A stretch of DNA of 64,000 nt from an uncultured Robiginitomaculum sp. GTDB taxonomy: Bacteria; Pseudomonadota; Alphaproteobacteria; Caulobacterales; Maricaulaceae. Positions 1 through 64,000 of the stretch are shown here, piece after piece; within the stretch, counting starts at the first letter, position 1; each line of letters opens with the position of its first letter. The notes beneath the pieces are model-generated. The model saw only the letters and a list, made by a program, of their open reading frames with translations. It was not told the DNA's origin and did not search any database. The stretch is from assembly GCA_938015875.1 (NCBI GenBank), contig CALLXE010000006.1:1-64000 (forward strand), read 5' to 3'. Both the position numbers and the translations under genes were made by a program.

Positions 1-1
1 G

Positions 2-196
2 GTCCCGGCGAAAAGACGCGCCAAACCGCAAAAACGCTTCCCGGCCGTGGTCTTATGGCCCCATGAACTCGACGGGCAATATGTGCCGGATTTCAAAACC
101 CGCGCGCGGGTTCCGGAGGGCGGCGGCTACGCGGCTGACCCCGCGGCCCCGCCCCCGGCCGGACATTCCGGGCGCGCCATATTCGCCCCGCCTTAG
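2..196 (+). CDS. Possible C-terminal end of an unidentified protein, cut by the window edge
   Basis: An open frame enters from the left edge and stops at a TAG at 194-196, giving about 64 residues. The first half is basic and mixed in composition and contains LWPHELDGQYVPDFKTRA; the last 25 residues are rich in Ala, Pro and Gly and end in AIFAPP. I do not recognise a family. Other frames in this GC-rich stretch are also partly open, so this may be chance. The support is the protein-like first half and the drop to A+T-rich sequence just after the stop. Confidence 0.25.
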   Translation, partial: VPAKRRAKPQKRFPAVVLWPHELDGQYVPDFKTRARVPEGGGYAADPAAPPPAGHSGRAIFAPP

Positions 197-656
197 GGCG
201 CTTCTCTCTCCCCATAATAAATAACGGCTTGTTTCGATTGCCGCCGGTTCCCCGCGCTTCGGCGTGCAAAGCCGCAAAGCCGGCCCCGGGAGACTATACA
301 TATGACCCGCGCTGACCGGATATTTTGCGCCGGCAACGGCTCTGGCCGGCAGAGATTTATGCGGTGGAGCGTATGGAGGCGGCGCGGGTTGCGCGCGCCT
401 CGTCGTTTGCTTATGGCCCAACGTCCGGCGCGAAACGCCGTCGGCAGCATACAAAATTATGTCGCCGAAAATTTGATTCAAAACGGCTTATGCGGGCGGG
501 GTTAAAACCGCGCCGCGCGCCCCGGCGCAAACCTGTCTTTGCTCCGCCATAAATTTAGGATTTTCAGGGGCGTCAGATAAAATTTTGAAGGGTTAAGCCC
601 GCCGTAATTGCGGCGGGCCTATATCGGCGTGGTCGTATATGATGAATACAAATATT
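197..656. other. Stretch without a confident gene
   Basis: This stretch of about 460 bases carries several overlapping short open frames on both strands. All are rich in Arg, Ala and Gly, none has a clear ribosome binding site, and none resembles a known protein. I looked for tRNA, tmRNA, RNase P RNA and SRP RNA signatures and saw none. The only clear structure is the hairpin at 597-618. Confidence 0.4.
597..618. terminator. GC-rich hairpin downstream of the glycosyltransferase pair
   Basis: GCCCGCCG pairs perfectly with CGGCGGGC around a six-base loop. It lies about 40 bases beyond the stop of the small minus-strand gene at 657. There is no strong T-run on either side, so it is only a probable transcription end or RNA-stabilising stem. 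Confidence 0.45.
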
Positions 657-890
657 TTACCGGTTCATCCCCGGCAGGCCGCCGCCGGTTTGCCAGCCGA
701 GCAGGTTTGCCAGATGCACCAGAACCATCAGAGCCGTGGCGAGAAAGCCAAAGGTCAGAAACTTCCACGGCATCATGCGGGGCTTAAGGCTGTCACGCTC
801 GCGCGTGCCGAGATGCCAACAAAGCGCTGCCATTGCCAAGGCTGCAATGAGAATGATGATTGTCAGGCTAAGATGTGTCGCTTTGTCCAT
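657..890 (-). CDS. Small two-helix membrane protein
   Basis: This 77-residue protein has two predicted membrane helices, about residues 8-26 and 44-64, joined by a short charged loop with Arg and Lys. It overlaps the 3' end of the glycosyltransferase gene by 23 bases on the same strand, so the two are probably co-transcribed and translationally coupled. I do not recognise a family. Its position suggests a membrane partner or accessory of the glycosyltransferase, which is inference from context only. Confidence 0.5.
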   Translation of the reverse strand: MDKATHLSLTIIILIAALAMAALCWHLGTRERDSLKPRMMPWKFLTFGFLATALMVLVHLANLLGWQTGGGLPGMNR

Positions 891-2319
891 AGGCGTTCAC
901 ATGGCGCGCCGGTCGGCATTCGTCAATATAGCCCGGCATGTTTTGATCAAGTTTTGCGTGGCCATGGCCGGTTTTATGCCAGTAAAAGGGGGCTCTTACA
1001 AATTCTATGGCCGCCAAAACTGACGGCCAAAACAGCATAACCCAATAGGCAGGCATCCAAATCAGCGAGCGCCACAGATATTTGCGCCCCGCTATATAAG
1101 CGCCCATTGCCGCGCAGGTCAGCGCCGCGCCATAGCCGAAAACCATTAGGGCAAAATAAATCGGATGGGGCGGAACCGGTAAAATGCCGGCGGCCCAAAA
1201 AGCCCAAACGACTGCCATGCCGACAATGGCGAGCGGATGCAGGAAACTGGCCAGCAGGGTAGCGCCGATTGTAACTTGCAGCGCAATAAACCGCGCTTTG
1301 CCGAACCCGCGCAATTGGCGCATGTGCACAGTCCAGGTTTGGATATATCCCTTTTGCCACCGCATGCGCTGCTTTTTCCAATTGTCGTAATCTGACAGAG
1401 CTTCTTCTCCTGTCGGCGGATCAATGCAGCCCAGCGCGTATCCGTAGGCAGCGAGGCGAAAGGACAGGTCGGCATCTTCGGTGACATTGTGCGGGTCCCA
1501 GCGGCCGGCCGTGTCCAAAGCTTTGCGGGTGACATGATTGCTGGTCCCGCCCAGCGGGAAGGGCAGGCCAATAGCTGTCAGCAGCGGGTTCCAAACCCGA
1601 AACAGGGCATCATATTCAAGGGTGAACTGCCGGGTCAGCCAGTTTTGCGCGCTGTTATAGTAAGACAAAGGTGCCTGAACGCCGCCAAGCTTCGGGTCGG
1701 CATGAAGTGCGCGGGCGGCCGCTTTGAGCTGTCCGGGGTGGGGACGATCTTCGGCGTCGTATATTGTGATGATGTCGCCTTTCGCTGTTTTCATGGCGAC
1801 GTTGAGCGCTTTGGGTTTCGTCGCAGGCAGGCTGACCGGCACGACGACAGATTTAAACGGCGGCCGCAACCGGCTCATGACCGCCGCCGTGGTGTCCGAA
1901 TCATTGGCTTCGCTGATCATCATAATCTCAAGGCGGGCCGCCGGGTAATCGAGCGCTGCCAGCCCGTCCATCAGGCGGGGTACCATATGGGCCTCGTCGC
2001 GCATGGGGACGAGCACAGTATAGAAGGGCCAAATGTCAGGATCGGGATAAATCCTCGGCGTCCTGCGCAGCGCTATAATGCAGCCGAGCAAGCGCAGGGT
2101 TGCCATGATGCAAATGATTACGGTCAAAGCGCCGGTTACAGTCACAAAAATAAGCCGGGGCATGGTGATAAGGATGGTCAAAAACCCCGTCACTGCAATG
2201 ATAATAAGGAGCGTTTTATAACGGCTTGGCTGCCGATGCGCGGCAGACCAGACCGGCGCGTTTCGCAGTTGTCCGTCCCCGTAAATGACCGTATCGGCCT
2301 TTATACCTGCCTTGCCCAT
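868..2319 (-). CDS. Family 2 processive-type membrane glycosyltransferase
   Basis: The 483-residue protein has two N-terminal membrane helices (about 35-90), a cytoplasmic GT-A domain and C-terminal membrane helices (about 345-430). The GT2 landmarks are present in order: a DAED metal and nucleotide-sugar motif, TEDADLS around the catalytic Asp, and a QRMRW motif typical of cellulose-synthase-like enzymes. It probably transfers sugar from a nucleotide donor and extrudes a polysaccharide or glycolipid across the inner membrane. The product is unknown because no other polysaccharide genes are nearby. The small membrane gene at 657-890 follows in the same transcript. The start has a weak ribosome binding site, so the exact N-terminus is uncertain. 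Confidence 0.85.
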   Translation of the reverse strand: MGKAGIKADTVIYGDGQLRNAPVWSAAHRQPSRYKTLLIIIAVTGFLTILITMPRLIFVTVTGALTVIICIMATLRLLGCIIALRRTPRIYPDPDIWPFYTVLVPMRDEAHMVPRLMDGLAALDYPAARLEIMMISEANDSDTTAAVMSRLRPPFKSVVVPVSLPATKPKALNVAMKTAKGDIITIYDAEDRPHPGQLKAAARALHADPKLGGVQAPLSYYNSAQNWLTRQFTLEYDALFRVWNPLLTAIGLPFPLGGTSNHVTRKALDTAGRWDPHNVTEDADLSFRLAAYGYALGCIDPPTGEEALSDYDNWKKQRMRWQKGYIQTWTVHMRQLRGFGKARFIALQVTIGATLLASFLHPLAIVGMAVVWAFWAAGILPVPPHPIYFALMVFGYGAALTCAAMGAYIAGRKYLWRSLIWMPAYWVMLFWPSVLAAIEFVRAPFYWHKTGHGHAKLDQNMPGYIDECRPARHVNAYGQSDTS

Positions 2320-2432
2320 ACGAAACGGTAAGGCTTTGAAAGTGTAATAAAAGTTAATGCCCTTAAATTAAATTATTCGCCGGGCTCTGTTAACGCCTCA
2401 TCAACCTTTGATGCAGAGGCGTCCGATTATAC

Positions 2433-3655
<1,223 letters not shown>

Positions 3656-3749
3656 TCTTCGGCGCTTTTTTCGCGACAAAATGCCGTGAAATCAGGCTAT
3701 CCCTTTGCGGCGCTCGCGCGTATATAAAGGGCAAGCACAGGAGTATTTC

Positions 3750-4526
3750 ATGGTTCAGTTAACACTGCCGAAGAATTCAAAGATTTCAAAAGGTAAAGTT
3801 TGGGAATCCGAAACCGGAACCCGGATTAAGACCTTTAAAATTTATCGCTATGATCCTGAAGGCGGCGGACAGCCGACTTGGGACACATATAAGATCGATT
3901 TGGATGATTGCGGCCCGATGGTTTTGGACGCGCTTTTTAAGATTAAAAACGAAATTGACCCGACTTTGTCGTTTCGCCGCTCTTGCCGCGAAGGTGTTTG
4001 CGGATCCTGCGCCATGAATATTGGCGGACGCAATACGCTGGCCTGTACTAAAGGTATTGACGAAGTTGCCGGCGCCGCGATCACAATTTCGCCCCTGCCG
4101 CATTTGCCGGTTGTTCGTGATCTGGTTCCTGATCTGTCAAATTTCTACGCGCAATATGCCTCTATTGAGCCATGGCTGCACACGACCACTGCAGAGCCGG
4201 AAAAAGAATGGCATCAGACCCCCGAAGACCGTGATCGTCTTGACGGATTTTACGAATGTATTTTGTGTGCGTCTTGCTCCACGTCTTGCCCGTCTTATTG
4301 GTGGAACGGCGACCGTTATCTTGGCCCGGCGGTTTTGCTCCAAGCCTACCGCTGGCTTGTGGATAGCCGCGACGAAGCGACATCAGAACGCCTCGATATG
4401 CTCGAAGACCCGTTCAAGCTTTACCGCTGCCACACAATTATGAATTGCGCAAATGTTTGCCCCAAAGGTCTGAACCCGGCCAAGGCTATTGCAGACACAA
4501 AGAAAATGATGGTCGAACGGGCCTAA
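3750..4526 (+). CDS. sdhB: Succinate dehydrogenase iron-sulfur subunit
   Basis: The 258-residue protein carries the cysteine clusters of Sdh[10 protein letters not shown] for the 2Fe-2S centre, [12 protein letters not shown] and [14 protein letters not shown] for the 4Fe-4S and 3Fe-4S centres. The YWWN after the second cluster is the usual quinone-site region. It transfers electrons from the flavoprotein SdhA to ubiquinone in complex II. I chose the ATG at 3750 because CAGGAG lies 8 bases upstream and the protein then begins like its relatives; a longer frame from 3705 has no such signal. It stands alone: sdhC, sdhD and sdhA are not in the window, although they usually precede it directly. 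Confidence 0.93.
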
Positions 4527-4549
4527 GCTGCCCCTGCAATACAGATTTT

Positions 4550-4586
4550 AAAGCCCGCTTTTGCATTGCGTAAAAGCGGGCTTTTT
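4550..4586. terminator. Bidirectional rho-independent terminator
   Basis: A 13-base perfect stem (AAAGCCCGCTTTT with its complement) around a 9-base loop is followed by a T-run on the plus strand and preceded by A-rich sequence. It separates the convergent sdhB and acyltransferase genes and overlaps the stop codon of the latter. Confidence 0.85.
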
Positions 4587-5406
4587 ATTGCACGCCGTTT
4601 CCGAGGTCTTCCACAATCTGCCGAATATATTGGGTCGCATCCTTGGAATTGGCGGGCAGATCGGCGGGATTAATGACCGGCCCGAATGTCACGTCCGGGG
4701 TTACGCCGCCCTTATTGAGCATTTCGCGAAACAGGGTGATGTCCCGTAATTCACTGTTCAATTTTTCAAATATGTAATAAAGCCGCGAATTTTGCGCTTT
4801 GATGTGCATGGGCACAATCGGAATATTGTGTTTGCGGGCAAAGGCGGCGGCGGTTTGCATCCACGGGCGATCCGTGAGCGTGCCGCCCTCCATCATGGCC
4901 AGCGCGCCGGAAGGAAAAATAACTATGGCTTTACCGGCGGTTGCGGCTGCTTTCATAGCGGTCAGAGTTGCTTTAGCTTTCGCGGGACTACGCTTTGATT
5001 TGATCCATTCGACCGGGATGATGATGTCTTCGCAATCCGGGACAACGCGCAGCGCGTCTGCATTGGCCAGATAGACATGGTGCGGTCGGTGCGTTTTCAA
5101 AATTTCATATACAAATAATCCATCTGCGAGTCCTGTAGGGTGATTGCCTATAATAATGACGGGCCCTGATGCGGGGATATTGTTTGTGTCGATGGGGTTT
5201 GACGTGATCCCGATGTGCCGGCTGATATGCTCAAAGCAATCACGTCCGGTCATATTTTTAACCGCGTCGATGATTGAAACGGCCGCGCGGTAATTCAGCA
5301 AGCGGTACAGCGGGGTCCGAAGCCCCCGCCACAATAACGGCCGTCGTTGCAGGCGGGACGCGCGCTCGGCAATTAATGTATCAACAATGTGCGTCGCGCC
5401 GGTCAT
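4585..5406 (-). CDS. PlsC-like lysophospholipid acyltransferase family protein
   Basis: The 273-residue product contains GNHPTGLADG, the acyltransferase active-site box with the HX5D spacing seen in hemolysin-like/OlsB-type acyltransferases rather than HX4D. IIPVEW and FPSGAL, equivalent to the later PlsC blocks, follow. ELRDITLFREMLNKGG near the C-terminus is shared by a group of alphaproteobacterial acyltransferases. It probably transfers acyl chains to a lysolipid or ornithine-lipid-like acceptor at the inner membrane; the substrate is not determined. I use the ATG at 5406 because the upstream extension to 5484 would overlap the divergent arsC-like gene and adds residues unlike the family. 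Confidence 0.75.
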   Translation of the reverse strand: MTGATHIVDTLIAERASRLQRRPLLWRGLRTPLYRLLNYRAAVSIIDAVKNMTGRDCFEHISRHIGITSNPIDTNNIPASGPVIIIGNHPTGLADGLFVYEILKTHRPHHVYLANADALRVVPDCEDIIIPVEWIKSKRSPAKAKATLTAMKAAATAGKAIVIFPSGALAMMEGGTLTDRPWMQTAAAFARKHNIPIVPMHIKAQNSRLYYIFEKLNSELRDITLFREMLNKGGVTPDVTFGPVINPADLPANSKDATQYIRQIVEDLGNGVQ

Positions 5407-5468
5407 AAAGGGCAGGGTAATGCGCGGTGGGCGTTTGACAAAGCAAAATTCAAAGCTATGAGGGCAGT

Positions 5469-5969
5469 ATGACCTTATCTGCACCGATCAATGTTCTGTT
5501 TCTTTGCACCGGGAATTCCGCGCGCTCTATTTTATCCGAAGCGTTATGCAATGATTTGGGCGGGGATAAATGGCATGGCTTTTCTGCCGGCAGCAAGCCT
5601 TCGGGTATGCCGCATCCGGAAGGGTTGGCGCATCTCATGTCCAAGGGTCATGCCGTTGGCGGATACAGTTCCAAAAGCTGGGACGTGTTCTCAGGGGAGC
5701 ATGCCCCGGTCATGGATGTCATTATTACGGTCTGTGATAATGCCGCCAATGAAGTTTGCCCGGTCTGGCCCTATCGTGGGAACACGCCGCCGATTGTGGC
5801 GCATTGGCCGGCAGAAGATCCGGCGCATATTGAGCCATTGGCCGCGCGTCAGGCGGCGTTTGCGGATGTCTACCTTATCTGTAAGGCGCGCATAGAAGCC
5901 CTGATGGCGCTGGACACATCTGTGCCCCGGGACCGGTTGACGGCGGCTGTGCGCGCGATTGGCGCGTAA
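5469..5969 (+). CDS. ArsC-like low-molecular-weight phosphatase/arsenate reductase
   Basis: The 166-residue protein starts with VLFLCTGNSARS, the CX5R phosphate- or arsenate-binding loop of the thioredoxin-linked arsenate reductase and LMW protein tyrosine phosphatase fold. Two further cysteines lie in VCDNAANEVCPVW, in the position of the redox cysteine pair of such ArsC proteins. It would reduce arsenate to arsenite in the cytoplasm. No arsR or arsenite exporter is adjacent, so a phosphatase role cannot be excluded. A GAGG sequence lies 8-11 bases before the ATG. The gene is followed by a strong terminator. Confidence 0.75.
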   Translation: MTLSAPINVLFLCTGNSARSILSEALCNDLGGDKWHGFSAGSKPSGMPHPEGLAHLMSKGHAVGGYSSKSWDVFSGEHAPVMDVIITVCDNAANEVCPVWPYRGNTPPIVAHWPAEDPAHIEPLAARQAAFADVYLICKARIEALMALDTSVPRDRLTAAVRAIGA

Positions 5970-5993
5970 GGCTTTTTAAAATATTTCAGGTAT

Positions 5994-6027
5994 AAAAAAA
6001 GCCGCCCTCACTGAGGGCGGCTTTCTT
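5994..6027. terminator. Bidirectional rho-independent terminator
   Basis: GCCGCCCTC pairs with GAGGGCGGC around a three-base loop. A run of seven A lies on one side and TTTCTT on the other, so it can end the arsC-like gene and the convergent TM-helix gene. Confidence 0.85.
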
Positions 6028-6044
6028 ATAAGATGTGTCGCAAA

Positions 6045-7313
6045 CTATTTCTTAGCAGCAACGCGCTTTACAGGCGCTTTAACAGGCATAACTTCGTGAA
6101 GTTTGGCTTTTGCCCACTCACGTCCGCCAAGACCGAATGCGATTGCGGCTGCAACAGCGGCTGCGCCGATGCCCCAGTTAAACGCGGACTCGATGATGCC
6201 GTCGCCAAGATCCATTTCTGACAGACCCATAAAGGCAATCAAAAGAATGATGATGTAACGGATAGCGTTTGCAAGGCTCTCGCCGACAGCACCTTTGATC
6301 ATGTTGGTAACAACATTGGCGATGAACACGCCGGCGCCGATGATAACAAAGCCAAGAACGATTTTACCACCCAGAGCCAGAAGCGTAGAGAACACGGCTG
6401 ACAATGCAGGGATATCCAGAGCCGTCATTGCAGCGGTCAAGCCGAGCAATGTGATTGCGATAAAGCCCAGATTGCCGACGATTTTAGACGGTTTAAAGTT
6501 GGCTACTGTGTCGCCGTCCAAACCTTCAATCGCTGATACTGAATTATCCAAGCCCATAGCCGGCAATGTTGATTGCGCCAGATTGGAAACGAAGCGGCCG
6601 ATAAAGACTGCAATGCCAAGGATAATGGCTGCGCCGATGATCCGCGGGATATAAGCCAAAACCAGTTGCAGCATATCGCTGACAGGCTCGGAAATGCCCG
6701 GTATGTCCAGAACATTGATAGCTGTGATGCCTGCAATAATAACGATAATTGCGGCAACGAGCTTTGCCAAAGATGCGGAAAGCGAAGCGCGCGGGGCTGC
6801 TGTTTCTTCATCTGCCAGGGCAGGGGCGAAACGGCTGACGACGTTATCAAACTGCGCAACTTCCAAAGTGCTGGCGATAACGTTCTTAACAACGCGCGAA
6901 AGCAATACACCGACGGTCAGTACGATGCCGGCGGCAACGATTTTCGGGATGTAGGCAAAAACTTCGGCCATCATAGTGTTCAGGAAACCGAGTTGATCGG
7001 CGACGAGCGGGAATTGCGCTAAACCCATCATGATGAAGATGAGCCATACAAGCCAGAAGACGGCCGATGAGGCAGAGCGCCCTATATTATTGCCTGAAGC
7101 TTTGGCTTTTTTACCAAGACCTGTTTTGTTGATAATACCGGCCACGATAGCAGCCGCGATTTTAGCAATGAACCAACCGATAACGATTGTAATCAGAGCG
7201 ATAACAGGGCCTACAGCCCAGCTTGGCAAGATGCCGTCGAGGAAACCGGCGGTTTTCTCTTGCATACCGATGGCCGCATCTTGGACCCCGGAGATTTGTA
7301 GTAATGGTAACAT
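6045..7313 (-). CDS. TM-helix repeat (CmpX/mechanosensitive channel-like) membrane protein
   Basis: This 422-residue protein is almost entirely hydrophobic. It contains repeated units with the pattern helix, Y-I-P-(K/R)-I-(V/I)-(G/A)-A, helix (near residues 118 and 222), then GRFVSN or SRVVKN. These are the conserved TM helix repeats (PF05552-like) found in CmpX and MscS-related proteins. The last helix ends with FGLGGREWAK, reminiscent of the MscS pore-lining end, followed by a basic tail rich in Lys, Val and Ala. It is probably an inner-membrane channel or osmosensing protein. A clear GGGAGG ribosome binding site precedes the ATG. It is divergent from zapE across an inverted repeat. Confidence 0.75.
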   Translation of the reverse strand: MLPLLQISGVQDAAIGMQEKTAGFLDGILPSWAVGPVIALITIVIGWFIAKIAAAIVAGIINKTGLGKKAKASGNNIGRSASSAVFWLVWLIFIMMGLAQFPLVADQLGFLNTMMAEVFAYIPKIVAAGIVLTVGVLLSRVVKNVIASTLEVAQFDNVVSRFAPALADEETAAPRASLSASLAKLVAAIIVIIAGITAINVLDIPGISEPVSDMLQLVLAYIPRIIGAAIILGIAVFIGRFVSNLAQSTLPAMGLDNSVSAIEGLDGDTVANFKPSKIVGNLGFIAITLLGLTAAMTALDIPALSAVFSTLLALGGKIVLGFVIIGAGVFIANVVTNMIKGAVGESLANAIRYIIILLIAFMGLSEMDLGDGIIESAFNWGIGAAAVAAAIAFGLGGREWAKAKLHEVMPVKAPVKRVAAKK

Positions 7314-7393
7314 TAAGTAGCCTCCCAGCTAATTTTCAAAATAAAAGGAGGCGTGAATGAAACAAACCCCCTAAGAATACACACCTTAAAATG

Positions 7394-7422
7394 CGTTCAT
7401 GTTGATTAACCTAACATGAACG
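7394..7422. repeat. Ten-base inverted repeat in a divergent promoter region
   Basis: CGTTCATGTT and AACATGAACG face each other across a nine-base spacer (GATTAACCT) between the TM-helix protein gene and zapE. The symmetry suggests a dimeric regulator site. No run of T follows, so a terminator is unlikely. The regulator is unknown. Confidence 0.5.
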
Positions 7423-7462
7423 GTCTATGGGGCCAATAGAGATTGCAGTGAAGTGAGTGATT

Positions 7463-8602
7463 ATGTCGGTAAAAAACAGTTTGCTGGAGCAAGTCGAAAA
7501 CGGCGACCTGATCCGCGACGAAAGTCAGCTCGCTGCTGCTGTCCGTTTGGATGCTTTGCTGGAACGGTTGAAGGGTTATGAACTGACAAAAAGTCGGTTT
7601 TGGCGGACGCAGGACGCGCCCAAGGGGCTTTATCTGTGGGGCGGGGTCGGGCGCGGGAAGTCGATGCTTATGGACATGTTCTTTAACGCTGCGCCTGTGA
7701 AGGCTAAAAAGCGTGTTCATTTCCATGCTTTTATGCTTGACGTTCACGGACGTATTCATGCTTGGCGCAAACTTGATAAAAAAGGCCGCAAAGCGTCTCC
7801 CCATTATGTGCGCGGCGCCGGCGATGATCCGATTGCGCCGGTCGCAAATGCGATTGCCAAAGAAGGCCGGCTTTTATGTTTTGATGAATTCCATGTCACC
7901 GACATTACGGATGCCATGATATTGTCCCGCTTGTTTGAAGATTTGTTTGAACGGGGCGTTGTTGTTTTGGCGACCTCCAACAGAGAACCTGACGATCTTT
8001 ATCGGCATGGTCTGAACAGAAGCTTGTTTCTGCCGTTTATAGAGTTGCTGAAATCAAAACTTGAGGTTTTTGAATTTCCGGGCGCTACGGATCATCGTTT
8101 GCGTCAATTGACCTCGGCGCCTGTTTATTATGCACCACTTGGCCCGGACAGCGATGCTGCTGTGGACGCGGCGTGGCGGCGGCTCATCGGTCCCGCGGAG
8201 CCGCGCGAGACGGTTTTGACCGTACAGGGCCGCGAGATTGTCTTGCGCCGTACAGCCGCCGGCACGGCGCGGGCAAGTTTTGACCGCCTGTGCGGCGCCC
8301 CGCTTGGCGCGGCTGATTATCTGCGATTGGCCAATGCTTTTCAGACTTTGATCTTGGAAAATGTCCCGGTCATGGGCCGGGACATGCGCAATGAGGCCAA
8401 ACGGTTTGTTACTTTGATTGACGCGCTTTACGAAACCCGCACTAAATTGATCATGAGCGCGGCTGCGCAGCCTGACGCGCTTTACGTCTCCGGGGACGGC
8501 AGTTTTGAATTTGAGCGCACGGCCTCGCGCCTTGTAGAAATGCGCAGCGAGGATTATCTCGCTGCGCGCCGCTTAATGGCGGGGGATGAAGAGGAGGCTT
8601 AA
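7463..8602 (+). CDS. zapE: ZapE/AFG1-family cell division ATPase
   Basis: The 379-residue protein has a Walker A motif GVGRGKS at about residues 61-67, a Walker B motif LLCFDEFHVTDI and the TSNREP sensor-1 segment of the AFG1/ZapE family of P-loop ATPases. In E. coli ZapE acts on the Z-ring; mitochondrial relatives assist respiratory complex turnover. The gene sits alone on its strand with creD convergent just 14 bases away. I take the ATG at 7463; an in-frame GTG two codons earlier is possible, and the ribosome binding site is weak for both. Confidence 0.88.
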   Translation: MSVKNSLLEQVENGDLIRDESQLAAAVRLDALLERLKGYELTKSRFWRTQDAPKGLYLWGGVGRGKSMLMDMFFNAAPVKAKKRVHFHAFMLDVHGRIHAWRKLDKKGRKASPHYVRGAGDDPIAPVANAIAKEGRLLCFDEFHVTDITDAMILSRLFEDLFERGVVVLATSNREPDDLYRHGLNRSLFLPFIELLKSKLEVFEFPGATDHRLRQLTSAPVYYAPLGPDSDAAVDAAWRRLIGPAEPRETVLTVQGREIVLRRTAAGTARASFDRLCGAPLGAADYLRLANAFQTLILENVPVMGRDMRNEAKRFVTLIDALYETRTKLIMSAAAQPDALYVSGDGSFEFERTASRLVEMRSEDYLAARRLMAGDEEEA

Positions 8603-8616
8603 ACCGCCGGCGCATT

Positions 8617-10008
8617 TCAGGCGTCGGTCTTGGTAATCCCGTACCAATCAATGTTGCGGGTCAGATACATGGTCCCGGCAATAGCCAAGAAGCTGGTAAT
8701 CGCGCCGACCATGAGGGCAAAGTCCTCGATTTGCATCAACACATATAAAAGCCCGTAAACGCCGGCAAAGACAATGCCGGCCCGCACGGCATATTTTGTT
8801 CCGCCAAACACAGCGCCGGCATATCCGGCCGTGGCCGCAATCGTCGCGCCGGCCGCGATCATAAAGGCAAGTGTGAAGCCGATATGTTCAGAGAAGGCGA
8901 GCAGCAGCAGATAAAAGATGCATTGCGCCAATCCGATCAAAACATATTGCGCCGCATGAACCCGCGTGCCGATCATTACCTCAAATAAGAAGTAAGCCAA
9001 AAACACCAGACCGATAAACATGATCGCATATTTCAGGGCGCGATTGACTTTTTGATACGGATTAACAAGCTGTACCAGGTCAATGCCCATAGCGCGTTTA
9101 TTAAAGCTGTTGAGCCCCAATGTTTGCGCCGGGCCGCGAGCAGGTATTCCGCGGGCCAAAAACGGCACTGACCATGTGGCCTTAAATCCGTTTTCCGTAA
9201 TCTCCCGCGTTTCAGGCGGGAATTTACCCTGAAAACCGGGGTGTGGCCAATCACCGGTTACGGCGGCTTTTGTCGATTTCGCAAAGGGCGCAAGGGTCAG
9301 CTTTTGCGCGCCCTTGATTGGCAGCAAAGCCGCAACATCGAAACTGCCTTTTTCGATTAAATCGCCGACATTCACGGACATATATTGCAGGCCTGTGCCG
9401 CTCATGACGGTTGGCATTGAGGAAAAGCTTTTCGAGTAAATATCATCGCCGCGTCCGATTTGTCCTTGCAGATCGCCTGAAATTGCCGGCTCAAATTGAC
9501 GTTTGGCTTCGCCGTTGACCGACAAAAAGACGTCGTCGCGCAGGCCGCGAACATCGCTCATTCCGATCAGAATTTGCGCGCGGTCCCAATTAATCGTTCG
9601 GCCGGCGTTCAGCGCGCTGAGATTTTCCGGCAGGGTAAAGCTCGCTTTAAAATCTGCGCTGGCCTGATAGGTTTGAACTTTGTAAAGAGAGCGCTGCTGC
9701 GTATCTGTAGTCAGGTCGTCTAAGGTGACGTTGCCGCTTTCGGCAAAGACCACATACTGGCCGATATGGGCAATCGCGCCTTCTTTATTATATGTTGTGA
9801 ACGGCGCTACTAATATAGGGCCCAGCACGGATTGATCCCCCCCATAGCGCTCGCTGACCTCGCGGGTCACATCATTGGCGCGTCCTGCGCGGTCATAAGA
9901 AATCAGGGAGATAAATAAAGCCGGAATTCCCATGAGTAAAACCAAGCCGCAGACCAGCAGCAGTTTTAATCCCAAGGAGCGTCCGGTCACGGATTTTGAT
10001 AATGTCAT
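8617..10008 (-). CDS. creD: CreD-like inner membrane protein
   Basis: The 463-residue protein has one N-terminal membrane helix (about 14-35), a periplasmic region of about 280 residues and five or six C-terminal helices (about 330-455). The N-terminal block with GIPALFISLISYDRAGRA and the conserved SVLGPILVAPF segment match the CreD family of envelope integrity proteins. Its biochemical role is not established; in enterobacteria it belongs to the CreBC regulon and affects colicin tolerance and envelope stress. No creBC genes are adjacent here. Confidence 0.82.
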   Translation of the reverse strand: MTLSKSVTGRSLGLKLLLVCGLVLLMGIPALFISLISYDRAGRANDVTREVSERYGGDQSVLGPILVAPFTTYNKEGAIAHIGQYVVFAESGNVTLDDLTTDTQQRSLYKVQTYQASADFKASFTLPENLSALNAGRTINWDRAQILIGMSDVRGLRDDVFLSVNGEAKRQFEPAISGDLQGQIGRGDDIYSKSFSSMPTVMSGTGLQYMSVNVGDLIEKGSFDVAALLPIKGAQKLTLAPFAKSTKAAVTGDWPHPGFQGKFPPETREITENGFKATWSVPFLARGIPARGPAQTLGLNSFNKRAMGIDLVQLVNPYQKVNRALKYAIMFIGLVFLAYFLFEVMIGTRVHAAQYVLIGLAQCIFYLLLLAFSEHIGFTLAFMIAAGATIAATAGYAGAVFGGTKYAVRAGIVFAGVYGLLYVLMQIEDFALMVGAITSFLAIAGTMYLTRNIDWYGITKTDA

Positions 10009-10117
10009 TGTTTTGCTCTTTTGGTTACAAATTATTCGCTGTGGATATGAACGCTAATACAGGCGGCCTTAAGGCGCAAATGCGGCGCTCAGCGGGTCTT
10101 TATTTGGCAATTTATAA

Positions 10118-10134
10118 TTTAGAATGATTCTAAA
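10118..10134. promoter_or_regulatory. Irr-type iron control box before dps
   Basis: TTTAGAAT-G-ATTCTAAA is a perfect palindrome 58 bases before the dps start. It fits the TTTAGAA-N3-TTCTAAA pattern described for Irr binding sites in alphaproteobacteria. It begins at the end of a TATAAT-like hexamer (10113-10118), so a bound protein could block transcription. A GATTC methylation site lies inside it. Confidence 0.65.
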
Positions 10135-10192
10135 CTATGGACTTTTAAACCGCGATGCCTATATCCGAGGGATAGAAACACAGGAGAGCTTT

Positions 10193-10660
10193 ATGGACAT
10201 CAATATTGGAATTTCAGACGCAGACCGCGAAAAATCGGCCAAAGCTGTCAGCAAATTACTGGCAGATACTTATACGCTGTATTTGAAAACCCACGGTTAT
10301 CACTGGAACGTTGAAGGGCCGCATTTTCAGCAGCTCCACATCCAGTTTATGGATCAATATACAGAAATGTGGACCGCAGTTGATGAGCTTGCCGAGCGTA
10401 TTCGCGCTCTTGGCCATTACGCGCCGGGCTCTTACGCGCAAATGGCGAAGCTCTCATCCCTTAAAGAAGAAGCGGGCAATCCGGATTGGAAAGACATGGT
10501 TGTCAATCTGGCCGAGGGGCATCAGGCCGTTGCAAAATCGGCGCGCAATGTACTTCGCATCGCTGAGGACGCCGGCGACGATGCGACGGCCGACATTGTC
10601 GCGCCGCGCGTCACCTTGCACGAGAAAACAGCGTGGATGTTGCGGGCTACCGCTGCGTAA
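10193..10660 (+). CDS. dps: Dps-type ferritin-like DNA protection protein
   Basis: The 155-residue four-helix protein carries the Dps ferroxidase signature starting at HWNVEGPHF and ending at VDELAERIRALG. Dps dodecamers oxidise and store iron and shield DNA from hydroxyl radicals. By my alignment H37, H49, D64 and E68 match the usual ligands, but the acidic residue normally found four after H49 is M53, with D54 next to it. The ATG at 10193 has CAGGAGAG at the right distance; a longer frame from 10124 would begin inside the Irr-type box. Iron-dependent control through that box is likely. Confidence 0.9.
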   Translation: MDINIGISDADREKSAKAVSKLLADTYTLYLKTHGYHWNVEGPHFQQLHIQFMDQYTEMWTAVDELAERIRALGHYAPGSYAQMAKLSSLKEEAGNPDWKDMVVNLAEGHQAVAKSARNVLRIAEDAGDDATADIVAPRVTLHEKTAWMLRATAA

Positions 10661-10661
10661 T

Positions 10662-13319
10662 TTACGCTGACTTTTGCGCCTCGGCTGCCTGTGCGGCCGG
10701 GGCACTTTTCACCCATTTATCCAAAGTCTCGATCAACATGTTCTGTTTAACCGGTTTGGTGAGATAATCATCCATGCCGGTGTCGAGGCATTTTTCCCTG
10801 TCGTCTTTCAGGGCATGACCGGTCAGTGCAATAATCGGGGTGGCGGTGCTGCCGCGCGATTGATCGGCCTTTATAATTTCAGACGCTTCGAATCCGTCCA
10901 TGACCGGCATGGAGACGTCCATCAGGATTGCCTTATATTTTTCCGGCGCTTCCCGGTACATTTCTACAGCGATCTTGCCGTTATTGGCGAAATGCGGATT
11001 GTATTGAGAATCCGCCAGCATTAACCTGACCACGTCGCGGTTAAGGGGGAAATCCTCCGCAACAAGTATATCATAAGAAATGGCCGGCGCAGTCTGCGCC
11101 GGGGTCTCAGGGGCGACGGCATGCTGCGCAGGTGTAGCGGGTACCGCGCGCTCAGGCACAGGCGATTGCGCGGGCTCAGATGCCGGGCGATATTCGGAGA
11201 CTTGCGATAAGACCTCACGTATCTCGTCCAGCGTGGTTTGAGCGGCCCCTGACATTTTTTCCGATGTAGCGGCAACAGGCTGATAATCCTGAACCTTAGG
11301 CAAGATTTTGCGGTGATGACCGCTCGCCGCTGTTTTTTGCAGGGTTTCGTAAAGGCGCGCTTCGCGGACGGGTTTGGTGAGAAAGCTTTTAACACCGATG
11401 GCGAGCAGGTCTTTGGTCGGTAATTGCGCATCACATGATGACAAAATAATCACAGGCGTTCCTGCTAAGCTGTCAACGGCGCTGATCATTTTTGCAAAAT
11501 CTGTCCCGGACATATCCGGCATCATATTGTCAGAGATAACCATGTCAAAAGGTTTGCCGCGCGCCGCTTCCTGCGTTAACCGTGTAAGCGCGCCTGACGC
11601 ATCTGCCCAAGATTCGCCCTCAATACCCCAGAGCGTCAAACGGTCTTTCAGAACGGTCCTGTTGACCTCAATATCGTCAACAATCAAAACTTTTAATCCG
11701 GCAAGATCGTTGCCGACCGAGGTCTCGATGACCGCCGAACTGTCCACCGGTAAATCAACATCGATTGTAAAAACAGACCCTTCGCCGGGCTCAGAAACAG
11801 CGCGCATTTCCCCACCCATAAGCGAAAGAATGTGCCGACAAATTGTCAGCCCCAAACCGGTGCCGCCGTAATGGCGCGTCGTGCTGCCGTCTGCCTGCGT
11901 GAATTTTTTGAAAATATCGTTGATCTTATCGGGTGCAATTCCGATGCCCGTGTCTTTTACGTCGAGGGTAATCGCGCAGAGGCCATTATCTTTTAACTTG
12001 GTTCTTACGGTCAAAACAATCATGCCCTCAGGCGTGAACTTTATTGCATTGCCAACCAGATTTGTAATGATCTGCCGAATTCGACCGACATCGCCGATAA
12101 ACTTTCGCGGCAGTTTCGCAGAATAATCTACAATCAACTCAAGCCCGTCTTCTCTGGCCTTTGATGCCAAAAGCGCCATGACGTCATCTACGGCGTCACG
12201 CAAATCAAACGGCATGGGGTCAAGCGCCATAGCGCCGGCTTCGATTTTGGAAAAATCCAAAATGTCGTTGATAATCGTTAAAAGGGAATGAGACGAGCTG
12301 TTGATGACCTTCAAATAGTCGCGCTGTTTTTGGGTTAAGTCGGTTTCAGCCAAAAGCTCTGCCATGCCCAAAACGCCGTTCATCGGGGTGCGGATTTCGT
12401 GGCTCATATTGGCTAAAAACTCTGACTTGGCACCGGTGGCCGCAACAGCTTTATCCTTAGCTTTCTCCAGCGCTTTTTCACGGCGAAGTTCGCCTGTGAC
12501 ATCGCGGACAAACGCGCGAATCTTATCCGGCGTGCCGTCGGGGTTGCGAATTAAATGCGCCGTAGTTTCTGCCCAAACCGGCGTATCGCGGTGCGCGCGC
12601 GTCGTGATTCTGAAGCGATCATTTGTGCGCGAAATATTGCGCAGGGCTGTCCGAAAGCGTGGTTGATCCTCCGGATGCACAAGCGTCAGTATGCCTTGGC
12701 TTTGCAGACGGCTCATTTCTTCCGTCGTGAACGTATCGCTGAGAGAACGCGACATGGAATATGTCCCGGTTTCAAAATCGAAGAGCCAATAGCCGGATTG
12801 GCCCAGTGCCAAGGCTTTTTCTAAAATTTCGTCTTTTTGCGCCAGATCTGTGACGTCTTCAGCCTGCGAGAGTATCCATCCGTTGGGAAGCGTTTTACGG
12901 GTGAGCCGGATATAACGGCCATTACCCAATTGCGTGACGCCAAAATTTGGATTGTAAACTTCGGGTTCACTTATGAACCGCGCACTTTGCTCTGATTCTA
13001 TAGCGAAATTTTCGGGCAACATGCCGCTGGCAATCATAAGTTGCTGCATTCTTTCGAGCGTATCGCCGGGCCCGATTTGATCTTTGGTAAAGCCTGTCTG
13101 CTCATAAACGGAATCTGAGATATAGAGATATGTCAGATTTTCGTCCAAAAGCGCGACGCCGGGTGTCAGGTTTTGTGTAATCAGCCTCAAAATCTCAGAG
13201 TCTGAGACATTCGGGTGGGACAAAGCCCTTTCCAAAGGTGTGCTGCCGGCCCCCTCAAGAACCGCTATGACATCTTCTACACTTTGCGCACTTGCGTTAT
13301 CTCTTTTATTATCCTGCAT
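10662..13319 (-). CDS. Hybrid sensor histidine kinase with two PAS and two receiver domains
   Basis: The 885-residue protein has no evident membrane helices. Two PAS-like domains span about 45-160 and 165-280. A HisKA domain follows with [10 protein letters not shown] (phospho-accepting H307), then a HATPase domain with the DTGIGI and GGTGLGL boxes. A first receiver domain spans about 543-660 with VDDIE and [10 protein letters not shown], and a second about 745-865 with AEDFPLN and [11 protein letters not shown]. It is probably a cytoplasmic sensor running a multistep phosphorelay, perhaps via an unlinked phosphotransfer protein. No response regulator gene is adjacent. Its stop lies immediately after the convergent dps gene. 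Confidence 0.9.
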
Positions 13320-13388
13320 ATCTTTATCACTCTGTTCCCCACATCCCTATTGTCAGGGCAGGATATTAAGAACGCATAAAGACATGAT

Positions 13389-13413
13389 AAAAAAATCCCC
13401 GCACTCTGCGGGG
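13389..13413 (-). terminator. Rho-independent terminator for the LysR gene
   Basis: On the minus strand CCCCGC-AGAGT-GCGGGG is followed directly by ATTTTTTT. It lies about 175 bases beyond the LysR stop, with nothing recognisable in between. Confidence 0.75.
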
Positions 13414-13589
13414 CAGAGGCGGGGGATAAAAGTCTTCGCTATACCATTCGGGGAGGAACATGTATGCGGTAGTCAATAGCGTTAAATCGGGGATGATTTA
13501 TTCGCTGTACCCATTATATAAGATAAAACTTTTCAAAAGAGCAGAGACAAGGCTTCATGTCTTCTATGCAAATACGCATAGCGGGCGTC

Positions 13590-14504
13590 CTAATTCGGGA
13601 AATTACGCCAATCTTTACTGACCCGCACAAGGAAATCACGGAAAACCTTAGCGCGCACGGAACCGCGCAGTTCTGACGGGTATACAAAATAAATATCAAA
13701 CGGATCGCCCGAGACTTGCGGCAGAACACGCACAAGACGTCTGGACATAGCCACCATATAGTCGGGAATGCCGACAATGCCGATGCCGGCCTCTGCGGCG
13801 CGCATGATGCCGTGAAGGTTGTTTACGGCGAGTATCGGTTTTCTCGGGGCCTCATCCGGCTCATGCCCCACGGTCAGCGCCCAATTCCCGGACTTCAGAC
13901 GCCCCGGCGTCAAACCGCCAAAGGCGACAATGTCATGATCATCCAAATCACGGGCCGTTTGCGGCGCAGGTCTTCCTGCCAAATAGCTTTGTGAGGCGTA
14001 GAGACTTTGGGAGATACTGCCCAGCTTGCGTTCAATGACATCGCCCTCAGTAGACGGCCAGGGGCGCAGGGCGCAATCGACCTCAAAACTGGCCAAATCA
14101 TGTTCTTCGTCTTCGAGATACAGCTCAACATTAATCAAGGGGTAGGCCTTGAGAAACTCAGGCAAAACCGCTGTCAACCAATTGGAGCCGAGCGAAATTG
14201 GGGTTGATACGCGCAGCGTTCCTTGGGGTTTGTCGCGGCTGTCTTTCACTGTCGCGACGGCCAGCGCCGCTTTGTGGGCCATGTCATCGGCCGCCGCGTA
14301 CAAAATACGGCCTTGTTCTGTCAGGGTAAGGCCTCTGGCGTGGCGATGAAACAGCGGCGTAGCCATTTGATGTTCAAGCGCCGTAATTTGGCGGCTGACC
14401 GCAGATTGTGAAATGCGAAGACGTTCTGCTGCGGCTGTCAGAGACCCGGTTTCAGCGGCGGCGTGAAACGTCTTTAATTTATCCCAATCCGGTCCTTGAG
14501 GCAT
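13590..14504 (-). CDS. LysR-family transcriptional regulator
   Basis: The 304-residue protein begins with a winged helix-turn-helix (about 8-66, with SLTAAAERLRISQSAVSRQI) and continues with a LysR substrate-binding domain containing LRVSTPISLGSNWL. The effector is unknown. Its start lies three bases after the trxB stop on the same strand, so the two are one transcription unit. This suggests a redox-related or housekeeping role, but nothing in the sequence names the target genes. Confidence 0.88.
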   Translation of the reverse strand: MPQGPDWDKLKTFHAAAETGSLTAAAERLRISQSAVSRQITALEHQMATPLFHRHARGLTLTEQGRILYAAADDMAHKAALAVATVKDSRDKPQGTLRVSTPISLGSNWLTAVLPEFLKAYPLINVELYLEDEEHDLASFEVDCALRPWPSTEGDVIERKLGSISQSLYASQSYLAGRPAPQTARDLDDHDIVAFGGLTPGRLKSGNWALTVGHEPDEAPRKPILAVNNLHGIMRAAEAGIGIVGIPDYMVAMSRRLVRVLPQVSGDPFDIYFVYPSELRGSVRAKVFRDFLVRVSKDWRNFPN

Positions 14505-14507
14505 TTG

Positions 14508-15473
14508 CTACTCGGCAGCTTGCTTTTGCGCGGCGTCTTGTTCCGTCAGCCAGCGCTCTGCTTCCAGAGCGCCCATACAGCCAAGACCGGCAGCGGTTAC
14601 GGCTTGGCGGAACGTTTCGTCGGAAACATCACCGGCGGCAAAAACGCCGGGTACATCCGTTGCCGTGCTGTCAGGGGCGGTGGTAATGTATCCGCCCTCA
14701 TTCATCGCAACGTGGCCTTTGAAAACGCCCGTGCTGGGTTTATGGCCGATTGCAATAAAGACGCCGTGGACAGAGCGCTCAAAGGTCTCGCCTGTTTTGG
14801 CGGATTTAAGCCGAACACCGGTTACGCCGCGCGGGTCTGAATCGCCTAAAATCTCATCAAGCTCTGTATCCCAAAGCATTTCAACTTTTGGATTATCCAT
14901 CAGGCGCTTTTGTAAAATTTTCTCCGCCCGCAGCGTATCACGGCGATGCACCAGCGTTACTTTGGACGCGAAATTTGTTAAAAACAGGGCTTCTTCAACG
15001 GCAGTGTTCCCGCCGCCGACCACGATCACCTCTTTATCGCGATAGAAAAAGCCGTCGCAAGTGGCACAGGCCGAAACGCCAAAGCCCTGAAAGAAATCCT
15101 CGCTTGGCAGGCCAAGCCATTTAGCCTGCGCGCCGGTCGCAATGATGACGCTGTCGGCTGTATAAATTTGTCCGTCATCTCCGGTCATAGTCATCGGGCG
15201 GGCCTTGAAATCCACATCGACAATCATATCGTCATAGATCTGCGTGCCAAACTTCTCGGCGTGGGTTTTGAAGTGCTCCATCAAATCCGGCCCCATAATT
15301 TCAGGAAAGCCGGGATAGTTTTCAACGTCCGTTGTAATTGTCAACTGCCCGCCCGGCTGCATGCCGGCCACCATGCCGGGTTCCAGCATAGCGCGCGCGG
15401 CGTATACCGCAGCCGTATAGCCCGCAGGGCCGGAGCCGATGATCATAACGCGGTGGTGAATGGGCTCAGGCAT
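14508..15473 (-). CDS. trxB: Thioredoxin reductase
   Basis: This 321-residue flavoprotein has the FAD motif GSGPAG near residue 13, the redox-active pair CATC (C136 and C139), the NADPH motif GGGNTA and the FAD-binding GVFAAGDV near the C-terminus. It reduces oxidised thioredoxin with NADPH in the cytoplasm. It leads a two-gene unit with the LysR regulator. Length and motifs are fully typical. Confidence 0.94.
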   Translation of the reverse strand: MPEPIHHRVMIIGSGPAGYTAAVYAARAMLEPGMVAGMQPGGQLTITTDVENYPGFPEIMGPDLMEHFKTHAEKFGTQIYDDMIVDVDFKARPMTMTGDDGQIYTADSVIIATGAQAKWLGLPSEDFFQGFGVSACATCDGFFYRDKEVIVVGGGNTAVEEALFLTNFASKVTLVHRRDTLRAEKILQKRLMDNPKVEMLWDTELDEILGDSDPRGVTGVRLKSAKTGETFERSVHGVFIAIGHKPSTGVFKGHVAMNEGGYITTAPDSTATDVPGVFAAGDVSDETFRQAVTAAGLGCMGALEAERWLTEQDAAQKQAAE

Positions 15474-15590
15474 AATCAGTCTCTCTTAAAGTCATTCGTC
15501 CGACAGACGTAAGGGCCACGCCGGGGATTCGCAAGTGGCCGGCCGCAATATCTGTGATTAACTCATTACCGGGGGCATTGGCAGCTTCGC

Positions 15591-15629
15591 ATTGGTCTGT
15601 GATTGGTGTATACCAATGAAAAAACCAAT
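15591..15629 (+). promoter_or_regulatory. GntR/UxuR-like operator cluster before the alginate lyase
   Basis: ATTGGT-GTAT-ACCAAT forms an inverted repeat at 15602-15617, with a further ATTGGT half-site at 15591-15596 and ACCAAT at 15624-15629. The arms equal those of the sites before kduD and before the GntR gene. The centre contains TATACC about 33 bases before the start codon, where a -10 box could lie, which would favour repression. Confidence 0.6.
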
Positions 15630-15644
15630 TATAAGGGACAGATT

Positions 15645-16715
15645 ATGACTGCTACGATTTTGAAGATGACGGCTACAAGCGCCGCCTTGATCCTGAGCGC
15701 TTGCGCGACGACCGGAGGCGCGGCTTTGCCGGCCGGCGTTATGGCTCCGGCGTCAAAATTTGATATGTCCAATTGGAATATTACCGTGCCTGTCGATCTG
15801 AACAGAGACAGCAAGCCGGATACGGTCATGGTCAAAGACATGCCAAGCTACGCCCACCCTGACTTCTTTTATCTGGATGACGCCGGCCGCATGGTTTTTG
15901 CCGCTCCGAATAAAGCGCAGACAACGGCAAATTCCAGCAATACAAGAAGCGAGCTGCGCTATATGCTCCGCGGGAGTAATACGAAAATAAAAACATCCGG
16001 CGCGCTCAACAATATGGTTGTGCGGTCACGGCGCGATTCTGATAAATACGGCTCAATCGGCGGTAAAATGGAAGCGAGCTTGCGGGTTGATCACGTCGCC
16101 CGCCGCGCCGGCAATCCGGAAAAGTCACCGGCCTATTCGGTTGTGATCGGACAGATACATGCTTTAAAGACTGACAATAATAAAGGCGGGTTTGGCTATG
16201 GCAACGAGCCGCTGAAAATCTATTACAAAAAATTCCCGAACCATAATACGGGATCTGTGTTTTGGACCTATGAGCGTAATCTGGCCAAGGAAGACCCGCT
16301 TCGTAAAGATATTGCCTATCCTGTTTGGGGCAATGTCTGGGATAACCCGGCCGATCCCGGCGCCGGCGGCGTGCCCTTGGGTGAGGACTTTGATTATGTC
16401 GTCAATCTGCACAAAGATGTTATGCATCTGACCTTCACAAGCGCGCGTTTGGGCACCAAGACCTACTCAATCAATCTGGCGAACAATGTCGATGCTTACG
16501 GCAATGTCGATGCGGCTGATAACAAATATGGCTATGGCGGCGACGCCAATTACTTTAAAGCCGGCGCTTATAATCAGTGCAGTACAAAAGACGATCCCGG
16601 TTTTTGGTACGCGGCCTGCCCCGGAACAGGGGATTGGGCGACGGATAAAGCCAATGGCGATTATGCGCAGGTTTCGTTTTCCAAACTCACCGTCGGGCCG
16701 TCTACGCCGCAATAA
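15645..16715 (+). CDS. PL7-family alginate lyase, predicted lipoprotein
   Basis: The 356-residue protein has a short signal peptide with the lipobox LSAC (Cys at about 19), so it is probably anchored in the outer membrane. The catalytic domain shows the three PL7 blocks in order: RSELR, VVIGQIH and YFKAGAYNQ, which hold the catalytic Arg, Gln, His and Tyr. It cleaves alginate by beta-elimination to give unsaturated oligouronates. The ATG at 15645 has AAGGGA upstream; an earlier GTG lies inside the operator. No PL17 lyase or sugar transporter is beside it. The shared operator ties it to the uronate operon at 56-62 kb. Confidence 0.88.
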   Translation: MTATILKMTATSAALILSACATTGGAALPAGVMAPASKFDMSNWNITVPVDLNRDSKPDTVMVKDMPSYAHPDFFYLDDAGRMVFAAPNKAQTTANSSNTRSELRYMLRGSNTKIKTSGALNNMVVRSRRDSDKYGSIGGKMEASLRVDHVARRAGNPEKSPAYSVVIGQIHALKTDNNKGGFGYGNEPLKIYYKKFPNHNTGSVFWTYERNLAKEDPLRKDIAYPVWGNVWDNPADPGAGGVPLGEDFDYVVNLHKDVMHLTFTSARLGTKTYSINLANNVDAYGNVDAADNKYGYGGDANYFKAGAYNQCSTKDDPGFWYAACPGTGDWATDKANGDYAQVSFSKLTVGPSTPQ

Positions 16716-16733
16716 ACCTTGCCGCAGCAGGGC

Positions 16734-17726
16734 CTAATTCAGCGCGGCGTCTTTGGCGTCAAATCGCGCCCACAGCTTTTGCGCGGCAATTTCGGTCTCG
16801 CGCAAGGGCGCATAGGGCGGCGCCGTTATGTCGCCGCCAAAAATCGTAACCCCGCAGCGCGTCTCAAGCCGGCTGTAAAGCATTGCAAACTTTCCGGGCA
16901 CGCCGCTCATCGGCAGCCGAAACACAGGTTTGCCGGTCACGCAGGCCTCCGTCAGCATGTTCGTGCTGTCCTCCGTCACCAAGACCGCATCTGCCGCGCC
17001 TAAAAATGCGAAATACGGATTAGCGTCTCCGCCATCATAGAGCCAAAGCCCCGGCGCAGATTTAGCCAAGGCGCGGTAATCATGGGCGGCCCAATCCGGC
17101 GTGCGCCGCGATGTCGAGAGCATGACCCCATTTCCGGCCGACAGCAGCGCTTTAACCCGGGCGAGGTGCCCGGCGTGAATGTCCCGCGTAAATTTGTGAG
17201 TCTTTGACGGGCCGCCGATTAAAACGGCAATGCGAGGGGCGGGGAGGGCATCAATACGCGTCCCGAATTTTGAAACGGCAGCCTCTAATATAGAATCCGT
17301 TACCCGGCCCGGCGATCCGATTATCGTCTCGACATTATTACCGGACAGATCGTCATGCCCGGGCGCAATGACCAGATCAAAAGCCTCCGGGTCAATTTTT
17401 GGGTCTTGCACATAGACCGTAAATATGGCGTCGCCTCTTGCCGTCTTCAGCGCGCGCAACGGCGCAATGGCTTGACGCCCGCAGCCAATGGCAATGGCCG
17501 GAAACGGCGCAGACAATCCGTAATCTGCCGGCTTTGATTTCAGCGCAAATTGAAGCCCGGCCGGAGATTTCTCAAACAGGCCTTGGTTTTGTATGACATG
17601 CTTTTTTATCGAGAGAGGTCGCAGGCGGGCGCAGGCCTCGGCCAGTCCCAATGCCTGATTTTCAATGCCGCGCCGTCCGTCAGAAATCACCAAACAGGTC
17701 AAATCCGGTGATGGGGGCGCGGGCAT
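16734..17726 (-). CDS. ELM1-family (DUF1022) protein, putative nucleotide-sugar-related
   Basis: The 330-residue protein has the features of the mitochondrial fission ELM1 family: the N-terminal SDGRRGIENQALGLAEA, a central LIGGPSKTHKF and a C-terminal VTEDSTNMLTEA with GKPVF. The fold is like that of GT-B glycosyltransferases, and bacterial members are often placed near envelope polysaccharide genes, but the reaction is unknown. It lies four bases downstream of greA on the same strand and is probably co-transcribed with it. Confidence 0.75.
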   Translation of the reverse strand: MPAPPSPDLTCLVISDGRRGIENQALGLAEACARLRPLSIKKHVIQNQGLFEKSPAGLQFALKSKPADYGLSAPFPAIAIGCGRQAIAPLRALKTARGDAIFTVYVQDPKIDPEAFDLVIAPGHDDLSGNNVETIIGSPGRVTDSILEAAVSKFGTRIDALPAPRIAVLIGGPSKTHKFTRDIHAGHLARVKALLSAGNGVMLSTSRRTPDWAAHDYRALAKSAPGLWLYDGGDANPYFAFLGAADAVLVTEDSTNMLTEACVTGKPVFRLPMSGVPGKFAMLYSRLETRCGVTIFGGDITAPPYAPLRETEIAAQKLWARFDAKDAALN

Positions 17727-17730
17727 AGAT

Positions 17731-18204
17731 TTACCCGAACGTGACGGCTAAAATCTCATAGCTTTTTGCGCCGCCGGGCGCGCGTACTTCAATCTCTTCA
17801 CCGACTTCCTTGCCCATCAGAGCGCGGGCAATCGGCGAGGAGTTGGAGATTTTACCGTCTTTAACATTGGCTTCGTCTTCGCCGACGATTTGGTATGTGA
17901 CCTCGGCGTCTGTATCAATATTGACCAGCTTAACCTTCGCGCCAAATTTCACGGAATCGCCGCTCATTTTGGTGACGTCGATAACCTGGGCAAGAGACAG
18001 CTTGCTCTCGAGTTCCTGAATCCGGCCTTCAATAAAGCCCTGCTTTTCTTTCGCCGCGTGATATTCCGCGTTTTCTTTCAAATCACCATGCTCGCGCGCA
18101 ACCGCAATCGCTTGGATGATTTCCCCGCGTTCAACATTTTTAAGCTGCTTAAGCTCAATTTCAAGAGCGGCGTGGCCGCCAACGGTCATCGGATATCTTT
18201 GCAT
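17731..18204 (-). CDS. greA: Transcription elongation factor GreA
   Basis: The 157-residue protein shows the N-terminal coiled coil with [18 protein letters not shown], whose acidic tip reaches the RNA polymerase active site, and the C-terminal FKBP-like domain ending in [10 protein letters not shown] and YEIL. It rescues backtracked RNA polymerase by stimulating transcript cleavage. Length is that of typical GreA. It heads a short unit with the ELM1-family gene. Confidence 0.94.
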
Positions 18205-18640
18205 TTCAATTTCCCAAATCGCGCCTTAGTGACGCTGTAAAACTTTAAGGTCGCGGATATAGGAAAGGCAAGGGGGAAAGGCAAGGGAAGTCTTATTACT
18301 TACATGACGGGCCTTCGCACAAAGAAGCGGCATATATGCACTCTGCTTAAGTCTGTGATTATAAAAGTTTTATGGCAGGTTCTTGTAAAAGCCCGAAATC
18401 CGGGCGCGCTCAGACGCAAATTAAAACAAAACCGGCCTATATCTGCTCAATAATTATGCGTTGAACGCTTTCTTAACCGGCTCTGAAAATCTGCGTAATC
18501 AGCTATGCATTATCAGATTGGTAAATCATTTTTTTGCGGGTTAGCAAAATGAGGCAGGCTGCAATTCGCGGCATGCAAATAAAAAGCGGCAGGGCTGCCA
18601 CCCCGCCGCAAATGTTCAAACTGACAAAAGGAACTGCCAT
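18205..18640. promoter_or_regulatory. 436-base divergent intergenic region
   Basis: This is the longest gap between confident genes apart from the left end. It must carry promoters for greA (minus) and the UrcA gene (plus). It is A+T-rich, with a run of seven T near 18525. An imperfect hairpin, GCGGC-A-GGG paired with CCC-C-GCCGC, lies at about 18588-18610 in the UrcA leader. I see no tRNA or open frame of note; an unrecognised small RNA is possible but unsupported. Confidence 0.4.
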
Positions 18641-18991
18641 ATGTCTATTAAACACTCTTCAAAATACGCTCTGACCTCCCGCCCTGTCAATGTTCTGCGC
18701 ATTGGCACCGTTGCTGCTATGGCATTTGTGTCCACGGCAGCTTACGCACAAGAGTTTTCTGCGCCGGAAAAGATTGAAGTCTCGGTAAAGGTCGCGCAAT
18801 TGCAAACGCCTGAAGGCGCCGCCAAAGTCTATGAGAGCCTGTCGGCCAAAGCGCTTGAGGCCTGCACACCGCAAATTTCAAGAATTCCGGACTCGATGAT
18901 CCGTGAGTGCGCCGCTGATCTTTTGGATCAATTTGTAGACAATCTGAACAAAACAGAAGTGACGCAATTGCACACGCAGCAAGACGCTTAG
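18641..18991 (+). CDS. UrcA-family secreted protein
   Basis: The 116-residue protein has a signal peptide (about 1-37) with a likely cleavage after AYA. The mature part resembles UrcA proteins: a beta-like segment IEVSVKVAQLQTPEGAAKVYESL, then a two-cysteine helical segment with EACTPQ and RECAADLLDQFV. UrcA proteins are small periplasmic proteins common in Caulobacterales and relatives, named from a uranium-responsive Caulobacter gene; their function is unknown. The start has AAAGGA upstream. A terminator follows. Confidence 0.6.
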   Translation: MSIKHSSKYALTSRPVNVLRIGTVAAMAFVSTAAYAQEFSAPEKIEVSVKVAQLQTPEGAAKVYESLSAKALEACTPQISRIPDSMIRECAADLLDQFVDNLNKTEVTQLHTQQDA

Positions 18992-18998
18992 AAGATTT

Positions 18999-19031
18999 AA
19001 GTATCGGGGTCGGTATAGCTCCGATACTTTT
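18999..19031. terminator. Hairpin between the UrcA gene and carB
   Basis: AAGTATCGG pairs with CCGATACTT around a 13-base loop, followed by TTTTA on the plus strand. It sits between two convergent genes and probably ends both transcripts. Confidence 0.7.
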
Positions 19032-19033
19032 AC

Positions 19034-22000
19034 CTACCCCGCCTCGCGCGCATAGTCCTGCAAACTTTTCACTTTGTAATCGCCGTGGGCTAAATCCGTA
19101 ATCGCAGAAACAGAGGCTTTGGCGGCGGTGGCCGTTGTAAAGTATGGCACTTTACTTGTAAGCGCGGCGCGGCGCAGGGAATAGCTGTCCTCAAGGGCTT
19201 GCTTGCCGGCGGTAGTGTTAAACACCAGCGCGATTTCGCCGTTTTTAATGGCGTCGACAATATGCGGGCGGCCTTCGTGGACTTTTTTCACATATTCCGT
19301 CTCAATGCCGCGCTTACGCAAATATTTGCACGTGCCGCCGGTGGCTATAATTGTAAAGCCAAGCCCGATCATACGGGTCGCCAGATCAGCCATTTGGTCT
19401 TTGTGACCGTCACGGACCGAGATAAACACTTTGCCGGATTTCGGCAGGGTTACGCCGCCGCCAAGCTGGGATTTGGCAAAGGCCATACCGAAGCTTTGCG
19501 ACAGGCCCATCACTTCACCGGTCGAGCGCATTTCAGGGCCCAGCACAGTGTCCACATTGGGGAAACGGGCAAATGGGAAGACGCTTTCTTTAACGGCTAT
19601 TTTAGCAAAATCGCGCTGCGTAAACGGGCGGCGATCAATGTCAAATTCTGACAGTTTCTTGCCCGCCATGACTTTGGCGGCAATAGAGGCAATCGGGACG
19701 CCGACGGCTTTGGCGACAAACGGCACAGTGCGGGACGCGCGCGGATTGACCTCAATGAGGTAAACCTGTCCGTCTTTGACCGCGAACTGAATATTCATCA
19801 ATCCCACAACGCCAAGCTCAAGCGCAAGGAGGCCCGCTTGACGCTCCATCTCATTTATTATGGCGTCCGGCAATGTGTTGGGCGGCAGCGAGCAAGCGCT
19901 GTCCCCGGAATGGACGCCGGCTTCTTCGATATGCTCAAGGATGCCGGATACATAAACGCTCTCGCCGTCACAAATCGCGTCCACGTCCACTTCAATAGCG
20001 TCGCGCAAATATTGATCAATCAGCAGGGGCGACTTGCCGGAGACTTTGACAGCTTCTTTGACATAACGGCGCAGATGAGCCGTATCGTCGACAATTTCCA
20101 TGCCCCGTCCGCCCAGCACGTTAGACGGGCGCAGGACAACAGGATAGCCAACGGCTTCTGCGCCGGCTTCGGCCTCGGCAGCATTGCGGGCAATTGAGTT
20201 GTTGGGCTGGCGCAACTCTAATTTTTCGAGCAGGGCTTTAAACCGCTCACGGTCTTCGGCGCGGTCAAGCGCGTCGCGCAGCGTACCGAGCAGCGGGATA
20301 TCGTTTTCTTCCAAAGCTTCGGCGAGTTTGAGCGGCGTCTGACCGCCAAACTGCACAATGACACCCAAAAGCTCGCCATTACTGCGCTCTTTTTCAATGA
20401 GCTCCAGCACATCTTCTTCCGTCAGCGGCTCAAAATAAAGTCGGTCTGATGTGTCGTAATCGGTGGAAACGGTTTCAGGGTTACAATTGACCATAATCGA
20501 TTCAATGCCGATATCAGCCAGCGCAAAGGCGGCGTGACAACAGCAATAATCAAATTCGATTCCTTGGCCGATCCGGTTCGGGCCGCCGCCAAGGATAATA
20601 ACTTTTTGACGGTCGCTTGGGCGGCTTTCGCACTCCGGCTGCTCGCCGAATGACGGGGCTTCGTATGTGGAATACATATAGGGCGTCTTGGCGTGAAATT
20701 CTGCCGCGCAGGTATCAACGCGCTTAAATACAGGTCGCACGCCAAGTTGACGGCGCGCTTTACGAATTTGGTTTTCAGACTTGCCGGTCAACTCGCCAAT
20801 GCGCTCATCGGAAAATCCGTCAGCTTTGACAGCCCGCATCGTCGCGGCGTCTTTAGGAAGGCCGGCGGATTTCAGCCAGTTTTCGGAGGCAACGATTTCC
20901 TCGATTTGCGCCAAAAACCACGGGTCGATGGAGGTAATTTGATTGATTTTAGAGAGCGTAAAGCCTTCGCGAAACGCTTGAGCGACCACTTGCAACCGGT
21001 CCGGAGCCTGAATAGCCAGGCGCGCGCGCATGGCTTTGTTACGATCACCGCCGGGCTCAACATCAAGCTCAATCTCATTAAGGCCCGTCAGGTCCGTTTC
21101 CAGTGACCGAAGCGCTTTTTGGAAGCTTTCTTTGAAATTACGGCCAATCGCCATGGCTTCGCCGACAGAGCGCATGGCCGTTGTCAGCACAGGCTCGGAG
21201 CCCGGGAATTTTTCAAAGGCAAAGCGCGGTATTTTGGTTACGACATAATCAATGGTCGGCTCAAAACTGGCGGGCGTCGCGCCGGTGATATCGTTATCAA
21301 GCTCGTCCAGCGTATAGCCAACGGCGAGCTTTGCCGCGATACGCGCAATCGGGAAACCGGTCGCTTTGGAGGCAAGCGCGGAAGAGCGCGACACGCGCGG
21401 GTTCATCTCAATCACCACCATGCGCCCGTCTTTCGGGTTCATGCCAAACTGCACATTTGATCCGCCGGTCTCTACGCCAATCTCACGCAGAACGGCCAAG
21501 GATGCGTCGCGCATGATCTGATATTCTTTATCGGTCAGCGTCAGCGCCGGAGCGACGGTAATGGAATCTCCGGTATGCACGCCCATAGGGTCGATGTTTT
21601 CGATGGCGCAAATGATGATGCAATTATCCGCTTTATCGCGGACGACTTCCATTTCGTATTCTTTCCATCCCAAAAGGCTTTCATCAACAAGGACTTGTCC
21701 GGTCGGAGAGGCGTCGAGGCCGGAGCGGATGATCTCCTGAAACTCTTCGATGTTATACGCAACGCCGCCGCCGGTGCCGCCCATTGTAAAGGCCGGGCGT
21801 ATAATCGCGGGCAGGCCTGTCAGTTCCAACTTATTCATGGCCTCGGCTATGCCACCGGCAATATCAAATTTTCCGTTGGCGTCTTTGGGGGCGGTAATGA
21901 TGGTTGCGCGCGGGTTTTCCAGACCGATTTTATCCATCGCCTGACGGAAACGGTCACGGTCTTCAGCTTTATCAATGGAATCGGCTTTCGCGCCAATCAT

Positions 22001-22342
22001 CTCAACGCCGTATTTCTCAAGGACGCCGTTTTCCTCCAGCGCGAGCGCTGTGTTCAGGGCCGTTTGCCCGCCCATAGTCGGCAGCAGGGCGTCCGGGCGT
22101 TCTTTGGCGATAATCTTTTCGACAATGTCCGGTGTAATCGGCTCGACATAGGTTGCGTCCGCCATGCCGGGGTCGGTCATGATGGTCGCAGGATTAGAGT
22201 TGACCAAGATAACGCGGTAACCTTCTTCGCGCAGCGCTTTACAGGCCTGCACGCCGGAATAATCAAATTCACACGCCTGACCGATGATAATAGGCCCCGC
22301 TCCGATAATCAAAATACTGTTAATATCGGTGCGTTTCGGCAT
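19034..22342 (-). CDS. carB: Carbamoyl-phosphate synthase large subunit
   Basis: The 1102-residue protein has the duplicated ATP-grasp architecture of CarB. The first half carries [17 protein letters not shown] and GGTGGG, and the second half [17 protein letters not shown] and GGRGME. A C-terminal MGS-like allosteric domain starts with FISVRDGHK and includes ATGGT. It makes carbamoyl phosphate from bicarbonate, ammonia and two ATP for pyrimidine and arginine synthesis. Unlike the usual carAB order, carA lies 1.1 kb upstream with an M48 protease gene in opposite orientation between them. Confidence 0.96.
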
Positions 22343-22503
22343 GGTATCATCCTCAATTTAAGTCACGCCTTAAGCGCGACTCGTGAATTTTTTCCAAAAT
22401 TTCGTACTGATATAGTTTTTAGGACTGACATACAACACTCGCATGACGGAAAACCGGTGATATAGTAGGAAAAATTTGAGGAATCGAAACGGTTAGGCAG
22501 AGC

Positions 22504-23379
22504 ATGGCATATTCAAACATGAGGCAGATGAATTTAGGCGGGCGACGTGGCCGGCGCGGCGGCGGCTTTCGCTGGCAGATCGCGTTGTTATTTGTCATCG
22601 GCGCAGCAGTCTATTATTTCGCCAATCAGGAAACGGTTCCTCTGACCGGACGCAAGCAACTCAGAACTATGGATCCGCAGCAGGAAATTCAGCTTGGCCT
22701 GCAAAGTTATCAGCAAATCCTGTCCCAAGAGCGGGGCAATGTCATGACGTCCGGCCCGATTGTCGAACAGGTCAATGAAATCGGCCGCCGCCTCGCAATT
22801 GAGGCGGAAAAACTGATGGTTCAGGAAACAGGCAAAGAGACCGGTTTTGATTGGACCTATAATGTTATCCAAAGCGAGCAGGCCAACGCCTTTGCTCTTC
22901 CGGGCGGCTATACGGCCGTTTACACGGGGCTGGTGCCGGTGGCGAAAAACGTTGATGGCCTTGCGGCGGTTATGGGGCATGAAATCGGTCACGCACTTGC
23001 CCATCACGGGGCGGAGCGTATGGCACAGCAAAACCTGCAGAAAATTGTCGGAGCCGGCGTCTCTTTGGGCGCAGGCGGTATGGACATGGGCGCGCAGCGC
23101 GCGGTCATGGGCATTTTCGGAGCCGGCTCGCAATATGGATTTGCTCTGCCGTTTTCACGCAGTCACGAATCTGAAGCGGATAAAATCGGTCTGATTTTAA
23201 TGGCGCATGCCTGTTATGATCCGCGCGAGGCCCCGCGACTTTGGGAGCGCATGGGCGCCAATTCTAACGGCGCGCCGCCGGAGTTTCAGTCTACCCATCC
23301 CAGCGCTGAAACCCGAATTTCGCAATTTCAGGAATGGATGCCGGAAGCGCTCGATATTTATAAACGCAAATGCGGGTAG
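22504..23379 (+). CDS. M48-family membrane-anchored zinc metalloprotease
   Basis: The 291-residue protein has one N-terminal membrane helix (about 24-40) after a basic Gly/Arg-rich head, so the protease domain probably faces the periplasm. The zinc motif HEIGHALAHHGAERM and the downstream third ligand in HESEADKIG are those of M48 peptidases; THPSAETRI near the end is also typical. Related proteins (LoiP, BepA) degrade or help assemble outer-membrane proteins. The gene lies between carA and carB in the opposite direction, converging with carA. Confidence 0.85.
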   Translation: MAYSNMRQMNLGGRRGRRGGGFRWQIALLFVIGAAVYYFANQETVPLTGRKQLRTMDPQQEIQLGLQSYQQILSQERGNVMTSGPIVEQVNEIGRRLAIEAEKLMVQETGKETGFDWTYNVIQSEQANAFALPGGYTAVYTGLVPVAKNVDGLAAVMGHEIGHALAHHGAERMAQQNLQKIVGAGVSLGAGGMDMGAQRAVMGIFGAGSQYGFALPFSRSHESEADKIGLILMAHACYDPREAPRLWERMGANSNGAPPEFQSTHPSAETRISQFQEWMPEALDIYKRKCG

Positions 23380-23453
23380 GTGAGCGCGACGGAAGTCACT
23401 AATATCCCAAACCCCATTATCAAATGCGGGAGTTTTGCAACGCTTGCGTCCAA

Positions 23454-24590
23454 TTAAAGCGCGTCGGCGAACCGTTTGAACAGGTAAAAACTGTCTTGCG
23501 GGCCCGGGCTGGCTTCCGGGTGATGCTGCACGGAAAAGACAGGCTTGCCTTTGACTTTAATGCCGCAATTTGTGCCGTCAAAAAGGCTGATATGGGTTTC
23601 TTCGACGGTATCAGGCAGGCTGTCGCGATCGACAGCAAAACCGTGATTCATGGATACGATCTCAACTTTATCGGTCGTAAAGTCTTTAACGGGATGGTTT
23701 GCGCCGTGATGGCCTTGGATCATTTTCACGGTTTTAGCGCCAAGGGCCAGAGCCAGCATTTGGTGACCCAAACAGATGCCAAGCATGGGCGTGCCGCTCT
23801 CGACAAGTTCGCGAATAACGGGCAGGGCGTGGCGGCCGGTAGCTTCCGGATCGCCGGGGCCATTGGATAGGACAACGCCGTCCGGGCTCATCGCTAAAAT
23901 ATCCTTAGCTGATGTCTTGGCTGTCACGACTGTGCAGGCAAGGCCTTCAGCCTCAAGCCGGCGAACGATATTGCCTTTCACGCCGTAATCTATGACGACG
24001 ACATGTTTGCCGCCGGTTGATTTCGCGGCAAGGGTATCGCTGCGGGTTAAATCGCTCGCCAAATCGGCGCCGACAAGGCCGGCCCAGTTTTTGGCTTTGG
24101 CTTCGAGTGCAGCGATGTCAAATTGACCGCTCGGGTCGTGGGCAATGACGGCGTTTTGCATGCCGTTATCGCGAATATAAATTGTGAGGGCGCGGGTATC
24201 GAGCCCGGACAGGCCGATAATATTGCGCGCCTTAAGCCAGCTTACGAAATCGACTTCATTGCGGTGGCTTGACGGGGCGGTAATCGGTTCGCGGAAGATT
24301 GCGCCCTTGGCGGCCGTCTTGGCGCGCTCGCTATAGGCCTCTTCATCGGCGTCATTGGTGCCGACATTGCCGATATGCGGGAATGTGAAACACACAATCT
24401 GATCTGCGTAAGACGGGTCCGTCAGGATTTCCTGATAACCGGTCATAGCCGTATTAAAGCAAACTTCCGCAGCGGCCTCGCCGGCGTGGCCATAACCGCG
24501 TCCGTAAAAGGTCTTCCCGTCCGCAAGAACAAGGACGCCCGTCGGGGCTGCGGTCAGGTTTGCATAAGGATTTGGCGTCGCATCAGACAT
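23454..24590 (-). CDS. carA: Carbamoyl-phosphate synthase small (glutaminase) subunit
   Basis: The 378-residue protein combines the N-terminal CPSase small-chain domain ([24 protein letters not shown]) with a class I glutamine amidotransferase domain carrying the nucleophile in LGICLGHQ and the His-Glu of HHPEASPGP. It delivers ammonia to CarB. I place the start at 24590, where GGAGAC precedes the ATG; a longer frame to 24749 encodes sequence unlike the family. It is divergent from the GatB/YqeY gene. Confidence 0.95.
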
Positions 24591-24862
24591 AATCGGGTCT
24601 CCGCTCCGGGTCGGCATGGCGCTGCCCGTGAGTGCGAGGCTGCTCTTACCATGCGCGCGCGCCGGGTCAAGGGCGGGCGGCGTCCGGAGCATGTAAATTG
24701 TGGACAAAGGCCCGCTTCGGCGAGCATTGATCGAATTAGACAATCGCAATCGCCTTTTGACGCGGCCATGAAAAATCTATATCAGGGACGATTACTTCAG
24801 GCCGCATGTCCGGCCTTGCCCTGAAAACCTGCTTTGTGGGAAACAAAAAAGAAAGCCTGAAT

Positions 24863-25324
24863 ATGGCCCTGCGTGATGATATTGCCGACGGCACAAAAAC
24901 TGCGATGAAGGCGAAAGAAAAGCTGACTCTGTCAACTTTGCGCCTTGTCTCTGCCGCCATTAAAGACCGTGATATTGCGGCGCGTTCTGAAGATCGCTGC
25001 GGCGGTATTGATGACGGAGAAATTCTGTCCTTGCTGGCCAAAATGGTTAAGCAGCGCGAAGAGAGCGCTAAAGTCTATGATGATAATGCCCGGCCTGAAC
25101 TGGCCGATCAGGAGCGTCAGGAAATTGAGGTTATCCGCAAATATATGCCGACACCTTTATCGGATGCCGAGACCGAAGCCGCAGTCGCCGAGGCGGTTGA
25201 AGGCTGCGGCGCGACATGCCTGAAAGACATGGGCAAAATTATGGGGCAGCTTAAAGCTCAGTACGCCGGGCGTATGGATATGGGCAAAGCCGGCAAGCTT
25301 GTTCGGGGACATTTGGCCGGCTAG
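24863..25324 (+). CDS. GatB/YqeY domain protein
   Basis: The 153-residue helical protein matches the YqeY family, which shares the tail domain of the amidotransferase subunit GatB: MALRDDIADGTKTAMKAKEK at the start, IRKYMPTPLSDAE in the middle and MGKIMGQLKAQYAGRMDM before the end. It may act in tRNA-dependent amidation or bind tRNA, but no direct function is proven. I chose the ATG at 24863 over an earlier one at 24806 because homologues begin there. Placement divergent from carA is common in alphaproteobacteria. Confidence 0.82.
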   Translation: MALRDDIADGTKTAMKAKEKLTLSTLRLVSAAIKDRDIAARSEDRCGGIDDGEILSLLAKMVKQREESAKVYDDNARPELADQERQEIEVIRKYMPTPLSDAETEAAVAEAVEGCGATCLKDMGKIMGQLKAQYAGRMDMGKAGKLVRGHLAG

Positions 25325-25363
25325 CTCGCCTGCCGGCGCGCCGCGCTTTCCTTTAAAGATTTC

Positions 25364-25398
25364 AACCCGCGCTTTCGCTGCGAAAGGGCGGGTTTTTT
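25364..25398 (+). terminator. Rho-independent terminator after the GatB/YqeY gene
   Basis: AACCCGC and GGCGGGTT flank an inner CTTTCG-CTG-CGAAAG hairpin, followed by a run of T to 25398. It ends the YqeY transcript about 40 bases after the stop. Confidence 0.8.
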
Positions 25399-25537
25399 AT
25401 GTGCAGTACCGTCAAGGTGCCCGCATCAATACCCGCGCCGCCTTCGATTTCAGCCACGCGGCGGTCTGGACGTGGACCTGTGCGTGTGCAAGGACGGAGG
25501 CACCACAATAAATATATCAAAGACAGGTCGGGGAATT

Positions 25538-27148
25538 ATGGCGATTAAAATAGCGCGCAAAGGTTTTTATCAGGGGTTCAGCCGACCGGTAACGGTCGTC
25601 TCGAAAATTTTAATCGGCACCCTGATATTATGGGCGGTCGTTTTTCCTGAAAAAGCCGGCAGTACTTTGGCGGCGTTGCAGTCGCAATCGACAAGCTTTT
25701 TTGGCGCTTGGTATATCTGGATTACGGCCTATTTTGTAATTCTGTGCTTAGGACTCGCCATCTACCCGAAATCCGGAAGAACGCTGTTAGGACAGGCCGG
25801 CGATAAACCGGAATTTTCAAATTTCTCATGGTTGTCTATGATGTTTGGGGCCGGGATAGGCGTCGGCATGCTGACCTTCTCAACTGCAGAGCCGCTGTTT
25901 CATTTCGTCAACAGTCCGGATGTGATCTTAGGAAATTCAGAGTCAGCAGATGCGGGTAATGTTCGCAATGCGTATAAATGGGCGTTCCTGCATTACGGCC
26001 TGACGCCGTGGGCCATTTACGGGATCGTTGGCTTATCGCTGGCGTTCTTCACTTATAACAGAGGGCGCCCGTTGACCATACGGTCAGGCCTGCGCCCCTT
26101 ATTTGGAAAATCTTTGGATGGCGGATTCGGCCATGCGGTTGATATTGCCGCGATTATTGCGACCATTATCGGTATCGGCGTGACGCTGGGCTATGGCGTC
26201 GCGCAACTTGCGACCGGCGTTTTTAAAATTACCGGCGTCGAATGGCTCAGCCAAAACGGAGAGCCGTCTTTGGCGGGACTTTTGTTTTGCTTGGCCCTGA
26301 TCATTTTGGTCTCCATTCTTTCGGCATTGTCCGGTATTGGCCGCGGCATTAAATGGCTGTCCAATGTGAATATGGGGTTGTCCGTTTTCCTGCTTTTATT
26401 TTTCATGTTGTTCGGCGCGAGTCTGTTTGCGTTTAAGACGTTTTTTCTTACAATTTGGGACTACCTGCTCGCCTTTCCTGCTATGGCTTTTACAGTTTAC
26501 GGCGGCGGTGATGAGACCCGGGAGGCGCTTAAATCATGGCAGGGCGGGAATACAATTTTCTACTGGGCGTGGTGGATTGCCTTTGCGCCGTTTGTCGGTC
26601 TGTTTTTAGCGCGCGTATCGCGGGGCCGCACCATTCGCGAATTTATAGTCGGCGCCATGATCGTTCCGTGTCTGGTCTGTTTGACATGGCTGGTTCTGGT
26701 GGGCGGCACTGCGATTTCACTTGAGCTTGACGGTACGGCCGGGGGCAAAATTATGAATGCGCATTCCTCTGCGCAATTATATGAAACTATCGAATTTATG
26801 TTATCGCCCGGCGGAATTAAAGCCATGTCGATTGTTATTGTTGTTTTGCTTTTGACCTATCTGGTTACATCCGCAGATTCAGCGATTTTGATCATCAACA
26901 CCATTGCGTCCGGCGGTGACGAGAGCGGTAAACATCCCAAACACATTATTCTTTGGGGTCTGATCTTGGGCGCCGTTGTCGGCGTTTTACTGCGAACAGG
27001 CGGCATTGACGCGCTGAAATCGGCGATGATTATCGGCGCCGTTCCGTTTTCAATCGTCATGGCGCTGATGGGCTTTGCTTTGGCGAAAGCGATTTTCTTT
27101 CCCGGATCTGCCGCCGCAGCGATTGTTGCCGATACGCCTGAGCCTTAA
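25538..27148 (+). CDS. BCCT-family betaine/choline/carnitine transporter
   Basis: The 536-residue protein has about 12 membrane helices. Family hallmarks are FGAGIGVGMLTFSTAEP, the glycine-rich stretch of helix 3, and the aromatic WAWWIAFAPFVGLFLARVS segment followed by GRTIREF, the region lining the betaine site and the following loop. It is a secondary transporter that takes up compatible solutes, probably with Na+ or H+. Only a short C-terminal tail is present, without the long regulatory domain of BetT. The ATG at 25538 has CGGGGAATT upstream. No choline oxidation genes are near. Confidence 0.88.
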   Translation: MAIKIARKGFYQGFSRPVTVVSKILIGTLILWAVVFPEKAGSTLAALQSQSTSFFGAWYIWITAYFVILCLGLAIYPKSGRTLLGQAGDKPEFSNFSWLSMMFGAGIGVGMLTFSTAEPLFHFVNSPDVILGNSESADAGNVRNAYKWAFLHYGLTPWAIYGIVGLSLAFFTYNRGRPLTIRSGLRPLFGKSLDGGFGHAVDIAAIIATIIGIGVTLGYGVAQLATGVFKITGVEWLSQNGEPSLAGLLFCLALIILVSILSALSGIGRGIKWLSNVNMGLSVFLLLFFMLFGASLFAFKTFFLTIWDYLLAFPAMAFTVYGGGDETREALKSWQGGNTIFYWAWWIAFAPFVGLFLARVSRGRTIREFIVGAMIVPCLVCLTWLVLVGGTAISLELDGTAGGKIMNAHSSAQLYETIEFMLSPGGIKAMSIVIVVLLLTYLVTSADSAILIINTIASGGDESGKHPKHIILWGLILGAVVGVLLRTGGIDALKSAMIIGAVPFSIVMALMGFALAKAIFFPGSAAAAIVADTPEP

Positions 27149-27326
27149 CCGGCGCAGCGTTTCAAATTATAAGATGCCGATGCACAAGCGACGCACCCTT
27201 CAGGGGAATTTTAGCCGGTATTTAACTTGCCGTGCCGGCGATCATGCAATCAATCCTTAAAAGCCTTTCGCTCAGCAGTTCTCCGTGGTAATGGCGCGCG
27301 TAAATTTTTTTTAGGGGGTGGGTATT

Positions 27327-27710
27327 ATGAAAAAAGCTATTGGCGTTGCACTGCTTTGGGCAATTGGTTCGTGGATGATTGGCTTGCCGGTTCTTCTGGG
27401 GGTAGCCGGGGCTATCGGAATTATAGCTATTTGTTTTTTTGGACTTTATCACCGCCTGATCGGAACGGTTGCGGCGCTGACGTTCATCTGGGGCCTTGGG
27501 GTCTTGATCTTCGGCGTGCCGAATTTAAACGATGTCTCTGACAAAAATTGGGGCGAAATTGCCAAGACAGAGACGTTCATCAAAAAAGGTGAATTGCCGC
27601 TTGAAGAGAAACTTGCCGAACTGACAAAATTGCGTGATGCCGGCACCATAACGCCTGCCGAATATGACAATTTGCGCGCAGAGATTCTAACAAATTTCAC
27701 CAAGCCTTAG
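27327..27710 (+). CDS. Small membrane protein with C-terminal SHOCT domain
   Basis: The 127-residue protein has two or three N-terminal membrane helices (about 5-75) and ends with LEEKLAELTKLRDAGTITPA, continuing into EYDNLRAEIL, a typical SHOCT motif. SHOCT is a short oligomerisation-type domain of unknown exact role. The ATG at 27327 is preceded by AGGGGGTGGG. It lies between the BCCT and FAD oxidoreductase genes with more than 60 bases on each side, so a separate transcript is likely. Confidence 0.7.
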   Translation: MKKAIGVALLWAIGSWMIGLPVLLGVAGAIGIIAICFFGLYHRLIGTVAALTFIWGLGVLIFGVPNLNDVSDKNWGEIAKTETFIKKGELPLEEKLAELTKLRDAGTITPAEYDNLRAEILTNFTKP

Positions 27711-27775
27711 GCTGGTCTTTCCCGCCGCGCTCATGATAGCGTGTTCTTGCGTCTGATCGGGGCGGGGGAGGCGGC

Positions 27776-29173
27776 ATGGGCGATACAGTTTTAAAATGTG
27801 ATTATCTGGTCGTTGGCAGCGGCGCTGTCGGCATGGCCTTTGTCGATACGCTTTTAAGCGAAACCGATGCGACAATCATTATGGTCGACCGGTACGCTGC
27901 GCCCGGCGGCCATTGGAATGTCGCCTATCCGTTTGTGACTCTCCATCAACCCTCACAATTTTACGGCGTGTCTTCCAAAGAACTGTCCTCCGGCCGCAAA
28001 GACAAAACCGGCCTGAACGCCGGGCTTTATGATTTGGCATCCGGCGCGCAGGTGAAAGCCTATTTTGACGATGTCATGCGTCATACATTTTTGCCGTCAG
28101 GCCGCGTGCAATATTTTCCGATGTGCGATTATCAGGGAGACGGGGTATTCACACAAATTCTGTCGGGAAAAACCCATACAGTCGAGTTTAAAAAAACCGT
28201 CGATGCCACTCATTTAAAAACAAGCGTGCCGTCCACCCACACCCCCAATTTTGAAATTGAAGACGGCGTGCGGTTCATGCCGCTTAACGATCTGCCAAAG
28301 CTTAAATCCGCGCCGGACGGATACGTGATTATCGGCGGCGGAAAAACCGGTATTGATGCCTGTTTATGGTTGTTGGAGAGCGGCGCTGATCCGGATGATA
28401 TGACGTGGATTGTGTCGCGCGATGCGTGGCTGCTGAACCGAGCCAACACCCAGCCGAGCATGGAGTTTTTTGAAAATACGATGGGCGCGCAGGCCGGACA
28501 GTTTGAATCCATTGCCAATGCCACAAGTTTTGACGACATGTATGATCGTCTTGAGGCCTGCGGTTATTTCCTGCGGCTGGATACGGGGGTTCGCCCGACC
28601 ATGTTTCACGGCGCCACCATCAGCACGGCCGAACTGGAAGAACTGCGTAAGGTTAAAAATATTGTGCGTATGGGGCGCGTCAGCCGCGTCGGAAAAACTG
28701 AAATTATACTGGCCGGTGGCACGGTTCCGACAACGCCCGAAGTCGTACATATTGATTGCTCTGCCGGCGCGATTGCGAACGTGCAGATTAAGCCCGTCTT
28801 TGACGGCAATACGATAACGCCGCAAACAGTGCGCTCTTACCAACCCGTTTTTTCGGCGGCGTTCATTGCTCACATAGAAGCGGCCTATGAGAGTGAGGCG
28901 GAGAAAAACAAGCTGTGCGCCGTTGTCCCTCTGCCAAATTCTACGCAGGATTATCTGCATATGACGGCGGCAATGATGATGAACCAATTTCATTGGGGGC
29001 AGGATAAATCTATTCGCGCCTGGCTTTTGAGCAATCGTCTGGACGGATTTTCAGATATGATAGCCCGGCTCGATAAAAATGACAAAAAGCGCATGGCCGT
29101 TATGGGCCGCCTGCGTGACAATGCGTTTCCCGCGATGGCCAAGCTGCAACAGTTTATATCTGAGCTTAGCTAG
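27776..29173 (+). CDS. FAD/NAD(P)-binding oxidoreductase of unknown substrate
   Basis: The 465-residue protein has two dinucleotide-binding motifs: VVGSGAVGMAFVD near the N-terminus and VIIGGGKTGIDACL near residue 185. GGHWNVAYPFVTLHQPS resembles the segment after the FAD motif in flavin monooxygenase-like enzymes. A strong GGGGGAGG site precedes the ATG. The specific reaction cannot be told. The acyl-CoA dehydrogenase pair follows 83 bases downstream on the same strand, so a link to lipid or acyl-CoA oxidation is possible but not shown. Confidence 0.65.
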   Translation: MGDTVLKCDYLVVGSGAVGMAFVDTLLSETDATIIMVDRYAAPGGHWNVAYPFVTLHQPSQFYGVSSKELSSGRKDKTGLNAGLYDLASGAQVKAYFDDVMRHTFLPSGRVQYFPMCDYQGDGVFTQILSGKTHTVEFKKTVDATHLKTSVPSTHTPNFEIEDGVRFMPLNDLPKLKSAPDGYVIIGGGKTGIDACLWLLESGADPDDMTWIVSRDAWLLNRANTQPSMEFFENTMGAQAGQFESIANATSFDDMYDRLEACGYFLRLDTGVRPTMFHGATISTAELEELRKVKNIVRMGRVSRVGKTEIILAGGTVPTTPEVVHIDCSAGAIANVQIKPVFDGNTITPQTVRSYQPVFSAAFIAHIEAAYESEAEKNKLCAVVPLPNSTQDYLHMTAAMMMNQFHWGQDKSIRAWLLSNRLDGFSDMIARLDKNDKKRMAVMGRLRDNAFPAMAKLQQFISELS

Positions 29174-29256
29174 AACCGCGACAAAATACGGTTTGCCATG
29201 CTCGTCGGCCCGGCCTAAGAATATGCAACAAAGTGCATAACAGCTTGGAGCCTGAC

Positions 29257-30429
29257 ATGTCTGATCTCGAAACATTCCGCGCGGAAACCCGTGCTTGGCT
29301 GGAGGCCAATTGCCCGGCTGAAATGCGCACACCGATGAGCGGCGATGATGATGCCTGTTGGGGCGGTCGTAATTTTGTCTTCCAAAGTGAGGCGCAAAAG
29401 CTCTGGCTGGAGCGCTGCGCGGCCAAGGGCTTCACCGCGCCGGCATGGGAAAAGAAATATGGCGGGGCCGGTCTGTCCCGCGCGCAAGAACAGGTTCTGC
29501 GTAAGGAAATGGACCGCATTAATGCGCGGCCGCCGCTCTCATCTTTTGGCGTATGGATGCTCGGCCCGGCGCTTTTGAAATTTGGCTCTGAAGAGCAAAA
29601 ATTGAAATATTTACCGCCGATTACGCGCGGTGAAGTTCGCTGGTGTCAGGGCTATTCAGAGCCGGGTGCGGGCTCTGATCTGGCATCCCTGCAAACCAAG
29701 GCCGAAGACAAGGGCGATCATTATTTGGTCAACGGTCAAAAGGTTTGGACATCCTATGCCGATAAAGCCGACTGGATTTTCTGCCTTGTGCGCACGGATA
29801 ATACCGGCAGTAAACATCACGGTATCAGTTTCCTGTTATTTGATATGGAAACCCCCGGCGTCGAAGCCAAGCCGATTAAGCTGATTTCCGGTAAATCCCC
29901 GTTCTGCGAAACCTTCCTGACCGACGTTAAAGTGCCAAAGCGCAATTTGGTCAACGAAGAAGGTCAAGGCTGGAACATTGCAAAATATCTTTTGACCCAT
30001 GAGCGTGAAATGATCGGCGAGACCGGCGGTGTTCGGCCTGTATCGGAAATGGCGGCTGACATTGCCGGATTGGAAGATGGAAAATTGGCCGATCCGATCC
30101 TGCGCGGTGACATTGCTCAGGCCGAAGTCGATGATTGGGCGTTTAAAATGACCATGGGCCGCATGCTCTCTGAGGCGAAAGCCGGCGCGTCATTGGGCGC
30201 AAAGTCCTCCATGCTGAAATATTACGGCACGGAGTTGAACAAGCGCCGCTACGAGCTGTTGATGGACGTTGCCGGCGGCGACGGTCTTGAGTGGGAGGGG
30301 GAGCGCTCTAATGACGGGCGTTTGGCCAAAAGCTGGATGCGCACCAAAGGCAATTCCATTGAAGGCGGCACATCCGAAGTCATGCTCAATATTGTCGCCA
30401 AGCGCGTCCTTGAAATGCCGGGAGCTTAA
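29257..30429 (+). CDS. Acyl-CoA dehydrogenase family protein (first of a pair)
   Basis: The 390-residue protein begins with FRAETRAWLEANCP, has the FAD-binding block GYSEPGAGSDLASLQT followed by VNGQKVWTSYA, and ends with GNSIEGGTSEVMLNIVAKRVLE, as in acyl-CoA dehydrogenases that pair with a second subunit. It introduces a trans double bond into an acyl-CoA with FAD. TTGGAG precedes the ATG at 29257. The next gene starts three bases after its stop, and the two probably form a heteromeric enzyme as in PimCD or the mycobacterial steroid FadE pairs. The substrate is unknown. Confidence 0.85.
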   Translation: MSDLETFRAETRAWLEANCPAEMRTPMSGDDDACWGGRNFVFQSEAQKLWLERCAAKGFTAPAWEKKYGGAGLSRAQEQVLRKEMDRINARPPLSSFGVWMLGPALLKFGSEEQKLKYLPPITRGEVRWCQGYSEPGAGSDLASLQTKAEDKGDHYLVNGQKVWTSYADKADWIFCLVRTDNTGSKHHGISFLLFDMETPGVEAKPIKLISGKSPFCETFLTDVKVPKRNLVNEEGQGWNIAKYLLTHEREMIGETGGVRPVSEMAADIAGLEDGKLADPILRGDIAQAEVDDWAFKMTMGRMLSEAKAGASLGAKSSMLKYYGTELNKRRYELLMDVAGGDGLEWEGERSNDGRLAKSWMRTKGNSIEGGTSEVMLNIVAKRVLEMPGA

Positions 30430-30432
30430 GTT

Positions 30433-31572
30433 ATGGGACTCTTACTCAACGAAGACGAAGTCATGATGCGCGATATGGCGGAAGGATTTTTCGCCGACAA
30501 AGCGCCGACTGCGCAATTGCGCAAGCTCCGCGATACCAAAGACGAAACCGGTTTTGACCGTGGCCTTTGGGGCGAAATGGCAGAGATGGGGTTTGCCGGT
30601 GTTTTGATTGATGAAGATCATGGCGGTAACGGCATGGGCTATATGGCGGCCGGGCTTATTGCAGAGCAGATAGGGAAGAACCTGTCAGCCACGCCGTTTC
30701 TGTCTACCGCAGTTCTGGCCGCTACGGCTTTGTCAAAAGGCGGCAGCGAAGCGCAAAAATCCCATTGGCTTCCAAAGATTGCCGATGGCAGCACAATTAT
30801 GGCGCTGGCCATTGATGAGGGTGGCAAACACAATCCGAGAAAGACTGCGGCGAGCGCGGTCAAATCCGGAAACGGGTTTAAAATCTCCGGCAGTAAAGCC
30901 ATGGTTTCCGACGGTCATGTGGCCGATCAAATCATTGTGGTCGCGCGCACATCCGGAGAGGTCGGCGACCCGTCCGGCCTGTCGCTTTTCATGGTTGATC
31001 CGAAAGCCGACGGCGTGACCGTTGAGCGCACGATTATGGCCGATAGCCGTAACAGCGCCCGCATTGAGCTAAACAATGTTGAGGTCGACGGCGACGCTGT
31101 GCTGGGCGATGTTGAGAGCGGCGACGCCGTGGTTGAAGCTGTCCTGAAAGCGGGGCGCGCAGCGCTCTCTGCGGAACTGCTCGGCTCCGGGCAAGAAGCG
31201 TTTGATCAAACTCTGACATATCTGAAAGAGCGTAAACAATTTGGCACAATCATCGGTGAGTTTCAGGCGCTCAAACATCGCGCGGCGCATATGTATGGCG
31301 AGATTGAAGTGGCGCGCTCTGCCGTTTTGGCGGCGCTGACGGCGCTGGATGATGATGACGCCAATGCCGATCTTTATGTGTCCATGGCCAAAGCAAAGCT
31401 TGGTAAAACCGCCAAGCATATCAGCGTCGAAGGCATACAGCTTCACGGTGGCGTTGGCATGACGGACGAATATGACATCGGGCTGTTTTCCAAACGCATT
31501 CGGGTTGCCCAAGAAATGTTCGGGGATGCCAATTTCCAGCTTGATAAAGTCGCGACCACGATGAAGTTTTAG
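30433..31572 (+). CDS. Acyl-CoA dehydrogenase family protein (second of a pair)
   Basis: The 379-residue protein also has the acyl-CoA dehydrogenase fold. The N-terminal helical part begins MGLLLNEDEVMMRDMAEGFF. The FAD-region block is weaker than in the first partner: the expected SEPGAGSD is replaced by DEGGKHNPRK. The C-terminal block HGGVGMTDEYDIGLFSKR keeps the canonical Glu region. This division, a FAD loop in one chain and the C-terminal motif in the other, is what heteromeric enzymes show. It is translated right after its partner and followed by a terminator. Confidence 0.82.
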   Translation: MGLLLNEDEVMMRDMAEGFFADKAPTAQLRKLRDTKDETGFDRGLWGEMAEMGFAGVLIDEDHGGNGMGYMAAGLIAEQIGKNLSATPFLSTAVLAATALSKGGSEAQKSHWLPKIADGSTIMALAIDEGGKHNPRKTAASAVKSGNGFKISGSKAMVSDGHVADQIIVVARTSGEVGDPSGLSLFMVDPKADGVTVERTIMADSRNSARIELNNVEVDGDAVLGDVESGDAVVEAVLKAGRAALSAELLGSGQEAFDQTLTYLKERKQFGTIIGEFQALKHRAAHMYGEIEVARSAVLAALTALDDDDANADLYVSMAKAKLGKTAKHISVEGIQLHGGVGMTDEYDIGLFSKRIRVAQEMFGDANFQLDKVATTMKF

Positions 31573-31595
31573 GGTTTTATCTCATCCGCTGTTTT

Positions 31596-31627
31596 AAAGG
31601 GGAGGCTCAATAGGCCTCCCCTTTTTT
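31596..31627. terminator. Bidirectional rho-independent terminator
   Basis: AAAGGGGAGGC pairs with GCCTCCCCTTT around a seven-base loop, and the T-run extends to 31627. It serves the acyl-CoA dehydrogenase unit and overlaps the cupin stop codon. Confidence 0.85.
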
Positions 31628-32071
31628 ATTCTTATAAACCCGATCTGCCGTTCCGTTTGCGGGAATGTGCAAATCCACATCGGGATAAATACCGCTGTCA
31701 ATTTCAGAACGGCGCGACCCAATTACCAAGTATAAGACGTCGTGCTCTGTTTCATTGATCATGTGATGGCCGTTCCCGTCGCCGGCCGGATGGGCTGTAC
31801 AATCCCCGGGCGTTAAGATCCGCCGGCCATTATCGTCGATGAAGGTTGGGCGGCCGGAGATAATGTAGACAAATTCGTCTTCTGCCGTGTGGTAATGGCG
31901 CTGTGAAGACCACGCACCGGGCGAAAGCGTCACCATATTGGCCCCGAATTGCGTCAGCCCGCCGGCGTCTCCTAATTTCAAATTGCTGCGCGCGATGCAG
32001 GGCGTATCAAACGGGGCGGGGTATGTGCTGCCGGTTTTGGGCGTGATAGCTTTTTGATTAATTACGGGCAT
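31607..32071 (-). CDS. Cupin-domain protein
   Basis: The 154-residue protein is a single cupin barrel: WSSQRHYHTAEDEFVYIISG supplies the His, His and Glu of cupin motif 1, and TPGDCTAHPAGDGNGHHMIN covers motif 2. It probably binds a metal; small cupins of this type include isomerases, dioxygenases and sensors, so no reaction is assigned. GGAG lies upstream of the ATG at 32071. A longer frame to 32272 would run across the divergent dapE start and is not used. Confidence 0.78.
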   Translation of the reverse strand: MPVINQKAITPKTGSTYPAPFDTPCIARSNLKLGDAGGLTQFGANMVTLSPGAWSSQRHYHTAEDEFVYIISGRPTFIDDNGRRILTPGDCTAHPAGDGNGHHMINETEHDVLYLVIGSRRSEIDSGIYPDVDLHIPANGTADRVYKNKKGEAY

Positions 32072-32138
32072 GAAAACTCCTTTTCTTTGCGACGCCGTGC
32101 GCCTTGCCAATGCGCGCATGATAGGCTTTAAACGCGGC

Positions 32139-33323
32139 ATGAAAAAAGCCCCGATTATAGATCCGATAGAGTTTACTGCTGCCCTGATTAAATGCCCGTC
32201 CGTAACGCCGGCTGATAGGGGCGCGCTGGATGTATTGCAGAGCGCTTTAGAGGGCATGGGTTTTGTTTGCACGCGCTATCCGTTCGGCAAGGTGGGGGAT
32301 GAAGGGGAGCGGGTGGATAATCTTTACGCGCGCCTCGGGACGACCGCGCCAAACTTTTGTTACGCCGGGCATACGGATGTTGTGCCGGTCGGTGACGCCG
32401 GCGGCTGGGAGGTCGGCCCGTTCTCAGGCGATGTCAGAGACGGCATGATTTGGGGCCGGGGCGCAGCGGATATGAAAGGCGGCATTGCCGCTTACGTTGG
32501 GGCCGTGTCTAAACTTTTGTCCTCCGGCTGGCAGCCCGAAGGCTCGCTTTCGTTTTTAATCACAGGCGACGAAGAAGGCCCGGCCATAAACGGCACGGAA
32601 AAATTGCTTGAGGCGATTACAGAGGCCGGTGAGGTTATTGACCACTGCCTTGTGGGCGAGCCGACAAATCCGACGGCGCTGGGACAGCAGATTAAAAACG
32701 GACGGCGCGGATCACTCAATGCCAAAATCACTGTTACGGGCCGCGAAGGCCATGTCGCCTATCCGCATCTGGCAAGCAATCCTGTGCCGGCGCTGCTGAC
32801 CTTATTAAATGCTGTCACGGCGCGAAAGCTTGATGACGGCAATAGCGGATTTCAGCCGTCCAATCTGGAGGTCACCTCTATTGACGTCGGCAATAAACCC
32901 CACAACGTCATTCCGAAAATTGCCCGCGCGCAGTTTAATATCCGCTTTAATACAGAGCATCGCGGTGATGACCTTCTGGCATGGATAGAAGGCGAAATCG
33001 CCAATGTCGCGGCGGATTTTGACGGCGAGATCGACGCTATGCTCCGCGTTACGGGTGAAGCGTTTCTAACGCAGCCGTCCGGATTTACGGATATTTTGCA
33101 GGACGGGGTTAAAGCTGTGCTCGGAGAGGCGGCGGCCTTGTCTACGGCGGGGGGCACGTCCGATGCGCGCTATATTACAAATTACGCACCGGTCGCAGAA
33201 TTTGGCCTTATTGGCGCGACTATGCATAAAGTCAATGAACGCGTGGCCGTATCTGATATTGAAAAACTGACGGAAATATACGGCGAGATTATCACGCGAT
33301 ATTTTGAAAAGTTCGGCGGATGA
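32139..33323 (+). CDS. dapE: Succinyl-diaminopimelate desuccinylase
   Basis: The protein is about 394 residues and matches DapE of the M20 metallopeptidase family: YAGHTDVVPVGD and WGRGAADMKGG hold the zinc ligands, TGDEEGPAINGT the catalytic Glu, and NGRRGSLNAKITVTGREGHVA the start of the dimerisation domain. It hydrolyses N-succinyl-LL-diaminopimelate in lysine and cell-wall synthesis. An ATG at 32070 would overlap the divergent cupin start; 32118 and 32139 are better, and I prefer 32139 from comparison with family N-termini. dapD and lysA lie elsewhere in the window. Confidence 0.9.
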   Translation: MKKAPIIDPIEFTAALIKCPSVTPADRGALDVLQSALEGMGFVCTRYPFGKVGDEGERVDNLYARLGTTAPNFCYAGHTDVVPVGDAGGWEVGPFSGDVRDGMIWGRGAADMKGGIAAYVGAVSKLLSSGWQPEGSLSFLITGDEEGPAINGTEKLLEAITEAGEVIDHCLVGEPTNPTALGQQIKNGRRGSLNAKITVTGREGHVAYPHLASNPVPALLTLLNAVTARKLDDGNSGFQPSNLEVTSIDVGNKPHNVIPKIARAQFNIRFNTEHRGDDLLAWIEGEIANVAADFDGEIDAMLRVTGEAFLTQPSGFTDILQDGVKAVLGEAAALSTAGGTSDARYITNYAPVAEFGLIGATMHKVNERVAVSDIEKLTEIYGEIITRYFEKFGG

Positions 33324-33868
33324 ATAATCTGAAGCATATTTGGGCCGGTTTGGAAGTCGCCCTAAAGGGCGGTAATCCGGCCGATCACATGGATGTTTCA
33401 CGCAAGGCTTTTCCAAAGTCATTTTACGCGCTGGGACTTGCCGGCGTTTTATTGCTGATTTCGGGGCTGTTACAGGCGGGAAAAAGCTCCGCAGCTTCGC
33501 TGCCGATAGGCCTGGTTATTACGACGCTTTTTCTGCTCACCGCTCCAACAGTTATTTATTTGATCTGTCATCTTATCAGTAAACCGGAAATCTTTCGGCC
33601 TTGGATTGTTGTGCGTAATTGGATGACGGTTTTTGTCTGCGCAGCGGCCTTTATTTTTACAGCGTTGAATTGGTTTTTTCCGGGAGCGCCACAGCCGTTC
33701 GGCGTGGCCCTGACCCTCGTTTATCTCAGCACGCTTTTGCTTGATATTCGCCTTGCGCAAACTATAGCCGATATGGATTGGACGCCCGCCATATTTATTG
33801 GCTGCGCGATTGCGGTTGCAGGGATGCTTGTTGTCTTAGCGGTGTTTGCAAGTGCCGCAGGCTATTAG
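33320..33868 (+). CDS. Hypothetical five-helix membrane protein coupled to dapE
   Basis: The 182-residue protein has about five membrane helices between residues 35 and 178 after an amphipathic N-terminus. It starts inside the dapE stop codon (ATGA overlap), so translation is coupled. The layout recalls Yip1-like or other small polytopic proteins of alphaproteobacteria, but I cannot name the family. Its end overlaps the end of the convergent EipA-like gene by four bases. Confidence 0.65.
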   Translation: MNNLKHIWAGLEVALKGGNPADHMDVSRKAFPKSFYALGLAGVLLLISGLLQAGKSSAASLPIGLVITTLFLLTAPTVIYLICHLISKPEIFRPWIVVRNWMTVFVCAAAFIFTALNWFFPGAPQPFGVALTLVYLSTLLLDIRLAQTIADMDWTPAIFIGCAIAVAGMLVVLAVFASAAGY

Positions 33869-34467
33869 AGCGGGATCCAACTGCGCTTACGGGTATAGCT
33901 TGAATAACCGATACTCGCACCCAGCCGCACGCCGACACCGCTGCGCACCGGGGCCAGCGTGACGCCATTAGCGCGCTGGTAATTAATCGCCATGCCCGCC
34001 ACAAGATAGGCATTACCTTCAGCTTTCGGAAAACGCTGATAAATATAATTCGGATCATCAAGGCCATATACCAAAGTGAAGACTTTGGAGGCATCAATGC
34101 CGGTATCAAAGCCTAATGTCGGGCCCTGCCAGTAAACGGCTTGGCTGCGGCCATCTTTCATCCAGATTGTGCCTTTGCCCCAAAACGCTCCGCCTGCGAG
34201 CGCGCCGCCGCCTTCTTCACCGGTGATATAAGCGGTGGGCCGGCCTTGGTCTTGAAATATCTTTTCTAATGTCGAAGCCGCACTCTCAGATGTGACACCC
34301 AAATGCTCGGAAATGGCTTGCACCATATCGCTTTCTTCAAATTCTGATTTGGCATTTTGCGCTTTTTGCGCCGCAGTCATATCGGATTTGGGTGCGTTTT
34401 TCGGGGCATTGGTGGCGCAGGCCGACAAAATCGCGGCGCAGGTCATAACAGTTATCATGCGAAACAT
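33865..34467 (-). CDS. DUF1134/EipA-like envelope lipoprotein
   Basis: The 200-residue protein has a lipoprotein signal with LSAC (Cys at about 17) and a DUF1134 domain: GRPTAYITGEEGGGALAGG, VYWQGPTLGFDTG and, near the end, VRSGVGVRLGASIGYSSYT. EipA of Brucella, a small beta-barrel periplasmic protein needed for envelope integrity, belongs to this family. A lipid anchor here is inferred from the lipobox. The start has GGAG upstream. Confidence 0.75.
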   Translation of the reverse strand: MFRMITVMTCAAILSACATNAPKNAPKSDMTAAQKAQNAKSEFEESDMVQAISEHLGVTSESAASTLEKIFQDQGRPTAYITGEEGGGALAGGAFWGKGTIWMKDGRSQAVYWQGPTLGFDTGIDASKVFTLVYGLDDPNYIYQRFPKAEGNAYLVAGMAINYQRANGVTLAPVRSGVGVRLGASIGYSSYTRKRSWIPL

Positions 34468-34518
34468 AGGGCACTCCTTTTCTGCGGTATATGTGCCTGA
34501 CTATGGTTAATGAATGAC

Positions 34519-34554
34519 AAAAATAAGGCCGCTTTACCAAATAGTAAGGCGGCC
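34519..34554 (-). terminator. Rho-independent terminator for the TonB receptor gene
   Basis: On the minus strand an 11-base stem (GGCCGCCTTAC, one wobble pair) with a six-base loop is followed by TTATTTTT. It lies about 30 bases after the receptor stop. Confidence 0.75.
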
Positions 34555-34585
34555 CCCATGTTTGAAATTTATCCGGCCCTTGGGA

Positions 34586-36706
34586 TTAAAACGTTCCGCT
34601 GACCGTAAAGCGGGCGTGGAGCGGCGCGCCGACAGTCGCCTGATGGGTGCTGTGGGAGGTCGGGAAATAAGTTTCGTCGGTCAGGTTTTCGATATTGACC
34701 TGAACGCGCAAATCCTCACGCATATCGTAATAAGCTGCCGCATCAATCCGGGTAAAGGACGGCAGGGTCGGGTGACGGCCGGCATCCGCACCAATATCTA
34801 AGTCCGTGATCAGGGCTTCATCCTGATAAGTCGCGCCAAGGCCGAGGCCGAATTTATCGGTGAGTTGATAATTGGCCCAAACAGACGCCGTTGTTTCAGG
34901 CAATTCGCGGGGCTTTTCATTACCGTTATCGGTTTCACCGCTCAGATTGGCATAGCCGGCCCGAACGTAAAGCTTGTCATTTATTTGGCCTTCCAATTGG
35001 AGTTCAAACCCGTCTATTTCCAAACCGCGGCGTTCCAAATCTTCCGGAGCGCCATCGACAGCAGCATCAATCGTTTGCTCATTTTGGAAATAGGCGGCGG
35101 TAAAACTGAGCCCGGGCATGAAGTCCCATTTCAGACCGGCCTCAAGGCTTTCAAATTCGTCCGGCTCCAGAGCCTGCGTTTCGTCGGTGACCGATGCAAA
35201 TTGTCCGCCTGAGCGGGGCAGGAAGCTTTCGCTATAGCTGCCATAGATTGAGATATTTTCCATTGGCTTATAAATCAGGCCAAGGCGCGGGGAGACTTTC
35301 TCGTCCTTTCGGGCGCGGGTCACGCCGGCGTTCAGGTCATCAACTTTGAAATCAAAGCTGTCAAAACGCGCGCCGATGACGACGTCAAAATTATCTGACA
35401 GGGCAATTTCATCTTGGATAAACGCGGACAAGACCTGCAAGTCAGCCTGTGTGTCATCATTGACGCGACTGAAGGCCAAGTTTGTCGGAGTGCCTGTATT
35501 CGTAATCCCGGAGCCGCCGGATAAAGTCAGCGGACGCGAAATCGTGAATTCTTCGCGGTCGCTGTCGGATGTGCTGAAGACAGGGTTGAGGCGATCATTA
35601 TCATTCGATGTGTCCGTATATTCCAGACCTGTCACAACAGTGTGCCCGATGCTGCCGGTCGCAAATCCACCGATCAAATTGCCGGATAGGTTGACCCGTT
35701 TGCGCTCTGTTGTGTCGACGTAACCGTCCAGACGCACAGTACTTAGATCAATCAGGTCTTGCGCGTAAAAGTTCTGATAAAGCTTGTCAAAATCACTGTA
35801 AGACGCGTTGAAAACACCTTTCAGATTATCTGAAAATTCTTGCGTCAGCGTTGCGCGAAGAATGTGGGCCTGCACGTCCGCTATATTTAAGCCGGAGTCG
35901 CCGAACACAATGTCTTTGAACGCTTCAATCGGTTTGCCATTGCCGCCCTCAAGGTCGTTGACAGGAATTCCCCGGTCAACAAAGCGCTCATTATTGATGT
36001 ATTCATAGGACAGGTCGACCAAACTTGCCGGTGAAAATTCGATACGCGCTGTCGGGTTAATCGCAAAGCGGTCCCCCTCATAAAAATCGCGGTGATTATT
36101 AAGGGATTCGACCATAGCATTTATGCGAAAACCGGCTTTTTCATCGATATCAAAATTAGCATCAATCTCAACGTTGTAAGCGCCAAATGTATCGGCGGCG
36201 GCTTTCACGCCGGTGAACTGATCCCCGATGACCGCTTTTTTCTTTACCCGATTCACAAGACCGCCTGTACCGCCGCGCCCGAATAAAAGGGCATTGGCAC
36301 CGCGCAGGACTTCGACTTGCTCGACATTATAAAGGCCGCGGTAATATTGAACATCATCACGCACCCCGTCGACAAAGAAGTCTGCCGTCGAGCGAACCCC
36401 GCGAAAAACGACCGCGTCCCGGTGACCTTCGCCTTGGGTATTGGTTACGCCCGGCAGGTAATTAATCAGATCGCCGACGCTGTCAAAACCCTGATTTGTA
36501 ATTTGCTCTGCCGTTATAATTGAGAGCGATTGCGGGACGTCGATAATCGGCGTCGGGCTTTTCAGGGCATTAATTCTATCGGAATGAAGATGCTGCGCGC
36601 GGACAATAATTTCCTCAACATCGGAGGCGTTGCCCGATTGCGCATAGGCCGGTGCGGATAAAGCGAACGCTAATGCCGGCAGACAAATTACGGTTTTGAA
36701 GGTCAT
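34586..36706 (-). CDS. TonB-dependent siderophore receptor
   Basis: The 706-residue protein has a signal peptide cut after AYA, a short EEIIVRAQ TonB-box-like segment, a plug domain (VDVPQS-type IIDVPQSLSIITAEQI, FRGVRSTADFFVDGVRD, EVLRGANALLFGRGG) and a beta-barrel ending in aromatic FTVSGTF. The plug resembles catecholate receptors such as Fiu and the TIGR01783 siderophore group. It imports ferric siderophores across the outer membrane with TonB energy. A Fur-like box lies just upstream. No siderophore synthesis or ABC import genes are adjacent. Confidence 0.9.
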   Translation of the reverse strand: MTFKTVICLPALAFALSAPAYAQSGNASDVEEIIVRAQHLHSDRINALKSPTPIIDVPQSLSIITAEQITNQGFDSVGDLINYLPGVTNTQGEGHRDAVVFRGVRSTADFFVDGVRDDVQYYRGLYNVEQVEVLRGANALLFGRGGTGGLVNRVKKKAVIGDQFTGVKAAADTFGAYNVEIDANFDIDEKAGFRINAMVESLNNHRDFYEGDRFAINPTARIEFSPASLVDLSYEYINNERFVDRGIPVNDLEGGNGKPIEAFKDIVFGDSGLNIADVQAHILRATLTQEFSDNLKGVFNASYSDFDKLYQNFYAQDLIDLSTVRLDGYVDTTERKRVNLSGNLIGGFATGSIGHTVVTGLEYTDTSNDNDRLNPVFSTSDSDREEFTISRPLTLSGGSGITNTGTPTNLAFSRVNDDTQADLQVLSAFIQDEIALSDNFDVVIGARFDSFDFKVDDLNAGVTRARKDEKVSPRLGLIYKPMENISIYGSYSESFLPRSGGQFASVTDETQALEPDEFESLEAGLKWDFMPGLSFTAAYFQNEQTIDAAVDGAPEDLERRGLEIDGFELQLEGQINDKLYVRAGYANLSGETDNGNEKPRELPETTASVWANYQLTDKFGLGLGATYQDEALITDLDIGADAGRHPTLPSFTRIDAAAYYDMREDLRVQVNIENLTDETYFPTSHSTHQATVGAPLHARFTVSGTF

Positions 36707-36722
36707 AAAGACTGTTTCTTTT

Positions 36723-36740
36723 GAGAATGATTATCAATTG
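36723..36740. promoter_or_regulatory. Fur-like box before the TonB receptor
   Basis: GAGAATGATTATCAATTG lies 17 bases before the start codon and resembles the Fur consensus GATAATGATAATCATTATC. A second, weaker GCGAATGATTTGC is found near 36760. Iron repression of the receptor is the simplest reading. Confidence 0.55.
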
Positions 36741-36837
36741 AAAGTGCTTCTATACAGATGCGAATGATTTGCAAGTGCGAAAGTGAGTGACGTGCATATT
36801 ATTTCGCTCTGCACCGCATATCTGCGGCTTCAGACAT

Positions 36838-36868
36838 AAGAAAACCTCCCAAATCAGGAGGTTTTCTT
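36838..36868. terminator. Hairpin downstream of the ispG unit
   Basis: AAGAAAACCTCC and GGAGGTTTTCTT form a perfect 12-base stem with a seven-base loop about 50 bases past the stop at 36918. The T-run lies within the 3' arm. Confidence 0.75.
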
Positions 36869-36917
36869 AGTAAAGCGTGACATCACAAACGTCACAAAAG
36901 CGGATCTCAGGGGCGTA

Positions 36918-37688
36918 TCAGCGACACTCTTTTGCGGCTTTAATCAGAACATCGCGGGCGCGGGCGGCGGCGATTCTGTCATCAATCGGCTTTTTAAGTG
37001 TTGTGGACTTCCACCCCGGCGTCCAAAGGCGTTTTTCATTATCCCATGTCACCTTGACGGTGATGTCGTCGCCGGCCGCCGTTAAGATAAACCGCATTTG
37101 GCGATCATCCTGACTGCCCAGCGCCTTTGCCGTTGCGTGGGATTTATTATCAGCAGCCATAGTGACCGGCAGCGCGCCGGTGCCGAAGTCGACGGTGAAT
37201 TTGCATACCCGGCCTTCATGACCGCCAAAGTTTTTCGCCCGTGCCATGCGGTCTTTGACGCCGTCAGCCTTTGTCGGCTCCATTGTCGCAAGGGCCGTAA
37301 AGGCCGCTTCGGACAGGGCGTTAAATGCAAATTGATCCGGGACAGCAATATCCAGACGGTTAATCACGCCCGCGCCGCCGTCCTTAATCTTGCCGGCGCC
37401 GTCTTTGATTTTTCCGGCTCCGGCTTTTACGCCGTCACTGACCGCGCCGGCGGCATTTCCGACCGCTTTGGCCGGGGCCGCGATAATTTTATAAGTGCCG
37501 TAGGCCAGTCCCGCGAAAGTCAGGGCAACAATCGCAATCGCTGTCCATTTAATCGCGCTGATCGCATTACCGGCACTCTCGGCCACACCCGCCGTGCGTT
37601 CGGCAATATCCACGGCTTTCTTGCCATGATCTGCAAGGGTCGGTTTTGCCGGCGGTGTTTCAGGCGTTTGGGGCGTCTCGTCGGGCAT
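36918..37688 (-). CDS. Hypothetical membrane-anchored protein with Gly/Lys repeats
   Basis: The 256-residue protein has a Pro/Thr-rich N-terminus, one membrane helix (about 46-68), a flexible Ala/Gly/Lys region with the tandem repeat AGKIKDG-AGKIKDG (about 90-103), and a C-terminal domain with FTVDFG and TPGWKSTTLKK that may be a periplasmic beta-rich fold. I do not recognise the family. It starts two bases after the ispG stop, so it is in the same transcript; a functional link to isoprenoid synthesis is not evident. Confidence 0.6.
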   Translation of the reverse strand: MPDETPQTPETPPAKPTLADHGKKAVDIAERTAGVAESAGNAISAIKWTAIAIVALTFAGLAYGTYKIIAAPAKAVGNAAGAVSDGVKAGAGKIKDGAGKIKDGGAGVINRLDIAVPDQFAFNALSEAAFTALATMEPTKADGVKDRMARAKNFGGHEGRVCKFTVDFGTGALPVTMAADNKSHATAKALGSQDDRQMRFILTAAGDDITVKVTWDNEKRLWTPGWKSTTLKKPIDDRIAAARARDVLIKAAKECR

Positions 37689-37690
37689 AT

Positions 37691-38827
37691 CTACTCCGCT
37701 GCCTCTGCCGCCGCGCGTTCAGCTTGCAGCACCTCGGCCTTGGCTTCAATAGCCTCAACGATTTCTTGGACCATGTCGTCATTATCGGTTTTGCCGGTTT
37801 TTTTGCCGGCGGCGTACATCATGCCATATCCGGCGCTGCCGCCGGTAAAGCCCATATCCGTAAACATGGCCTCGCCCGGGCCGTTGACCACGCATCCGAT
37901 AATCGACAGGCTGATTGGTTCTGAAATATGGGCGAGTTTTTCCTCGAGGATTTGCACCGTCTTAATCACGTCAAACCCTTGGCGGGCACAGCTCGGGCAG
38001 GAGATAATATTGACACCGCGCGTCCGCAGGCCGAGGGATTTGAGCATATCAAAGCCGACTTTAATTTCCTCTACCGGATCGGCAGACAGGGACACGCGTA
38101 TAGTGTCCCCAATCCCGGCCCAGAGCAGATTGCCCATACCAATGGCTGATTTTACCGTCCCGATACGCAGGCCGCCGGCTTCGGTAATGCCCAAATGCAG
38201 CGGCGCGTCCGTGGCGTCCGCTAATTGGTGATAGGCGGCGACAGTCAAAAACGGATCAGACGCTTTGACGGAAATTTTGTAGTCTCGGAAATTTTCATCA
38301 TCGAGCATGCGGGCATGCATCAGCGCGCTCTCGACCATAGCGTCGGGGCAGGGCTCTCCGTATTTTTCCAAAAGTTCGCGCTCCAGCGACCCGCCGTTGA
38401 CGCCAATGCGAATAGAGCAGCCATTATCACGGGCCGCAGCAACGACTTCTTTGACCCGGTGCTGTCCGCCAATATTGCCGGGATTAATGCGAAGGCAGGC
38501 CGCGCCGTGTTCCGCCGCCTCAATGCCGCGTTTATAATGAAAGTGAATATCGGCTACCAGCGGCACAGAGATTTCTTTGACGATGTCTTTAAGGGCTTTG
38601 CTGCTCTCAGGGTCGGGGCACGAAACGCGCACAATATCCGCGCCGGCCTCTTCAAGCTCGCGGACTTGCCCGACGGTCGCGCCGACATCATGGGTCAGCG
38701 TATTGGTCATGGATTGCACGGCAATCGGCGCATCGCCGCCGACCGGGACTTTGCCCACCATGATCTGCCGGGATTTGCGGCGCTCAATGGTGCGCCAAGG
38801 TCGAATAGAATTTATATCAGTAGCCAT
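37691..38827 (-). CDS. ispG: 4-hydroxy-3-methylbut-2-enyl diphosphate synthase
   Basis: The 378-residue protein is IspG (GcpE). It has [17 protein letters not shown] at the start of the TIM barrel, [19 protein letters not shown] and GITEAGG, and the iron-sulfur cysteines in [10 protein letters not shown] and [10 protein letters not shown]. It reduces methylerythritol cyclodiphosphate to HMBPP in the MEP isoprenoid pathway. It is divergent from dapD, with about 98 bases between their starts. Confidence 0.95.
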
Positions 38828-38872
38828 AGAGTTACCCTATACAGCTTTCACGGCGGAAAAAAGACATTACCT

Positions 38873-38900
38873 TTGACATATAGGCATGCGTGTCTATTTT
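38873..38900 (+). promoter_or_regulatory. Sigma-70-type promoter for dapD
   Basis: A perfect TTGACA at 38873-38878 is followed after 16 bases by TATTTT at 38895-38900. This would start transcription about 20 bases before the dapD ATG. Confidence 0.55.
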
Positions 38901-38925
38901 GCCGCGAATTATTACAGGAGCCGTC

Positions 38926-39753
38926 ATGTCACACGAATTAGAGCCTATCATCAATGCTGCTTGGGAAGACCGCGCATCATTATCCCCGCAGACCAAGGGC
39001 GAGACCCGTGACGCCATCCGCGATGCGATTATGGCGCTGGACAGCGGCGCGCTCCGCGTGGCGTCCCCGGGCGATGACGGTCAATGGACCGTGCATCAAT
39101 GGCTGAAAAAAGCTGTCCTGCTGGGTTTTCGTATCACGGATAATCAAATTGTCTCCGGCGGACCGAACCGCTCTGAATGGTGGGACAAAGTGCCGACAAA
39201 GTTTGAAGGCTGGGGCAGTGACGAGTTTTCCGCCGCAGGCTTTCGTGCTGTGCCGAACTGCACGGTGCGCCGTGGTGCCTATATCGCGCCCGGCGCAGTT
39301 TTGATGCCGTCATATGTTAATATCGGCGCTTATGTCGGCGCCGGCACAATGGTGGACACATGGGCAACTGTCGGGTCCTGCGCGCAAATCGGCAAGGATG
39401 TGCATTTGTCCGGGGGCGTCGGCATTGGCGGCGTGCTTGAGCCGCTGCAGGCCAACCCGACCATTATCGAAGATAACTGCTTTATCGGCGCGCGCTCTGA
39501 AGTCGTCGAAGGCGTTATTGTGCGCGAAGGCAGCGTCCTGTCTATGGGCGTTTTCATCAGCCAATCGACTAAGATTTATAATCGCGCCACCGGCGAGATA
39601 ACATTCGGCGAAGTGCCGGCCTATTCCGTTGTTGTTCCGGGCATGCTGCCGTCCAAGGACGGAAGCCACAGCTTGTCTTGCGCCGTGATCGTTAAAACCG
39701 TTGACGCGCAAACCCGCTCAAAAACCGGCGTGAATGAACTGCTTCGCGACTAG
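38926..39753 (+). CDS. dapD: Tetrahydrodipicolinate N-succinyltransferase
   Basis: The 275-residue protein is a left-handed beta-helix acyltransferase with the hexapeptide repeats [20 protein letters not shown] and the conserved [20 protein letters not shown] region, [13 protein letters not shown] and [11 protein letters not shown]. It succinylates tetrahydrodipicolinate on the way to diaminopimelate and lysine. I take the ATG at 38926, where ACAGGAG precedes; an upstream frame from 38890 lies inside the promoter. Confidence 0.95.
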
Positions 39754-39802
39754 CTAAATGAATGCGGCGCCTATAGACTTCCTGTAATCAAGGATATTCT
39801 AT

Positions 39803-41038
39803 ATGCGCCGTTTTTTCACGCTCTCTACAGCCGTTTTAGCCCTCACTGCCTGCACGGGCGAGCCTCGCGATTTTAAAGCACCGGACGCCCCTGTCGGGGA
39901 CAGCGTGCATGAACGGGTTCTGACCCTTGATACCCATATTGATATTCCGCTCGATTATATGGACGCGGTCAATCCGAAATTTGAGACGGCCCTGCAGGTG
40001 GATATTCCCAAACTGCGCGCCGGTCATTTAGACAGCGGGTTTTGGATTATCTACACACCGCAAGGGGATTTAACGCCGGCCGGTTATGCCACCGCCCTTA
40101 AAATTGCCGATACCCGCTACCGCGCCATATTGAATTTGGCGACCGGTATTCCCGAAGATATTGAACTTGCGACGACGGCGTCAGATGTGCGCAAAATCGT
40201 CAAGAGCGGCCGTTTGGCGGTCTTGATGGGGATGGAAAACGCCTATCCGCTGGGCGAGGATATTCGTAATGTGCCGATCTGGGCGCGGCGCGGCGTGCGC
40301 TATATGGGCATCACCCATTTCGGGCATAATCAATTTGGCGACAGCTCTAACCCCAATGACGCGCGCGATGACGGCCCGCGTTATGGCGGTTTGTCGACGC
40401 TCGGCAAACGCCTCATCGGAGAGCTTAATAAACATGGCGTTATGGTGGATGTGTCCCACGCCGGTAAAGCGACAATGATGCAGGCAGCCGATTTATCCGC
40501 CACACCGATCATCGCCTCCCACAGCGGGGCAAAAGCCATTGGCGACAGCGCTCGAAATTTGGATGATGAGCAGCTTTTGAAAATTAAAGCTGTCGGCGGC
40601 GTTGCACAAATGGTCGCGCTGGACGTTTACGTTAAACCGCTCAATACTGCTCAAGAGGCCTTTCGTGAAAATTTGCGCAAAGAGATGAGCCTTGAAACAT
40701 CAGAGGCCCGCGCCGCAATGAGCGCAAGCGCCCGCGCGCAATATGAAGCGCGCCTGAAAGGGATGTGGGATATAGAGCCGGCCGCGACTGTGGCTGATTT
40801 TGTCGATCATATCGACCACGCGGTAAAAATCGCCGGCATAGATCATGTCGGGATTGCGTCAGACTTTGACGGCGGCGGCGGGGTAAAGGGGTGGCAGAAT
40901 GCGAGCGAAACGCAGAATGTCACGCAAGAGCTGATCGCGCGCGGCTATTCCGAAGAAGACATTGCGAAAATTTGGAGCGGAAACCTGCTGCGGGTTTTGC
41001 AGCAGGTTGAAGATTACGCCAAATCAAAGCGCAAATAA
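39803..41038 (+). CDS. M19-family membrane dipeptidase, predicted lipoprotein
   Basis: The 411-residue protein has a signal peptide with LTAC (Cys at about 17) and an M19 (renal dipeptidase-type) TIM barrel: LDTHIDIPLD with the metal-binding HxD, the bridging Glu in GMENAYPL, VDVSHAG, ASHSGAKAI and IASDFDGGGG. It hydrolyses dipeptides, often D- or L-D-configured, at the cell envelope. It stands between dapD and the oxidase operon, converging with ctaG. Confidence 0.87.
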   Translation: MRRFFTLSTAVLALTACTGEPRDFKAPDAPVGDSVHERVLTLDTHIDIPLDYMDAVNPKFETALQVDIPKLRAGHLDSGFWIIYTPQGDLTPAGYATALKIADTRYRAILNLATGIPEDIELATTASDVRKIVKSGRLAVLMGMENAYPLGEDIRNVPIWARRGVRYMGITHFGHNQFGDSSNPNDARDDGPRYGGLSTLGKRLIGELNKHGVMVDVSHAGKATMMQAADLSATPIIASHSGAKAIGDSARNLDDEQLLKIKAVGGVAQMVALDVYVKPLNTAQEAFRENLRKEMSLETSEARAAMSASARAQYEARLKGMWDIEPAATVADFVDHIDHAVKIAGIDHVGIASDFDGGGGVKGWQNASETQNVTQELIARGYSEEDIAKIWSGNLLRVLQQVEDYAKSKRK

Positions 41039-41057
41039 ACCCGGCCGCAAGTCGGAG

Positions 41058-41672
41058 CTATTTCAGCGCCGCTTCTTTGATCGTACCGACCGGATTTTCT
41101 ACGGGAAAGAACGTGTAAGACAGGGTCACCGTTGTGACTTCATCAAGGCGTCTGTCCTCGAGCAATAACGGGTCGAGGAAAAAGATGACCGGAAACTCTG
41201 CGCTTTCGCCGGGCGCGAGAGTCTGCTCTGTGAAGCAAAAACACTCAAGCTTGGAGAAATACGGTCCGGCTTTGACCGGTGAGACATTAAAGGTCGAGGT
41301 GGCTACAATTGTTTCATCGGACCTATTGGTCGCCGTGTAGAACGCCAGATTATTCGCGCCGATATTGACGTCCATATACGGTTTTTCCGGCGTAAAATCC
41401 CACGCTAAATCTTTGGACGTGTTGGAATCAAATTGAACGCGAACCACGCGGTCTGACACATCGGATGTGTTCTCACTCGCGACTCGGGTTGTCCCGCCAT
41501 AGCCGGTTATTTTGCAAAACGTGTCGTAAAGCGGCTTTGACGCAAACCCAAGGCCCAGCATGGCAAAGGCCGTAACTGTCAACACGCCGAGGGTTTTGCG
41601 GTTGGACGCAGATTTCTTCTGCGCGTTTAAAGCTTCACTTATCTCGGCATCGATGGACTCGGGATCGGTCAC
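41058..41672 (-). CDS. ctaG: Cytochrome c oxidase assembly protein CtaG (Cox11)
   Basis: The 204-residue protein has one membrane helix (about 26-48) and a periplasmic immunoglobulin-like domain with the copper-binding CFCF motif, followed by EFPVIFFLDP. It delivers copper to the CuB site of subunit I. It appears to start with GTG, which overlaps the TGA of the preceding small gene, implying translational coupling. It is the last gene of the cluster; ctaE (subunit III), which usually follows, is absent. Confidence 0.93.
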   Translation of the reverse strand: MTDPESIDAEISEALNAQKKSASNRKTLGVLTVTAFAMLGLGFASKPLYDTFCKITGYGGTTRVASENTSDVSDRVVRVQFDSNTSKDLAWDFTPEKPYMDVNIGANNLAFYTATNRSDETIVATSTFNVSPVKAGPYFSKLECFCFTEQTLAPGESAEFPVIFFLDPLLLEDRRLDEVTTVTLSYTFFPVENPVGTIKEAALK

Positions 41673-41842
41673 GACGGGACCTCGATACCCATGGATTTAA
41701 TCTTCACGATCATCAGGATAAAGACCAAAGCGCAAAATGCGGCGAGCAATCCGCCAATGGCATAATTGCGGCGCTTACGGGCGGTCAGTTGCGCCTCTGT
41801 CGGCTCGACGTAACCATCAAGTTTGTGGTCATGCGGGTTCAT
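41669..41842 (-). CDS. 57-residue single-helix membrane protein in the oxidase operon
   Basis: A 57-residue frame starts at the ATG at 41842, nine bases after the ctaB stop with GGAG upstream, and ends in a TGA that overlaps the ctaG GTG. It has a hydrophilic head with HDHKLDGYVEPTEAQ, a basic RKRR and one membrane helix (about 26-46). Small proteins in this slot between ctaB and ctaG occur in other alphaproteobacteria, sometimes labelled CoxF. The tight overlaps indicate a real gene, probably an accessory of oxidase assembly. Confidence 0.75.
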   Translation of the reverse strand: MNPHDHKLDGYVEPTEAQLTARKRRNYAIGGLLAAFCALVFILMIVKIKSMGIEVPS

Positions 41843-41851
41843 ATCTCACTC

Positions 41852-42820
41852 CTAGCTAAAGCTGCGGATCAGGGCCTCTGCGCTCAGCGCGCCAAACATG
41901 GCGAACAGATATATAATCGAAAACGCAAACAAATTTCGCGCGGCGCGGTCCCCCATTGTAACATCATATAGGCCCGCTTCATCTGCGGCATCGGCGCGCT
42001 CTCCTGCGCGAGATTGCCACACTTTATAGGCTAAAAACATGAATGTCAGATTCAGCACAAGGGCGACGAGCATATATAAATATCCGCCCATGCCCGTCAC
42101 AACCGGGCCGATGCAGGTCACGGCTAAAATTACCGCGTAGACAAAAATCTGTAGCCGCGTTGACTTCGCGCCTTTTACATTGGGCATCATCGGAATACCG
42201 GCCTTATGATAATCGCCGGTTTTATATAATGCGAGCGCCCAGAAATGGGGCGGGGTCCACATGAAAATAATCAGAAATAACAGCGTGCTGTCGATGGTAA
42301 TATCGCCGCTCGCTGCTGCCCAGCCGACCATAGGCGGGAAGGCTCCGGCCGCGCCGCCGATAACAATGTTTTGCGGCGTGCTTCGCTTTAGCCACATAGT
42401 GTAAACCACGGCGTAAAAGAAGATTGTAAACGCCAAAAGTCCGGCCGCCACATAATTGGAGGCTATCGCAAGACCCAGCACGGACAGCGCCGACAGGATA
42501 ATCCCAAAGCCAAGCGCGCTGCTGCGCTCCATTTTACCGGCGGGCAGGGGGCGGGTTTTCGTGCGCGACATCAGGGCGTCCGTATCGGCCTCGTACCACA
42601 TATTCAGCGCCGCAGACGCGCCCGCGCCAACGGCGATGCACAGAATAGACGCAGCGGCTAAAAACAGGTTCATTTCCCCCGGCGCGCAGACAAGCCCGGC
42701 CCAAGCCGTAAACACGACAAGCGTCATGACGCGCGGCTTCATCAGGGCGTAGAAATCGCGGGGTTCAGCCAGGCTAAGTCCGGGCGGGTTATACGGTTTG
42801 TCGGCTGCGGTATCGGTCAT
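41852..42820 (-). CDS. ctaB: Protoheme IX farnesyltransferase
   Basis: The 322-residue protein is a UbiA-type prenyltransferase with about nine helices. The first Asp-rich site is NMWYEADTDALMSRTKTRPL, and a second polar loop follows FMWTPPHFW. It makes haem O from haem B and farnesyl diphosphate, the precursor of haem A for subunit I. Its ATG overlaps the TGA of the CoxI-like gene upstream (ATGA), so the two are translationally coupled. Confidence 0.94.
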   Translation of the reverse strand: MTDTAADKPYNPPGLSLAEPRDFYALMKPRVMTLVVFTAWAGLVCAPGEMNLFLAAASILCIAVGAGASAALNMWYEADTDALMSRTKTRPLPAGKMERSSALGFGIILSALSVLGLAIASNYVAAGLLAFTIFFYAVVYTMWLKRSTPQNIVIGGAAGAFPPMVGWAAASGDITIDSTLLFLIIFMWTPPHFWALALYKTGDYHKAGIPMMPNVKGAKSTRLQIFVYAVILAVTCIGPVVTGMGGYLYMLVALVLNLTFMFLAYKVWQSRAGERADAADEAGLYDVTMGDRAARNLFAFSIIYLFAMFGALSAEALIRSFS

Positions 42821-43506
42821 TCAAATGTGCTCGCAATAGAATTTTGTGCCTTATGCGGGACGGGGCGCTTTCGGACAAGGGCTTCTATGATGAGGATAAC
42901 AAATGTCGCAAGGGAAAGGGCGATAAGGACTGCCCCAACTACGGAGATTACATTGACCGCTGAAAACACGTCCGCGTAGCGGCGCGGATTAAGCTTAAAG
43001 CTAACATAAACTTGCGGGAGCAGCATTGCATTTAGGCCTATGAAATATATCCAAAAATGCAAGCAGGCTAAAACCTTACTGTAGCCAAAGCGAAAATAGC
43101 GCATCATCAGGATTAAGGCTGCGGGGAAGATAGCGAAGCTTGCAACGATGAATATGGCGGATTGATAGTGTGCTGTCGTTACATATGCATCACTGAAAAA
43201 CGCGTTCGAAAGTTGGGCTTTTAAAATTTCTGCGTAAATAAGACTTACCGCAGCATATATTAAGCCGCCGTAAAACCAGAGGCCGGTGATACCGCGCAAG
43301 TGCCCGAATTTCTTGATTAGCAAATAGGTTATTGGCACGAAGACGATGAGGGCGAGAGGAATGAAAACTTCCGGATGCCCAAAGAACCAAAGCACGTGCT
43401 GCACTTCCGCAGGCGGGGGGCTCTCGCATCCCGCCCCTAAAACAACCAAAGAAAAAGCCGCCGCTCCGAGAGCGACGGCTTTTCTTATTTTAAAATCAGC
43501 TGCCAT
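42817..43506 (-). CDS. Short CoxI-derived membrane protein of unknown function
   Basis: The 229-residue protein has a signal-like helix (about 10-26) ending in GAGC and a Pro-rich linker. Segments that align with subunit I follow: [13 protein letters not shown] matches helix VI, 72-94 helix VII, 106-145 helix X, and 148-213 helices XI-XII, with LHFWIYFIGLN and NPRRYADV. Helices I-V and VIII-IX are missing. H44 and E46 match CtaD H262 and E264, but the cross-linked Tyr266 is F48. H113 matches the haem a3 ligand H397; the haem a ligand H399 is Q115; the CuB pair H311/H312 is not conserved. It therefore cannot be a complete haem-copper oxidase. The frame is intact, lies 24 bases after ctaD and overlaps ctaB by four bases. 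A role in oxidase assembly or regulation is inference. Confidence 0.8.
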   Translation of the reverse strand: MAADFKIRKAVALGAAAFSLVVLGAGCESPPPAEVQHVLWFFGHPEVFIPLALIVFVPITYLLIKKFGHLRGITGLWFYGGLIYAAVSLIYAEILKAQLSNAFFSDAYVTTAHYQSAIFIVASFAIFPAALILMMRYFRFGYSKVLACLHFWIYFIGLNAMLLPQVYVSFKLNPRRYADVFSAVNVISVVGAVLIALSLATFVILIIEALVRKRPVPHKAQNSIASTFE

Positions 43507-43530
43507 TTAAGGCAGTCCGATCAGTGTGCC

Positions 43531-45138
43531 TTACTTCACGCGCGGCAATGTGTTGAACTGGTGATATGGCGGCGGAGAGGACAGTGTCCATTCCAGCGTC
43601 GTTGCGCCTTCGCCCCAGTAATTATCAGCCGCCGGACGGCGTACAATAAAGGCCTCTGCCATCATCACGAAGAAGGCGATAACGCCGGCCAGTGTGATAA
43701 ATGCGCCGTAAGTTGAGATCTCGTTATAGGTCGCAAACTCAACAGGGTAATCGATGTAACGGCGCGGCATGCCCTGCATTCCGAGGAAATGCTGCGGGAA
43801 GAACACAACGTTCACGCCGACGAAGAACAGCCAGAAATGAATCTGCGCAAGAATATTATTATACATCACGCCGAAGATCTTACCGAACCAGTAATAGAAG
43901 CCGCAGAACAGGCCAAACACGGCGCCCAGTGACAGCACGTAATGGAAATGGGCGACAACGTAATAGGTGTCGTGAAGCGCCACATCAATCGCCGGCATAG
44001 ACAGGACAACGCCGGTCACGCCGCCGATAACGAACAGGAAGATAAAGGCAATCGCCCAAAGCATGGGGATTTCAAAGCGAATAGAGCCGCCCCACATGGT
44101 CGCGAGCCATGAGAAGATTTTAATGCCGGTCGGCACCGCAATCACCAATGTCGCCACCATGAAGTAAAGCTTCAGGTCAACGTCCATGCCCACTGTGTAC
44201 ATGTGATGGGCCCAGACAACGAAGCCAACGACGCCGATGGCGACCATGGCATAGGCCATGCCGAGATAACCGAAAATCGGCTTTTTGGAAAACGTTGAAA
44301 CAACATGAGAGACAATGCCGAAAGCCGGCAGGATCATGATGTAAACTTCAGGATGTCCGAAGAACCAGAACAAATGCTGGAACATTTCCGGGTCACCGCC
44401 CATGGCCGGGTTAAAGAAACCCGTGCCGGCGTTACGGTCAAAGAAAAGCATGAACAAAGCCGCTGCCAAAACCGGCAGAGCCAAAAGCAGCAGGAAGGCC
44501 GTCACAAGGATAGACCAGGCAAACAAAGGCATTTTGTGCATGGTCATGCCCGGTGCGCGCATGTTCAAAATGGTCGTAATGAAGTTAATCGCGCCAAAGA
44601 TAGAGGCAAAACCGGCCGCCAGAAGACCCATAATAATCAGGTCAAAGGCGGGGCCTTGATGCCCGGAGGTCGAGAGCGGCGGGTACATAACCCAGCCCCC
44701 GCCAAATCCGTTACCGCTGGAGGAGCCTTGGACAAAGAAACTGGAGACCAGCAGTACAAATGCAACAGGCAAAAGCCAGAATGACAAATTGTTAAGTCGC
44801 GGGAACGCCATATCAGGCGCGCCGATCATCAAGGGCCCGAACCAGTTCCCGAAACCCCCGATCAGGGCGGGCATGACCATAAAGAAGATCATGATCAGGC
44901 CGTGCATAGAGGTAAACACAAGATAGGTGTGCTCTGAGGCAAAAATTTGAATGCCCGGCTCCTTAAGCTCAAGGCGCATCATGAACGACAAAAATCCGCC
45001 TAAAAGACCGGAGGCCATGCCGAACCACAGATACAGCGTACCGATATCCTTATGGTTGGTGGAGAGGAACCAGCGTTTGAAAAACGTCGGCTTGTCGTTG
45101 TGGGCGTGGTCGTCGCCGTCACCGTAAATCGCTACCAT
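43531..45138 (-). CDS. ctaD: Cytochrome c oxidase subunit I (aa3-type)
   Basis: The 535-residue protein has twelve membrane helices and every expected ligand: H79 and H399 for haem a, H397 for haem a3, and H262, H311 and H312 for CuB. Y266 is in place for the His-Tyr cross-link, and E264 marks a proton channel. It reduces oxygen to water and pumps protons. It starts three bases after ctaC and heads a run of assembly genes. Confidence 0.97.
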
Positions 45139-45141
45139 GAC

Positions 45142-45984
45142 TTATTCTCCGGTCTGTGTGTTGCGGGCTTCGGTTGTGATGCCCTCATTTTTTACATATT
45201 CAGGGTTCTTCTCAAGAACCCATGCGTCAAATTCGGCCTGCGGCAGAACGCGAACTTCAATCGGCATGTTGTAGTGAAGCTGACCACAGACTTCGGAGCA
45301 CTGTCCGTAATATGTCCCCGGCTCACGGACTTCAAACCACGTTTCATTCAGGCGTCCCGGAACCGCGTCGATTTTCACGCCGAATGCAGGAACGGCAAAT
45401 GCGTGAAGAACGTCAGAGGCGGTTACGATAACCCGGATTTTCTTGCCGGCAGGAACAACCATCGGCTCGGTAACGGCCAGAAGGCCCGGCAGGTTTTTCG
45501 CTGCGGCTTCTTCTTTGGTCAGTGGGGCTGAGTTAAATTCAAAGCCGCCATGGTCAGGGTAAACATAATCCCAATTCCACTGATTGCCGACGGCCTTAAC
45601 AGTCATGTCCGGCTCAGGGATTGTGTCGAGATAGTAAAGCGGGCGGGTCGCCACAGCGATGAGGAACAGAACGATCATCACGGGCGCCGCTGTCCAGACA
45701 ACCTCAAGCAGCGTGTTATGGCTGGTCTTGGACGGGACAGGATTGGCTTTTTCGTTAAAACGAATGAAGATGAAGAGCATCAGACCCATCACCAAAATAA
45801 CAATGGCGGTAATGATAACAAATGCAATTGTGTGCAGGTTCGTCACCATGTCCATTTGCGGCGTAGCGGATTCCTGAAACGTGATTGATTTGTCAGTCGG
45901 CAGGCCAACGGCTCCCGCCGCGCCGGTCAACGCCGCGAGCAATGTCGCGCCCCCAAGCAGTCCTGTAATACGTGATTTGCGCAT
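45142..45984 (-). CDS. ctaC: Cytochrome c oxidase subunit II
   Basis: The 280-residue protein has a signal peptide (about 1-27), two membrane helices (about 48-75 and 92-113) and a periplasmic cupredoxin domain. The CuA ligands are H194, C229, C233, H237 and M240 in QCSEVCGQLHYNM, and the aromatic patch NQWNWDY is present. It takes electrons from cytochrome c. No fused haem c domain follows. It is the first gene of the cluster and has a hairpin in its leader. Confidence 0.97.
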   Translation of the reverse strand: MRKSRITGLLGGATLLAALTGAAGAVGLPTDKSITFQESATPQMDMVTNLHTIAFVIITAIVILVMGLMLFIFIRFNEKANPVPSKTSHNTLLEVVWTAAPVMIVLFLIAVATRPLYYLDTIPEPDMTVKAVGNQWNWDYVYPDHGGFEFNSAPLTKEEAAAKNLPGLLAVTEPMVVPAGKKIRVIVTASDVLHAFAVPAFGVKIDAVPGRLNETWFEVREPGTYYGQCSEVCGQLHYNMPIEVRVLPQAEFDAWVLEKNPEYVKNEGITTEARNTQTGE

Positions 45985-46000
45985 CTGTTCCTCGCAATAT

Positions 46001-46044
46001 TAAAAAGAAAGCAGACGCGAGTCTGCCATATAAGCTTACATTAT
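46001..46044 (-). promoter_or_regulatory. ctaC leader: -10 box followed by a terminator-like hairpin
   Basis: On the minus strand TATAAT (46044-46039) could be the -10 box of the operon. About five bases after the expected start lies GCAGAC-TCGC-GTCTGC (46026-46011), directly followed by TTTCTTTTT, and only then the ctaC ATG at 45984. No gene upstream on this strand needs termination, so the element may attenuate the oxidase operon. The hairpin contains a GANTC site. Confidence 0.45.
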
Positions 46045-46139
46045 ACGGGAGTGCGCCCTATATAGCACAGAATATTCCCGCGCGGATTGTCGCATTAAAA
46101 TTGCTGTCCGCCCACCCCTGTTTAGCCCAAAAGGTTTCC

Positions 46140-47558
46140 ATGAGCGATTATATTTTTGACGATACGGATTTAACGGCAGAGCAGGCGCAAAGCGTGCTGG
46201 ATGATTTGCTGAAAAGCGCAGATGACGGCGAGCTTTATCTTGAGCGTGGCAGCTCTGAAGCGCTGACCTTTGATGACGGCCGCCTTAAGACAGCCAGCTT
46301 TGACAGCTCTCGCGGATTTGGCTTGCGCTGCGTGGCCGGGGAAACCACAGGATTTGCGCAAAGCACGGACATGTCTGTCGGCGCGCTGACCCGCGCCGCC
46401 TCTGCCGCCGGCATTGCCAAATCGGGCTATGACGGCATGGCCGCGCCGCACCCGGCGCGCACAAATGCGCTGCTTTACCCCGACGCAGACGTGGTGGCCC
46501 ATCCGGAATTTGGCGTTAAAGTTGAGCTGCTGCAGGAAATCGACGCCTATTGCCGGGCGAGTGATCCGGCTGTGGTTCAGGTCTCTGTGACCTTGTCAGG
46601 CACGCGCCGCGCGGTCAGCATTTTACGCGCCGGCGGCGAGCGATATGACGATATTCGCCCGCTTGTTCGCTTGAATGTTTCCGTGACAGCAGAGCGGGGC
46701 GGTCACCGCGAAACCGGTTTCGCCGGCGCCGGCGGGCGCGCTGCCTATGATGAATTTATCGAACCTTCGCGCTGGAAAACGCTGGCTGATGAGGCCTTGC
46801 GCCAAGCGAAGGTTAATCTGGACGCTATTCCCGCGCCTGCCGGGCAAATGGACGTGGTGCTCGGCCCCGGCTGGCCGGGCGTGCTGCTACACGAAGCCAT
46901 CGGCCACGGGCTTGAGGGCGACTTTAATCGCAAGGGCACGTCAGCCTTTGCCGGCAAGCTCGGACAGCGCGTCGCCGCCCCCGGCGTTACGATTATTGAC
47001 GACGGATCTCTTGAAGGGCGGCGCGGCAGCCTGACCATTGATGATGAAGGCACGCCGACCAAGCCGACGGTTTTGATCGAAGACGGCATTTTAAAAGGTT
47101 ATATGCAGGATCGCTTAAACGCCCGCCTCATGGGTGTTGACGTCACAGGGAACGGTCGCCGCGAGAGCTTTTCTCACGCGCCTATGCCGCGCATGACCAA
47201 CACATTTATGCTGGGCGGCGATACGCCGGCTGAGGAAATTGTGGCCGAACTTAAGAACGGTATTTACGCGACTAATTTCGGCGGCGGGCAGGTTGATATT
47301 ACCTCCGGCAAATTTGTCTTCCAATGCACCGAAGCTTATCTGGTCGAAGACGGCAAAATTAAAGCGCCGGTAAAAGGTGCAACCCTCATCGGGGACGGAC
47401 CGACTGTCCTGACGCAGGTCAAAATGATCGGTGATGATATGGAACTCGATCCCGGTATCGGCGTCTGCGGTAAAGCCGGGCAGGGGGTTCCTGTCGGTGT
47501 CGGACAGCCGACCCTTTATCTGGAAAAACTGACAATCGGCGGCAGCGCAGTTGCATAA
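46140..47558 (+). CDS. tldD: TldD-family metalloprotease
   Basis: The 472-residue protein contains the TldD zinc motif HEAIGHGLEGD (HExxxH) and the conserved FNRKGTSAFAGKLGQRVA and later GICGKAGQ-type GVCGKAGQGVPVG segments. With TldE (PmbA) it forms a protease that processes peptides such as microcins. tldE is not in the window. I chose the ATG at 46140, preceded by AAAGG, over a longer frame that runs through the ctaC promoter. Confidence 0.92.
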   Translation: MSDYIFDDTDLTAEQAQSVLDDLLKSADDGELYLERGSSEALTFDDGRLKTASFDSSRGFGLRCVAGETTGFAQSTDMSVGALTRAASAAGIAKSGYDGMAAPHPARTNALLYPDADVVAHPEFGVKVELLQEIDAYCRASDPAVVQVSVTLSGTRRAVSILRAGGERYDDIRPLVRLNVSVTAERGGHRETGFAGAGGRAAYDEFIEPSRWKTLADEALRQAKVNLDAIPAPAGQMDVVLGPGWPGVLLHEAIGHGLEGDFNRKGTSAFAGKLGQRVAAPGVTIIDDGSLEGRRGSLTIDDEGTPTKPTVLIEDGILKGYMQDRLNARLMGVDVTGNGRRESFSHAPMPRMTNTFMLGGDTPAEEIVAELKNGIYATNFGGGQVDITSGKFVFQCTEAYLVEDGKIKAPVKGATLIGDGPTVLTQVKMIGDDMELDPGIGVCGKAGQGVPVGVGQPTLYLEKLTIGGSAVA

Positions 47559-47608
47559 AATCGCGTTTTTGCGTTGATACGCGTGCCTAAACCTGCTTTA
47601 AACATCAT

Positions 47609-47896
47609 ATGCTTAAGTCTGAACTCATAGATCAATTGACCGAAGAGAACCCGCATTTGTCACGCGGTGACGTGGAGCGTGTGGTTTTGACGTTTTTTGA
47701 AACCATTACCCAGACTCTGGAATCCGGCGCGCGCGTTGAACTTCGCGGCTTTGGCGCGTTTTCGCCCCGCTACCGCAAACCGCGCGTGGGTCGCAATCCG
47801 CGTACCGGAGGGTCCGTGTCTGTCCCTGAGAAATGGATACCGTTTTTCCGCACAGGCAAAGAGCTTAAAGCCCGGATTGATGCCACCCGTAAGTAG
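47609..47896 (+). CDS. ihfB: Integration host factor beta subunit
   Basis: The 95-residue protein is an HU/IHF-type DNA-bending protein: MLKSELIDQLTEENPHLS at the N-terminus, ELRGFGAFSPRYR in the core, the DNA-intercalating arm with GRNPRTGG, and FRTGKELKARI at the end, as in IHF-beta. With IHF-alpha it bends DNA at promoters and recombination sites. It lies 50 bases after tldD and could share its transcript. Confidence 0.93.
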   Translation: MLKSELIDQLTEENPHLSRGDVERVVLTFFETITQTLESGARVELRGFGAFSPRYRKPRVGRNPRTGGSVSVPEKWIPFFRTGKELKARIDATRK

Positions 47897-47989
47897 CCAT
47901 TTTTAATTGATTTTTAACCATAATTCCCGTATCACGCGCGTCAAGACGCCGATTTTGTGCGTCTGTAAAATCCTTGGAGGGAACACATT

Positions 47990-48397
47990 ATGGGAATGAT
48001 CTCAGAATTTAAAGAATTTGCCATGAAAGGCAATCTGGTCGACATGGCCGTCGGTATTGTCATCGGCGCCGCATTTGGCACAGTTGTAAAATCATTTATT
48101 GACGGCGTCTTCATGCCGGCCATCAGCCCGGTCATGGGCGGCATCGACTTGGCCAGCCTGAAATACACAATGACGCCGGCGGTCATGGAAGCGGGTGAAG
48201 TTGTCAAAGAGGCCGTTGTAATTGACTTCGGTACATTTTTGTCATCCCTGATTTCCTTCATCATCGTGGCATTTGTCATGTTCATGATCATTAAGGGCAT
48301 GAACAAAGCGCAAAAAGCCGAAGAAGAAGCGCCGGCTGTTGTGCCTGCCAATGAAGTTCTTTTGGCTGAAATTCGCGATTTGCTGGCTAAAAAATAG
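47990..48397 (+). CDS. mscL: Large-conductance mechanosensitive channel
   Basis: The 135-residue protein has the MscL plan: an N-terminal amphipathic helix MISEFKEFAMKGN, the pore helix VDMAVGIVIGAAFGTVVKSF, a periplasmic loop, a second helix (about 77-101) and a C-terminal bundle helix. It releases solutes on hypo-osmotic shock. GGAGG precedes the ATG, and a strong terminator follows. Confidence 0.95.
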   Translation: MGMISEFKEFAMKGNLVDMAVGIVIGAAFGTVVKSFIDGVFMPAISPVMGGIDLASLKYTMTPAVMEAGEVVKEAVVIDFGTFLSSLISFIIVAFVMFMIIKGMNKAQKAEEEAPAVVPANEVLLAEIRDLLAKK

Positions 48398-48419
48398 TCG
48401 CAAGATAAATTGCTTTAAG

Positions 48420-48454
48420 GCCTGCATCCCTATTTGAGGGATGCAGGCTTTTTT
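48420..48454 (+). terminator. Rho-independent terminator after mscL
   Basis: GCCTGCATCCCT and AGGGATGCAGGC form a perfect 12-base stem with a five-base loop, followed by six T. Confidence 0.9.
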
Positions 48455-48486
48455 GTGCGCGCCTATTGGCATTTCGCGCAAACCCG

Positions 48487-48539
48487 TTAATTGAAATTAA
48501 CCCTAACGCGCTATAAGACCGCTTAAAGCGTTAATTTAA
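48487..48539 (+). promoter_or_regulatory. TTAA-rich promoter region of divL
   Basis: Five TTAA words lie within 53 bases before divL, including TTAA-TTGAAA-TTAACC at 48487-48502. The spacing is N6, not the N7 of the CtrA consensus; the same N6 arrangement occurs before ccrM. CtrA binding is possible but unproven. Confidence 0.35.
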
Positions 48540-48560
48540 TCCCGATCAAGGCCTGCTTGC

Positions 48561-50978
48561 GTGTCCATATTCTCTACAGAAAGCCTCAGCCTTCTTGTGA
48601 CCGGCGGCGCCGTGGCCTTTGCCGTGACCGTTGGGTTTGTCGCAGCGCGAATTACGGCCGGTCCACGGCAATCGGCGGCGCGGTGGAAAGATCGCTGCGC
48701 GGAGCTTGATCAAAGCCTCGGCCGGGTCGACAGTGTGTTTGGCGCTTACCCCGGCCTCATCCTCGTGTGGGAAGAAGCGATTCCGTCCGGAACGGATTGG
48801 GGAGAGCCGAAAGTTTACGGCAGTACGGCCGCGCTCGCATCATTGGTGCGTTTTGCCGAGCCAGGAAATCCGCGTGAATTTGCCCGCAATGTGCTCGACG
48901 GGATTGCCGACCATGAAACTGTGTCCGGCTCGACTTTGCGCCGCTATGTCAGCGCCCTGCGCAAAAACGGCGACGGGTTTTCCGCGACGATCAAATTGCC
49001 GGGCGGGCAAGTTATCGAAGCTGATGGCCGGCCGGCCGGCGCGCAAGTCGTGCTCTGGCTCCAAGATGCCAGCGTCAGATCAGAGGATGCGCGCACGGCA
49101 ATGTCCCGGTTTCAGGACGACAAGCTTCAGGCAGCCAAAGACCCCGTTGCCTTTATGGATATGATGCGCCGCGCGCCGTTTCCCATGTGGCGGGTCACAG
49201 GCACCGGGCGCATTGAATGGGCCAATGATGCCTATATCAAAGCCGTCAAAGCCGAAGATCAGGCCGATGTTCTGGCCGGTCAAATTCAGCTCGATGAAAC
49301 GGCCGCGCAGCAAACGCAGACTGTGCTTGCGGACAATAAACCCTCAGAGGAAATTCGCCATATCGTGGTTGCCGGTAAACGCCGCTCTATGGCGGTGACT
49401 CTGTTTCCGATTTCCGGAGGCGCGACCGGTATTGCCGTTGATGCGACCGAAGCGGAAACATTGCGCGAGACTCTAACCCGCCATATTCGCGCCCATGATG
49501 AGACATTAAACCGTATGGCCGAAGGGGTTGTCGTCTTTAGCGCCGAGCGCAAGATTACGTTTAACAACACGGCCTTTGCCGAAATTTTCGCCCTTGATGA
49601 TGTTTGGCTGCAAAGCGCGCCGAGCCACTCAGAGCTGCTGGATCGGCTGCGCGAAAAACGCCGTTTGCCGGAGCAGGCAGACTACCGCGCGTTCAAAGAG
49701 CAAGAGCTGGCTTTTTACACGGATTGGCCGGATGAAACTCCGGATGAGATTTGGCCGTTACCGGACGGGCGCACGCTGCGTCTGGTGCGCATGCGCGACC
49801 CTCATGGCGGGCTGTCGCTTTTGTTTGAAGATATGACCGACCGTATGACCATGCAAAGCCGGTTTAACACGCTTATCGGTGTGCAACGGGCGACGCTGGA
49901 TAAATTATCAGAAGGCATTGCGGTATTCGGTCCGGATGGCCGGCTTAAAATTTCTAACGCCGCCTTTGCCAATCTTTGGTATTTGGACGAAGCGACTTTG
50001 ACGGACGGGCCGCATTTTGACGATCTGATTGCAAACTCATTACGGTTTTATCATGACCGGGATTTCTGGGCCGACCTGAAGGCACGCACAACGGATCCGA
50101 GTCCGGAAGTGCGCCGCCATGTCACCGGCGAGATTAAGCGCAGCGATGATTCGCTTTTGTCCTATCTCTCCCGTCCGCTGCCGGATGGCGCAACCTTAAT
50201 TGCGTGGAATGACGTCACGGCGTCGCGCAAAGCGCAGACGGCATTGATAGAACGCGCCGAAGCGATGGAAGCCGCCGACCGGGTGAAGTCAGATTTTGTC
50301 GGCTTGGTCAGCTATCAATTGCGCACGCCGCTGACGACGATTTCCGGCTATGCTGATATGCTGACATCCGGCGTTGCGGGTAAACTGCCCGAGCGGGCAA
50401 CAGAATATTTGGGCTCGATTACGGCTGCCTCTGCTGATTTAGAGCAGATGATAAACGATATTTTGGATATTACCGCTATTGATGCCGATGTTCTCGATCT
50501 GGATTTAGGTGACGTTGATGTTCACGCCTTGCTTTCAGGCGCTGTTGAGTATTCCCTGATCAAAGCCGAAGATACAGAGATTGACCTGTCGCTGAATTGT
50601 GATGCCGATATCGGTATGATAAGGGCCGACGAAAAACGCCTCAAACAGGTCATGCATAATCTTTTATCAAATGCGCTGCGTTATACGGGGCCGGGCGGCA
50701 ATATTGAAATTTCGGCGCGGCGCACAGCGTCCGGCGTCGAGATTCAGGTTAAAGATGACGGCGTCGGCATTTCTGACGAAGTGCAGCCGAAAGTGTTTGA
50801 GACCTTCCAGTCTACCCGCGGCGGCGCCGGCCTTGGCCTGGCACTCGTTAAGCGTTTTGTTGAGCGTCATGGCGGCTGGACGGATTTAGAATCCGAAGAG
50901 GGCCAAGGCACGGTCGTGACGGTTTATTTGCCTGCCCGCGCCTCGCTCGAAAATGCCGTACCTGAGCTCGCGCTTTAG
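48561..50978 (+). CDS. divL: DivL-type sensor pseudo-kinase (Tyr in the H-box)
   Basis: The 805-residue protein has one N-terminal membrane helix (about 10-30), several PAS-like domains (about 55-170, 195-295, 312-430 and 440-555), a HisKA domain and a HATPase domain with DDGVGIS and GGAGLGLALVKRF. The phospho-accepting position of the H-box is tyrosine (Y585 in SYQLRTPL), the hallmark of DivL, which in Caulobacter controls CckA and so CtrA activity at the cell pole. The start is a GTG at 48561. The tsaE gene that often neighbours divL is not here. Confidence 0.88.
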   Translation: MSIFSTESLSLLVTGGAVAFAVTVGFVAARITAGPRQSAARWKDRCAELDQSLGRVDSVFGAYPGLILVWEEAIPSGTDWGEPKVYGSTAALASLVRFAEPGNPREFARNVLDGIADHETVSGSTLRRYVSALRKNGDGFSATIKLPGGQVIEADGRPAGAQVVLWLQDASVRSEDARTAMSRFQDDKLQAAKDPVAFMDMMRRAPFPMWRVTGTGRIEWANDAYIKAVKAEDQADVLAGQIQLDETAAQQTQTVLADNKPSEEIRHIVVAGKRRSMAVTLFPISGGATGIAVDATEAETLRETLTRHIRAHDETLNRMAEGVVVFSAERKITFNNTAFAEIFALDDVWLQSAPSHSELLDRLREKRRLPEQADYRAFKEQELAFYTDWPDETPDEIWPLPDGRTLRLVRMRDPHGGLSLLFEDMTDRMTMQSRFNTLIGVQRATLDKLSEGIAVFGPDGRLKISNAAFANLWYLDEATLTDGPHFDDLIANSLRFYHDRDFWADLKARTTDPSPEVRRHVTGEIKRSDDSLLSYLSRPLPDGATLIAWNDVTASRKAQTALIERAEAMEAADRVKSDFVGLVSYQLRTPLTTISGYADMLTSGVAGKLPERATEYLGSITAASADLEQMINDILDITAIDADVLDLDLGDVDVHALLSGAVEYSLIKAEDTEIDLSLNCDADIGMIRADEKRLKQVMHNLLSNALRYTGPGGNIEISARRTASGVEIQVKDDGVGISDEVQPKVFETFQSTRGGAGLGLALVKRFVERHGGWTDLESEEGQGTVVTVYLPARASLENAVPELAL

Positions 50979-50999
50979 CCCGGCACTTTTTCTCATTGA

Positions 51000-52925
51000 T
51001 TAAGCCGGGAGGGGCCCGCGCTCTGTACCTTCAGCCTTCACGGCTTCCGCTTTATCTTCTCTGACAGGGCCAAATGTCAGGACTGTCCAGCCCGGACCGG
51101 TTTTAAGCTTTTGCCCGGCCTGAAGAATATCCAGCGTCCCGTCCGGCCCTTTGGACATTAAAATGTCCTGCTCGCCGCGATCTTCTATCAATTTATCCAT
51201 TGTGTATTCTTCGGACAATGTGGTTGAGCGAAAACGCCACCCTTTCCACCAATCCTGCGTAAGCGCGTCAAACGTGCGTCCCGCCGTTGAGAGCAGGCGT
51301 CCGCGCGAGGTGAACGTAATCATGTTCGGGTCGTTTTCGTCCTTGTCCTGTCCGGCCATTTGGAAAACCCGGTGACGGCCAAGCTCCGGCGCAAATTCAA
51401 CGCAGACCAGAGAGTTATAAGCGTCATTGGGCGTGACCGCGATGAGATAGGTGAACTTGCGATGGTCAAGGCGGTGGTCAGCATTTTCTGACAGGACTTC
51501 GCCGTAAAAAACGTCATGACCTTCAAGACGTGCGCCGCGCAGGCGTCGCCAATTCGTGTCCGCCATTGTGACCGGAACGCCCATGTCTTTCAAGCCCTTG
51601 GCGAGGCCCAATGACCAAGGATTTGCGCCCACAATCAAAATGCCTTCTTTGGTTTCTGTCGCGAGACCTAAGATTTTGGCCATGGGCGTGACGGTAAAGC
51701 TCGACGCGAGCACGGTGGCAAAGACGAGGGCAAAGGCAAGTGGTATGAACATCGCGCCGTCCGTACGGCCCATAGCGACAAGCTCTGTCGCAAAGAAACC
51801 GGCTACGGCCACGGCGACAATCCCGCGCGGGGCAATCCATGAAATCAGCAGGGTTTCGCGCCAATTTAAGCCGGATCTGAACGTCCCGATAAATACGGCA
51901 ATCGGGCGAACCAAAAACATGACGGCGAGAACAAACAGAGCAATTTTCGGGTCGCTGACAAAGCTTTTAATCACGTTCGGCGTCAGGGTTGCAGTCAGGA
52001 TAACGAACACGCCGGATACCAGAAGAACCGCGATGTTTTCTTTAAACCTGCGCATCTCCACCATGGCGGCGTATTTGGTATTGGCCATAGTAATGCCCAT
52101 CGCCGTCACAGCCAAAAGCCCGGTTTCTTCGGCAAGTTCATTAGCCAAAACATAAATCAGTAAAACCCAAGCCAGTACGACCGGCGCTTTGAGATATTCC
52201 GGAATGTGGCCTTTACGGAACGCCCAAGCGAGACCGACGCCGGACGCGACCCCGACAATTGTGCCGAGCACAGCGGCAAATGCCAACATGCCAAACGCAA
52301 ATTGGATGCTCTCGCCGGCTTGAGTAAACTTGATGTATTCATAGGCCCCGACGGCTAAAAGCGCGCCCACGGGGTCGTTGACGATACCTTCCCACTTCAG
52401 GACATTGGCCGGACGATCAGACAAATGCGCTTGGCGCAGCAGCGGAATGATCACCGTTGGCCCGGTCACAACAAAGAGGCCGCCGACCATAGCGGAAATA
52501 TCCAGCGGCAGGCCGACGATTCTATACGCTGCAAACGTTCCGAGGCCCCACGATATCGGTCCGGCAAACAGCACCATGCGCCGCACAGGTTTGGAGGCAT
52601 CCCTGAGTTCAGAGAATTTCAGGGTTAATCCGCCTTCAAACAGGATGATAGCAACGGCAATCCCAATCACCGGGCGCAATAAATCTCCGAAATCCTGCAC
52701 AGGATTCAGCCTGAGGGCGTCCAGTAAATTGGCGAAAACCGAAGGCATGTCAAAGCCTTGCAGGTAGCCGATCAGCGGGCCAAAAATCAATCCCGCCAGA
52801 GCCATAAGCACAATGGCAGGCTTTTGAAGTTTCCAAGCCAGCCACTGCGCGCCAATTCCCAAGCCCCCGATAAGGGCCATTTTAAGCGGTAGTAAATGTA
52901 CAATATGTGATGCGGTATCAGCCAT
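51000..52925 (-). CDS. CPA1-type Na+(K+)/H+ antiporter with RCK/TrkA-N domain
   Basis: The 641-residue protein has about 12-13 membrane helices (up to about residue 415) with the CPA1-type ion-binding pair ND in WEGIVNDPVGALLAVGAYE. The NAD-binding TrkA-N domain follows, starting ILIVGANPWSLGLAKGL, and then a C-terminal regulatory region. It exchanges cations for protons across the inner membrane, and the RCK part suggests nucleotide-dependent gating. It converges with divL. Confidence 0.87.
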   Translation of the reverse strand: MADTASHIVHLLPLKMALIGGLGIGAQWLAWKLQKPAIVLMALAGLIFGPLIGYLQGFDMPSVFANLLDALRLNPVQDFGDLLRPVIGIAVAIILFEGGLTLKFSELRDASKPVRRMVLFAGPISWGLGTFAAYRIVGLPLDISAMVGGLFVVTGPTVIIPLLRQAHLSDRPANVLKWEGIVNDPVGALLAVGAYEYIKFTQAGESIQFAFGMLAFAAVLGTIVGVASGVGLAWAFRKGHIPEYLKAPVVLAWVLLIYVLANELAEETGLLAVTAMGITMANTKYAAMVEMRRFKENIAVLLVSGVFVILTATLTPNVIKSFVSDPKIALFVLAVMFLVRPIAVFIGTFRSGLNWRETLLISWIAPRGIVAVAVAGFFATELVAMGRTDGAMFIPLAFALVFATVLASSFTVTPMAKILGLATETKEGILIVGANPWSLGLAKGLKDMGVPVTMADTNWRRLRGARLEGHDVFYGEVLSENADHRLDHRKFTYLIAVTPNDAYNSLVCVEFAPELGRHRVFQMAGQDKDENDPNMITFTSRGRLLSTAGRTFDALTQDWWKGWRFRSTTLSEEYTMDKLIEDRGEQDILMSKGPDGTLDILQAGQKLKTGPGWTVLTFGPVREDKAEAVKAEGTERGPLPA

Positions 52926-53004
52926 AAATGTGGCCCTTTAGCCTGAATTTCTTATGCAGAGCCGCCGGGCGATTCGCGCCCGCAGCCTGATTTTCAATCT
53001 ATTA

Positions 53005-53544
53005 TTATGAGTCTGTCGCGCGCTGGATGTCAAACCCGATATCACCGCCGCCGTAATGCCCGTCATCATAGCGAGATACCCGTGTTTCAAACCAGCCGAG
53101 CAAATATTTGTAAATGCCGCTATAGGCGGATTTGAGGTCTGTATCACTGAACGGCAATTCAAAATCGAATGTGGTGTGTTCATCCAATTGGAGGAAAATT
53201 TTATCGCCCTCTTTGCGACATTGCAAAACAATCCGCATATAGTCGCCCAACGTTGAAACTTGCACGGCGAGGCCAAAGGCGATCGGTTCCAGCGGCAAAA
53301 AGCCTTTGCCGGACGCGGAATAAGCGCCGGAGCCGTAATCTTGGGCCGCAAAAGCCCCTTGGGGCGGAACCAGGTAAACGCATTTTTGTCCATCATCCAA
53401 ATACTGACACAGGCCGTCGCGGATTTGTTCAGCGACTGAGCGGATCTGTGCGTAATTGTCGAAACTGCGCATGCCGTAGATTTCGGCTGCGGCTTGAATT
53501 TTGGCCAAAGGCGTATCGCGTTTGGGATTGGGAGTCTTTGTCAT
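53005..53544 (-). CDS. Hypothetical soluble protein
   Basis: The 179-residue protein has no signal peptide or membrane helix. Its composition is ordinary, with LAKIQAAAEIYGMRSFDNYAQ near the start and a beta-rich middle part including MRIVLQCRKEGDKIFLQLDE. I do not recognise the family. It is preferred over an overlapping frame (52938-53396) because it extends to a well-placed start, divergent from the LptM-like gene, and has normal codon usage. Confidence 0.6.
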   Translation of the reverse strand: MTKTPNPKRDTPLAKIQAAAEIYGMRSFDNYAQIRSVAEQIRDGLCQYLDDGQKCVYLVPPQGAFAAQDYGSGAYSASGKGFLPLEPIAFGLAVQVSTLGDYMRIVLQCRKEGDKIFLQLDEHTTFDFELPFSDTDLKSAYSGIYKYLLGWFETRVSRYDDGHYGGGDIGFDIQRATDS

Positions 53545-53717
53545 AACAGTCCTTATTTTGCATGTATATTCGCCTTTGCGGACGCGCTGCGCAATCTAAA
53601 AGACATATTTATGCACAAATCAGAGACGAAGCGGTCAAAGCTACGCAGTTGGGGCTTAAGGGTTGGCGGGGACGGGATTTCGCGGTAAAGATACTTCCCG
53701 ATTTCAAGGATAGTAGT

Positions 53718-53927
53718 ATGACCGGTACCCCCGCCTTAAAAACTGTGGCCTGCCTTATGATTGCCGGCTTAATGCTGGGCGGATGTGGCCTGCGCGGCAA
53801 ATTGGAAACTGCACCGCCTATGTGGGGCGATGACAGCCGCGCGTCCGGTGATGCACCGGTCGATCAAACCTCTCCTGAGGATATTCCTGATCCGCTGGAT
53901 GATGATCTTGACGGCACGCCGGGCTAG
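53718..53927 (+). CDS. LptM/YifL-like small lipoprotein
   Basis: The 69-residue protein has a lipoprotein signal with LGGC (Cys at about 22) followed by GLRGKLETAPPMWG, the pattern of the small YifL/LptM lipoproteins, and an acidic C-terminal tail. LptM helps the LPS export translocon LptDE mature. AAGGA precedes the ATG at 53718. It ends two bases before lysA, matching the common lipoprotein-lysA pairing. Confidence 0.7.
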   Translation: MTGTPALKTVACLMIAGLMLGGCGLRGKLETAPPMWGDDSRASGDAPVDQTSPEDIPDPLDDDLDGTPG

Positions 53928-53929
53928 CC

Positions 53930-55195
53930 ATGCGTCATTTCGAGTATATAGACGGCGTCATGCACGCCGAAAACGTCTCTCTTGCGCGCATTGCAAGTGA
54001 GGTCGGAACGCCGGTTTATGTTTATAGCCGCGCAACCCTGACGCGGCATTTCAACGTTTTCAAAGACGCTTTCAAAGGCCGTGATGTTCTGATTGCTTAC
54101 AGCGTGAAGGCCAATTCAAATCTGGCTGTGCTGTCGCTCCTCGGTAAATTGGGCGCAGGCGCTGATGTGGTCTCCGGCGGCGAATTGGCCCGCGCGCTGA
54201 CGGCGGGCATCCCGGCGTCAAAAATTGTATTCTCCGGCGTGGGCAAGAAACCTGCTGAAATGCGCGCGGCCCTGACCGCCGGCATCCGCATGTTTAATGT
54301 GGAATCAGAGCCTGAGCTTGAAGCCCTCAACGATGTCGCTGTCTCTATGGGCGTGCGCGCCCCGATCAGCTTTCGGGTCAATCCGGATGTGACGGCCGGT
54401 GGCCACGAGAAAATCTCAACCGGTAAGGCTGAGAATAAATTCGGCGTGGCTTGGTCCGCAGCCGAAGACGCTTACGCGCGCGCGGCTACGCTTCCGGGCA
54501 TCAATATTGTCGGCGTTGATGTTCACATTGGCAGCCAAATCGATGACTTGGCTCCGTTCAAAATGGCGATTGATAAAGTCGCCGGCCTGATTAAGCGTCT
54601 GCGCGCGGCGGGTCACTCTATCAAGATTTTTGATATTGGCGGTGGCCTCGGTATTCCTTACGGCGCTAATGCACCCGCCCCGCCGCTTCCGTCCGAATAC
54701 GGGCAAATGGTCAAAAACGCGACGGCGCATCTGGGCGTGCAAATGGTGTTTGAGCCCGGCCGCATGATTGCCGGGAATGCCGGCGTCCTGCTCTCTACTG
54801 TGACTTATGTAAAGCGCGGCGAAAACCGCGATTTCCTGATTGTTGATGCCGCTATGAATGACCTTATTCGCCCGGCGCTTTATGATGCCTATCACGAAAT
54901 TGAGCCCATCGTCGCGCCCAAGCCCGAAACGGCCCAAGTTCTCTATGATGTGGTGGGCCCGGTATGTGAAAGCGGCGATACATTCACGAAGCAGCGCGAA
55001 TTTCCGCAGATGAATACCGGTGACGTGATCGTCATGCATTCGGCCGGCGCTTATGGGGCAGTGCAGGCCGGGCAATATAATACCCGTCCCCTTGTTCCCG
55101 AAGTCCTTGTTAACGGCGACCTTTATGCCGTAGTCCGCGACCGACCGACGGTTGAGGAAATTTTGAAAACTGAATCAATTCCCGATTGGGATTAG
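53930..55195 (+). CDS. lysA: Diaminopimelate decarboxylase
   Basis: The 421-residue protein is a type III PLP decarboxylase: the PLP lysine in IAYSVKANSNLAVL, GADVVSGGELARAL, HIGSQI and DIGGGLGIPY, and the dimer-interface PVCESGDTF with the catalytic Cys. It makes lysine from meso-diaminopimelate. It is co-transcribed with the small lipoprotein gene. Together with dapD and dapE it is the third gene of this pathway scattered over the window. Confidence 0.96.
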   Translation: MRHFEYIDGVMHAENVSLARIASEVGTPVYVYSRATLTRHFNVFKDAFKGRDVLIAYSVKANSNLAVLSLLGKLGAGADVVSGGELARALTAGIPASKIVFSGVGKKPAEMRAALTAGIRMFNVESEPELEALNDVAVSMGVRAPISFRVNPDVTAGGHEKISTGKAENKFGVAWSAAEDAYARAATLPGINIVGVDVHIGSQIDDLAPFKMAIDKVAGLIKRLRAAGHSIKIFDIGGGLGIPYGANAPAPPLPSEYGQMVKNATAHLGVQMVFEPGRMIAGNAGVLLSTVTYVKRGENRDFLIVDAAMNDLIRPALYDAYHEIEPIVAPKPETAQVLYDVVGPVCESGDTFTKQREFPQMNTGDVIVMHSAGAYGAVQAGQYNTRPLVPEVLVNGDLYAVVRDRPTVEEILKTESIPDWD

Positions 55196-55230
55196 AGGTT
55201 TGAATATTTAGCAGGTGCAAGGGGGGCTTT

Positions 55231-55247
55231 AATTGGTTATACCAATT
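55231..55247 (+). promoter_or_regulatory. GntR/UxuR-like operator before kduD
   Basis: AATTGGT-TAT-ACCAATT is a near-perfect palindrome 30 bases before the kduD ATG. It closely resembles the E. coli UxuR/ExuR sites (AATTGGTATACCAATT) and shares its arms with the sites before the PL7 lyase and the GntR gene. Confidence 0.7.
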
Positions 55248-55276
55248 TCAAATCTGTAATTTGAAAAGGCCTCGCC

Positions 55277-56038
55277 ATGATTGATAATCCATTTGATTTG
55301 ACCGGTAAGCGCGCCCTTGTGACCGGCGCGAACACCGGATTGGGCCAAGGCATGGCTATCGCTCTGGCGAAAGCCGGCGCGGATATGGTTCTGGTCGGGC
55401 GCAGCAGCGCGGAGGATACGATAGCCGCCATCAAGGCGATGGGGCGAGAATGCCACCAAGTGCTCGCTGATTTGGGTGAGAGCAATAAGGTTGCTGCGGT
55501 GTTTTCTGAGGCCGAACAACTCGCCGGCCCGATTGACATTTTGGTCAATAATGCCGGCATTATCCGTCGCCAAGACGCGCTGGAATTTACCGAAGAAAAC
55601 TGGGACGACGTGATGAACGTCAATGTAAAATCCGTTTTTTTTCTCTCCCAAGCCTTTGCAAAATCCGCCGTCGCGCGCAAAGCCGGCGGTAAGATTATCA
55701 ACATCGCCTCTATGTTGTCCTATCAGGGCGGTATCAGGGTCGCGTCATATACAACCTCAAAATCCGGCGTAATGGGCTTAACCCGCATACTCGCCAATGA
55801 ATGGGGCGGGCACGGCATTAACGTCAACGCCATCGCGCCCGGATATTTTGCCACGAATAATACCAAGGCCTTACAAGCTGACCCGGAACGCAACGCCGCC
55901 ATTCTCGGCCGTATCCCGGCCGGCCATTGGGGCAAGCCGGAAGAACTCGGCGGCGCGGTTGTTTTCCTCGCGTCTGACGCGGCGAGCTATGTGCAGGGGG
56001 TAACGCTCCCGGTCGATGGCGGGTGGCTGGCGCGGTAG
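55277..56038 (+). CDS. kduD: 2-deoxy-D-gluconate 3-dehydrogenase/KDG-forming SDR
   Basis: The 253-residue short-chain dehydrogenase has TGANTGLG for NAD(P) binding, the catalytic Ser in NIASMLSYQGG, the YTTSK catalytic pair, and the KduD-specific stretches NAGIIRRQDA, NAIAPGYFATNNT and VDGGWLAR. KduD reduces 2,5-diketo-3-deoxygluconate to KDG after pectin or alginate-type oligouronate cleavage. A related role as reductase of the alginate monomer DEH is also possible. It has its own operator and is separated from the convergent uronate operon by the GH2 remnant. Confidence 0.9.
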   Translation: MIDNPFDLTGKRALVTGANTGLGQGMAIALAKAGADMVLVGRSSAEDTIAAIKAMGRECHQVLADLGESNKVAAVFSEAEQLAGPIDILVNNAGIIRRQDALEFTEENWDDVMNVNVKSVFFLSQAFAKSAVARKAGGKIINIASMLSYQGGIRVASYTTSKSGVMGLTRILANEWGGHGINVNAIAPGYFATNNTKALQADPERNAAILGRIPAGHWGKPEELGGAVVFLASDAASYVQGVTLPVDGGWLAR

Positions 56039-56079
56039 AGGTTTTGTGAATTTTGTGATATCAGGATTTGATGGAATAC

Positions 56080-56736
56080 TCAGCCGAACATCTCAAGCTT
56101 GATGGTTGCGCTTTGCTTTGAAACATCAGGCGTTTGTACGCGCACCTGTTTCAACCGATTTTCAGGCTTGGTCATGATCCATACATCACGGGTCAGGCCA
56201 CCATATTGGAAAAAATCCGCTTTTTGTGACGGAATGAGATTTAAATCGATGCCGTTATCCACGCGCACCAAGACGTCATTTATGCCGGCTTTGATTTGCT
56301 CGGTAATTTCAATCTCAAATCCTACATAGCCGCCGACATGATCGCCGGATTTTTTCCCGTTCACATATATTTGCGCTTTCATTTGCGCGGCTTCGAAATG
56401 CAGAAAGTAACGTTTGCCGTCTTCCGGGGTCAGCTTGATGCTTTTACGATACCATGACGCGTCGCGGCGATAGCCGGTAGTGACGTCGGTTGTATCATCG
56501 GCATTCCATGTATGGGGCAGGTCAACCGGTGTCCAACCGCTCATGGCGGAGGCTTCGGAAATATCGGAAACGGAGTTTTCCAAATATTGCTAATGCTCTG
56601 AGATTTTCTGCACGCTGCTTTCAATCGCAGTGACCCTGATTTTCCCGTCGATTACATGAGGCGTGGAATTACAAGCGATCAGTGCCAAGGTCGCCGTGCA
56701 CAAAAGCGCAGCCGCAAGTAATCTCAAATTTTTCAT
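56080..56736 (-). pseudogene. Broken GH2 glycosidase (beta-glucuronidase/galactosidase-like) remnant
   Basis: From the ATG at 56736 the frame encodes a lipoprotein signal with LIAC and 48 residues, then an in-frame TAG at 56592-56590. It continues in the same frame with the N-terminal sugar-binding domain of GH2 enzymes: WTPVDLPHTWN, GYRRDASWYRK, FEAAQMKAQIYVNG and QYGGLTRDVWI. It stops about 215 codons in, within the second domain; the catalytic barrel is missing. GH2 enzymes have 600-1000 residues. The 3' end is cut just before kduD, which suggests a deletion. The TAG could come from a CAG codon. It follows manD in the operon. Confidence 0.85.
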
Positions 56737-56829
56737 ATCAAACCCCCGTGTCGTTTTGCTCCGGATGTTTTTATCTCGGTAATGCGCAAGCCGGTTATGC
56801 GGCCCGGACTGTTATTTTATTTTTAGCCG

Positions 56830-58038
56830 CTACCAATTAAACATAGCGCCGTCTTCCAAGCGGTTGATTGGCAAATAGGCGCGTTTGTAAGGGTATTTCG
56901 CGGCCAATTCTTCGTTGATATCAACGCCGTGTCCGGGCGTATCACCGGGGAATAAATAGCCGTCTTTAAAACTATAGGCGTGAGGGAACACGTCGTCGGT
57001 TTTCTCTGTGTGGCGCATATATTCCTGCGTGCCGAAATTATAAATTGCCGTATCAAGGTGGACCGCTGCGCCAAGGCAAACCGGAGATAAATCCGTTGCG
57101 CCGTGAGAGCCGGAGCGGACATGGTGCATGGCCGCAAATTCGAAGATTTTTTTCAAATGCGAAATGCCGCCGGCGTGCACCACGGTTGATCTGATATAAT
57201 CAATCAAGCCTTCCTCAATCAGGGTTTTGCAATCCCATATCGAGTTAAACACTTCACCGACAGCCAGCGGCGTTGTCGTGTGCTGCCGGATCATGCGGTA
57301 TGCGTCTTGGTTCTCGGCCGGCACAGCATCCTCCAGCCAGAACAGAGAAAATTCTTCCAAAGATTTGCCGACTTTCGCAGCCTCAATAGGGGTGAGGCGG
57401 TGGTGGGCGTCATGGAGCAGGTGGACATCAAAACCGAATTTATCGCGCAATGTGTCGAATAATTTCGGGATGTGATTGATATATTTAGACGTGCTCCAGA
57501 TGTTTTCCGTCGGCAGGTTTCCGTTGGCAGGCTCGTAATACATTTTGTCTTTGGACACGCCATATGTTGACGACAGGCCCGGAATACCGGTCTGCGCGCG
57601 AATGGCTTTGTAGCCCATATCAAGATATTTCGCGACTTCATCCGTCGTCTCAGATATGTCTGCGCCATTGGCATGGCCGTAAACCATAACCCCGTCGCGG
57701 GATTTCCCGCCGAGCAATTCATAGAGCGGCATGTTGGCCGCCTTGGCTTTAATATCCCAAAGGGCGGTATCAATGGCGGCAATGGCCGTCATGGTGACAG
57801 CGCCCCGGCGCCAGTAACATCCGCGATATAAATATTGCCAAATGTCTTCAATCCGCCCGGCGTCTTTGCCGATCAGGGTCGGGGCAATATGATCATCAAT
57901 ATAGGAAACAACGGCCAGTTCGCGGCCGTTAAGCGTGCCGTCGCCAATGCCATAAATCCCTTCGTCCGTTTCAATCTTTACCGTGACAAAATTACGATCC
58001 GGACACGTGACAATCGTTTTAACATTGGTGATTTTCAT
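56830..58038 (-). CDS. manD: D-mannonate dehydratase, enolase superfamily (ManD type)
   Basis: The 402-residue protein matches the high-activity ManD of Novosphingobium and Caulobacter almost position for position. By my count Y159 lies in the active-site loop, D210 and H212 in [10 protein letters not shown], and metal-binding E235 (WLED) and E261 (AVGEVF). It dehydrates D-mannonate to 2-keto-3-deoxygluconate, replacing the unrelated UxuA. It is the fourth gene of the uronate operon and is preceded by a strong hairpin. Confidence 0.93.
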
Positions 58039-58063
58039 AATGGTGCCGCCTCATCCGGATTGC

Positions 58064-58096
58064 AAGAAAAGGCGCGCGCGGAAACCCGCGCGCGCC
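58064..58096 (-). terminator. Terminator-like hairpin between kdgK and manD
   Basis: On the minus strand GGCGCGCGCGG and CCGCGCGCGCC form a perfect 11-base stem with a four-base loop, followed by TTTTCTTG. It lies inside the presumed operon, 16 bases after the kdgK stop, so it may be a partial terminator or a stabiliser of the upstream mRNA. Confidence 0.6.
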
Positions 58097-58111
58097 GAAA
58101 GTAAAGTCCGC

Positions 58112-59152
58112 TTAGCGCTGCACGCGCCCGGAGCCGTCGCCGCCCATCAGGGCTTCAACTTCTTTGCGGTTCACCCGGTTGAAATCGCCCAGAATGGAAT
58201 GCTTGAGGGCGGAACCCGCCACAGCAAATTCAAGGCTTTGTTGACGGTCTTCGTAAAGGTTCAGGCCGGCAATAAATGCGGACGCAAAGCTGTCACCGCC
58301 GCCGACGCGGTCAACAATGTCTGTCAGCTCATATTTCTTGGAGGACAAAAAGCCGTTTTTGCGATCCCGCATACACGCAGACCAGCCATTGATATTGGCG
58401 TTCACTGCTGCCCGCAGCGTAATCGCGATAGTGGACATGCCGGGGTAAATATCCAGAACTTTCTGAGACAGTTCTTCATATTTAGACAGATCCAAATGAC
58501 CGGAGCCGCTCTCGACGTCAACGTCCACTGAAATGCCGAGTGATTTTTGGCAATCCTCTTCATTGGCGATGCCGACATCAATATGTTTGACCAGGTCTTT
58601 CATCACTTCAGGGGCTGTCTTGCCATATTTCCACAATTTGCCGCGGAAGTTAAAATCACAGGATGTTGTCACGCCGGCTTTTTGCGCGGCCTTCACACAT
58701 TCCAGTGACAAATCAGCAGAGTCTTGTGACAGGGCCGGGGTGATGCCGGTAATATGCAGCCATTTTGCGCCCTTAAAGATTGTTTCCCAATCAAAATCAC
58801 CGACTTTGGCTTCGCAGATAGACGACGCCGCGCGGTCATAGATAACTTTGGACGCGCGCTGGTTTGCGCCTGTCTCAAGATAGTAAATCCCAACGCGTTC
58901 ACCGGACCGGCGCACATGGGACGTGTCGACGCCCAGAGCACGCAGTGAATTGATCGCGTTTTGACCAATATCATTATCAGGCAGAGCGGAGACGAAGCCG
59001 GCATCGAAACCATAATTGGACAGGGATACGGCAACATTGGCTTCGCCGCCGCCAAAGGTCGCCTCAAAAGACGGGCTTTGGAAAAAACGCTCATAACCGT
59101 TTGTGCGAAGGCGAAGCATAATTTCGCCGAAGGATAAAAATTTTTCAGACAT
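58112..59152 (-). CDS. kdgK: 2-keto-3-deoxygluconate kinase (PfkB family)
   Basis: The 346-residue sugar kinase has the PfkB signatures [13 protein letters not shown] near the N-terminus and [16 protein letters not shown] with the catalytic Asp near residue 291. The operon context (after uxuB, before manD) points to KDG as substrate, giving KDPG for the Entner-Doudoroff aldolase. The aldolase gene (eda) is not in the window. The start has GAGG upstream within the leader. Confidence 0.9.
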
Positions 59153-59177
59153 TTAAGTCTCCTCAAGTTTGTTTGTT

Positions 59178-59200
59178 GCTGCAATCCCAAACATTGCAGC
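59178..59200 (-). repeat. Intercistronic hairpin between uxuB and kdgK
   Basis: GCTGCAAT and ATTGCAGC pair perfectly around a seven-base loop in the 66-base gap. No T-run follows, so it is more likely an mRNA processing or stability element than a terminator. Confidence 0.5.
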
Positions 59201-59218
59201 GAAATTAAAATAACTGCG

Positions 59219-60688
59219 TCAGGACGGTATGCCCTGAGCAGCGCCGGCGGCGTGAACCCCGCTCTTATTAATATTGTTGCACGCGGCCATAACGGAATCG
59301 CGCACGGCGGGGTTTTGCCCTATTTTTGAGGAAATTACCCGCGTTAAATCTAAAAATTCTCCCGCATATTCAGCCGGTGAAAGGGCCGGGTCCGGAAGGT
59401 CGTTTTCCATGGCAGTCAGAAACGCATCGGTTGGCGGATTGCCGGCCGCGCGGCGCGTGCGATTAAACTCAATCCAGCCGGCCAAAACAAAACAGGCGTG
59501 CTTCGCGATCTCGCCCTTTTTAAGATAATGCTCAATTACAGGCAGTATTCTCGCGGGTATCTTCCGGCTGCCATCATGGGAAATCTGTTCGAGCAAATGG
59601 CGAATATTCGGGTTTTCAAATCGCGCGCGGATTTTCGACCAATAATCCGGCAAGTCCATACCGTCCACGGCTGTCAGGGTCGGCAGCGTCTCCGTTTCAA
59701 TCAGGCTGCTGACAAAGCGCCGTAAATCCGGATCGTTAATGGCGTCCAAAACGGTTTCATGCCCCGCTAAGAGGCCCAGATATGTCAACGTGCTGTGCGC
59801 GCCGTTTAAAACGCGAAGCTTGGCTGTTTCATAGGCGTGAACGTCATTGGTTATAGTCGCGCCGGCGGCCGCCCAATCCGGGCGGTCATCGGGCAGGTTA
59901 TCCTCAATGATCCATTGGGCAAACGCTTCACGCTGTACGGGGGCTTTATCGATAAGACTTATGGCGGCCTCAACATCAGCCCAAACGCCGTCATCCGTGG
60001 CCGGCGTAATGCTGTCGACCATTGTGTTTGGAAAGCGAATATCATTTTCGATATGCGCTGCCAGGGCCGCGTCAAAGCTTTGTGCAAATTGAACGCAGAC
60101 GGCCTTAAGCTTGTCACCGTTTGCCGGCAGGTTGTCACAGCTGATCAATGTCAGGGGCGCGACGCCGCTGCTGTGACGCAGCGCGCAGGCGCGGACCAAA
60201 TATCCGATTGCAGACGCCGGCGCGTGGGGGTTTTCCAAGTCCGCTGCAATATGTGAATTGCTTTTGTCCAAATCTTCCCCGGAGGTCAGGGCGTAGCCTT
60301 TTTCCGTAATGGTCAGAGTGACAAATTTCGTACCCGGCGCGGTTAAAGCGTCCAAGGCCGCGGACGGATCGTCTTTGGCGCAGAGCGCTCTTTTTATCGA
60401 TCCGATAATGCGGTAGCTCGCCTCAACATCTTTGACGGCCAGCGTGTAAAGCCCGTCTTGCGCGGTCAGGTTTTGGGCCGTGTCCCGGCTGTTTAAAGAT
60501 ATGCCGCAAATGCCCCAATCCCCGCCGGAAATTTCCATGGCGCGGTCGGTAAATACGGCTTGATGGGCGCGGTGGAATGCGCCCGGGCCAATGTGGACAA
60601 TGCCAATGCCGGCGCCGCTCCTGTCATAACCGGGCGTAGCGACGGCTTCGCTGACTTGGGGCAGAGTTTTTGACGACAGGCGCGCCAT
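59219..60688 (-). CDS. uxuB: Fructuronate reductase (mannitol dehydrogenase family)
   Basis: The 489-residue protein is a long-chain polyol dehydrogenase with the N-terminal NAD-binding GIVHIGPGAFHRAHQAVF, ITEKGY, and the catalytic-domain stretch KLRVLNGAHSTL. Family members include mannitol dehydrogenase, tagaturonate reductase and fructuronate reductase. The operon with UxaC and ManD supports D-fructuronate to D-mannonate. Its ATG overlaps the TAA of uxaC (TAATG), so translation is coupled. Confidence 0.9.
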   Translation of the reverse strand: MARLSSKTLPQVSEAVATPGYDRSGAGIGIVHIGPGAFHRAHQAVFTDRAMEISGGDWGICGISLNSRDTAQNLTAQDGLYTLAVKDVEASYRIIGSIKRALCAKDDPSAALDALTAPGTKFVTLTITEKGYALTSGEDLDKSNSHIAADLENPHAPASAIGYLVRACALRHSSGVAPLTLISCDNLPANGDKLKAVCVQFAQSFDAALAAHIENDIRFPNTMVDSITPATDDGVWADVEAAISLIDKAPVQREAFAQWIIEDNLPDDRPDWAAAGATITNDVHAYETAKLRVLNGAHSTLTYLGLLAGHETVLDAINDPDLRRFVSSLIETETLPTLTAVDGMDLPDYWSKIRARFENPNIRHLLEQISHDGSRKIPARILPVIEHYLKKGEIAKHACFVLAGWIEFNRTRRAAGNPPTDAFLTAMENDLPDPALSPAEYAGEFLDLTRVISSKIGQNPAVRDSVMAACNNINKSGVHAAGAAQGIPS

Positions 60689-62124
60689 TATACTTTGCGC
60701 TCAAGACCAAGACTGTATGCGTCATTGGCTAAATTATAGGTCAGGTCGATACTGAGGCGTTCGGCTTCGGTCATGGTGATTTTATGCTCAGACACTAACA
60801 AGGCGAGGAAGTGACAATCCATACGGCGGGCCACATCGTGACGGGCCGGAACAGACAGAAATGCGCGTGTATCGTCATTAAACCCGGCCGTATTATAAAA
60901 ACCTGCCGTTTCTGTGACTTGGTCGCGAAAGCGCAGCATAGCCTGCGGGCTGTCATGGAACCACCAGGGCGGGCCAAGTTTCAGGCAGGGGTAGTGACCG
61001 GCCAGGGGCGCGAGTTCGCGGGCGTAATTGCTCTCATCTAAAGTAAACAGAATGACTTTAAGGCCGGGCTCATTACCATATTTCGACAAGAGCGGCTGAA
61101 GCGATTGTGTGTAATTAACCCGCATCGGAATGTCCGCCCCTTTATCTGCGCCATACCGGGCAAACAAAGGGGCGTTATGATTGCGATAACTGCCGGGATG
61201 AATTTGCAAGGTCATGCCGTCCGTAATCGACATGCCGGCCATTTCGGTGAGCATTTGCGCGCGAAACAACTCGGTCTGCTGCGCGGTCGCTTTACCCGAC
61301 AGGCATAAATCCAAAAGCTTTTGACATTCTACCTTGGGGAGATCCGCCGTTGCGGCGGTCGGATGACCGTGATCCGTGGCCGTAGCGCGGCCGACTTTGC
61401 GGAAATATTCGCGGCGCGCGCGCATGGCGTCCAAATAACCGTTCCACTCGCGTGTGTTAAAGCCGGTCAACCCTGAGAGCGTGTCAAGATTGCCGGCAAA
61501 TTGCGGTTTGTCTGCGTCAATGCAGTCGTCGGGACGAAATGTTGTAATCACGCGCCGGGCATAGTCTGTACAGTCCAGAGCGGCGTGATGTTTCAGATCG
61601 TCCAGCGCGCCTTCAGTGGTTGCGATTAAATCGATGTTGAATCGATCCAAAAGCGCGCGCGGCTTAAAGTCGTCTGACTTAATTTGCCCGTCAATCAAAT
61701 CGTAAATCGCGTCCGCTGTATCCGGGCCAAACGCTTCCGTTGCGCCAAAGACATCATAGAAAACATGGTCCATCCACAGGCGCGTCGGTGTGCCGGCAAA
61801 CAGATAGTAATGCTTGGCAAATGTCGCCCAAATTTTGCGCGGGTCTGTCTCGGCCGGGCTTCCGTCTTTTGACGATACGCCCAAATCAACAAGCGAAATC
61901 CCTTGGCTGTAAAGCATACGCAAAAGATAATGGTCCGGGACAATGAGAAGGTCGGCCGGTGTGTCGAAGTTTTCATTACCCGAAAACCAAGACGGATCTG
62001 TATGTCCGTGAGGGCTGATGATCGGCAGGTCTTTGACCCGGGCGTAAAGTGCGCGGGCAATGTCACGCTGTGCAGGCAGGGCCGGGAACAGTCGGTCAGG
62101 ATGCAATAATTTGTCGTGTGTCAT
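60688..62124 (-). CDS. uxaC: Uronate isomerase
   Basis: The 478-residue protein is UxaC of the amidohydrolase superfamily: ISPHGHTDPSWF with the metal-binding HxH near the N-terminus, HYYLFAGTPTRLWMDH, and LKLGPPWWFHDSP near the C-terminus. It converts D-glucuronate to D-fructuronate (and galacturonate to tagaturonate). It is the first gene of the uronate operon and is divergent from the GntR regulator across the operator region. Confidence 0.95.
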   Translation of the reverse strand: MTHDKLLHPDRLFPALPAQRDIARALYARVKDLPIISPHGHTDPSWFSGNENFDTPADLLIVPDHYLLRMLYSQGISLVDLGVSSKDGSPAETDPRKIWATFAKHYYLFAGTPTRLWMDHVFYDVFGATEAFGPDTADAIYDLIDGQIKSDDFKPRALLDRFNIDLIATTEGALDDLKHHAALDCTDYARRVITTFRPDDCIDADKPQFAGNLDTLSGLTGFNTREWNGYLDAMRARREYFRKVGRATATDHGHPTAATADLPKVECQKLLDLCLSGKATAQQTELFRAQMLTEMAGMSITDGMTLQIHPGSYRNHNAPLFARYGADKGADIPMRVNYTQSLQPLLSKYGNEPGLKVILFTLDESNYARELAPLAGHYPCLKLGPPWWFHDSPQAMLRFRDQVTETAGFYNTAGFNDDTRAFLSVPARHDVARRMDCHFLALLVSEHKITMTEAERLSIDLTYNLANDAYSLGLERKV

Positions 62125-62174
62125 GTCAATTTATATCCAAAGCCTACGCCCATGACTATGCCGAAAACTGAAAA

Positions 62175-62212
62175 ATTGGTCAAGCCAATAATGCATCCCG
62201 GTCTTCATTGGT
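62175..62212. promoter_or_regulatory. GntR/UxuR-like operator between uxaC and the regulator gene
   Basis: ATTGGT-CAA-GCCAAT at 62175-62189 differs from the kduD core site by one arm base. A lone ATTGGT half-site follows at 62207-62212, 32 bases away, about three helical turns. The position suits control of the operon and autoregulation. Confidence 0.6.
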
Positions 62213-62291
62213 CAGTATTATTTACTTGATGAGATTTAGAGTCTATCAAGACAATTACAGGGCCTGCAGACGCCCGGCATTGGGAGCCATC

Positions 62292-63041
62292 ATGAAAACG
62301 CAACGATTGTATAAGCATGTCGCAGACAAGCTTTTGAGCACTATTGAAACAGGGAATTACCCGGTCGGCGCGCGCTTGCCGGCGGAACGGGAATTGGCAT
62401 TGGAATTTAATGTGTCCCGGCCGACTATTCGCGAAGCCATGATAGCACTGGAAATTGCCGGCAAGGTTGAGGTGCGTAAAGGCTCCGGCGTTTATGTCAT
62501 TGATGACCACGGCGAGGCCGGCCGCATGCTTGAGCTGGATATCGGTCCGTTTGAACTGACCCAAGCGCGCATCCTGATCGAGAGCGAGGCCGCGGGTTTG
62601 GCTGCGACCATGATTTCTGAGACAGAGCTGGCGCAGCTTGAGAGTATTGTCCAAGCGATGATCGCAGAGAATGAAGGCGAGAATACCGGGGAGCTTGCCG
62701 ATAAAGATTTTCATTTGCTGATTGCGTCTGCGACGCGCAATTCGGCCATTGCATCGATTGTCGAAGATTTATGGAATATGCGTGAAAGCTCTGCGCTGAC
62801 CCGTACCATGTATGACACGGTTCGTATGACCGGGGTTCGCCCCGCTATTGATGAGCATTGGGCAATCTATAACGCGCTGAAAGACGGTAATGCTGAAGGC
62901 GCGCGTCAGGCGATGCGGGATCATCTGTCCCGCGTTATTGAGACGATGCTGATGGCGACAGAAATTGAAGCCGTTCAGGAAGCTAAGCGTAAAGTGTCTA
63001 AAAATCACGGGCGCTTCATGGAAGCGTTAAAGAAAATCTAG
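62292..63041 (+). CDS. GntR/FadR-subfamily regulator, probable uronate repressor
   Basis: The 249-residue protein has an N-terminal winged helix (about 5-72) with GARLPAERELALEFNVSRPTIREAM and a C-terminal FCD ligand domain with the metal-binding Asp and His residues (DKDFHLLIASATRN, DEHWAIYNALKDGN, ARQAMRDHL). This is the layout of UxuR, ExuR and KdgR-type regulators. The ATG at 62292 has GGGAG upstream. Its place divergent from uxaC and the shared sites make it the likely repressor of the uronate regulon, relieved by a uronate or KDG-type ligand (inferred). Confidence 0.87.
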   Translation: MKTQRLYKHVADKLLSTIETGNYPVGARLPAERELALEFNVSRPTIREAMIALEIAGKVEVRKGSGVYVIDDHGEAGRMLELDIGPFELTQARILIESEAAGLAATMISETELAQLESIVQAMIAENEGENTGELADKDFHLLIASATRNSAIASIVEDLWNMRESSALTRTMYDTVRMTGVRPAIDEHWAIYNALKDGNAEGARQAMRDHLSRVIETMLMATEIEAVQEAKRKVSKNHGRFMEALKKI

Positions 63042-63072
63042 GCCTGCGCGGGATTAAGTTCCCGTGGGATTA

Positions 63073-64000
63073 TCACTTAACCTCAATTCCCGCGTCCATC
63101 ATGCGCAACATGCCTTCGCCGGCCAGCAGAAACGCTCCGGCGCCGTAAAACTGGGTTTCGTCCGCAGAGACTTTATCCGGCGCGTAACCGACCTGCTGCA
63201 CCCATCCGACCATACCGTCGGGTTTGACCGTATCATTCAGAGCCGTCCAGCCCTTGACCACATGGGGTAAGTAAGTCTCTTTATCCAGTGTGCCGTTGGC
63301 GACGCCCCATGCAAGACCGGCCACAAAGAAGGCGCTGCCCGAACTTTCTTTAACGGGATAGAGCTCTCCGGCGTCCAGTGACACGGCCCAGAGACCGTCA
63401 TCGCGTTGCAGCGTAATTAATTTGGCGGCCATTGTTTTATAGAGATCGATATAACGCTCGCGCGATGGGTAGTCTGCCGGAAGGTCATCAATAACATCGG
63501 CAATGCCGGTAAAGACCCATCCGTTACCGCGGCTCCAATAAATCTTTTTTCCGTTATCTTCGCGGCGATCAAAAAAGCGGCTGTCGCGCAAAAAGAGCCC
63601 GGCATCTTCATCAAACAAATAGTCAACGGTGGTCCAAAACTCCGCATCGGAAAAATCAAGATATTTCGGATCGCCGGTAATCTTACTCAACTTGGTCAGA
63701 ACAGGCGGAGCCATAAACAAGGCGTCTGCCCAGCACCAGCGTTTAAGGCATTCGTGGGAGTAGCCCGGCTCTGTGCTTTTCGGGCCAAAATCAAGGGAGA
63801 CATCGGACGGGTCAGCTATAATTTTGTCAAAGGTCTCTTGAGTAGGCTTAATCATTGCGGGGTCTTCATAGCGATCGTAAAGCGCCATATAATATTGACC
63901 GACTACGTGGTCATCGGCGTGATAAAGCCGATCTTCGAGACGGTAACCTTGGCCTTTGGCGAAGTCTTTCAGAAATTTAAAATAGCGGGCATTGTCAGTG
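63073..64000 (-). CDS. GH88/GH105 unsaturated uronyl hydrolase, cut by the window edge
   Basis: The C-terminal 309 or so residues of an (alpha/alpha)6 hydrolase are visible; the frame continues to position 64000 with HADDHVVGQYYMALYDRYED, so the N-terminus lies outside. The DDHVVGQ block, the WCWADALFMAPPVL segment, WSRGNGWVFTGIADV and AFFVAGLAWGVANG fit the GH105/GH88 families. These remove the unsaturated uronate from oligosaccharides made by lyases, for example from pectin or ulvan, and so feed KduD and KdgK. It converges with the GntR gene. Confidence 0.85.
   Translation of the reverse strand, partial: TDNARYFKFLKDFAKGQGYRLEDRLYHADDHVVGQYYMALYDRYEDPAMIKPTQETFDKIIADPSDVSLDFGPKSTEPGYSHECLKRWCWADALFMAPPVLTKLSKITGDPKYLDFSDAEFWTTVDYLFDEDAGLFLRDSRFFDRREDNGKKIYWSRGNGWVFTGIADVIDDLPADYPSRERYIDLYKTMAAKLITLQRDDGLWAVSLDAGELYPVKESSGSAFFVAGLAWGVANGTLDKETYLPHVVKGWTALNDTVKPDGMVGWVQQVGYAPDKVSADETQFYGAGAFLLAGEGMLRMMDAGIEVK

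Follow-up and report, generated by a model that had tools for sequence, protein, structure and literature searches.

A miniature, non-catalytic CoxI relative between ctaD and ctaB in one alphaproteobacterial genus, with a lipoprotein-like signal that doubles as an RNA hairpin

Introduction

The DNA analysed here, a 64,000 nt stretch of contig CALLXE010000006.1 from an uncultured Robiginitomaculum sp. (hereafter the window), contains an aa3 oxidase gene cluster in which a short frame resembling cytochrome oxidase subunit I (CoxI) lies between the gene for the full-length subunit and that for haem O synthase. This raises the question of whether the short frame, here called mini-CoxI, is a remnant of ctaD or a protein in its own right, and, in the latter case, what it could do beside the complete subunit.

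A short COX1-like gene inside the oxidase cluster

The window's genome is designated G000, and the five other genomes of the same genus that were examined G001 to G005. In the window the genes are arranged in the order ctaC-ctaD-mini-ctaB-ctaG, as follows:

45142–45984, minus strand: ctaC, subunit II
43531–45138, minus strand: ctaD, full-length CoxI
42817–43506, minus strand: mini-CoxI gene, 229 codons plus stop (open frame; Pfam COX1 match; orthologues in G004, G002 and G005; omega below 1)
42817–42820, minus strand: ATGA overlap of the mini-CoxI stop and the ctaB start, also found in G002 and G005 and absent from G004
41852–42820, minus strand: ctaB, haem O synthase
41058–41672, minus strand: ctaG, Cox11-type copper chaperone

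The intact frame that a preliminary description had placed between ctaD and ctaB was confirmed, running on the minus strand from 43506 to 42817, stop included. The mini-CoxI start codon lies 12–25 nt past the ctaD stop. The ATGA coupling to ctaB proposed in the same description holds for the window, G002 and G005, that is, for three of the four known copies, but not for G004.

Replacement of subunit III or SURF1 by mini-CoxI was considered and rejected, because both occur in the carriers G002, G004 and G005 as well as in G001 (each search matched seven of nine genomes); neither was found in the incomplete genomes G000 and G003. As to gene arrangement, ctaE and SURF1 of G004 are on a different contig from ctaD-ctaB (contigs C14 and C64), a gene on the opposite strand (39803–41058) comes after ctaG in the window, and G001, G002 and G005 have the whole set on one contig; the oxidase operon seems to be split in the line of G000 and G004.

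Relationship to CoxI and loss of the catalytic site

Mini-CoxI matched the Pfam family COX1 (PF00115) with an E value of 8.1e-16 (58.3 bits, cut-off 34.8), which bears out the kinship with CoxI noticed earlier, and matched no other Pfam family even at E values up to 10, so that the search for a better-fitting family returned COX1 alone. The cut-off was exceeded by three of the four copies, the remaining one (P0004) reaching 26.8 bits against 34.8, and the score of the window's copy against the NCBIfam CtaD model TIGR02891 was 50.5 bits, with a cut-off of 670.75. The homologous segments, with helix numbers and ligand roles as in CoxI, are:

43306–43413, minus strand: segment homologous to CoxI helix VI, residues 32–67
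42871–43290, minus strand: segment homologous to CoxI helices IX–XII, residues 73–212

The match to solved oxidases likewise falls into two parts, residues 32 to about 70 (helix VI) and 75–214 (helices IX–XII), and the Pfam alignment places residues 76–194 on profile positions 309–436, which correspond to helices IX–XII. Helices I–V and VII–VIII are missing from a protein of 229 residues, against 535 in CtaD, and five membrane spans are retained versus the twelve core helices of catalytic subunit I. The preliminary description had listed helices VI, VII and X–XII as kept and I–V and VIII–IX as gone; helices VI and X–XII are indeed kept and I–V and VIII missing, but the second retained helix is IX and not VII, as given by the Pfam, solved-oxidase and CtaD alignments. 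The CuB His pair, said to be unconserved, is indeed not there; since the segment with helices VII–VIII is missing, the pair is absent with it, not mutated. The G002 orthologue has GVDVALHDSYYLVVHAQF at the place of an 18-residue CtaD stretch.

The remaining ligand positions in the window's copy are as described before: the Glu, one CuB-type His and the haem a3-type His are kept, the haem a His is replaced by Gln and the cross-link Tyr by Phe. In the order G000, G004, G002, G005, the CuB-type position holds H, H, H and R, the haem a3-type position H, H, H and S, the haem a position in helix X Q, R, Q and L, and the cross-link position F, F, Y and F. Therefore, no copy has more than two of the six ligand His and only one has the Tyr, while the Glu (of GHPE) is common to all four and the CuB-type and haem a3-type His to three. 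Invariant in the four copies are QH..WF, the GHPE Glu, D-x-Y ahead of the haem a3 position, P-x-RY in the loop between XI and XII and, where helix XII ends, EA and RP; these are mostly general CoxI residues. No copy is able to form the oxidase active site and mini-CoxI cannot be an oxidase; additionally, the loss of both the CuB-type and the haem a3-type His in G005 disfavours an obligatory metal or haem site. The roles suggested in the preliminary description, scaffolding haem or copper insertion or modulating the oxidase, are candidate roles. An AlphaFold model (mean pLDDT 69.9, pTM 0.63) matched oxidases in the PDB (best E value 1.4e-4), although model and matches are no independent proof of the fold, since the input alignment held CtaD rows.

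Distribution and history

A search of 61 genomes, comprising the window's own and 60 relatives, found orthologues in the ctaD-ctaB slot of G004 (52% identity), G002 (34%) and G005 (31%; completeness 100, 5 contigs). All carriers belong to the genus of the window, where mini-CoxI occurs in four of the six genomes examined, always in this slot and with 228–255 residues. A profile built from the four copies and run on 137 genomes of the family, some of them incomplete, retrieved these copies with E values of 3.5e-101 to 4.9e-118, and all other matches were at 7.2e-38 or weaker; in none of the other 131 genomes, again including incomplete ones, was there a match in the score range of the four copies. 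The weaker matches were mostly frames of 527–581 residues, corresponding to ordinary CtaD, with some shorter frames in G014 (399 residues), G007 (427) and G143 (111). Four more of these shorter frames, in G023, G097, G016 and G025, were examined as candidates and turned out to be pieces of ordinary CtaD, 69–81% identical to the window's CtaD. In G016 (L109, contig C34), ctaD consists of two adjoining frames of 346 and 191 residues, perhaps from a frameshift in the gene or in the assembly.

At E values of 1e-42 or better, the profile matched two of 398 genomes in a sample of the order, both from this genus, and one of 385 in a sample of the class, which was the window's own. Other short COX1 frames were likewise discarded, being due to a run of N inside ctaD (G626) or to contig ends (G633 and G672); among the COX1 matches listed for the class there were also frames of 282 residues in G517 and of 377 residues, with two TGA, in G789. 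The presence in a conserved slot that the preliminary description proposed to look for thus holds for four genomes of the genus, but G001 lacks the gene and no copy turned up in the rest of the family. G001, which is 93% complete, has ctaD and ctaB separated by a 126-base gap with no mini-CoxI gene, whereas G003 (67% complete) gave no match whatever and is uninformative as to presence.

In a tree of CtaD stretches, the genus fell among sequences that carry the names Hellea and Algimonas and the label Robiginitomaculaceae. A second tree, built from CtaD, CtaB, CtaG and CtaC and with G002 represented by 45% of the columns, grouped ((G000,G004),G001) against (G002,G005), each of the six inner branches being starred. 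The fewest events are needed if the gene was gained once, in the ancestor of the genus, and lost once, in G001. All four copies split off from CtaD with a support of 92/87, short of a star, and on very long branches, so that their attachment point on the CtaD tree was not placed. In G002, the first 12 bases of mini-CoxI are the same as the start of ctaD in G000, G004 and G001, a weak hint that the start of mini-CoxI also derives from ctaD.

Rate of evolution and selection

Between G000 and G004, mini-CoxI is 52% identical, versus 96.6% for CtaD and 92.6% for CtaB, and its dN is about ten times that of CtaB and about 25 times that of CtaD. Pairwise codon models nevertheless gave omega values significantly lower than 1 for each of four pairs: 0.220 for G000-G004 (2dL against omega 1 = 56.4), 0.386 for G002-G005 (18.5), 0.163 for G000-G002 (35.9) and 0.226 for G004-G002 (37.5); with dS of 1.6–4.5, the absolute values are rough. 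The mature part, without the signal peptide described below, gave 0.180 for G000-G004 and 0.255 for G002-G005, whereas for the non-membrane subset of G000-G004 the estimate hit the boundary and could not be used. For comparison, omega was 0.03–0.09 for CtaB, CtaD, CtaG and CtaC in the pairs fitted, and neither CtaB nor CtaD evolves at an unusual rate in the carriers.

The four frames are intact at 49–59% nucleotide identity. In neutral simulations (2000 each), an open frame survived in 18 at 0.3 substitutions per site, in one at 0.6 and in none at 1.0; these simulations and the omega values below 1 led us to reject a pseudogene. The finding goes beyond chance, given three more intact copies in the ctaD-ctaB slot, omega below 1 and the lack of any open frame in the 2000 simulations at 1.0. 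Mini-CoxI is fast-evolving yet under purifying selection. The earlier proposal that selection maintains a non-catalytic CoxI relative is upheld by the same slot in four of six genomes, by omega below 1 and by the lack of a complete ligand set in any copy; likewise, the dN/dS comparison that it recommended returned purifying, not relaxed, selection in species pairs. The orthologues, a lipobox-like Cys and a hairpin under the signal peptide go beyond what had been described.

A lipoprotein-like signal and the hairpin beneath it

Two features share the first codons of the gene:

43426–43506, minus strand: lipoprotein-like signal peptide, residues 1–27, with the lipobox-like Cys codon at 43426–43428 (looser lipobox pattern)
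43452–43484, minus strand: terminator-like hairpin in the signal-peptide codons, with 15 pairs, a loop of 3 and a T-rich tail (from a scan, the z-score and the kept pairing)

The four copies open with a short basic segment and with small and hydrophobic residues, and carry a Cys at residue 22–27, the only Cys at a position common to all of them; five hydrophobic spans follow the signal in every copy. Lipobox patterns, strict and looser, and a scripted combined signal test were applied: three copies have a strict lipobox (LAAC, LAGC, LAGC), whereas the GAGC of the window fits only the looser pattern. Three of the four copies pass the combined test, as do five of the 127 window frames of at least 100 residues, mini-CoxI included; P0004, with a GTG start, fails, its first basic residue (Lys) being late. 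Only in G000 and G005 is the signal stretch hydrophobic enough to pass the 19-residue hydropathy threshold. Helix VI of CoxI enters the membrane from outside; a periplasmic N-terminus together with the loss of two helices would therefore keep the topology of CoxI, the in/out order being preserved because it is two helices (VII–VIII) that are removed. From these features, we infer that mini-CoxI may be lipidated and have a CoxI-like topology.

All four copies have, about 33–46 nt past the ctaD stop, a stem of 13–15 pairs followed by a T-rich tail in the first codons, and thus a GC-rich hairpin with a T-rich tract as in intrinsic terminators. Folding z-scores were -4.9 (G000), -7.2 (G004), -5.0 (G002) and -4.3 (G005), and G001, which lacks the gene, has a hairpin at the same place with a z-score of -6.5. 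In a gapless alignment of the four copies, 98.1% of the cells pair and both sides have changed in four of 13 pairs, whereas sliding the partner cuts pairing to 37–65%; shuffles scored as high in covariation 2 times in 500 and had as many double-changed pairs 55 times in 500. Pairing thus appears to be kept, partly by compensatory changes, on evidence from four sequences that is good but not overwhelming.

Using loose criteria and counting duplicates and carriers, hairpins occur within the first 160 nt past the ctaD stop in 55 of 143 alphaproteobacterial rows; with stricter criteria, they occur in 18 of 125 distinct gene-less regions. Since hairpins also follow ctaD in other Alphaproteobacteria, this one probably predates the mini-CoxI gene, but such hairpins are not universal, with none seen after ctaD in G006 and G010, from the nearest genera in the trees; the scattered cases are possibly an operon attenuator or a 3′-end element. 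The 5′ arm of the hairpin codes for Arg-Lys in three copies and the T-tract for Phe, with Leu nearby. In an exploratory count with our own thresholds, a signal-like frame was present in 8 of the 18 gene-less hairpins versus 12% of single-base shuffles. For the signal region of G000-G004, total change was low (t 0.90 versus 3.13) and omega was 0.635 (23 codons), and for G002-G005 omega was 1.56 (22 codons), neither omega being different from 1; these rates, which come from a short stretch, would fit a constraint on the RNA.

Discussion

Degenerate relatives of CoxI next to ctaB have precedents. According to a passage in PMC10715153, which cites Matsutani 2014, Acetobacter has a degenerate ('deranged') COX1-like gene without any metal-binding residues, which is retained together with ctaB and whose product probably stabilises CtaB; for A. 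pasteurianus, PMC5158111 lists ctaB and ctaD under adjoining locus numbers. Our survey of the class found degenerate COX1-like genes immediately before ctaB in G469 (L174:1669-2982; 437 residues) and G600 (L175:1968-3299; 443 residues), which overlap ctaB if its first ATG is taken. In one alignment they keep both haem a His and have lost the CuB and haem a3 His, a pattern that is reversed in three of the four mini-CoxI copies; the omega of this pair ran to the boundary and was not usable. The COX1 search also retrieved large frames from these genomes (670 residues; 662 and 772 residues), whose length would fit quinol oxidases. Our guess is that G469 and G600 are bacteria such as Acetobacter, although the haem a His kept in their genes agree with that description only in part. 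Mini-CoxI is likewise a non-catalytic CoxI descendant directly before ctaB, but those genes are near full-length, with no lipoprotein signal seen, versus the 228–255 residues of mini-CoxI, which has a normal CtaD beside it. It seems, then, that a degenerate CoxI next to ctaB has been retained on at least two occasions, and in differing forms.

Mini-CoxI also differs from the other systems that it resembles. It adjoins ctaD and is homologous to CtaD, the A-type haem-copper oxidase subunit I, over helices VI and IX–XII, but it lacks helices I–V and VII–VIII and any complete haem or copper site and has a lipoprotein-type signal. Its predicted lipid anchor has parallels in the oxidase pathway, where passages of PMC9145763 describe components such as Bacillus subunit II and Sco as lipoproteins, yet these have periplasmic domains and mini-CoxI, descended from CoxI, spans the membrane five times. 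The hairpin shares with intrinsic terminators and attenuators the GC-rich stem, short loop, T-rich tail and placement after ctaD, but it sits inside an open reading frame and codes for a signal peptide.

We tentatively favour mini-CoxI being a lipid-anchored, non-catalytic CoxI derivative that assists, within the membrane, the assembly step involving CtaD and CtaB. The short gene would have arisen from a partial copy of ctaD placed behind the hairpin that follows ctaD; its product would be exported through the lipoprotein-type signal, trimmed to a periplasmic, N-terminal, lipid-bearing Cys, and would cross the membrane with CoxI helices VI, IX, X, XI and XII, its C-terminus inside as in CoxI. 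Made in step with CtaD and CtaB, it could offer a CoxI-like surface to CtaB, to new CtaD or to both during haem delivery and subunit folding. In Paracoccus, a passage of PMC5249081 has CtaG, and then Surf1, joining new subunit I before subunits II and III; by analogy, this is the stage at which a mini-CoxI partner would act. Partner and role are what we infer as the best explanation, because of the slot, the ATGA overlap in three of four copies, the membrane form, the selection, and the degenerate COX1-like genes before ctaB in G469, G600 and Acetobacter. Against it, G001 manages without mini-CoxI, the carriers' CtaB and CtaD evolve at ordinary rates, GAGC is outside the strict lipobox, the hydropathy of the signal is above threshold in G000 and G005 only, the overlap is missing in G004, the invariant residues are mostly those of CoxI in general, and a fast rate is equally expected of a dispensable protein.

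The position directly behind ctaD in the oxidase cluster, the membrane form of CoxI descent and the purifying selection would also suit a permanent, lipid-anchored accessory subunit of the mature aa3 oxidase that packs against CtaD or CtaC and adjusts stability or dimerisation; however, a fixed interface with the conserved CtaD should restrain the rate, whereas dN is far above that of CtaB and CtaD, and the gene was lost in G001, so we consider such a subunit unlikely. It is less probable that the main task is exerted in cis, with ribosomes that leave ctaD restarting, running through the hairpin, preventing termination and carrying translation on to ctaB, and the protein being secondary. The short distance between ctaD and the mini-CoxI start, the hairpin within the first codons of all four copies and the frequent ATGA overlap agree with this, but the mature protein is under purifying selection far from the hairpin (omega 0.18 and 0.26), a leader needs no five membrane helices, and G001 expresses ctaB somehow without the gene.

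The fast evolution, ligand loss and absence from G001 are what a functionless, slowly decaying ctaD duplicate might show; this we find improbable in view of four intact frames at such nucleotide divergence, of omega significantly below 1 in four pairs, and of the membrane spans and signal that have been kept. We would give equally little credit to a chaperone carrying haem or copper by means of the CuB-type His, the haem a3-type His and the Glu: both His are present in three copies and the Glu in four, but G005 has lost both His, no copy has a haem a His at helix X, and helix II is absent. An assembly or gene-calling artefact could be suspected from the state of the window's genome (completeness 67.68%, 68 contigs) and is scarcely conceivable, being refuted by the same-slot orthologues in G005, with its five contigs and completeness of 100, G004 and G002. 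A membrane assembly partner is therefore the likeliest single reading of the role, still short of being probable.

How the export signal arose can be framed with similar reserve. The A-rich 5′ arm of the hairpin would supply Arg-Lys, the GC stem small residues and the T-tract Phe-Leu-Leu, that is, a ready-made signal peptide. It is conceivable, if not yet probable, that the signal was born from an intrinsic-terminator hairpin, that a copy of the ctaD end behind this hairpin became an exported, lipid-anchored, five-helix CoxI derivative, and that the same bases still form an RNA hairpin opened by translation, tying together ctaD, mini-CoxI and ctaB. In the open-licence PMC literature we found no report of a terminator-derived signal peptide or of a CoxI-fragment lipoprotein.

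Mini-CoxI is a lineage-specific, selected, non-catalytic CoxI derivative whose lipoprotein-like signal doubles as an RNA hairpin. It shows a core respiratory subunit turned into a miniature, non-catalytic relative with new targeting, traceable within one genus. Taken with the degenerate COX1-like genes that precede ctaB in other bacteria, it points to a possible need of CtaB for a CoxI-like partner; such a need would open the hand-over of haem O to testing. Likewise, a hairpin that is both an RNA element and the code for a signal peptide offers a concrete and testable route for the origin of signal peptides and, if true, terminator hairpins would be a seedbed for signal peptides generally.
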